A DNA stretch of 36,272 bases from Cryobacterium sp. (GCA_025465015.1 JAODMM010000094.1:1-36272); one strand, 5' to 3'; numbered from the stretch's first letter, positions 1 through 36,272 are shown. Numbers and translations: made by a program. The notes: generated from the letters alone by a model not told the origin.

Positions 1-1025
1 CCGATGACCCGGGAGCAGACCATGAGAACCGCTTCGGGGATCACCGGGTTGACCTTGCCGGGCATGATCGAGGAGCCCGGCTGGAGGTCGGGGATGTTCA
101 GCTCACCGAGACCCGTGTTCGGGCCTGAGCCCATCCAACGAAGGTCGTTGCAGATTTTGGTGAGACTCACCGCGATGGTGCGGAGGGCACCGGACGCCTC
201 AACCAGCCCGTCGCGGTTTGCCTGAGCTTCGAAGTGGTCGCGAGCCTCGGTGATCGGCAACTCTGTCTCCTCGGTGAGGAGCTCGATCACCAGCCGCGGG
301 AACCCGGCCGGCGTGTTGATCCCCGTTCCGACGGCCGTACCGCCGAGGGGGACTTCAGCGACGCGGGGGAGCGCCGAGCGAACGCGCTCGATGCCGAGAC
401 GAACCTGCCGGGCGTACCCACCGAACTCCTGCCCGAAGGTCACCGGTGTGGCATCCATCAGGTGGGTGCGGCCCGACTTCACCGCACCCGCCCACAGCTC
501 CGCCTTCACTTCGAGGGCGACCGCTAGGTGGTCGAGCGCGGGAATGAGGTCGTCGATGAGCGCGCTGGTCACGGCGATGTGCACCGAGGTGGGGAAGACA
601 TCGTTGGACGACTGCGAGGCGTTGACGTGATCATTCGGATGCACACTGGAGCCGAGGCTTCGCGAGGCCAGGGTTGCGAGAACCTCGTTCATGTTCATGT
701 TCGAGGACGTACCGCTCCCGGTCTGGTAGACGTCGATCGGGAATTGGCTGTCGTGGGCGCCGGTAATGACCTCGTCGGCAGCGTTCGCGATGGCATCGGC
801 CACGGCTGCCTCAAGCACACCCAGACGGGCGTTTGCGAGGGCAGCAGCCTTCTTGATCCGGGCGAGTGCGCTGATCTGAGCCGACTCGAGGACGGATCCG
901 GAGATGGGGAAGTTCTCGACGGCGCGCTGCGTCTGGGCGCCGTACAAGGCGTTGGTCGGAACCCTCACCTCGCCCATCGTGTCGCGTTCGATCCGGTACC
1001 CGGAATCATTCAAGCTGTCCACCAC
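1..1025 (-). CDS. fumC: Fumarate hydratase class II, partial (C-terminus lies beyond window start)
   Basis: Reverse-strand translation from GTG at about 1025: '[41 protein letters not shown]...[13 protein letters not shown]...[13 protein letters not shown]...[11 protein letters not shown]'; class II fumarase signature GSxxMPxKxNP. Start could be 1022 or 1025; GAAAGGGA RBS upstream. Confidence 0.93.
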
Positions 1026-1091
1026 GGCGTGTTTTCCCTTTCGGTTCTTCCGGCAGCGCAGATCGCGCGCCTTGAGGTCATGCAACTTCGT

Positions 1092-1772
1092 TTACGGTAC
1101 CGGCGTTACCTGCGGTGCCGTGGGCTGGGGCGGCTCCAGTGCGCCGACGAGGATGTCTGCATCCGCGCGGCCCTCGAGCAGTTTGTAGTTGGCGCCGACG
1201 ATAGCCAATGTACCGTCTGCCACGGCGTCGCTGATGAGCTCGGATCGCTCCAACAACTCCGCCACCGTGTCTCGCAGGTGCTCCCTGCCCACCACAGCAG
1301 CGTCGATCGTTTCGGGATCGATGTGTCCGTCAGCCGTCGGCTGCCCGACCCTGCGTACGGCAGGAACGATCTTCTCGATGATGGTGTTGATGTGCACAGG
1401 GAGGCGTGGGGCGTCAGGGGACTGTGAATCGATCGCCGCTTTGACGGCGCCGCAGGCGTCGTGGCCGAGGACCACGATCAGGGGTACGTGGAGCACTCCG
1501 ACGGCATATTCGAGGGACCCGAGGACCGAGTCAGAGATCACCTGTCCGGCGTTGCGGACGACGAAGAGGTCGCCGAGCCCCTTGTCGAAGATGATCTCCG
1601 CGGCGAGCCGGGAGTCACTGCATCCGAAGAGGGCAACGTGCGGGGTCTGCGCATCGGCCAGCTCCGAACGTCGCTCCACGTCCTGGCGGGGATGCCGCGG
1701 CTTGCCGTCCACAAAACGTTGATTCCCTCGCCGCATCTCATTCCACGCCTGTGCCGGGGTGAGGGTATTCAT
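1092..1772 (-). CDS. Beta-class carbonic anhydrase
   Basis: Translation has CSDSR, VVRNAGQ and GHDACGAVKAA motifs typical of beta-carbonic anhydrases. Confidence 0.93.
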   Translation of the reverse strand: MNTLTPAQAWNEMRRGNQRFVDGKPRHPRQDVERRSELADAQTPHVALFGCSDSRLAAEIIFDKGLGDLFVVRNAGQVISDSVLGSLEYAVGVLHVPLIVVLGHDACGAVKAAIDSQSPDAPRLPVHINTIIEKIVPAVRRVGQPTADGHIDPETIDAAVVGREHLRDTVAELLERSELISDAVADGTLAIVGANYKLLEGRADADILVGALEPPQPTAPQVTPVP

Positions 1773-2425
1773 TCGGAACTCTCCTTCTCTACTTCCGGGG
1801 CCATGGCCGCCGCGAGCACGTCGAACTCATCGGTGTCGGCGGTGCCGACTAGGAGGTAGGTGCTTTCGCCGGCTACCGTCACGAGGGCATAGTCGAAGTT
1901 TCCGCGGTCAGCCTCAGGCTTGGCATTACGGTAGACATCCCAGGTAACCCCCTCGACAGTGACCGTGCCGGTCGCCGCTTGGTTTTGCAACCGGTCCGAG
2001 AGCCAGGTGGGGTTGGCGTCGAACGCCTGCGTGAGCGAAATGAACTGATCAGCCGGTGTCAGAAGCCCGATGTACCAGGACAGCACCTTGTCACTGCCGC
2101 CGGCGCGCCACTCGGCTGCGTTCGCTCGCCATTCAGTCGGGAGCTGCGGGTCGGCGAGTGACCTTCCGCCCTGGGCCGCCTCCGCTTGCGCGGCCACGTC
2201 GTGGAAGTCGATGTTGCGGTCCACCGGGGTGTCATCGCGCGGTACGAACAGCACGAGCACGAAGACAGCGATTCCGGTGACGATCAGGGAATAGACGAAG
2301 TTGTTGAGGGTCTTTCGTTGGCGGTACAGGCGCGAGGCCTCCGCCAGCCTGGCCGCCGTCTCTTCAGGCATCTCAGGTCGACCGAGCTCCGCGACGACGC
2401 GAGGGGGCCGCTTGGCCGCGCTCAT
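1769..2425 (-). CDS. DUF4245-type membrane-anchored protein
   Basis: Single N-terminal TM ([25 protein letters not shown]) plus '[13 protein letters not shown]' domain; ATG at 2425 overlaps the xseB stop; 4-bp overlap with carbonic anhydrase gene. Confidence 0.8.
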
Positions 2426-2658
2426 GGGGCAACGGGGTCGGCTTGGCGGGCCCGGGCCGCGTCGAGGCGGGCTTTCGCGCCGATCAGCCACTCCTCACAC
2501 CGACTCGCCAGCGCTTCACCGCGCTCCCACAGTGCGAGCGAGTCCTCCAGCGTGGACGACCCCTGCTCGAGCTGGTTGACGACACGGACGAGTTCGTCGC
2601 GCGCCTGCTCATAACTGAGGGCTGCAACGTCGTTCGTGGGCTGGGTCATGGCATCCAT
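2422..2658 (-). CDS. xseB: Exodeoxyribonuclease VII small subunit
   Basis: '[53 protein letters not shown]' is canonical XseB; adjacent to xseA. Confidence 0.95.
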
Positions 2659-2659
2659 T

Positions 2660-3862
2660 CTATTTCGCAGTCGCCGGCACGGTTCCGTCGGCGAGGGTCA
2701 GGAGGAGTTCGGTCCCAGCCGGTGCCTGTTCGGGGGTGCGCAGGATGTGCCCGTCCGGCAGCTGCGCGATGGCGTAACCGCGGTCGAGGGTTCCCTGAGG
2801 GGACAACGCGCGCAGGTGGGAGCGAAGATCTGCGATGGTTCCGGTGCCCCGTTCGACGATCCGCTCCATGAGTTCCGAGCCGCGGGCGACGTATCGAGTG
2901 AGGTCGTCAGCGCGCAAATCGATGATCCAGGCCGATCCGCTCAGCACCGGCCGAGACCGAAGCTGGCTGATCCGGTCGACTTCCATCGACAGGATGCCGG
3001 TGAGCCTGGTGCTGAGACGGGCCCGGGCCTGCTGCACCCGGTCCAGCTCGTCGGAGACGTCGGGGACGACGCGCTTTGCCGCATCCGTGGGTGTGGAGGC
3101 TCGCAAATCCGCCACTTCATCGAGCAAGGGTCGGTCGGCTTCATGCCCGATGGCGCTGACCAGGGGTGTATTCAAGGCGGCGGCGGTCCGGACGAGCCGT
3201 TCGTCACTGAAGCCGAGCAAGTTCTGGAAGTCGCCGCCGCCGCGGGCGACGATGATCACGTCGACGTCGGGGTCGGCGTCGAGTCTCGTGAGCGCAGAGG
3301 TCACCTCGCTCACGATGCGCTCACCCTGCATGGCTGCGTGCACGACCCGGAAATGCACGGAGGGCCACCGCAGCTGGGCGTTGCGCATGACGTCTTTCTC
3401 GGCGTCGGAGTCCTTGCCGGTGATCAGTCCGATGCAGTGGGGAAGGAACGGCAGGGGCTTCTTACGAGACAACGCGAAGAGTCCCTCGGCGGAAAGGGTG
3501 GCCCGAAGGCGCTCGAGGCGCTCGAGCATGTCGCCGAGTCCGACGTGCCGCAGCTCGAGGACCTGCATGGTGAGGGTGCCGCCCTTGATCCAGTAGTTCG
3601 GCTTGACGAGGGCGATGACCCGGTCGCCCTGTTTGAAGTTCTCGGTGAGCCGGGCGCGTACCGATGACCACACGTTGATGCTGACCGTGACGTCTTCCGT
3701 CAGGTCTTTGAGCTTGCCGTACACGTTTCCACCGCTGACACCCCACTGGGTGAGCTCGCCTTCGACCCAGACCGTGCCGAGACGCTCGATGTAGCCACGG
3801 ATCTTCGCGGACAGCAGCGCGACCGGCCACGGGGTCGTATCAGTTGCCGGGGCATCCGTCAT
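2660..3862 (-). CDS. xseA: Exodeoxyribonuclease VII large subunit
   Basis: OB-fold N-terminus, '[16 protein letters not shown]', '[28 protein letters not shown]', '[30 protein letters not shown]'. Confidence 0.96.
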
Positions 3863-3912
3863 GCGCTGTTCCCTCCCACAGACTGTTCAGGCGAGCCACG
3901 TAAACTAGCGCC

Positions 3913-4986
3913 GTGAGTACCAGTATCTCTTCGCCCGTGATCGGCCTCGGCATGCCTCGAATTCCCAGCGCCAGGGGCCGGCTCAAGGATACCCCGGTCC
4001 TCGGACACAAGCGGGTGCTGCTTGCCGCTCCCCGCGGCTACTGCGCAGGCGTCGACCGTGCCGTGATTGCTGTGGAGAAGGCGCTTGAGCATTACGGTGC
4101 CCCGGTCTACGTGCGTAAGCAGATCGTTCACAATATCCACGTCGTCACCGAGCTGGAAAAGAAGGGCGCCATCTTCGTTGACGAGGTCGACGAGGTGCCC
4201 CTGGGCGCTCACATCGTGTTCAGCGCTCACGGAGTCTCCCCGGCTGTCGTGAATGCTGCGGCCGACCGTGGCCTGCAGGCGATCGACGCGACCTGCCCCT
4301 TGGTGACGAAGGTGCACCGGGAAGCCGTCAGGTTCGCCCGGGATGACTTCCAGATCCTGCTCATCGGCCACGAAGGCCATGAAGAAGTCGAAGGCACCGC
4401 CGGTGAGGCGCCCGAACACACGACGCTCGTTGGAAGCCCCGACGAGGCCGACACCATCGAGGTGAAAGACCACGACAAGGTCGTCTGGCTTTCTCAGACG
4501 ACACTCAGCGTCGACGAGACTATGGAGACCGTGCGCCGACTTCGGAGACGGTTTCCGAATCTGCAGGACCCGCCCAGCGACGACATCTGTTACGCCACCC
4601 AAAACCGCCAGGTGGCGATCAAGAAAGTGGCACAGGACTCGGATCTCGTGATTGTGGTGGGGTCCGCGAACTCGTCGAATTCGGTGCGCCTGGTGGAAGT
4701 CGCGCTTGAATACGGCGCGAAGGCTGCCTATCGTGTGGACTACTCAAGCGAGGTCAAGCAGGAGTGGCTGGACGGCGTGACCACAGTAGGTGTCACGAGT
4801 GGGGCATCCGTTCCCGAGGAACTCGTCGAGGAGTTGCTCGCCGACCTCGCCGAAGCTGGTTTCGGCGATGTGCAGCCGGTGAAGACCGCCGAGGAGGACC
4901 TCATGTTCTCGCTCCCCAAGGAGCTGCGCAAAGACCTGAGCGGCAACAAGGATGTTCGCGCCCTCGGGGGTCGGGTCACCCGCTAG
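3913..4986 (+). CDS. ispH: 4-hydroxy-3-methylbut-2-enyl diphosphate reductase
   Basis: '[16 protein letters not shown]', 'FSAHGVSP', '[11 protein letters not shown]', 'CYATQNRQ', '[11 protein letters not shown]' (LytB/IspH); GTG start. Confidence 0.96.
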
Positions 4987-5018
4987 TAGCATCCACTGCG
5001 CCGGACGAAGCCCCGGGG

Positions 5019-5618
5019 CTACGGCCGGCTGTAGAAGTTCAGCAGTGTGGGGTCGGTTGCCAGCACGACGGCCATGAAGGCGAAGAGCACGACCACCGCG
5101 ACCACCGCACCGATGAGCGGGACGTAGAACGAACGGCGCCTCTTCACCAGCATCAGGACCGACACTGCCGCCGTGGCAATCCAGACCAGGGCGACGGCGA
5201 AGCTCCCCGCCGTGATGACCTGCGCAACGGATGCCACTGGCTGATACGTACCGAGATCCTGCTGTGTGTACAGCATCTGAATCGCCTCGGGTAGTGCCCC
5301 CAGCACGGAGATGGAGAACATCGTCGCCAGAAGGCCGATGACCACGAGAGTGAGGGTGACGGGGCGGTCCCATTCTGGCGGACCGGCCATTCCCCGGCGC
5401 TGTTCGCCCGACGGTTCTCCTTGGTGCACCTGTGAGGCGAGTGTTCGACGCGTGGGCACAGCTCCGAAGGGCGTCGCCGACCGCTGCCCCGGCGCGGGAG
5501 CCGGAGCATGGGCATCCTGTGGAGGTTGCCAGGTCCACCCCTCCGGCGCCAGCTCGCCGTACTGCGGGCGGGGGCGGGGGTCCTCCGGGGAAGTGGAAGC
5601 CGGGTTGTCGACCATCAT
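5019..5618 (-). CDS. DUF6264-like integral membrane protein
   Basis: Start at MMVDNPASTSPEDPRPRPQYGELAPEGWTWQPP (5618/5615), just after fbaA stop; three predicted TM helices; Pro-rich N-terminus. Confidence 0.7.
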   Translation of the reverse strand: MMVDNPASTSPEDPRPRPQYGELAPEGWTWQPPQDAHAPAPAPGQRSATPFGAVPTRRTLASQVHQGEPSGEQRRGMAGPPEWDRPVTLTLVVIGLLATMFSISVLGALPEAIQMLYTQQDLGTYQPVASVAQVITAGSFAVALVWIATAAVSVLMLVKRRRSFYVPLIGAVVAVVVLFAFMAVVLATDPTLLNFYSRP

Positions 5619-5628
5619 CGTCCTCGTG

Positions 5629-6654
5629 TCAACTGCCCGAATTGCCGGCGGAACCCAGCTGGCGGGTGGCGTCGACGACGCGGGCGGCCATGGCGGATTC
5701 GGCCACCTTGCCCCAGGCGCGCGGGTCGTACAGCTTCTTGTTCCCCACCTCACCGTCGATCTTCAGGACGCCGTCGTAGTTTTTGAGCATGTAGTCCGCG
5801 ATCGCGCGGGTGTAGGCGTATTGCGTGTCGGTGTCGACGTTCATCTTTACGACACCGTTCGCGACGGCTTCCGCGATCTCGGCGTCGGTGGACCCCGACC
5901 CGCCGTGGAAGACCAGGTCGAGGGGCTTCGGGCCGGTCCCGTATTTGGCCTGCAGGCCGTCCTGGATGTCCTTGAGGAGTTCGGGGCGCAACTTCACGTT
6001 GCCGGGCTTGTAGACGCCGTGCACGTTGCCGAAGGTGAGCGCGGCCATGTAGCGGCCGTCGTCTCCGAGTCCGAGCGCCTCGACCAGGGCGACTGCGTCG
6101 TCGAGGGTGGTGTACAGGTGCTCGTTGATGTCGTGGCTGACGCCGTCTTCCTCGCCGCCGACCACGCCGATCTCAACTTCGAGGATGGCGTTGATCGCCT
6201 TGGTGCGCTTGATCATGTCCTTCGCGATCTCCAGGTTCTCACCCAGGGGTACGGAGGAGCCGTCCCACATGTGGGACTGGAAGATCGGGTTGCGGCCTGC
6301 CTTGACCTCTTCCTCGGATGCCGTGATGAGGGGCATTACGAAGTCGTCGAGCGCGTTCTTCGGGCAGTGGTCCGTGTGCAGCGCGACCGTCACGGGGTAG
6401 TTGTCGGCAACGGAGTGCACGAACCGGGCGAACGCGAGCGCGCCGGACGCGCGGTTTTTCACGGTGTGCCCCGCGAAGTAATCGGCACCGCCTGTGGTGA
6501 CCTGAATGATCCCGTCCGATCCTGCCTCGGTCAGTCCCTGGAGCACCGCGTTGATCGTCTGCGACGAGGACACGTTGAACGCGGGGTAGGCGAAGCCCTT
6601 CGACTTGGCCTTGTCCAGCATTTCGGCGTACTGATCGGGGGTGGCGATGGGCAT
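5629..6654 (-). CDS. fbaA: Class II fructose-bisphosphate aldolase
   Basis: 'YPAFNVSSSQTINAVLQGLTEAGSDGIIQ', 'ALHTDHCPKN', 'EVEIGVVGGEEDGV', 'VFHGGSGS'; AGGAG RBS. Confidence 0.96.
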   Translation of the reverse strand: MPIATPDQYAEMLDKAKSKGFAYPAFNVSSSQTINAVLQGLTEAGSDGIIQVTTGGADYFAGHTVKNRASGALAFARFVHSVADNYPVTVALHTDHCPKNALDDFVMPLITASEEEVKAGRNPIFQSHMWDGSSVPLGENLEIAKDMIKRTKAINAILEVEIGVVGGEEDGVSHDINEHLYTTLDDAVALVEALGLGDDGRYMAALTFGNVHGVYKPGNVKLRPELLKDIQDGLQAKYGTGPKPLDLVFHGGSGSTDAEIAEAVANGVVKMNVDTDTQYAYTRAIADYMLKNYDGVLKIDGEVGNKKLYDPRAWGKVAESAMAARVVDATRQLGSAGNSGS

Positions 6655-6741
6655 TGAGTCTCCTCTGGAAGGCGAGCAGGAAACTCCTGCTCCGGCGGGC
6701 TCGACGAAGTCTGGCTATGTGAAGTCTATTGAACTCCTACC

Positions 6742-6763
6742 CGGTGGCGCGATCGCGCCACCG
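6742..6763. promoter_or_regulatory. Perfect 22-bp palindrome in the fbaA/glpX divergent intergenic region; candidate operator
   Basis: cggtggcgcga|tcgcgccaccg, each arm the exact reverse complement of the other. Confidence 0.5.
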
Positions 6764-6885
6764 AAGCGTGCCTCCTGCATGAAGCCGGACAGCGCCGCTA
6801 AGGTGGGGAAGGCGGCCCTGGACGACCAGCGCCGGCCCAACGACGGGCTTCCGCACTGCCACTTTTCGTCCGGGAAGGACCACCT

Positions 6886-7872
6886 GTGACTAGTTCCGAC
6901 ACCGCCATCCTCTACACGCACCCTGATCGCAACCTGGCGATGGAGCTGGTTCGGGCAACGGAGGCCGCGGCCATCCGTGCCGTACCGTTCATCGGACGTG
7001 GTGATAAGAACGCCGCCGACGGTGCAGCCGTCGATGCGATGAGGGCTTTCCTCGGAACCGTGAATTTCGACGGGCTCATCGTCATCGGCGAAGGCGAGAA
7101 GGATGACGCGCCGATGCTCTACAACGGGGAACGCGTAGGTAACGGTCGCGGCCCCGCCTGCGACATCGCGGTCGACCCGATCGACGGTACGAGCCTCACC
7201 GCTGCGGGCCGTCAGAATGCTCTGTCGGTGATTGCCGTCTCCGATCGCGGGACGATGCTGGACGCCTCATCCGTCTTCTACATGGACAAGCTGATCACCG
7301 GCGGCGCCGGGCGAGGAGTGGTCAGCCAGGACCAGCCGATCCGCGACAATATCCGGGAACTTTCCCGAGCCACCGGTAAACCTGTCGATGAGATGGTGGT
7401 GGCTGTGCTCGACCGTCCTCGTCACGCCCAGCTCATCGACGAAATCCGGAGCGCTGGGGCGGGCACCAGGCTCCTTCTCGACGGTGACGTCGCCGGTGGC
7501 ATCAACGCCGCCCGGCACGAGACCAGGATCGACATGTGCGTCGGCATCGGGGGGAGCCCGGAGGGCATCACGACCGCGTGCGCGCTTAAAGCCATCGGCG
7601 GCTACATGCAGGGCCGACTTGCTCCGGTGACAGCTTCCGAGAGGGAGAAAGCCCTCGCCACCGGGCTGGACGTCGACGCTCTCCTCGAGATCGACGACAT
7701 GGTCAAGGGTGACAACACGTTCTTCGTTGCGACCGGGGTGACGGATGGCGGACTCGTCGACGGTGTGCGGCGCAACGGTCCGATGATCCGAACCGAGAGC
7801 ATCGTGCTGCGCTCCCGTTCGGGCACGGTGCGACGCGTGCTCGCGGACCACCTCGCCGAGAAATGGCTGTAG
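6886..7872 (+). CDS. glpX: Class II fructose-1,6-bisphosphatase
   Basis: 'GEGEKDDAPMLYNGE', 'DIAVDPIDGTSLTAAGRQNALSVIA', 'GIGGSPEGITTACALKAIGG'; GGGAAGGA RBS before GTG. Confidence 0.96.
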   Translation: MTSSDTAILYTHPDRNLAMELVRATEAAAIRAVPFIGRGDKNAADGAAVDAMRAFLGTVNFDGLIVIGEGEKDDAPMLYNGERVGNGRGPACDIAVDPIDGTSLTAAGRQNALSVIAVSDRGTMLDASSVFYMDKLITGGAGRGVVSQDQPIRDNIRELSRATGKPVDEMVVAVLDRPRHAQLIDEIRSAGAGTRLLLDGDVAGGINAARHETRIDMCVGIGGSPEGITTACALKAIGGYMQGRLAPVTASEREKALATGLDVDALLEIDDMVKGDNTFFVATGVTDGGLVDGVRRNGPMIRTESIVLRSRSGTVRRVLADHLAEKWL

Positions 7873-7904
7873 CGAGGCCGATCGGCTGGCCTTTCCCGTC
7901 CGGT

Positions 7905-7944
7905 TCGGTGTTGCGCTAGCGCCCATGCCATAGCGCAACACCGA
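7905..7944. terminator. Long perfect-stem hairpin between convergent glpX and rmuC; likely bidirectional terminator
   Basis: tcggtgttgcgcta (7905-7918) / tagcgcaacaccga (7931-7944), 14-bp perfect stem, 12-nt loop; no U-tract. Confidence 0.6.
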
Positions 7945-7966
7945 TTACCCGGCGTCGAACCCTACG

Positions 7967-9289
7967 TCAGCCCGCGGGCGCTCCCGCAGTTTCCAGTTCC
8001 GCGATGAACTCCAGTGCGACTAGGTCGCGGGGGGTCTCCTCGATGGCGACGAGTGGCGCCAGAACCTTCGACTCATCCAGAGCATTCAGCTTGCGAGCGG
8101 TGACCAGCACCTTGTGCTCCATGGATCCGACGAACCCGTTGTAGTTCTTCACGGTGCTTTCAATCGATCGCCCCAGCTTTTCGATGTGACCAGCCGTGGT
8201 CGTCAGGCGTGTGTAGAGTTCGCGGCTGAGATCGAAGAGTACTTTCGCATCCTGTGTCAAGACGTCTTGCTGCCAGCTGAAGGCGACGGTCTTCAGAACC
8301 GACCACAGTGTCACCGGGGACGCGAGCGCGACACGTTTGCTGAAGGCGAATTCCATGATGGAGGGATCCGCCTCAAGCGCGGATGACACGAGGGATTCGC
8401 TCGGGATGAAGGCGATCACCATCTCGGGGGAGACCTCGAGCCCCTGCCAATAGGCCTTACTTCCGAGAGCCGTAATGTGGTCGCGGACGGCCTTCACATG
8501 CGCTTTCATGTGAGCCTGCCGCTGGGCCCCCTCGACTCCGGTGGCGGTGACGGGGATCTGGCTGGCCTCCAGGTAGGAGTTGAACGGAACCTTCGCGTCG
8601 ACGGCGATGTTCTTGCCACCGGGCAGGTGGACGACCATGTCAGGTCGACCGGCGCCTGCATCGGAGGTGATGCTTGACTGCAGATCAAAGTCGACGCGCT
8701 CGATCAACCCGGCTGCTTCCACCACGCTGCGCAACTGGGTCTCGCCCCATACGCCGCGCGTACTGTTCGCCCGGAGAGCCGAGGCGAGTGCCTCTGCAGT
8801 GCTGCGGAGACGCTCTTCCGACTCGGTGGCTGACTTCAACTGCTGGCTGAGTTCGCCGTGCTGCACGCTCCGCTGTGATTCGAGCTCGCTGACCTTCTTC
8901 TGCATGTCCTGGAGACTTTCCTTAACCGGGGCGAGGGCCTGCAGAACGCGGCTCTCCTGCTTCTCGAGCGCCGAACGGGACTCCTGGTCCGCGCGCTGGC
9001 GGTCGATAAGTTCCCGGTACTGCTGCTGCGCATCCTGGATCTGGCGGCGTAGACCGTCCGCAGTTGCCTGCACCGCAGCAAGCTCCTCACGAAGGAGGGC
9101 TTGCACGCCCGCCTCGGCTGCCTTCATCTCCGCAATGGCTACCTGGTGGCGGGCCTCGATGACCGCGGGGTCATCGCCGACGCTCTGCTGCACGGTGGGC
9201 TGGCGGTTGTGCACAAGAACGGTGGCGGCGAGTGCTCCGAGTAGCACTCCGACCAGGAGACCGATGATGAGAGGAAGCAGGAAGTCCAT
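7967..9289 (-). CDS. rmuC: DNA recombination protein RmuC
   Basis: N-terminal TM, coiled coil, then 'RGVWGETQLRSVVEAAGL', 'AVDAKVPFNSYLEA', 'MVIAFIPSESLVSSALE', 'VALASPVTLWSVLKTVAFSWQQD'. Confidence 0.94.
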   Translation of the reverse strand: MDFLLPLIIGLLVGVLLGALAATVLVHNRQPTVQQSVGDDPAVIEARHQVAIAEMKAAEAGVQALLREELAAVQATADGLRRQIQDAQQQYRELIDRQRADQESRSALEKQESRVLQALAPVKESLQDMQKKVSELESQRSVQHGELSQQLKSATESEERLRSTAEALASALRANSTRGVWGETQLRSVVEAAGLIERVDFDLQSSITSDAGAGRPDMVVHLPGGKNIAVDAKVPFNSYLEASQIPVTATGVEGAQRQAHMKAHVKAVRDHITALGSKAYWQGLEVSPEMVIAFIPSESLVSSALEADPSIMEFAFSKRVALASPVTLWSVLKTVAFSWQQDVLTQDAKVLFDLSRELYTRLTTTAGHIEKLGRSIESTVKNYNGFVGSMEHKVLVTARKLNALDESKVLAPLVAIEETPRDLVALEFIAELETAGAPAG

Positions 9290-9412
9290 GAAATCAGTGT
9301 CGCAGGAGCCACCGACAAAGCTGCGCGGCGGGCTGGGCGCGCCGGGAGAGCGCGGCTCAGCAAGCGTAGTCAGAGCGGGCGAAGCCGCAAACCCAACGCA
9401 CGCCGGGGCGCC

Positions 9413-10030
9413 TCAGCGAAGCGCCATCGGTCCGTGAAGAGAGGCGTGCTCACTGGTAGCGACCGGACCGATCACGCCGATCTTCACCCGAGTGACATGC
9501 GCCAACTGCTCCAGAGTCTGCGTCTCATGCCGTTTGGCCGCATGGATCATGATCGCCGCGCAGGCCTCGGCGTCGGCCAGCGCGTCATGGTGGGCGAAGT
9601 CCTCGAACCCTGCAGCCATCGCCGCTATCGGGAGTCGATACGATTCCAGGTGGTAGGTGCGCCGGGCTACTTGGAGGCTGCACACGTACTGGAAGTCGGG
9701 GACCGGCTGCCCGGTGACAGTGGAGGCGGTCTTGATAACACCGAGGTCGAAGCCTGCGTTGTGCGCCACCAGGTGATCGCCCTCGGCGAAAGCCACCAGG
9801 TCGGGCAGCTGCTCAGGCCAGGTGGCCGCTCCCTCGACATGCAGGGGGCTGATGCCGTGGATTCGCACGTTCCAGTCGAGGAACGTGTTGTGGCCATCCG
9901 GCGGTTGGATGAACCAGCTCACCTTGTCGACGACCTTGCCCTCGCGCACCTTCACCATCCCGACGGAGCAGGCGGATGCGCTCGAGGAATTGGCGGTCTC
10001 GAAATCGATGGCGGTGAAGTTCAATGGCAC
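9413..10030 (-). CDS. DnaQ-like 3'-5' exonuclease (DNA Pol III epsilon family)
   Basis: 'FTAIDFETANSSSASACSVGMVKV' (ExoI DxE), 'LVAHNAGFDLGVI' (ExoII), 'HDALADAEACAAIM' (ExoIII HxxxxD). Confidence 0.93.
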   Translation of the reverse strand: MPLNFTAIDFETANSSSASACSVGMVKVREGKVVDKVSWFIQPPDGHNTFLDWNVRIHGISPLHVEGAATWPEQLPDLVAFAEGDHLVAHNAGFDLGVIKTASTVTGQPVPDFQYVCSLQVARRTYHLESYRLPIAAMAAGFEDFAHHDALADAEACAAIMIHAAKRHETQTLEQLAHVTRVKIGVIGPVATSEHASLHGPMALR

Positions 10031-10131
10031 TGCTTGATCGTCTCACGGGCGACCGACACCACCCGTCTGGCCCGCCAGCGCGCCGCGTGGAGACCGCGGT
10101 GCCTTAGTCGCAGCCGGTACGCTAGAGCCTC

Positions 10132-11205
10132 GTGGCTCTCACTATTGCAATCGTCGGACTGCCCAATGTCGGCAAGTCCACCCTCTTCAACGCTCTCACC
10201 AAGAACCAGGTTCTCGCGGCGAACTACCCGTTCGCCACGATCGAGCCGAACGTGGGGGTCGTGAATTTGCCGGACCCCCGGCTCGCCATACTCGCCGAGA
10301 TCTTCGGCAGCGAGCGCATCCTGCCGGCCCCGGTCTCCTTCGTGGACATTGCTGGCATCGTGCGCGGGGCGAGCGAGGGAGAAGGCCTGGGGAACAAATT
10401 CCTCGCCAATATCCGTGAAGCGGATGCGATCGCGCAGGTCATCCGCGGGTTCGAGGACCCCGACGTGGTGCACGTCGAGGGCGCCGTCAACCCGGCCAGC
10501 GACATGGAGACCATTAACACCGAGCTCATCCTCGCTGACCTGCAGACCCTCGAGAAAGCCCAGGCGCGGTACGAGAAAGAGGTCAAGGGACGCAAGCTTG
10601 ACCCTTCTGTGCTGGCAACCGCCAAGGCGGCCCAGGCGATTCTTGACACTGGGAAGCCATTGTCGGCAGCGACCATTGACCTCACTCCGATAGCTGAACT
10701 CGGATTGCTCACAGCCAAGCCGTTCATCTATGTCTTCAACGTCGATGAGACGGTGCTTCAAGATCCCGCGAAGCTGGCTTCCCTCGCCGAGCTGGTGGCA
10801 CCGGCCCACGCCGTATTCCTCGACGCGAAGATCGAGTCAGAACTGATCGAGCTCGACCCGGAGGACGCTGCTGAACTTCTCGCCTCCACCGGTCAGGAGG
10901 AGAGCGGACTGGACCAGCTGGCCCGGATTGGGTTCGACACCCTCGGCCTGCAGACGTACCTGACTGCCGGGCCGAAGGAGACGCGTGCCTGGACGATCCA
11001 CCAGGGCTGGACCGCTCCGCAAGCGGCCGGTGTCATTCACACTGACTTCCAGAAGGGCTTCATCAAGGCAGAAGTGATCTCCTTCGACGACCTTGTCGAG
11101 ACGGGTTCTGTTGCTGAGGCGCGTTCGAAGGGCAAAGCGCGCATGGAGGGTAAGGACTACGTGATGCAGGACGGCGACGTGGTCGAGTTCCGTTTTAACG
11201 TGTAG
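10132..11205 (+). CDS. ychF: Redox-regulated ATPase YchF (Obg-like)
   Basis: 'VGLPNVGKSTLFNALTKNQVLAANYPFATIEPNVGVV', 'VDIAGIVRGASEGEGLGNKFLANIREADAI', C-terminal TGS domain; GTG start. Confidence 0.97.
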   Translation: MALTIAIVGLPNVGKSTLFNALTKNQVLAANYPFATIEPNVGVVNLPDPRLAILAEIFGSERILPAPVSFVDIAGIVRGASEGEGLGNKFLANIREADAIAQVIRGFEDPDVVHVEGAVNPASDMETINTELILADLQTLEKAQARYEKEVKGRKLDPSVLATAKAAQAILDTGKPLSAATIDLTPIAELGLLTAKPFIYVFNVDETVLQDPAKLASLAELVAPAHAVFLDAKIESELIELDPEDAAELLASTGQEESGLDQLARIGFDTLGLQTYLTAGPKETRAWTIHQGWTAPQAAGVIHTDFQKGFIKAEVISFDDLVETGSVAEARSKGKARMEGKDYVMQDGDVVEFRFNV

Positions 11206-11438
11206 CCGAGCGCGCGTCTGGTTCTCACGCCGTCACGGCGGGACATTTGCGCCAGCGTCCTCGAGAACGCCGAAGATTCGGTGAGCTGTCAGCCTCGCCC
11301 GGCTCACGGGTCGTGGTCGACCTCCATCGCAGCTGGTGACGGGCGGTCGCCTTCGGGAACGTGTTGGAGGTTCAGGCGGATTCCATCGTGATGTGACGTG
11401 ACGAACGTCGCGGAGCGGGGCGCGGTGACGGCCCCGAT

Positions 11439-12086
11439 TCACGCACTCCCGCGAATGAAATCAACGACGGATGTCGTCACCAGCTCGGCGACACCCTTCC
11501 TGCGCAGAGGCGACGAGGCTGGAACCTTCATCCCGTGGTCAGCGCCGGGCACGGGAATGACGCGCACCCCGGGCGCGTTGGCCGTCGCGTTGACAAGCTC
11601 CTGCGCCGTACCGAAGGTGTCCCGATCGCCCTGCATCACGAGCACCGGCGTCGTTGGGCTGAGTAGTTCATCGACGCGCGACTTCTCGGGCCGACCTGGC
11701 GGATGCAGTGGGAAGGCGAGACACACCACGGATGCCGCCCCGATCGCGTTCGCCGTCCGACACGCCACACGGGCGCCCGCGCTGCGTCCTCCGGCAACGA
11801 CCGGCAACCCGCCGGCCAGTTCTGCCACCAGCGGCGCTGTCTCGAGCCAGCCGATGTCGAGGACAGCAGGTCGAGGCGCCACGGTGCGGCCGGCCACGCG
11901 CCACGGCTGCTCATGCCGAACCACGGTGATTCCGTGTGCAGGTAGCGCGTCGGACAAGGTCGCAAGGTCGAATGCCTCGATCCCGCCGCCGGCGCTGTGA
12001 CCGAGCCACAGGACAGCCATGGGTTCCGGGGCGTGATTCACAATCAAGCGGCCGGGACCCAGCGAGGTCGGTGCTGTCCGCTCCAT
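11439..12086 (-). CDS. Alpha/beta hydrolase family protein (KANL3/Tex30-like)
   Basis: 'LWLGHSAGGGIEAFDLATLSDALPAHGITVVRHEQPWR', nucleophile elbow 'GGRSAGARVA', 'PVLVMQGDRDTFG', 'VPGADHGM'; start may be internal. Confidence 0.82.
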   Translation of the reverse strand: MERTAPTSLGPGRLIVNHAPEPMAVLWLGHSAGGGIEAFDLATLSDALPAHGITVVRHEQPWRVAGRTVAPRPAVLDIGWLETAPLVAELAGGLPVVAGGRSAGARVACRTANAIGAASVVCLAFPLHPPGRPEKSRVDELLSPTTPVLVMQGDRDTFGTAQELVNATANAPGVRVIPVPGADHGMKVPASSPLRRKGVAELVTTSVVDFIRGSA

Positions 12087-12125
12087 GATCAGAAGCTACA
12101 CGCTGATGATTGGGAGAATGGACGA

Positions 12126-12764
12126 GTGAGCGACGCCGGCGATTTCGTGGACGCCGCCTTGCGACGCGAGAGTTCCTGGGAACGGGCGACCGAGGAGCAA
12201 GCTCGCCTGGGCGGTGACCTACGGTTTTATGGGGCGTCGGTGGGAGCGGTGCGGGGGACAGTGCGGGATGCTTCGCTGCGCTACCCCGACATGAGTCACG
12301 ACGAGATCACCGCTTTGAGTTCGGAGCTGTGGCTGATGCCCGTGTTCGAGCGCCGCCTCGCGGCGGTCGTCCTGCTCCAGTCGAACCTGCGGCTGCTTCG
12401 CAACTCCGACCTGACCCGCATCGAGGGGTTCGTGAGGGGGGCGCGACTGAGGGCCCTTGTCGATCCGCTTGCCGTGGACGTCATCGGCCCGATGATTGAC
12501 GGGTTCGACCCGGTGAGCCGCGCCCGGGCCGACACTGTCCTCGATCGCTGGGCGCACGACGACGATCCCTGGCTGCGCCGTGCCGCTTTGTTGTCACCGC
12601 TGCGGGCACTTCGCGCCGGTCGTGGGGACTGGCCGCGATTCACCCGACATGCCTCGGTGTCGAACGTGCCCGGGGGTGCGGGAGCAAATGGAGGCATCGC
12701 CGCAGAAGCCGTTGCCCTCCTGCTTGACGAGGTGGCTAAATCCCGGCCGGAGCTTCACCTTTGA
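12126..12764 (+). CDS. DNA alkylation repair family (AlkD-like HEAT-repeat) protein
   Basis: GTG start; 'RFYGASVGAVRGTVRDASLRYPDMSHDEITALSSELWLMPVFERRLAAVVLLQ', 'DRWAHDDDPWLRRAALLSPL' typical of AlkC/AlkD-type proteins. Confidence 0.82.
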   Translation: MSDAGDFVDAALRRESSWERATEEQARLGGDLRFYGASVGAVRGTVRDASLRYPDMSHDEITALSSELWLMPVFERRLAAVVLLQSNLRLLRNSDLTRIEGFVRGARLRALVDPLAVDVIGPMIDGFDPVSRARADTVLDRWAHDDDPWLRRAALLSPLRALRAGRGDWPRFTRHASVSNVPGGAGANGGIAAEAVALLLDEVAKSRPELHL

Positions 12765-13029
12765 TCGTCACCGTGCAAGCGTGGGCTAATGCGTGTGAGC
12801 GGTTTCCTCACTCCGACGTGTTCGGGGAGCGAGAGACCGAATCGGCCGGTGTCGCGAGCAGCATGGCGACCACCATGCCGGTTCGGGGTGGATAGGTGGC
12901 AGGACCACGTCTCGCTCGGGGAGTGATCTTTTGGTGAACGCGTGCACGCACTTCTCCACGGGCGTCCGGCTGAGGAGGGGGCGAGTGTCCTCGTGCGTGC
13001 AGGCGGGGAGTGAGGATCTTCGGGCTGCC

Positions 13030-13332
13030 GTGCACGTGATTTGGGCGACGGATGCGGGCTCCCGGGTCACCGAGACTGATCTCCGAAAGTTGGAGGCCGA
13101 CGACACCCCTCGGGACAGGATCATGGAGATCTCCGTTGACGGCACTTCGGTGCTCTTCGAGGTGTGGGAGTCGAGCGAGACTCGATGGGCAGCGAGTTTC
13201 GCCGACCATCGAATCGTCCTGGAGGCGCGGGAATGCCCGTTGGAGGGGCTGGGGCTCCACAGGGTGCACGACCTCGAGCCCTATCTTGCGGGGCGCGCTT
13301 CGGTGATCCGCGAGATGCGCGGCGAGCTCTGA
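13030..13332 (+). CDS. Hypothetical protein
   Basis: 'VHVIWATDAGSRVTETDLRKLEADDTPRDRIMEISVDGTSVLFEVWESSETRWAASF...'; start uncertain (ORF extends to 12931); balanced composition supports coding. Confidence 0.45.
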   Translation: MHVIWATDAGSRVTETDLRKLEADDTPRDRIMEISVDGTSVLFEVWESSETRWAASFADHRIVLEARECPLEGLGLHRVHDLEPYLAGRASVIREMRGEL

Positions 13333-13547
13333 CGGGGAGGGGTGGCCCGGGTGCGAGCTGCCGGGCCGATCGGAAGGGGAGGGCGGCGCACGGTGGAAGC
13401 TCCTCGCGACGGGAGGATGGCGCGGTCAGCATCCCGCGCCTGCCCCGCTCTGTTCTACAACCCCGGGTCGCAGTCAGAGCGGTCAGACGACCGGCGACCG
13501 ATGCGTGACACCACGACCGGAACGACGCTCGGGACGAAGATGGAATC

Positions 13548-14567
13548 ATGGATGCCGTCGACGCGCTGAATGAGATCGCCTTCTGGCTGGAACGCGAACT
13601 CGCCCCCTCGTTCAAGGTGAAGGCGTTCCGAAACGCAGCCGACGTCATCCGGGGCTTGGATCCGGCAGAGGTGGCCGAACGCGCGCGCGATGGCAGATTG
13701 AAGCGAATCAAGGGGATCGGGGGCAGAACCTACGAGGTGATCCGGCAGGCAGTCGACGGGACCATACCGGACTACCTCGAGAACCTCAGGAAACGAAGTG
13801 CTACGCCCCTCGCCGAATGCGGCGATGAGCTGGGCGCCGCGCTGCGTGGGGACCTCCACAGTCACAGCAACTGGTCCGACGGGCGATCATCGATTGAGCT
13901 CATGGCCGATGCGGCCCGGCTGCTGGGACGGGAGTATCTGGCGCTGACCGACCATTCTCCGAACCTCACCATCGCCAACGGGCTGAGCGAGGAGCGACTG
14001 AGGGAGCAGTTGGAGATCGTGATGGAGGTCAACGAGCATGAAACGGATTTTCGCCTTCTCGCCGGGATCGAGGTCGACATCCTCGAGAACGGTGAGCTCG
14101 ACCAGTCGCCCGAGATGCTCAACCGATTGGATGTCGTGGTTGCCAGTGTGCACTCCAAACTGCGATCTGATTCCGCAACCATGACGAAGCGGATGCTCTC
14201 GGGAATCGGAAACCCGTTCACGAACGTGCTCGGTCACTGCACCGGGCGCCTCGTGCAGGGCACTCGTGGTACGCGGCCGCAGTCGGACTTCGATGCCGAG
14301 CGCGTTTTCGCGGCATGCGCAGAGCTGGGGGTCGCCGTCGAGATCAATTCGCGGCCGGAGCGTCAGGACCCTCCGGGCTCCCTCATTCGGTTGGCGCTCG
14401 AGGCCGGGTGTCTTTTCAGTATCGACTCCGATGCCCACGCTCCTGGTCAGTTGGATTTCCTTCAATACGGTGCAGCACGGGCTGCATCCAACGGGGTGCC
14501 GCCGGAGCGGATTGTGACCACGTGGCCGGTGGAGCAGCTTCTGGAATGGTCGACCTCGAAGCGATGA
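13548..14567 (+). CDS. PHP-domain phosphoesterase with N-terminal PolX-type HhH region
   Basis: N-terminal 'NEIAFWLERE...FKVKAFRNAADVI...LKRIKGIGGRTYEVIRQ', then PHP motifs 'GDLHSHSNWSDG', 'LALTDHS', 'AGIEVDIL', 'VVASVHS', 'NVLGHCTGR', 'SIDSDAHAPGQL'. Confidence 0.92.
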   Translation: MDAVDALNEIAFWLERELAPSFKVKAFRNAADVIRGLDPAEVAERARDGRLKRIKGIGGRTYEVIRQAVDGTIPDYLENLRKRSATPLAECGDELGAALRGDLHSHSNWSDGRSSIELMADAARLLGREYLALTDHSPNLTIANGLSEERLREQLEIVMEVNEHETDFRLLAGIEVDILENGELDQSPEMLNRLDVVVASVHSKLRSDSATMTKRMLSGIGNPFTNVLGHCTGRLVQGTRGTRPQSDFDAERVFAACAELGVAVEINSRPERQDPPGSLIRLALEAGCLFSIDSDAHAPGQLDFLQYGAARAASNGVPPERIVTTWPVEQLLEWSTSKR

Positions 14568-14569
14568 GC

Positions 14570-14593
14570 ATGGGGGAGGGGTACCTCCCCCAT
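14570..14593. repeat. GC-rich inverted repeat (hairpin)
   Basis: atgggggagg (14570-14579) / cctcccccat (14584-14593), 4-nt loop, immediately after the PHP stop; possible terminator. Confidence 0.6.
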
Positions 14594-14599
14594 CAGAGG

Positions 14600-14617
14600 G
14601 TCCCCCCTTAGGGGGAC
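14600..14617. repeat. GC-rich inverted repeat upstream of the Hsp70-like gene
   Basis: gtccccc (14600-14606) / gggggac (14611-14617), 4-nt loop; terminator or operator. Confidence 0.5.
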
Positions 14618-14675
14618 GGGGGTGCTACTCTTGCGAAGGTCTCCAATTAATGACGATTGCTCACCAGGGGGAATA

Positions 14676-16580
14676 ATGGCGTACGTCCTCGGCATCGACG
14701 TGGGAACCAGCTTCACGTCGGCGGCCACCGTTGCCTTGGGCGAGTCAGGACCGGGTGAACCGCAGGTGCTGGGGTTAGGGCTTCGGACCTCCGCCGTGCC
14801 TTCGGTGATCTTCTTTGGCGACGACGGGCGGGTGATGGTGGGGGAGGCGGCGGAACGCCGCGGATCCAGCCACCCGGAACGACTGGTGCGTGAGTTCAAA
14901 CGCCGAATGGGAGACCAGGTGCCGATTGTTGTCGGTGATCTGTCGGTCGCTGCGGAGGACATCCTCGCCATCATGGTGCGCTGGGTTGTGGACCGGGCCG
15001 AAGAGCGGGAAGGCCTGCCACCGGAGGTCGTTGCAGTGTCGCACCCGGCGAGTTGGGGGGACTACAAGACCAGCCTCGTGCGCCTGGCCCTGGCTGGGGT
15101 CGGTCTCGCTCAGGTCTCACTTCTGCCCGAACCGGAAGCCGCTGCGCTGCACTATGCGGCACGGGAACGCCTCGATACCGGCAGTACGATCGCCGTCTAC
15201 GACCTCGGCGGCGGAACCTTCGACATCGCGATCCTGACCAAGACCACGTCCGAATCCTTCGCGCTTCTCGGGCGACCCGAAGGCATCGAGGGGCTCGGGG
15301 GAGCCGATTTCGACGAAGCGGTTTTCGCGCACGTCACCGAGAGTATCGGCGAAGCATACGGCCGCCTCGACGTTGCAGATCCGGCGGTGCTCGTGGCCCT
15401 CGCGCGCCTGCGCCGCGAATGCACCGAGGCCAAGGAGGCACTGTCGTTCGATTCAGAGGCCTCTATCCCTGTGGTCCTTCCGGGGCTGCAGACAGAGGTG
15501 CGGCTGGTTCGTTCGGAATTCGAGGCCCTGATCGAGACGTCCGTTCGCGAGACGATCACGGCACTGGATCAGGCCCTCGAGAGAGCGGAGGTCGGCGTTG
15601 ATGAGGTTGCCGCCATCCTTCTCATCGGCGGCTCGTCCCGAGTCCCCTTGGTGGCCCAGCTGCTCTCCGCCGAGTTCGGCAGGCCCATGGCGGTCGACGT
15701 CGACCCCAAAGCCTCCGTGTCCCTGGGCGCAGCCTACTTCGCCTCCGTCACCGTCCTTGAGGCCGCCTCTGCGGGGCTCGTCGACGAGCCGGAACGGGGC
15801 GACATAGACGGGGAGCCTGCTCCCACTGTCGGGCAGGCGCATCGCCCCCATTTCGGTCCGGCTCGTGCGGCCTCGCTAGCGAGTTCGGGGAACTCTGCCG
15901 GTCACGTGGTCCGGCGGCCGATCGTGCGCACTGCCGCGGTGGCGGCCCTGGTCGCCGGAGCGATGGTCCTTGCCGGAACTGCCGCTCAGCTCTCCACCGG
16001 GCTCACATCTCTGACGTCGGACACGGGCCAGAGCGCGAGTAACCTCGACCGGTCGGTTCACGGCACGGTGGTTCCACCGACGGGCGAGCCACTCCCTGCA
16101 CTCGGAGCCGTGCCCGCTCCCGAACCCGGCTCCGGAACGGGGAACGGGAGCGGTTCACACTCGGACGACTCTGCTCCACCGTCGTCTGGTGTGCACGACC
16201 GGCGGGCTGACCCGGAACCGGCTCCGAGGTCGAATGGTGGCGCTGCCTCGCCGTCCACCCGCACACCCGCCCCCGTGGCGGCCGCAGCTCCGCCGGCCTC
16301 GACGCCCTCGACGCCAACGCCCGTCCAGACCGCCGGGCCTGGGCCCACGTCGACGCCGGACCCAGGCCCGACGACGGCCCCCACCCAGCCGCCCGTGACA
16401 GTTCCGCCGGCCGATCCTGGTCCGGCGCCGACGGATCCCACTCCAACCACCACTGACCCCGCCCCTCCCGACCCCGGAACTCCGGACCCGTCAGCGGTGG
16501 ACCCCGGGGCACCGACCGCGCCCGACGTGAGCAACCCAGGCCCTGCGCCTGCCCCTGACTCGCCCGGCGCACAGGCCTAG
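14676..16580 (+). CDS. Hsp70-family actin-like ATPase lacking an SBD, with C-terminal TM segment and Pro/Thr-rich tail
   Basis: 'YVLGIDVGTSFTSAATVAL', 'VAVSHPASWGDYK', 'IAVYDLGGGTFDIAIL', 'AAILLIGGSSRVPLVAQLL', 'SVSLGAAYFA'; TM 'TAAVAALVAGAMVLAGTAAQL'; tail about 185 aa rich in P/T/A; RBS aggggg at ATG 14676. Confidence 0.9.
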   Translation: MAYVLGIDVGTSFTSAATVALGESGPGEPQVLGLGLRTSAVPSVIFFGDDGRVMVGEAAERRGSSHPERLVREFKRRMGDQVPIVVGDLSVAAEDILAIMVRWVVDRAEEREGLPPEVVAVSHPASWGDYKTSLVRLALAGVGLAQVSLLPEPEAAALHYAARERLDTGSTIAVYDLGGGTFDIAILTKTTSESFALLGRPEGIEGLGGADFDEAVFAHVTESIGEAYGRLDVADPAVLVALARLRRECTEAKEALSFDSEASIPVVLPGLQTEVRLVRSEFEALIETSVRETITALDQALERAEVGVDEVAAILLIGGSSRVPLVAQLLSAEFGRPMAVDVDPKASVSLGAAYFASVTVLEAASAGLVDEPERGDIDGEPAPTVGQAHRPHFGPARAASLASSGNSAGHVVRRPIVRTAAVAALVAGAMVLAGTAAQLSTGLTSLTSDTGQSASNLDRSVHGTVVPPTGEPLPALGAVPAPEPGSGTGNGSGSHSDDSAPPSSGVHDRRADPEPAPRSNGGAASPSTRTPAPVAAAAPPASTPSTPTPVQTAGPGPTSTPDPGPTTAPTQPPVTVPPADPGPAPTDPTPTTTDPAPPDPGTPDPSAVDPGAPTAPDVSNPGPAPAPDSPGAQA

Positions 16581-16584
16581 AAGG

Positions 16585-19215
16585 GTGATCGAGAACCTGC
16601 AGCCGGTTGCCATGCATGCGCCCCCGCCGTCAATCCTGCATTCGGGCGCCGCGGCTTCGCTGCTGGCAGAAGTCGCCGACCTGCCTGCTTCCCCGCTGCT
16701 CACAGCGGTCGCGGGAGCGGGCGGATCGGGAAAAACCGCCATGCTGGACGATCTCGCGGCTCACTACCGGTCCCGCGGTGTCAGCGTGATTCGCGTCCAT
16801 GCGGGCTCCGACCTCGTCGCGGTGGCGGGCAGGTGCGTGCTCCTCGTCGATGACGCCAACCACCTTGGCGACCCGATCCTTGACAGGCTCCAATCGATCG
16901 TCGGTCAGCCCGATGTCGACATGGTGGTCGCGTCTCGCCCGTGGCCGCAGTCGCCCGCCCTCACCCGGCTCACGCACACTCTCGCCCTTCACCATGCCCC
17001 AGTTGCCCTCGGCGCATTGACGCGTGATGAGATCATGAACTACACGACAACTGCGCTCCGTGGTCCTGCCCCGGTCGCGCTTCTCGACCAAGTGGCAGAG
17101 CTGACGGGCGGGATGCAATGGCTCGTGCACCGGGTAGTCCAAGGACTCCGGCGCACCGGTGGCCATACTTTCGCTGCTCCTGTCATCACGCCCGCCCTGG
17201 TCAGCCGGCTCGGCACGGACCTCGACGTGATCGACCACGACGTGCGGGAACTGCTGCTGGCGATTGCCGTCGGTTTCGACATCTCCGAACGGGTGCCCCT
17301 CCGGTGGCAGGGGAGCCCGGCACGACTTGATGACCTCATGGCCGAGGCCCGAGCGGCAGGCCTCCTGCTGCCGGACGGTCGACTTGTTCCACTGATCCGG
17401 CGAGCGCTGCTGGAGACAACACCGGCGCACCAGATTCACGCGCTCCAGGTAGCCCTGGTCGACACGTTCGCTCTTGAAGGGCGGTCGATGGGCGGCGTCG
17501 CCAGGGACCTTGCGCGAAGCGGATTGAGAGATGCGCGTATCGCTCGTACTCTCGAGGATGCCGCGGATGAAGCGCTGGCCGCCCACCCTGCCCTTGCCTC
17601 CGAACTCTATGAGGAGGCCCGGGCCGCAGGCTCCGACGAACTGGCGACCGCGGCACGGCGCGCTCAGGCTGCCTCCGCACGCGGGGAGCTCGACGAGGCC
17701 GGTCGCATCGTCGACGATTTGTTGGCCCACGAGGGGGCACCTGACATTTCGAGGGGTGCGGATGTTGCCGCCGCAGTTTGGGCGAGGCGCGGCATGCTCG
17801 CGTCCGCCGCCGACGTCTACCGATGGCTGGAACCTGCGCGGACCGGATCGTCTGGCGCGCTCGCCGCGGTGGCGATGATCGGGGCGGGCGACGTGGCTGG
17901 AGCAGACGCGATGCTCGGCTCCGCTGCATCCGGCGCGTCACCCACGCTCGTGACCGTGGCCGAGAACTTGATGGCTCAGGGGATTCGCGACTCTGTCGAG
18001 AGGCATCCCACCCGTGCGATCTCTTCGCTGATCCGGGCCTCTGACATGATGACCGCTTCCGGCGTGACCACTGTGCCCCTTCCGGAGATCCCTGCCGTCC
18101 TGGCCACTCTGGTGGCCCTGCACAGCGGCGAACTCGACCTCGCGGAGTCTGTCGTGGACGCCGCCCTCCGTGGGGACCAGGGCGGTGAGGCAGCGCGACC
18201 GCGGCTGCTACTGCTGAAAGCGTGGACGGCGATGCAGAAAGACAGGCCGGAGCAGGCCAGGGCTGCACTGGTTCGCGCCGGTGAGTGCGAGAACGTCCTT
18301 GCGCCCCGGGATGAGCTTCTGTTGCACGCACTCGAGGTGGGCCTCGCTCGGCGGGCAGATGACGGTCCAGGACTCATTAAGGCCTGGAAGAAGGCCCGTG
18401 AGGGGATTCTGCACGTCTTTGTGGACCTGTTCAGCCTTCTGCCGCTGGGAGAGTTGGTGATAGCCGGCGCACGACTTCGCGACTCGGCGCGACTCGAGTC
18501 ACCGCTCGCGGAGGCGTGGGCACTGCTGGCCCGGCTGGGAGATCCGCCGCTGTGGTCGGCTCCGTTGCACTGGGCGGCGGTGCAGGCTGCAATCCTCACC
18601 GAACGCCCGGCAGACCTGGCACCCCACGCGGCGGCGCTCGTGCACGCCTCCGGGCAGAACCGTCCGGCATCGGTGTTGGCCGTTGCCGGCCGATGCTGGA
18701 TTTCGGTGCTTCGCGGAGATGTGGACGTCTCGGCTGTGGAAGCCGCTGCCCGCGGTCTGGCCTCGATAGGCCTTACCTGGGACGGCTCCCGGTTGGCAGG
18801 TCATGCCGCCGTCCGAGCTGACGACCGCAAGGACATGGCGCGCCTTCTCGCGTGTGCGCGTGATCTGCATCCGTCGGCGTCAGGAGGGTCGACAGGGTCA
18901 GCAGAGCCAGTGGGGAAAATGGTGGCCTCCAGCGGGACCGGCCTACCGCGACTGGCGACGCACGACGGCACCGCCCGGGTCATTTCCGGGACCATGTCCG
19001 ATGAGGCGGTACTGAGCGTACGAGAGCGAGAAGTGGCGCGGCTGGTCCTGGAAGGCAAGACCTACCGTGAAATCGGTGAGGCGATCTTCATCTCTCCCCG
19101 AACGGCCGAGCACCACATCGCGCGGATGCGGCGTCGGCTCGGTGTGGCAACCCGATCCGAACTGCTCACGCAGTTGCGCCTCGCGCTCGGTGAGGATGAC
19201 GCCCCCGCGCAGTGA
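16585..19215 (+). CDS. LuxR-family regulator with STAND/AAA-type ATPase domain (IniR-like by context)
   Basis: Walker A 'VAGAGGSGKTAML', Walker B 'CVLLVDDANHL', TPR-like helical middle, C-terminal HTH 'LSVREREVARLVLEGKTYREIGEAIFISPRTAEHHIARMRRRLGVATRSELL'; GTG start 4 nt after Hsp70 stop. Confidence 0.88.
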   Translation: MIENLQPVAMHAPPPSILHSGAAASLLAEVADLPASPLLTAVAGAGGSGKTAMLDDLAAHYRSRGVSVIRVHAGSDLVAVAGRCVLLVDDANHLGDPILDRLQSIVGQPDVDMVVASRPWPQSPALTRLTHTLALHHAPVALGALTRDEIMNYTTTALRGPAPVALLDQVAELTGGMQWLVHRVVQGLRRTGGHTFAAPVITPALVSRLGTDLDVIDHDVRELLLAIAVGFDISERVPLRWQGSPARLDDLMAEARAAGLLLPDGRLVPLIRRALLETTPAHQIHALQVALVDTFALEGRSMGGVARDLARSGLRDARIARTLEDAADEALAAHPALASELYEEARAAGSDELATAARRAQAASARGELDEAGRIVDDLLAHEGAPDISRGADVAAAVWARRGMLASAADVYRWLEPARTGSSGALAAVAMIGAGDVAGADAMLGSAASGASPTLVTVAENLMAQGIRDSVERHPTRAISSLIRASDMMTASGVTTVPLPEIPAVLATLVALHSGELDLAESVVDAALRGDQGGEAARPRLLLLKAWTAMQKDRPEQARAALVRAGECENVLAPRDELLLHALEVGLARRADDGPGLIKAWKKAREGILHVFVDLFSLLPLGELVIAGARLRDSARLESPLAEAWALLARLGDPPLWSAPLHWAAVQAAILTERPADLAPHAAALVHASGQNRPASVLAVAGRCWISVLRGDVDVSAVEAAARGLASIGLTWDGSRLAGHAAVRADDRKDMARLLACARDLHPSASGGSTGSAEPVGKMVASSGTGLPRLATHDGTARVISGTMSDEAVLSVREREVARLVLEGKTYREIGEAIFISPRTAEHHIARMRRRLGVATRSELLTQLRLALGEDDAPAQ

Positions 19216-19385
19216 GGACGCCCCTGGCAACGAGGTGCTTTCCGCCCTGGCAGCGAGTCCGCCGCATGCACTCGGGGCGTTCCCCGTGCCCGGGTGTCAG
19301 CGCTGCACTCACCGACCCCCCTAATGCCCCCGATCCCCACCCCCCGTAACGGCACCGACCTGTAATTCCCCAACAAGGTGTCCTG

Positions 19386-19407
19386 ATCGGGGGGACGAGT
19401 CCCCGAT
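19386..19407. promoter_or_regulatory. Inverted repeat upstream of iniB-like gene; candidate regulator site or hairpin
   Basis: atcgggg (19386-19392) / ccccgat (19401-19407); alternative inner palindrome ggggac-ga-gtcccc (19391-19404). Confidence 0.35.
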
Positions 19408-19497
19408 GTGGGGTCTGGCGCCCCCGCCGTAACTTCGTCACAAGCCAGGCAACTCCGCTCGGCGCACACCTTTTTCCACAGATTGAGGGAACGACTC

Positions 19498-20526
19498 GTG
19501 CCTACACTCACCACTCTGCTGCTCGACTTCATCATGAACCTGCTTGGCGACCCCGAGGCCGCTGACAAGTTCCGGGACGACCCGGAAAAGGCCCTCGATG
19601 AGGCGGGCCTGGGAAGCGTCTGCTCCGACGACGTCGACGCCATCCTGCCGGTTGTCCTCGACTACGCCCCGGTCCAGGCCAATTCCTCATTCGACCGTGA
19701 GTACAACACCGGCGGCAACTCCGCTTCCGTCGGCCACCAGGCGCCTCCGCCTGCTCCGGAATACCCGGCGCACCACGACGACGACGACGACCACGGTCAC
19801 GCCATCCAGCAGCTGACCCACATCGTGAACCACTACTCCTACACCTCAACGGTCGACGACCGGGACACTGTGACCGACCAGTCGGTCAACCAGAACATCT
19901 GGGCCGACGGGGACGTCATCCAGTGGTTCGACAACGACGCCATCATCGCCTCGGGCGACGGCGCAATCGCTGCCGGTGGTGACGTGGACGTCGACAACTC
20001 GCAGGACCACTCGATCCGTGCCGGGGAAGATGTCAACATCGGCAACACCGACATCGATGTCGACCTCGACAATGTCGGGAACGACAACTCGGTAAACCAC
20101 TCCAACAACACGGATGCCTCCACGAACGACTCCGGCAACGTTGAGGTGGACGACATCAACGTGGGCAACACCGACAACTCGGTGGCCGACTCGGGCAACA
20201 CCGACAACTCCGTGGCCGACTCGGGCAACACCGACAACTCCGTGACTGACTCGGGCAACACCGAGATCGACACTGACCTCGACGTCACGGTGGACGACAT
20301 CAACGTCGGCAACACGGACAACTCCGTGACCGACTCGGGTAACACCGAGATCGAGACGGGTGACATCGTTGCCGGCAACACCGTGAGCGACAACGAACTC
20401 TTCAGTGACAACGTCGTGGACTCCGGCAATGGCAACGCGATCGACTCCGGCAACGGCAACGCGATCGACTCCTTCGACGTGGAGGACAACCTGGTTGTCG
20501 TCCTCGATGAGGTCCCGGTCGAGTAA
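19498..20526 (+). CDS. iniB: IniB-like protein with N-terminal IniB domain and acidic Asx-rich repeat region
   Basis: 'MPTLTTLLLDFIMNLLGDPEAADKFRDDPEKALDEAGLGSVCSDDVDAILPVVLDYA' resembles the IniB N-terminal domain; remainder is D/N/S/V/G repeats; RBS gaggga before GTG. Confidence 0.85.
   Translation: MPTLTTLLLDFIMNLLGDPEAADKFRDDPEKALDEAGLGSVCSDDVDAILPVVLDYAPVQANSSFDREYNTGGNSASVGHQAPPPAPEYPAHHDDDDDHGHAIQQLTHIVNHYSYTSTVDDRDTVTDQSVNQNIWADGDVIQWFDNDAIIASGDGAIAAGGDVDVDNSQDHSIRAGEDVNIGNTDIDVDLDNVGNDNSVNHSNNTDASTNDSGNVEVDDINVGNTDNSVADSGNTDNSVADSGNTDNSVTDSGNTEIDTDLDVTVDDINVGNTDNSVTDSGNTEIETGDIVAGNTVSDNELFSDNVVDSGNGNAIDSGNGNAIDSFDVEDNLVVVLDEVPVE
20146..20364 (+). repeat. 30-bp tandem coding repeats (SGNTDNSVxD) within a 144-bp-spaced duplicated block
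   Basis: Units at 20161-20190, 20191-20220 and 20221-20250, plus partial at 20251; 'gtggacgacatcaacgt(g/c)ggcaacac' at 20146 and again at 20290. Confidence 0.85.
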
Positions 20527-20545
20527 CCAACATTCACAGATCCCG

Positions 20546-20587
20546 GATCGGTCCGGTAGGGAGGGCAACCTTCCTGCCGGACCGATC
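20546..20587 (+). promoter_or_regulatory. Strong hairpin with GNRA tetraloop in iniB-iniA intergenic region
   Basis: gatcggtccggtagggagg / GCAA / ccttcctgccggaccgatc: 19 bp with two G-U wobbles. Confidence 0.7.
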
Positions 20588-20624
20588 GGTGGTTAGGGTG
20601 AACCAGAACGTGAAAGAGGAAAAA

Positions 20625-22451
20625 GTGGTCGAACTCGTCAAGCTGGTGGAGCGCGGGATCGAGCTGGTCAGTGCGAGCGAACGGTCCGACCTGCGCAGGC
20701 GTCTGGAAGAAACCCGCCGCCGCCTGGTCGACAGCAGCATCCGAGTCATCGTGGTCGGGGAGTTCAAGCAAGGCAAGAGCAAGTTGATCAATGCCCTGGT
20801 GAATGCCCCCGTCTGCCCCGTCGATGATGACATCGCGACCTCAGTGCCGACAGTTGTTCGATACGGCGAAACAGCGTCGGCATTCATACTCACCAGGTCG
20901 GGGGACAGCCTTGGCGAGGGCGAGCCGATCCTCACGAGGCAGCCGGTCGAGCTCGAGGAACTCGCCGCGCATGTCTCCGAGAAGGGCAACCCCGGCAACC
21001 AGCGCCAACTCGTCGCCGCCGAAGTGTTCCTCCCGCGGAAGGTTCTCTCCGCAGGGCTGTCGATTGTCGACTCTCCGGGGGTGGGCGGCTTGGACTCCGC
21101 CCATTCGCTCACGACGCTGACGGCTCTGCCTACAGCGGATGCCATGCTCCTGGTCTCCGATGCCTCCCAGGAATACACCGAACCGGAGATCCGCTTCCTG
21201 CGCCAGGCAATGAGGATCTGCCCGAACGTGGCTTGTGTGTTGTCGAAGACCGACCTGTACCCGGCATGGCAGCAGGTGGCCGAACTGGACCGGACGCACC
21301 TCGACCAGGTCGCACCGGACATCCCCCTGTTCCCGGTCTCTTCGGACCTGCGCCTGCATGCGGCCCGCACCCAGGACAGCGAACTCAACGCCGAGTCCGG
21401 CTTTCCGGCCCTGGTCGCGTACCTTCGCACCGAGATCGTCGGGCATGCCGAGCACCTGCAGCGGAGGTCAGTGGCCCAGGACCTGCATTCGGTCACCGAG
21501 CACCTCAGTCTGTCGCTCCAGTCTGAGCTGAGCGCGCTGGAAGACCCCACCGGGACGCCGGAGATCATCGCTGAGCTTGAATCCGCGAAAGAGAAGGCAG
21601 ACGAACAGCGACGACGGTCCGCTCGCTGGCAGATCACTCTCAACGACGGCATCGGTGACCTCATCGCAGACATGGAACACGATCTACGCGACCGTATGAG
21701 AAGCATCCAGCGCGAAGCAGAACAGGCCATCGATGAGGGCGACCCGGGCCCGCTCTGGGAGCAGATGGTCGGCTGGCTGGAGCAGCGGGTAGGAGCGGCG
21801 GTTTCGGACACCTTCGTCTGGACGAACGAACGGGCGCAGTGGCTCTCCGAGCAGGTGGCTGAACACTTCAACCAAGATGAAGTGCCGCTCCCGGTGCTGC
21901 GCGTCGATGACACTGCAGACGTGCTCGACCCGGTCGAAGCTGTGCCGGCGCTGGACCCCGGGCACATCAGCATGGTGCAGAAGGTACTGATCGGGATGCG
22001 GGGGTCTTACGGCGGTGTGCTGATGTTCGGGCTTCTTACCGGCATCGTGGGGATGTCGCTGATCAACCCGTTCTCGGTTGCCGCGGGAGTCCTGATTGGC
22101 AGGAAGGTCTACAAGGACGACAAAGAGGCCCGGCTCAAGAGGCGGCAGGGTGAGGCCAAGGCGCTGGTCCGCCGGCAGATCGACGAAGTGATCTTCCAGG
22201 TGGGAAAACAGCTCAAGGACCGACTGCGGCTCGTGCAGCGGGCGACGCGGGACCACTTCACCGAGATTGCAGAGGAGCACCACCGCTCACTCGCCGACTC
22301 CGTGCGCGGTGCCCAGAAGGCCGCAGCCACGTATACGGTCGAACGCGAACAGCGCATCCGCGAGATCAAGGGCGAGCTCAAAGGAATCGAGGCGCTTCGA
22401 CGAGACGCCGTGTCCCTTCACGCACTACCGGCGCTCGCGGGGCAGGCGTGA
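20625..22451 (+). CDS. iniA: IniA-like bacterial dynamin-like GTPase
   Basis: G1 'VVGEFKQGKSKLINALVN', 'SIVDSPGVGGL', 'CVLSKTDLY', paired hydrophobic segment 'VLMFGLLTGIVGMSLINPFSVAAGVLIGRKVYKDDKEARLKRRQGEAK'. GTG 20625 has an AGAGG RBS; alternatives 20589/20598/20610. Confidence 0.88.
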   Translation: MVELVKLVERGIELVSASERSDLRRRLEETRRRLVDSSIRVIVVGEFKQGKSKLINALVNAPVCPVDDDIATSVPTVVRYGETASAFILTRSGDSLGEGEPILTRQPVELEELAAHVSEKGNPGNQRQLVAAEVFLPRKVLSAGLSIVDSPGVGGLDSAHSLTTLTALPTADAMLLVSDASQEYTEPEIRFLRQAMRICPNVACVLSKTDLYPAWQQVAELDRTHLDQVAPDIPLFPVSSDLRLHAARTQDSELNAESGFPALVAYLRTEIVGHAEHLQRRSVAQDLHSVTEHLSLSLQSELSALEDPTGTPEIIAELESAKEKADEQRRRSARWQITLNDGIGDLIADMEHDLRDRMRSIQREAEQAIDEGDPGPLWEQMVGWLEQRVGAAVSDTFVWTNERAQWLSEQVAEHFNQDEVPLPVLRVDDTADVLDPVEAVPALDPGHISMVQKVLIGMRGSYGGVLMFGLLTGIVGMSLINPFSVAAGVLIGRKVYKDDKEARLKRRQGEAKALVRRQIDEVIFQVGKQLKDRLRLVQRATRDHFTEIAEEHHRSLADSVRGAQKAAATYTVEREQRIREIKGELKGIEALRRDAVSLHALPALAGQA

Positions 22452-24157
22452 GCGCGTCCGGCGGCTGGGGAGTGGCGGAACTGCTCAGCGAGGCCGTTGA
22501 GGTCTATCGCGACGATCCTGTTGCTAAGGGCGAGCTGGAAGAGTACGCCCGCCGCCTCGACGAGCCACTCCGGGTGGCGATTGCCGGCATGGTGAAGGCG
22601 GGCAAGTCGACGCTTCTGAACGCGATCATCGGTGAGGAGATCGCCCCCACCGATGCGGGAGAGTGCACCCGCGTGGTCACCTGGTACCGCTACGGCAACA
22701 CTCCACAAATCATGCTGCATCCCCATTCCGGGCCGCCACGCTCGCTGCCCGTAAAACGTGTTGACGGCCGGCTCGTGTTCGACATGGGCGTGACCAGCGC
22801 TGATGAGGTGGACCGCCTGGTGGTGGACTGGCCGGCGAAGAGCCTCCGAACGCTCACTCTCATCGACACCCCGGGAATCGCATCCCTGTCCGGCGCCGTC
22901 TCGCAGCGCTCGACGGACTTCCTGACACCCGAGGACGCCCCTTCTGAAGCGGACGCCATCGTGTACCTCCTGCGACACCTGCACGCGTGCGACCTCACGT
23001 TCCTAGACTCATTCAGGGACACAGCGGCCGGTAAGTCCGCCAGCGTCAACGCCCTGGCGGTTCTCTCCCGGGCCGACGAGATCGGCGGAGGGCGGGTCGA
23101 CTCCCTTCTCTCCGCTCGAGACATTGCCGGACGGTATCGCCGTGATACGACGCTGCGTTCCCTCGCGCTCGGCGTCGTACCGATCGCCGGTCTCCTCGCG
23201 CAGAGTGCACGCACACTGCGCCACAGCGAGTTCACCGCCCTGGTCCAGGTCGCGGAGCTGGAACGGGATGAACGCGAACGCCTTCTCATCTCCGCGGACA
23301 GGTTCGTGCGCTCACCGCAGGTCGCCATCGATAGCGGGATGCGTAGCGCATTACTGACCCGGTACGGCCTTTTCGGGATACGGCTCGCGGCTGTACTCAT
23401 TCGCAGCGGGGTCAGGGAACCGACCCGGCTGGCTCACGAGCTTTCGCGTCGAAGCGGACTGGACGAACTGCTGGACCTCATCGCGGGGCAGTTCCAGTCA
23501 CGTGCAGAGCACCTGAAGGCGCGCACGGCGCTGGCGGGCGCCGAGAGGGTGCTTCGAATGCACCCGCGACCGGGCACGGAACGTCTCATCATGGCCGTCG
23601 AACGCATTCACTCCAGCGCGCACGAGTTCCGTGAGTTGCGGCTGCTCGCCACGGCCCGAACCACAGGCCTCGACCTTCCGTCGCAGCTTGCGGCTGAGGC
23701 TGAACGGCTCCTCGGTGGTCGTGGCATCAACCCGAGGGAACGTCTCGGGTTGGACGAGGATGCGCCCGCCGACGAGGTGCGATCTACCGCTGTGGCGTGC
23801 CTGAACAGCTGGCGGGCGCGGGCGCAGAGCCCAGTGACCAACAGGGCGGGCGCAGAGCTGTGCCTCACTTTGGTGCGCACCTGTGAGGGAATTCTGGCCC
23901 AAACCGACGTCGGGCAGCGCCAAGCAGCAGAGGCCATCGCCGATGATGAAGCAGGGGTGCAGGCCGACGATGCTGGTGCCGGGAACGGCGCCGCGGATGT
24001 CGCAACCGGCGTCGTGACTGACGCTGCCGCGGAAGTCCGCGTCGCCGACGCGGATGGCGCTAGCTCAGGGGGACGGATCAAGCCGCGGCTGGTGCTCGCC
24101 GCGGAACCAGGAACCGGTCCCGGGAACGGCACTGGATACGAGAGCCACACAGGCTGA
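22448..24157 (+). CDS. iniC: IniC-like bacterial dynamin-like GTPase with acidic/Ala-rich C-terminal tail
   Basis: G1 'AIAGMVKAGKSTLLNAIIGEEIAPTDAGECTRVVTWYRYG', 'LIDTPGIASL'; 4-bp overlap with iniA stop. Confidence 0.88.
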   Translation: MSASGGWGVAELLSEAVEVYRDDPVAKGELEEYARRLDEPLRVAIAGMVKAGKSTLLNAIIGEEIAPTDAGECTRVVTWYRYGNTPQIMLHPHSGPPRSLPVKRVDGRLVFDMGVTSADEVDRLVVDWPAKSLRTLTLIDTPGIASLSGAVSQRSTDFLTPEDAPSEADAIVYLLRHLHACDLTFLDSFRDTAAGKSASVNALAVLSRADEIGGGRVDSLLSARDIAGRYRRDTTLRSLALGVVPIAGLLAQSARTLRHSEFTALVQVAELERDERERLLISADRFVRSPQVAIDSGMRSALLTRYGLFGIRLAAVLIRSGVREPTRLAHELSRRSGLDELLDLIAGQFQSRAEHLKARTALAGAERVLRMHPRPGTERLIMAVERIHSSAHEFRELRLLATARTTGLDLPSQLAAEAERLLGGRGINPRERLGLDEDAPADEVRSTAVACLNSWRARAQSPVTNRAGAELCLTLVRTCEGILAQTDVGQRQAAEAIADDEAGVQADDAGAGNGAADVATGVVTDAAAEVRVADADGASSGGRIKPRLVLAAEPGTGPGNGTGYESHTG

Positions 24158-24676
24158 GGCCAGTTGAGCCAGCAGGAGCAGCTGCACAGACAGTCCCTCG
24201 AAAGCATTAACAGCGACGACGGATGCAGCGAGCAGTGCAACGCCGGCGTGCACGAGGAGGACCACCAACAGTGCCCACCTCGCGCCACCGTGTCGACGCA
24301 GCATCACCCGCAACAGGATCGCCTCGATGACAACGATGAGCACCAGCGCGACAAGGGTGCCCCAGAACACGGCGGACGCCACGGCGTCCCGGGTACCCGA
24401 GGCCTGGTCGGGAGCCGCGTCACCGGCAAGCTTGCGAAGTTGGTCGATCTGGTCGTTGCGCGAGAGGAACGCGTACACCGCGGCAAGCAAGCCCAGCGCG
24501 AAACTCGCCAGCCACAGGAACCGGGAGGCCTTGAGGGGGCGGTTCGGGATGACCGGTGGCGGAACCGGCGCGGGGGTCCGGTCTGACATTCCCGGCCGCG
24601 ATGGGGGGGTCGAAGGGGGAAGAGGGCGCCCTGCCGGCTCCCCTGCGGCTCCTCGAGGTCCGGGCTCTGGCGGCAT
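24065..24676 (-). CDS. Hypothetical four-TM membrane protein with Pro-rich N-terminus
   Basis: Hydrophobic segments FLWLASFALGLLAAVYAFL, VFWGTLVALVLIVVIEAILL, WALLVVLLVHAGVALLAASVVAV, LLLLAQLASACVALVSSAV; start 24676 or 24589; overlaps 3' end of iniC by 93 bp. Confidence 0.7.
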   Translation of the reverse strand: MPPEPGPRGAAGEPAGRPLPPSTPPSRPGMSDRTPAPVPPPVIPNRPLKASRFLWLASFALGLLAAVYAFLSRNDQIDQLRKLAGDAAPDQASGTRDAVASAVFWGTLVALVLIVVIEAILLRVMLRRHGGARWALLVVLLVHAGVALLAASVVAVNAFEGLSVQLLLLAQLASACVALVSSAVPGTGSWFRGEHQPRLDPSP

Positions 24677-24742
24677 GCTAGGTAATGTACACCTGGTGAT
24701 CATGGGTCGTGGTTCGCTCAACTGCAGTGACACAATGGGCGC

Positions 24743-25312
24743 ATGACGCTGCACCTCACCGGCGATGCCGCCGCCGACGCCCTGCTGAGTGATGACCCGT
24801 TTGCGCTGCTCCTCGGCATGCTCCTCGATCAGCAGATCGCCATGGAAACCGCATTTGCGGGCCCTGCGAAAATTCAGGAGCGGATCGGGACCCTCGACCC
24901 GGCCACGATCGCGGGATACGACGCCGATGCGTTCGCCGAGGTGTTCCGTGCAACGCCTGCAGTCCACCGCTATCCCGGATCCATGGCGGCCCGGACGCAG
25001 ACCCTTGCCGATGTCATCGTCCGGGAATGGAACAGTGATGCTGCGGGGATCTGGACGGCGGGCGACCCCGACGGCGATGAGATCCTCCGCCGCCTCAAGA
25101 AGCTACCGGGGTTCGGCGAGCAGAAGGCGCGGATCTTCCTCGCACTTCTCGGTAAGCGACTGGGCATATCCGCACCCGGCTGGCGTGACGCATCCGGGCC
25201 ATACGGCGAGGACGGCTGCTTCCGGTCGGTGGCCGACATCGTCGATGCGGAGTCACTCGGCCGGGTGCGTGAGACGAAACGAGCAGTGAAGGCGGCAGCG
25301 AAGAAGGCGTGA
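24743..25312 (+). CDS. HhH-GPD-type base excision DNA repair protein
   Basis: 'LLLGMLLDQQIAMETAFAGPAKIQERIG', 'RRLKKLPGFGEQKARIFLALLGKRLGI'. Confidence 0.9.
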   Translation: MTLHLTGDAAADALLSDDPFALLLGMLLDQQIAMETAFAGPAKIQERIGTLDPATIAGYDADAFAEVFRATPAVHRYPGSMAARTQTLADVIVREWNSDAAGIWTAGDPDGDEILRRLKKLPGFGEQKARIFLALLGKRLGISAPGWRDASGPYGEDGCFRSVADIVDAESLGRVRETKRAVKAAAKKA

Positions 25313-25427
25313 CTTGCCACCCCGCCAGGGCGTCAAGATGCAACCCCTTTGCATGGGCGGAGGCGGTGACGAAACTGTGATGAAACACCGCCTGAGGATG
25401 GCGGTGGCGAGATCAAAGGAGAGCGAC

Positions 25428-25610
25428 ATGGCAGACCTGGGTGGCTTGGGGGACAAGGCCAAGGACTTCGCCAACAGTGACAAGGGCGAGAAGGCAGGGG
25501 ATGCGGCCCTGCAAAAAGGGGACGATGCCGCCAGCTCCGCGACCGGCGGCAAGGTCGATGACAAAATCGACGACGCTCGAGACGCGGCCGACGGGCGGAT
25601 CGGGGACTGA
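25428..25610 (+). CDS. Small antitoxin-like protein (Rv0909/MT0933-like)
   Basis: 'MADLGGLGDKAKDFANSDKGEKAGDAALQKGDDAASSATGGKVDDKIDDARDAADGRIGD'; RBS aaaggagag. Confidence 0.75.
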   Translation: MADLGGLGDKAKDFANSDKGEKAGDAALQKGDDAASSATGGKVDDKIDDARDAADGRIGD

Positions 25611-25644
25611 ATGATCGCGCGGCCCCGGACTGCGCTGCGGCACA

Positions 25645-25674
25645 GGAGGACCTCGGCACTCACCGGGGTCCTCC
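25645..25674. terminator. Stem-loop between convergent genes; likely terminator
   Basis: ggaggacctcgg / cactca / ccggggtcctcc: about 12-bp stem with one G-U, 6-nt loop. Confidence 0.6.
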
Positions 25675-25769
25675 CGATTATGCGGGATCTGACCGCCACG
25701 GTGCACTCAACCAGTTCGCCCAGCCGGGACGTGGCTAGGTGAGGCTGTGCGGCGCGGAGGTCGCTCGGG

Positions 25770-26156
25770 TCAGGTTCCGTTGCGTCCTGGTGTTGTTCCG
25801 CCGTTCCTGCCCCGCCGGTCGACGTCGGGGTCGACCTCGTTCGCGCGGCTTAGCGTCTCCTCGGACTTGGCGCGAACCCGTTCGGCGTCAGCCTGGCGTT
25901 CGGCGCCTTCCCGGCTCAGGCGTTCGGCTTCAACCTGCGCCTGCATGGCGTCTGCCTGGGCACGGGTTGCTTGCGCTTCGCGCTCACGAGCGGCGAGGTC
26001 TGCCTCGTGCGCCTGGCTGCGTAGCTGCTCGGCTTGGCGTCGGTCCGCTTCCTTCTTGACTTCGCGCCGCCGCCGTGACGTGGCCAGGATGATCGCGACG
26101 ACCGCGATGACGACGACCACACCGACGATGATCCAGATGAGCACGTTCATGTCCAT
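25770..26156 (-). CDS. Hypothetical single-TM coiled-coil protein
   Basis: 'MDMNVLIWIIVGVVVVIAVVAIILATSRRRREVKKEADRRQAEQLRSQAHEADLAAREREAQATRAQADAMQAQVEAERLSREG'. Confidence 0.85.
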   Translation of the reverse strand: MDMNVLIWIIVGVVVVIAVVAIILATSRRRREVKKEADRRQAEQLRSQAHEADLAAREREAQATRAQADAMQAQVEAERLSREGAERQADAERVRAKSEETLSRANEVDPDVDRRGRNGGTTPGRNGT

Positions 26157-26231
26157 GATTCATCCGCCTCTCTTTGCGGAGATTGGTGGTCCCAGTTAAC
26201 TCCCTGTGACTGGATGTGCCAACGGCTGCGG

Positions 26232-27308
26232 CTACTCGTCTTCCTGGGGGACGCGAACGGTGAGTCCGCCCGGAACCACCCAGGTCTTCAGTGCAACGCA
26301 GTTCCCGAACCCGTCGCCGTCGAGCTCGATCTCTTCAGCACGCGCGAGGCTCACCGTCAATTTCCGCCCCTTCACGTAGTTGAGAGCGCGCACCTCCGGC
26401 GTCATGAGTTTGCGTCCGAGTCGGGTGCGGCGCAGCACCCCGTTCTCCCAGACGATTTTGACGATGATCTGGATCCACCCGATGAAACCTTCCGGGCGAA
26501 GGACAACGATGTCCAGGAGCCCGTCGTCGACGGCGGCCTCGGGGAGGAGGAGCACGTTCGCACGCAACGAGCCGCAATTGCCGATGATGATGGTGTGCGC
26601 CCACATCGAGTGCACCCGCTCATCGTCGACCTTCACCCGCATCCGCAGTTCGTTTCGGTCACCCAGTGCCTTCACGATTGCGCTCACGTAGGCGAGCCAG
26701 CCGATCTTCTTCTTCAACTCCTCATCAGTGTTTGCGAGCATCTTGGCGTCAAGCCCCAGGCCGGCCATCACCAAGTAGGCGTGCCGGGTCACGGAGGAGT
26801 CCTCGTGACGAATTTCCATGATGCCGATATCGATGTCCCGGTTCCGACCCGAGAATGCGCTGTGCAGCGAGTGCGCCATGTCATCCAGGGTGAGATTCAT
26901 GTTCCGGGCCAGCAGATTGCCCGTTCCGGACGGGAGAAGAGCAAGCGGCACGTCCCCTCCCTGGAGTGCTTCGGCCACCGCGCGTACGGTGCCGTCTCCG
27001 CCTGCGACGATCACCATCTGCGCGCCAGCTTCCACAGCCTGGCGGGTCGGCCCCTGTCCCGGGTCGTCTACCGTCGTCTCGAACCAGAGGGTCTCACCCC
27101 AGCCGGCAGCGGCTTGTTCCGCGGCAACCGCTGCTTTCAGAGTCTCGAGCTCCACTTTGACCGGGTTGTATACGACGGCTGCGACACGGTGAGAAGCCTC
27201 TGCGGTCGCGGCTGCGGTCGCCGTCGCGGTTGCCGCGGCGGTCACCGGGCCGGTTCCTGGAGTCGTCTCCGTCGAAATCAGCGCGTCGTCTCCTGGCGTG
27301 TCAGTCAT
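26232..27308 (-). CDS. Diacylglycerol kinase family lipid kinase
   Basis: 'VVYNPVK', 'MVIVAGGDGTVRAVAEALQGGDVPLALLPSGTGNLLARNMNL', C-terminal 'ELDGDGFG'. Confidence 0.94.
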   Translation of the reverse strand: MTDTPGDDALISTETTPGTGPVTAAATATATAAATAEASHRVAAVVYNPVKVELETLKAAVAAEQAAAGWGETLWFETTVDDPGQGPTRQAVEAGAQMVIVAGGDGTVRAVAEALQGGDVPLALLPSGTGNLLARNMNLTLDDMAHSLHSAFSGRNRDIDIGIMEIRHEDSSVTRHAYLVMAGLGLDAKMLANTDEELKKKIGWLAYVSAIVKALGDRNELRMRVKVDDERVHSMWAHTIIIGNCGSLRANVLLLPEAAVDDGLLDIVVLRPEGFIGWIQIIVKIVWENGVLRRTRLGRKLMTPEVRALNYVKGRKLTVSLARAEEIELDGDGFGNCVALKTWVVPGGLTVRVPQEDE

Positions 27309-27410
27309 GGTTTCAACCTACCCCGGTGCGGATCGCAGTCGGAATGATGCCGGCGGAATAGCACCGCCGGGGCATAGAATTCGCCCGTCGACAGGGTTAT
27401 TAGGGACACC

Positions 27411-28097
27411 ATGGGATCGCACGCCGCAGACAGGCTCGCCGCTCGCCCACGCGCGAGGCCGCGTTCTTGGGTCGCGGCATCCGTTCTCGCACTCGCCCTT
27501 CTGGTCGGCTTGACCGTCGTGGTGACTCGTCGAGCATTACCGCCGGACATCGATACATGGTGGGCCGCGCTCGTCGGGGGCGTGCGGTCGCCGCTGCTCG
27601 ACGGCATTGCGCTGACCTTCAACGTGATCGGGTCCGGGCTGGTCGCCCGCGTGATCATCCCCCTGGTTGCAGTTGCCGTACTTCTTGCGCGCCGACGTGT
27701 CGCCCCCGCGCTGTACCTCATCGTGGCCACCGTCATCTCAGGGGTCGTCGTCGGCGTTCTCAAGAACATCGTTGCGCGTGACCGCCCGACCGATGGCCTC
27801 GTGGCGGTGGGATTCGGTTCCTTCCCGTCCGGCCATGCAGCGAACGCCGCCGTACTCACGGTCGCTCTCGCGTTGCTCCTCCGGCGAGGCTGGGTCTGGT
27901 GGTCCGCCCTGGCCTTGACGGTGCTCATGATGTTGAGTCGGACCTATCTGGGCGTGCATTGGCTGACCGACACTATCGGTGGGGCGCTCCTCGGTGCTGC
28001 AACAGCTGCGGGTGCCTTCGCCGCCTACGAGGTCCTCCACCGGCGGCGAATCAGCCAAGCGGCCGATTCTGCTGGAACTGATCCCCGGGGGCGATAG
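27411..28097 (+). CDS. PAP2-family phosphatase
   Basis: 'KNIVARDRPTDG', 'FPSGHAANAAVL', 'LSRTYLGVHWLTDTIGG'. Confidence 0.94.
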   Translation: MGSHAADRLAARPRARPRSWVAASVLALALLVGLTVVVTRRALPPDIDTWWAALVGGVRSPLLDGIALTFNVIGSGLVARVIIPLVAVAVLLARRRVAPALYLIVATVISGVVVGVLKNIVARDRPTDGLVAVGFGSFPSGHAANAAVLTVALALLLRRGWVWWSALALTVLMMLSRTYLGVHWLTDTIGGALLGAATAAGAFAAYEVLHRRRISQAADSAGTDPRGR

Positions 28098-28154
28098 GCT
28101 TGCACCGCATCAGCACCACAGCGTCACCCACAACCGAATACCGGGCCATATAGG

Positions 28155-28372
28155 TCGATGCGGGAGAGTCCGCCGCCGCACAACGCGAGACGGTAGACAC
28201 CGAAGGAGCAATCCTCCCCGACAATCTCTCAGGTACGCGTACCGCATCGAACTGGCCACTCTGAAAAGCAGGCGCTGAACCAGGCGCCTCGCCCACGGTG
28301 AAAGTCAATGCCCCGCAGGCATCGATGAAGCTCTCAGGCCAGATGACAGAGGGGGAGTTCCCACGGGGTCCA
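28155..28372 (+). ncRNA. Tandem glycine riboswitch upstream of gcvT
   Basis: Aptamer 1: P1 tcgatgcgg/ccgcatcga (28155-28163/28242-28250), GGGAGAGTCC, ACCGAAGGAGCAAT, AATCTCTCAGGTAC, CACTCTGAAAAGCAGG; aptamer 2: CGCCCACGGTGAAAGTCAATGCC..GGCA, GAAGCTCTCAGGCC, GATGACAGAGGGGGA; directly 5' of gcvT. Confidence 0.93.
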
Positions 28373-28424
28373 ACGGATCCTGCATACCTCTCACCAGGCT
28401 CCCTGGTGATGATTTGGAGAACTC

Positions 28425-29624
28425 ATGACCCCGGCTACCGACCCCCGCCCCGATGGTGCCGACCTCGGCGATGCCGACCTGGGCGGCAGCGCCCGCGGCG
28501 GGTCTGCTCCGATGCGGTTCTCGCCCCTCCACTCCGTGCACGTCGCCCAAGGTGCTGGCTTCACCGACTTCGCGGGCTGGCAGATGCCTGTGCGCTATAC
28601 CAGCGACCTTGCCGAGCACCACGCAGTCAGGAACACCGCCGGCTTGTTCGACCTGTCGCACATGGCCGAGATCATGGTGGACGGGGCCGACGCCGCCGTG
28701 TATCTCGACTACGCGCTCGCCGGTCGCATCTCCGGCCTCGCCCTCGGTCAGGCCAAGTACAGCCTTCTCCTCAATCCGGCTGGCGGCATCATCGACGACC
28801 TCGTCGTGTATCGTCTGGCCGAGCAAAGTTTCCTGGTCGTGGCGAATGCGGGCAACCGCTTCCAGGCCGCGGCCGCGCTTGCCCAGCGCTCAGCCCGGTT
28901 CAACGTTCAGGTCGTGGACAGAAGTGACGAGTGCGCGTTGGTCGCCGTGCAGGGGCCGCGCGCCCGGGAGATCCTGGCGACGACCGCGGGCGTCAGCGAC
29001 CTCACCACACCGCTGGATGAAGTGAAGTACTACCGCTCGACCCTCGCCACCTTCACGGGGCATCCTTTGCTCATCGCTCGCACCGGATACACCGGGGAGG
29101 ACGGGTTTGAGCTCTACATCCGGGCCGACGCGGCCGTGGCCCTCTGGGAGGCGATCGCGGAGGCGGGGGGTCCGCACGGTCTCGTGCCGGCGGGGCTCGC
29201 CAGCCGCGACACTCTGCGCCTCGAAGCGGGGATGCCGCTTTACGGCCATGAGCTGGCTCTCGACACGTTCCCGGCGCAGGCCGGCCTTGGCGGGGTGGTG
29301 GATCTGTCGAAGGAAACGGACTTCATCGGCCGTGCGGCGAGCGAGGAGGGACCGAGTGCGGATGCGCCGGTCCTCGTCGGATTGGTCTCCGCCGGGCGCC
29401 GCGCAGGCCGTGCTGGGTACGGAATCCATGCCACGCCGGAAGCGGCGGAGTCCGCCGGCGTGATCACGAGTGGCGCCTTGTCACCGACGCTGGGCCATCC
29501 GATCGCCATGGCATACGTCGCACCCGCGCTGGCACGTCCCGGAACCCAGGTCTTCATCGATGTACGGGGGAACCGCATCCCGGCCGCTGTGACGTCGCTC
29601 CCCTTTTACAAGCGCCAGAAATAG
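28425..29624 (+). CDS. gcvT: Glycine cleavage system T protein (aminomethyltransferase)
   Basis: 'FTDFAGWQMPVRYTSDLAEHHAVRNTAGLFDLSHM', 'IARTGYTGEDGFELYI', 'SRDTLRLEAGMPLYGHE'. Confidence 0.96.
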   Translation: MTPATDPRPDGADLGDADLGGSARGGSAPMRFSPLHSVHVAQGAGFTDFAGWQMPVRYTSDLAEHHAVRNTAGLFDLSHMAEIMVDGADAAVYLDYALAGRISGLALGQAKYSLLLNPAGGIIDDLVVYRLAEQSFLVVANAGNRFQAAAALAQRSARFNVQVVDRSDECALVAVQGPRAREILATTAGVSDLTTPLDEVKYYRSTLATFTGHPLLIARTGYTGEDGFELYIRADAAVALWEAIAEAGGPHGLVPAGLASRDTLRLEAGMPLYGHELALDTFPAQAGLGGVVDLSKETDFIGRAASEEGPSADAPVLVGLVSAGRRAGRAGYGIHATPEAAESAGVITSGALSPTLGHPIAMAYVAPALARPGTQVFIDVRGNRIPAAVTSLPFYKRQK

Positions 29625-29645
29625 ACACCCGTTGGAAGGAATCCC

Positions 29646-30038
29646 ATGGCAGACAGAACACAACTTCAGTACACCGCCGAGCACGAGTGGGTGTGGATCG
29701 AACCGTCGACGGGCGAGAGCGCCGGGGACGTCGCGACGGTTGGGATCACCGCCTACGCTGCCGACAAGCTGGGCGATGTCGTCTTCGTTGAACTGCCCGC
29801 GGTCGGTTCGAGCGTGGCAAGCGGCGCTATCGTCGGTGAGATCGAATCCACCAAGTCCGTCGGGGAGCTCTTTGCGCCCGTCGACGGTACCGTCGTGGAG
29901 ACGAACTCCGCCGTCGTGGACAGCCCTGAGATCGTCAACAGCGATCCGTACGGAGCAGGCTGGCTCATCAAGGTGCAGTTCACCAGCCTGCCGGCACTCC
30001 TGACCTACACCGAATACACCGCCCTCGTCGGCGAGTAG
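29646..30038 (+). CDS. gcvH: Glycine cleavage system H protein
   Basis: '[12 protein letters not shown]', '[23 protein letters not shown]', lipoyl motif '[24 protein letters not shown]'. Confidence 0.97.
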
Positions 30039-30140
30039 CGCGGCCGGAAGCGGGGCCCATCACCGGCACCGCTCCGGCATCAACTCCGCAACTCCGCAAC
30101 CCGTCAACTCCTACCAAACTTCCGGGATCAGCCACACACC

Positions 30141-33065
30141 ATGTCACAAGCCTTCACCGAGCGCCACATCGGAACCGACGCCGACGCACAGTCCCACATG
30201 CTCGCCGCCGTGGGCTACGACTCGCTAGAGTCGCTGGTCGAGGCGGCCATCCCGCCGTCGATCCACGTCGACCAGTTCCGGCGCGGCGAGGTGAGCGCCC
30301 TCCCGCCCGCGGCGACCGAGCGCGAAGCCATTACCGAACTTCGTGCGCTTGCCGCGCGCAACACGGTGAAGCGGTCGATGATCGGCCTGGGCTACTACGA
30401 CACGCTCACCCCGGCCGTCATCAAGCGGAACGTGCTCGAAAATCCCAGCTGGTACACGGCGTACACGCCATACCAGCCTGAGATTTCCCAGGGCCGGCTC
30501 GAGGCTTTGATCAACTTCCAGACCATGGTCTCCGACCTCACCGGTATGGCCACCGCGAACGCGTCGATGCTCGATGAGGGAACGGCGGTCGTTGAGGGGA
30601 TGCTGCTCGCCCGTCGAGCGTCGAAGGTCGCCTCCCGGCGGTTCATCGTCGACGCCGATGCGTTTCCGCAGACCCTGGCCCTGCTTGCCAACCGTGCCGA
30701 GGCAGTGGGAATCGACCTCGATGTGCGCCACCTCGACAATTCGACGACGGTGGACGACCTCGGCGAGCACTTCGGAATCCTCGTGCAGTATCCCGGGGCA
30801 TCCGGGCGGGTATGGAACCCGGAAACCGTTATCGCGTCCTCGAAAATGCACGGAGGCGTCGCGGTCGTCGCTGCGGACCTGCTTGCGCTGACCCTCATCA
30901 CCTCGCCGGGCGAACTCGGTGCGGACGTGGTCGTAGGCACCAGCCAGCGTTTCGGCGTTCCGATGGGATTCGGCGGACCGCACGCGGGCTACATGGCCGT
31001 GCGGAAGGGTCTCGAGCGGCAACTGCCGGGGCGCCTTGTCGGTGTCAGCGTGGACGCAACCGGGCACCCCGCCTACCGGTTGTCACTTCAGGTGCGTGAA
31101 CAGCACATCCGTCGTGACAAGGCCACCTCAAACATCTGTACCGCACAGGTGCTGCTCGCCGTGATGGCCGGCATGTACGCGGTCTACCACGGGCCCGACG
31201 GACTGCGTGCAATTGCTACCCGAGTGCAGGAATGCGCAGGCCGGCTCACGGCCGCACTGCGGGCCAGCGGCGTGGAGGTGGCGGGGGACACCTTCTTCGA
31301 CACCATCCAGGTGAGAGTGCCGGGGCGTGCCGTCGACATCATCGCCCGCGCGTGGGAGGGGGGTGTCAACCTCCGGCTGATCGACCAGGACACCGTCGGA
31401 ATCTCGGTCGACGAGACGACGACGGCTGCCGACCTGAGTGTCGTCATGGGCGCGTTCGGAGGAAGGGACTCATTCGGCATCGTCTCGTTCGAGGCGCTCG
31501 AGCACGGGATTCCTGGCGACCTCGCCCGCACCAGCGACTATCTCACCCACGCCATTTTCAACACGCACCGCTCCGAGACCAGCATGATGCGTTACCTCAA
31601 GCGACTCGCCGACTACGACTACGCCCTCGACCGCGGCATGATCCCGCTCGGTTCGTGCACGATGAAGCTCAACGCCGCCACCGAAATGGAGTCCGTCACC
31701 TGGCCTGAATTTGCGGGGATCCACCCGTTCGCCCCCCGCTCCGACGTGGAAGGCTACCTCGAGCTCATCTCGCAGCTTGAGTCATGGCTGGCGGATGTGA
31801 CGGGGTACGACTCGGTGTCTCTGCAACCGAATGCCGGCAGCCAGGGCGAACTCGCCGGGCTGCTCGCCATTCGCGGCTACCACCGGTCGCGCGGGGACTC
31901 CGCACGAACGGTCTGCCTGATTCCCTCCAGCGCCCACGGCACCAACGCGGCCTCCGCTGTTCTGGCAGGAATGCGCGTCGTCGTGGTCGCCTGCGACGAG
32001 CTGGGGAACGTCGACCTGGACGACCTGCGCGCGAAAATCGCCGCGCATGCGGATGACCTAGCCGCGCTCATGATCACCTACCCGTCCACGCATGGGGTCT
32101 ACGAGCACGAGGTCGGCTCGATCTGCCAAGCCGTACATGATGCCGGTGGGCAGGTGTACGTCGACGGTGCCAACCTCAACGCTCTTCTCGGCTTCGCCCG
32201 GTTCGGCGATTTCGGCGGCGACGTGTCGCACCTGAATTTGCACAAAACGTTCTGCATTCCCCACGGTGGTGGCGGACCCGGTGTTGGACCGGTGGCGGCC
32301 AAGGCGCACCTCGCACCGTTCCTGCCTGGGCATCCGCTGGCTCAGAGCGCCGAGCATTACCTGCGGAACGACGACGGCGTAGGGGCGGCTGGTGACCCGG
32401 TGGGGACCCGCCCGGCCGCCCACGGCGCCGGCCCGATCTCCGCAGCGCCTTATGGCAGCCCCAGCATCCTGCCGATCTCCTGGACCTACGTTCGCATGAT
32501 GGGTGCCGAGGGGCTGAAGCAGGCGACCGGCGCGGCCGTGCTGGCGGCGAACTACGTCGCCACACGACTGCGGGACTCGTTCCCCGTTCTCTACTCGGGT
32601 GATAACGGGCTCGTCGCTCATGAGTGCATCCTCGACCTTCGGCCGCTAACGGAAGCCACCGGTGTCACGGTCGACGATTTCGCAAAAAGGCTCATCGACT
32701 ACGGATTCCACGCGCCGACGATGAGCTTCCCCGTCGCCGGTACCCTCATGGTGGAGCCCACCGAGAGCGAGGACCTCGGCGAGATCGACCGGTTCATTGA
32801 CGCGATGGTCGCGATCAAGGCCGAAGCGGTCGCAGTGGCGGCGGGGGAGTGGCCGGCGACCGACAACCCGCTCCGGAACGCCCCGCACACCGCCCAGTCC
32901 GTGATCGAAGGTGAGTGGCAGCATCCCTACGACCGGGCGAAGGCCGTATACCCGGTGCCCGCCCTGGTGCGGAACAAGTACTGGCCTCCGGTGCGCCGCA
33001 TCGACCAGGCCTTCGGCGACCGCAACCTCGTCTGCGCGTGCCCGCCGCCTGAGGCCTTCGAGTAG
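30141..33065 (+). CDS. gcvP: Glycine dehydrogenase (aminomethyl-transferring), P protein
   Basis: '[25 protein letters not shown]', 'MIGLGYYDT', '[16 protein letters not shown]', PLP-Lys '[21 protein letters not shown]'. Confidence 0.97.
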
Positions 33066-33068
33066 CGT

Positions 33069-33854
33069 TCAGGAACGCGGTGCGAGAAGCGCCGGCCACC
33101 AGGCAAGGGCAAGCGGGTACCCGACAAACGACACAATGTCGAGGACCCAGTGCGCCACCACCAGCGGCATCGTGCGTCCCCAGCGTTGGTAGCACCAGCC
33201 GAAGAGAACTCCCATCGCCACGTTCCCGAAGAATGGGCCGATCCCTTGGTAGAGGTGGTAGCTCCCGCGAAGGAGCGCGGAGGAGAGGATGATCGTCCAC
33301 TTCGACCAGCCGAGCTCGGCCAGGCGAGTGAAAAGGTAGCCGACGACGATGAGCTCCTCGGTCAGGGCCGCCCGGAGCGCTGATAGGACGAGGATCGGAA
33401 TTGTCCACCAGTGAGTGTCCAGAGGTGACGCCACCACGGCGACCGTCAATCCGAGTGCGCGGCCGGCGAGATAGAGTCCTAGCCCCGGCACGCCGATGGC
33501 CAGAACCAACAGGAGTCCCGCTCCGACATCACGGCCAGGTCGGGTCGCGTCGAGGCCGAGGCGGCGGAAGGCGCTCCGGCCCGGAAGCCAGAGCAGGTAG
33601 AGCACGAGCGCGACCGCGAAGAGGTCGAAGAAGATGGCTAAGAATTGATACGTGAAGTCGAGCCACTCCCGCGGCGACTGCGAGGCGTTGAGCGCGGTCG
33701 ACTGGTCAGCCAGCGGGGTGCCCGCGGTCAGCCGAGCGGCGATCGCCACGACGGAATAGACGGCGGATGCCCCGAGTGAGAGCCCAAGCACGATCGCGAC
33801 CTCCCAGCCCAATCGCCGTCTGCGTCGGGAGGCTTCGGGGAAGATGATGCTCAT
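33069..33854 (-). CDS. CPBP-family intramembrane metalloprotease
   Basis: Multiple TM segments; 'ALRAALTEELIVVGYLFTRLAELGWSKW', 'RGSYHLYQGIGPFFGNVAMGVLFGWCYQRWGRTMPLVVAHWVLDI'. Confidence 0.9.
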   Translation of the reverse strand: MSIIFPEASRRRRRLGWEVAIVLGLSLGASAVYSVVAIAARLTAGTPLADQSTALNASQSPREWLDFTYQFLAIFFDLFAVALVLYLLWLPGRSAFRRLGLDATRPGRDVGAGLLLVLAIGVPGLGLYLAGRALGLTVAVVASPLDTHWWTIPILVLSALRAALTEELIVVGYLFTRLAELGWSKWTIILSSALLRGSYHLYQGIGPFFGNVAMGVLFGWCYQRWGRTMPLVVAHWVLDIVSFVGYPLALAWWPALLAPRS

Positions 33855-34139
33855 CCGCTCATCCTGCCATCTGGCGTACGCGCGCCGACCATCCCGCAGG
33901 CGCCCGGATCACTGCACGGCGTCGACGGGAGGGGCCCGCTCCGAGCCACCCGGCAGGGTCTTGTGGCCCGTGCGCATCCCGTGGTTCTCTGACCTCCGCT
34001 AGGGAATGGCGACGGTGGTCGGGGCCGGGGGTTGCGCCCGTGCGGTAGGATAGCCGTTTGGGTTGGCTTCTGCCCCCCTGCATCCATTCTTCGCCGCACG
34101 ACAGACCCTGCGGCCACCTCCTCGTAAGGATTTGTTTTT

Positions 34140-36050
34140 ATGGCGATTGCCACGCGCAATAACCTCCGGAACGTTGCAATTGTTGCTCACGTCGACCATG
34201 GGAAGACCACCCTCGTCGACGCCATGCTCAACCAGACCAACTCGTTCGCCGAGCACTCGCATGTCGATGAGCGCGCGATGGATTCCAACGAGCTTGAGCG
34301 CGAAAAGGGCATCACCATCCTGGCCAAGAACACGGCCATCTCCTACAAGGGCGTCCACGCGACCGACGGTCCGATCACGATCAACGTGATCGACACCCCA
34401 GGTCACGCCGACTTCGGTGGAGAGGTCGAGCGCGGTCTCTCGATGGTGGACGGCGTCGTGCTCCTCGTCGACGCGAGCGAGGGCCCGCTCCCGCAGACCC
34501 GCTTCGTGCTGCGTAAGGCACTCGAGGCCAAGCACCCCGTCATCCTGCTGGTCAATAAGACCGACCGTCCCGATGCCCGGATCGACGAGGTCGTCGCCGA
34601 GAGCCAGGACCTGCTCCTCGGCCTTGCCAGTGACATGGCCGACGAGCACCCCGACCTCGACCTCGACGCGATCCTTGACGTACCGGTTGTTTATGCTTCC
34701 GGCCGTAATGGCGCGGCAAGCTGGAACAAGCCGGACAACGGTGTGCTTCCCGACAACGATGACCTCGAGCCGCTGTTCGACGCGATTCTCAAGCACATCC
34801 CCGCTCCGACCTACGACGATGAGCACCCGCTGCAGGCGCATGTCACGAACCTGGACGCCAGCCCGTTCCTCGGCCGCCTCGCGTTGCTTCGCGTCTTCAA
34901 CGGCACCATCAAGAAGGGCCAGACGGTTGCCTGGGTCAAGCATGACGGCTCCGTGCACAACGTGCGTGTGACCGAATTGCTGATCACCAAGGCGCTCGAC
35001 CGTTATCCGACCGACAGCGCAGGCCCGGGCGACATCGTCGCTGTCGCCGGTTTCGAGGACATCACCATCGGTGAAACCCTCGCGGATCCCGACGACGTGC
35101 GCCCGCTGCCGACAATCACGGTCGATCAGCCCGCCATCTCCATGACGATCGGCACCAACACCTCGCCGCTGATGGGAAAGGTCAAGGGTCACAAGCTCAC
35201 CGCGCGGATGGTCAAGGACCGTCTCGACCGAGAGCTCGTCGGTAACGTCTCGCTGAAGGTCGTCGACATCGGACGCCCCGACGCGTGGGAAGTCCAGGGC
35301 CGGGGTGAGCTTGCTCTTGCCATCCTGGTTGAGCAGATGCGCCGTGAGGGCTTCGAACTCACCGTCGGCAAGCCACAGGTTGTTGTGAAGAAGGTCGACG
35401 GCAAGGTCCACGAACCGTACGAGCACCTCACCATCGACTCGCCCGAAGAGTACCTCGGCGCCATCACGCAGCTGCTGGCCGCGCGCAAGGGTCGGATGGA
35501 GAACATGGCGAACCACGGCACCGGCTGGGTTCGGATGGAATTCATAGTTCCCTCTCGCGGCTTGATCGGCTTCCGCACCCAGTTCCTCACCGACACCCGC
35601 GGTACCGGTATCGCCAACGCCATCTTCCACGGCTACGAGCCCTGGGCCGGCACCATCACCACCCGTAACAACGGCTCGATCGTCGCCGACCGCTCGGGTG
35701 TTGTCACCCCGTTTGCGATCATCGCGCTTCAGGAAAGGATGACATTCTTCGTCAACCCGACTGAAGAGGTGTACGAAGGCATGGTCATCGGCGAGAACTC
35801 CCGTGCCGACGACATGGACGTGAACATCACCAAGGAGAAGAAGCTGACCAACATGCGTCAGTCAACCTCGGACACGTTCGAGTCGATGACGCCGTCACGT
35901 CAGCTGACGCTGGAAGAGTGCCTGGAGTTCGCCCGCGAAGACGAGTGCGTCGAGGTCACGCCGGCCATGGTGCGCATCCGCAAGGTCGAACTCGCCGCGT
36001 CAGCGCGCGCGCGCAACACCAGCCGACTGAAGAAGCAGGACGTGAGCTGA
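34140..36050 (+). CDS. typA: Translational GTPase TypA/BipA
   Basis: '[26 protein letters not shown]', '[14 protein letters not shown]', '[42 protein letters not shown]', C-terminal '[19 protein letters not shown]'. Confidence 0.97.
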
Positions 36051-36164
36051 GGCTCGATTCTCCGGGCCGTATTTCTGGTAGTTATGCGTCAGCGTCATGC
36101 GTTCTTCTCTCGTTATGCTGCTGATGTGGGCATCCGGTCCATCTGATCGGAGTGGGGCGCGAGC

Positions 36165-36272
36165 ATGGTCCTGGCAGGCGACGGTGAACGCGTTGCGTTC
36201 ATACTCGATCGTCCCGGGGACGAGTCGCTTATCACCGGCGGCACGATCGCGCGGCTCCGGGCGGAGGGGGGA
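36165..36272 (+). CDS. PIG-L (LmbE-like) deacetylase family, N-terminal fragment truncated by window end
   Basis: ATG 36165: 'MVLAGDGERVAFILDRPGDESLITGGTIARLRAEGG' aligns with the PIG-L N-terminal motif 'AHPDDExLxTGGTIAxLxxxG'; position downstream of typA. Confidence 0.65.
   Translation, partial: MVLAGDGERVAFILDRPGDESLITGGTIARLRAEGG

Follow-up and report, generated by a model that had tools for sequence, protein, structure and literature searches.

A membrane-bound Hsp70-like protein as putative partner of the IniR-type activator in an IniBAC-type module of Cryobacterium

Five genes of an Ini-type module

The window (the whole stretch of DNA analysed, 36,272 nucleotides, which lies on contig C93 of a Cryobacterium sp. 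draft genome of 2.54 Mb in 271 contigs) carries a module of five open reading frames, all present, running in one direction and nearly gapless, at 14676-24157 (Table 1). Only 4 nt separate the stop codon of the Hsp70-like gene from the first start codon of the iniR-like gene (ATG 16612 is an alternative), and iniA and iniC overlap by 4 bp (22448-22451): orientation, gap and overlap are as an earlier, sequence-only reading had described them. That reading began the module at 14570; the Hsp70-like gene probably begins at ATG 14676, which leaves 14570 intergenic. The iniB start is probably the GTG listed, a ribosome-binding site preceding it. A PolX-like PHP-domain protein is encoded just upstream of the module. 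Ordinary neighbours lie downstream: a PAP2 phosphatase (27411-28097), the glycine cleavage genes gcvT and gcvP (28425-33065) and TypA/BipA (34140-36050).

Table 1. Genes and candidate control regions of the module (window coordinates)
Feature	Position	Strand	Basis and remarks
Possible promoter of the Hsp70-like/iniR pair	14602..14631	+	CCCCCCTTAGGGGG (14602-14615), -10-like TACTCT (14626-14631); weak
Hsp70-like gene	14676..16580	+	Nucleotide-binding domain, one hydrophobic segment, Pro/Ser/Thr-rich tail; PF00012, model, fold search, hydropathy
IniR-like STAND activator	16585..19215	+	P-loop NTPase, all-helical TPR-like arm and sensor, LuxR HTH; NF038181, model, Foldseek
Candidate IniR-responsive iniB promoter	19316..19435	+	Composite element conserved before iniB
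iniB-like gene	19498..20526 (start approximate)	+	NF038175; repeat composition; GTG start after GAGGGAAC
iniA-like dynamin (DynA)	20589..22451	+	Match to 6j72; GTPase motifs
iniC-like dynamin (DynC)	22448..24157	+	PF00350; positional orthologs; G1/G3 motifs

An Ini-type module had been proposed from motif and context; profile searches match the Hsp70 nucleotide-binding domain (NBD), the IniR-like protein, the IniB N-terminal domain and Dynamin_N in turn and, with the structure matches, establish homology. The regulator matches NF038181 (8e-132, 441 bits) over residues 22-867 of 876; 441 bits is less than the NCBIfam equivalog cut-off of 750, and the protein is therefore called IniR-like rather than an IniR equivalog. 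Its predicted structure (pLDDT 88.8) joins an NTPase to a LuxR HTH through a long stretch of helical repeats, and Foldseek matches it, with modest scores, to the STAND-TPR protein 6mfv and to MalT (8bob). The HTH and the sensor are the parts best conserved: identity to mycobacterial-type IniR is 58% in the HTH, 44% in the sensor/C-terminal repeat half and 23% in the NTPase. The earlier view of a STAND/LuxR gene occupying an IniR-like place holds as to kinship; the protein is not a stand-in for IniR, being itself of IniR type. According to published work, IniR is a trehalose-responsive activator of iniBAC, located upstream of the operon by ChIP (PMC5760070). The Cryobacterium genome carries a gene for an OtsA-type trehalose synthase.

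The IniB N-terminal domain (NF038175, 66.7 bits against a cut-off of 40) is encoded at about 19519-19662 and is accompanied by an Asn/Asp-rich repeat region of DSGN and DNSV units; M. tuberculosis IniB, in contrast, is described as glycine-rich. IniA matches the M. smegmatis IniA structure 6j72 over its full length (1.3e-141, residues 16-598), with G1 (GEFKQGKS) at 57, G3 (DSPG) at 161, G4 (SKTD) at 219 and a conserved membrane-loop GRK at 504, whose Arg-Lys pair can be equated with R488/K489 of the protein shown to cut membranes (PMC6715688), the chain count being two residues off. IniC, downstream, is a second Dynamin_N protein (PF00350, 2.8e-13; G1 GMVKAGKS at 47, G3 DTPG at 140); its positional ortholog is present in 48 IniR loci and scores 640-685 bits in those of mycobacterial type. 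Adjacent pairs of dynamin-like genes occur in other bacteria (CjDLP1/2 of Campylobacter, for example); this pair differs in its IniA-type sequence and in its IniR, IniB and Hsp70-like neighbours.

The Hsp70-like protein has a cytoplasmic NBD (residues about 1-367; PF00012, 1.5e-48), a single membrane segment by hydropathy (residues 416-434) and a tail of about 200 amino acids. The model exceeds a pLDDT of 90 for most of residues 1-367 and is disordered past the NBD, and its best fold matches are DnaK NBDs. The protein shares with DnaK/Hsp70 chaperones the NBD fold and the catalytic motifs, which are intact in the window and in most lineages; unlike them, it continues into a membrane helix and an outer tail where they have a substrate-binding domain. 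No such domain was found by profiles, model or fold search, which gave no match past residue 380, and the interdomain linker is likewise absent. The closest relatives are from Glaciibacter and Agreia (Microbacteriaceae). In other relatives the Pro-rich tail is replaced by PD40 or RCC1 propellers or by a lectin-like domain, and in mycobacterial-type proteins the outer part is a Ser/Thr-rich tail. In these last the ATPase motifs are gone (GIDxGT has become GLSIGS, the catalytic Lys is Val, GGGTFD is GGSGTS), despite which their genes still adjoin iniR. Motif loss beside retained adjacency would suit a protein that binds better than one that catalyses.

An operator-like element before iniB

Upstream of iniB the window has CCCCCCTAA (19316-19324), CCCCAAC (19368-19374), a core, GGGGGGACGAGTCCCCGATG (19389-19408), and a -10-like TAACTT (19430-19435) 22 nt past CCGAT. 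The general form of this element is at least one CCCCTAA box, a G-rich half, CCGAT or CCGTT and, 21-22 nt on, a -10-like TANNNT; almost every site keeps the CCGAT spacing at 21 or 22 nt. The core is present in 65 of 76 iniB upstream regions, against 0.36 expected from dinucleotide shuffles; shuffled versions of the window's own region carry it with a probability of 0.001. CCCCTAA occurs at 4.16 per kb before iniB and at 0.013 per kb elsewhere in the same loci (a difference of about 320 times), and the element is found before iniA or iniC in 0 of 97 regions. The element is probably the IniR operator, to judge from sequence conservation, and its position over the -35 region would suit a class II activator. 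Its G-rich boxes resemble the MalT box. None of the papers searched has iniBAC and CCCCTAA together, and an earlier description in the older promoter literature is possible.

Three extensions of the element were considered and rejected. 1) The possible promoter of the Hsp70-like/iniR pair holds CCCCTAA on the minus strand, which might have meant autoregulation; the box-like palindrome of the window is not conserved in sister Micrococcales. 2) Dynamin genes lying apart from iniB generally have no box of their own: four Microbacteriaceae loci have the dynamins in a separate unit, and a box, at a long distance upstream, precedes only one of the four. 3) A loose core pattern gives four other matches in the genome, which resemble chance hits, and one match in the backwards control, and does not define a genome-wide regulon.

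Some neighbouring arrangements deserve mention. Georgenia loci L010 and L011 have two tandem iniB-like genes, each preceded by a copy of the operator-like element. In L122, L123, L125 and L127, long Asn/Asp/Ser-rich repeat proteins that have no IniB domain are encoded upstream of a separate iniA; three of these four loci share a W-D-[IL]-D-A-D-x-[IL]-W-G motif, and in L122 and L125 proteins of 69-72 amino acids also precede the separate dynamins.

A near-constant companion of iniR

Loci found through relatives of the Hsp70-like protein repeat the order Hsp70-like, iniR, iniB, iniA, iniC in Glaciibacter, Agreia, Arthrobacter, Pseudarthrobacter and Georgenia. To avoid the bias of that route, 395 genomes of the class were screened with IniR as the sole criterion, which gave 36 further loci: 34, from several families, have the Hsp70-like gene, most of them with iniB, iniA and iniC. 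The two exceptions are L111, where the contig ends within the locus, and L108, which has no Hsp70-like gene. Arrangements among the 34 vary: in mycobacterial-type loci Hsp70-like-iniR is divergent from iniB*-iniB-iniA-iniC, and in a few loci the Hsp70-like gene is displaced from iniR. Among 39 genomes of the order, 7 have an IniR-like gene, and these seven, with no others, have IniA; in them the sole Hsp70 besides DnaK is the neighbour of iniR; only a few of the 32 other genomes yield an extra Hsp70-like NBD match. This clustering is far beyond chance. The sequence-only reading had regarded the membrane Hsp70-like ATPase as an addition to the Ini system: the transmembrane segment is there, and the gene is no addition, since it is part of most IniR loci, including the mycobacterial type.

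The core system is already known from mycobacteria, which switch it on upon damage to their cell wall, and the window is a variant of it from outside that group. It shares with mycobacterial IniR/iniB*-iniB-iniA-iniC (Rv0339c-Rv0343) an IniR-type STAND activator, the IniB N-terminal domain, the IniA/IniC dynamins and boxes of the same kind before iniB; it differs in its five co-directional genes and in the sub-equivalog score of its regulator. In the papers searched, the Hsp70-like gene is recorded only for M. smegmatis, where a single sentence of Boot et al. 2017 (PMC5760070) places a dnaK-like gene next to iniR. What seems new, as far as the literature was searched, is that this gene accompanies the module almost without exception across Actinomycetota, that the protein is built like a receptor and has pseudo-ATPase forms, and that the loci share an operator.

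How might the Hsp70-like protein act?

The favoured interpretation, at a probability of about 0.55, is of an IniR-IniBAC-type envelope-stress system in which the Hsp70-like protein is a membrane-bound, receptor-like partner of IniR. It is built on gene content, co-inheritance, the conserved operator-like element and domain anatomy; "receptor-like" refers to an NBD and a transmembrane helix followed by Pro-rich, propeller or lectin-like outer parts. The IniR-like STAND protein would be a ligand-gated activator that binds the repeated CCCCTAA boxes and the GGGG-N-CCGAT core over the iniB -35 region and switches on iniB-iniA-iniC; IniA and IniC would then remodel or cut the cytoplasmic membrane of this organism. 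The Hsp70-fold domain would sit in the cytoplasm next to IniR, with the variable tail reaching into the envelope, and the condition of the envelope would decide whether it keeps IniR bound or lets it go. MalK offers the parallel, as it tethers MalT to the membrane while the transporter is idle (PMC10427625). Gene coupling and anatomy would fit such a physical sequestration of IniR. The likeness to E. coli MalT with MalK, MalY and Aes extends to the NTPase, the TPR-like sensor, the LuxR HTH, several sites beside the promoter and a membrane-bound ATPase partner encoded nearby; the difference is that here the partner would be an Hsp70-fold membrane protein instead of an ABC transporter subunit, and that we infer the interaction. 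Since bacteria of this kind are not known to make mycolic acids, their ligand may be a different one. The sub-equivalog score of the regulator, the L108 exception, the displaced copies and the separate dynamin units of the four Microbacteriaceae loci also count against this interpretation.

If the Hsp70-like protein is a partner of IniR, why does its gene also lie beside dynamin pairs where there is no IniR? This, with a slightly better co-variation with the dynamins, is the strongest counter-evidence, and it makes a serious rival of the possible, somewhat less probable reading that the protein mainly anchors, loads or disassembles IniA/IniC at the membrane with IniR as no more than the controller of the operon. 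(The analogy is with Hsc70 and its action on coat proteins.) IniA/IniC-type dynamins are near the Hsp70-like gene in 28 of 43 loci that have no IniR, so that IniR cannot be the sole partner; in Paractinoplanes the two are often convergent and touching. The catalytic residues are intact in these IniR-less lineages, as they are in the window, and Hsp70-like distances correlate at r 0.82 with the dynamins and r 0.73 with IniR, figures confounded by shared ancestry. Against a purely dynamin-directed role, the tight coupling (-4 to +31 nt in 32 loci) is to iniR and not to the dynamins, mycobacterial-type copies that have lost the ATPase residues coexist with active-looking dynamins, and no box precedes the dynamin genes. 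The two roles may both be true.

The element before iniB might instead be the target of another regulator, two-component or Lsr2-like, for example. The link between IniR and the boxes is predicted from sequence, and in BCG another regulator, HpoR, is reported to occupy a separate motif of the iniBAC promoter (PMC13413693). Yet iniB is the reported IniR target by ChIP and RNA-seq (PMC5760070), and the boxes, present before iniB in IniR loci (59 of 73), are rare (2 of 45) before Hsp70-like genes of loci that have no IniR; a different regulator is improbable. Less probable still is that the protein works as a genuine chaperone, folding IniB or mending envelope proteins, a role close to one that the sequence-only reading had entertained: the strong NBD homology to DnaK and the intact motifs of the window would suit it, but there is neither a substrate-binding domain nor an interdomain linker, the tail is disordered and outside the membrane, and mycobacterial-type members are pseudo-ATPases. 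Chance adjacency of the Hsp70-like/LuxR pair to an Ini operon, which the sequence-only reading had named as its own refutation, is excluded for practical purposes by retention in 34 of 36 IniR-selected loci of several families and by the order's seven genomes with an IniR-like gene, in all of which this neighbour is the only additional Hsp70.

A broader generalization of the IniR-partner reading can be offered tentatively: across Actinomycetota a transmembrane Hsp70-fold protein, in some lineages a pseudo-ATPase, with a variable wall-facing part may gate a STAND activator and perhaps dynamins, a signalling architecture that none of the papers searched describes and of which the M. tuberculosis-type iniBAC would be a pared-down version. 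Most work on the iniBAC response to isoniazid and ethambutol has been done in mycobacteria. A near-constant putative membrane partner by iniR and a precise candidate operator make the IniR sensing step directly testable; both are present in Arthrobacter-like bacteria, which are harmless, grow easily and have no mycolic acids, and this suggests that the system predates the mycolic-acid envelope.

The Hsp70-like family itself varies considerably. The IniR locus L118 (10697-15019) encodes a 1440 aa member in which a very long linker, acidic and rich in proline, precedes the membrane segment. An apparent Hsp70-IniR gene fusion in the Arthrobacter locus L013 was discarded, as the shared frame spans a run of 36 N bases that marks an assembly gap. 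In some actinobacteria (L049, 6081-11335; L040, 1428-3485) two Hsp70-NBD membrane proteins are encoded close together, with outer parts that range from none to lectin-like. The mycobacterial-type loci L097, L099, L100, L104 and L131 have a second, degenerate Hsp70-like gene downstream of iniR with CCCCTAA boxes of its own; in L104 the operator core also precedes it, and this second gene probably belongs to the same regulon.
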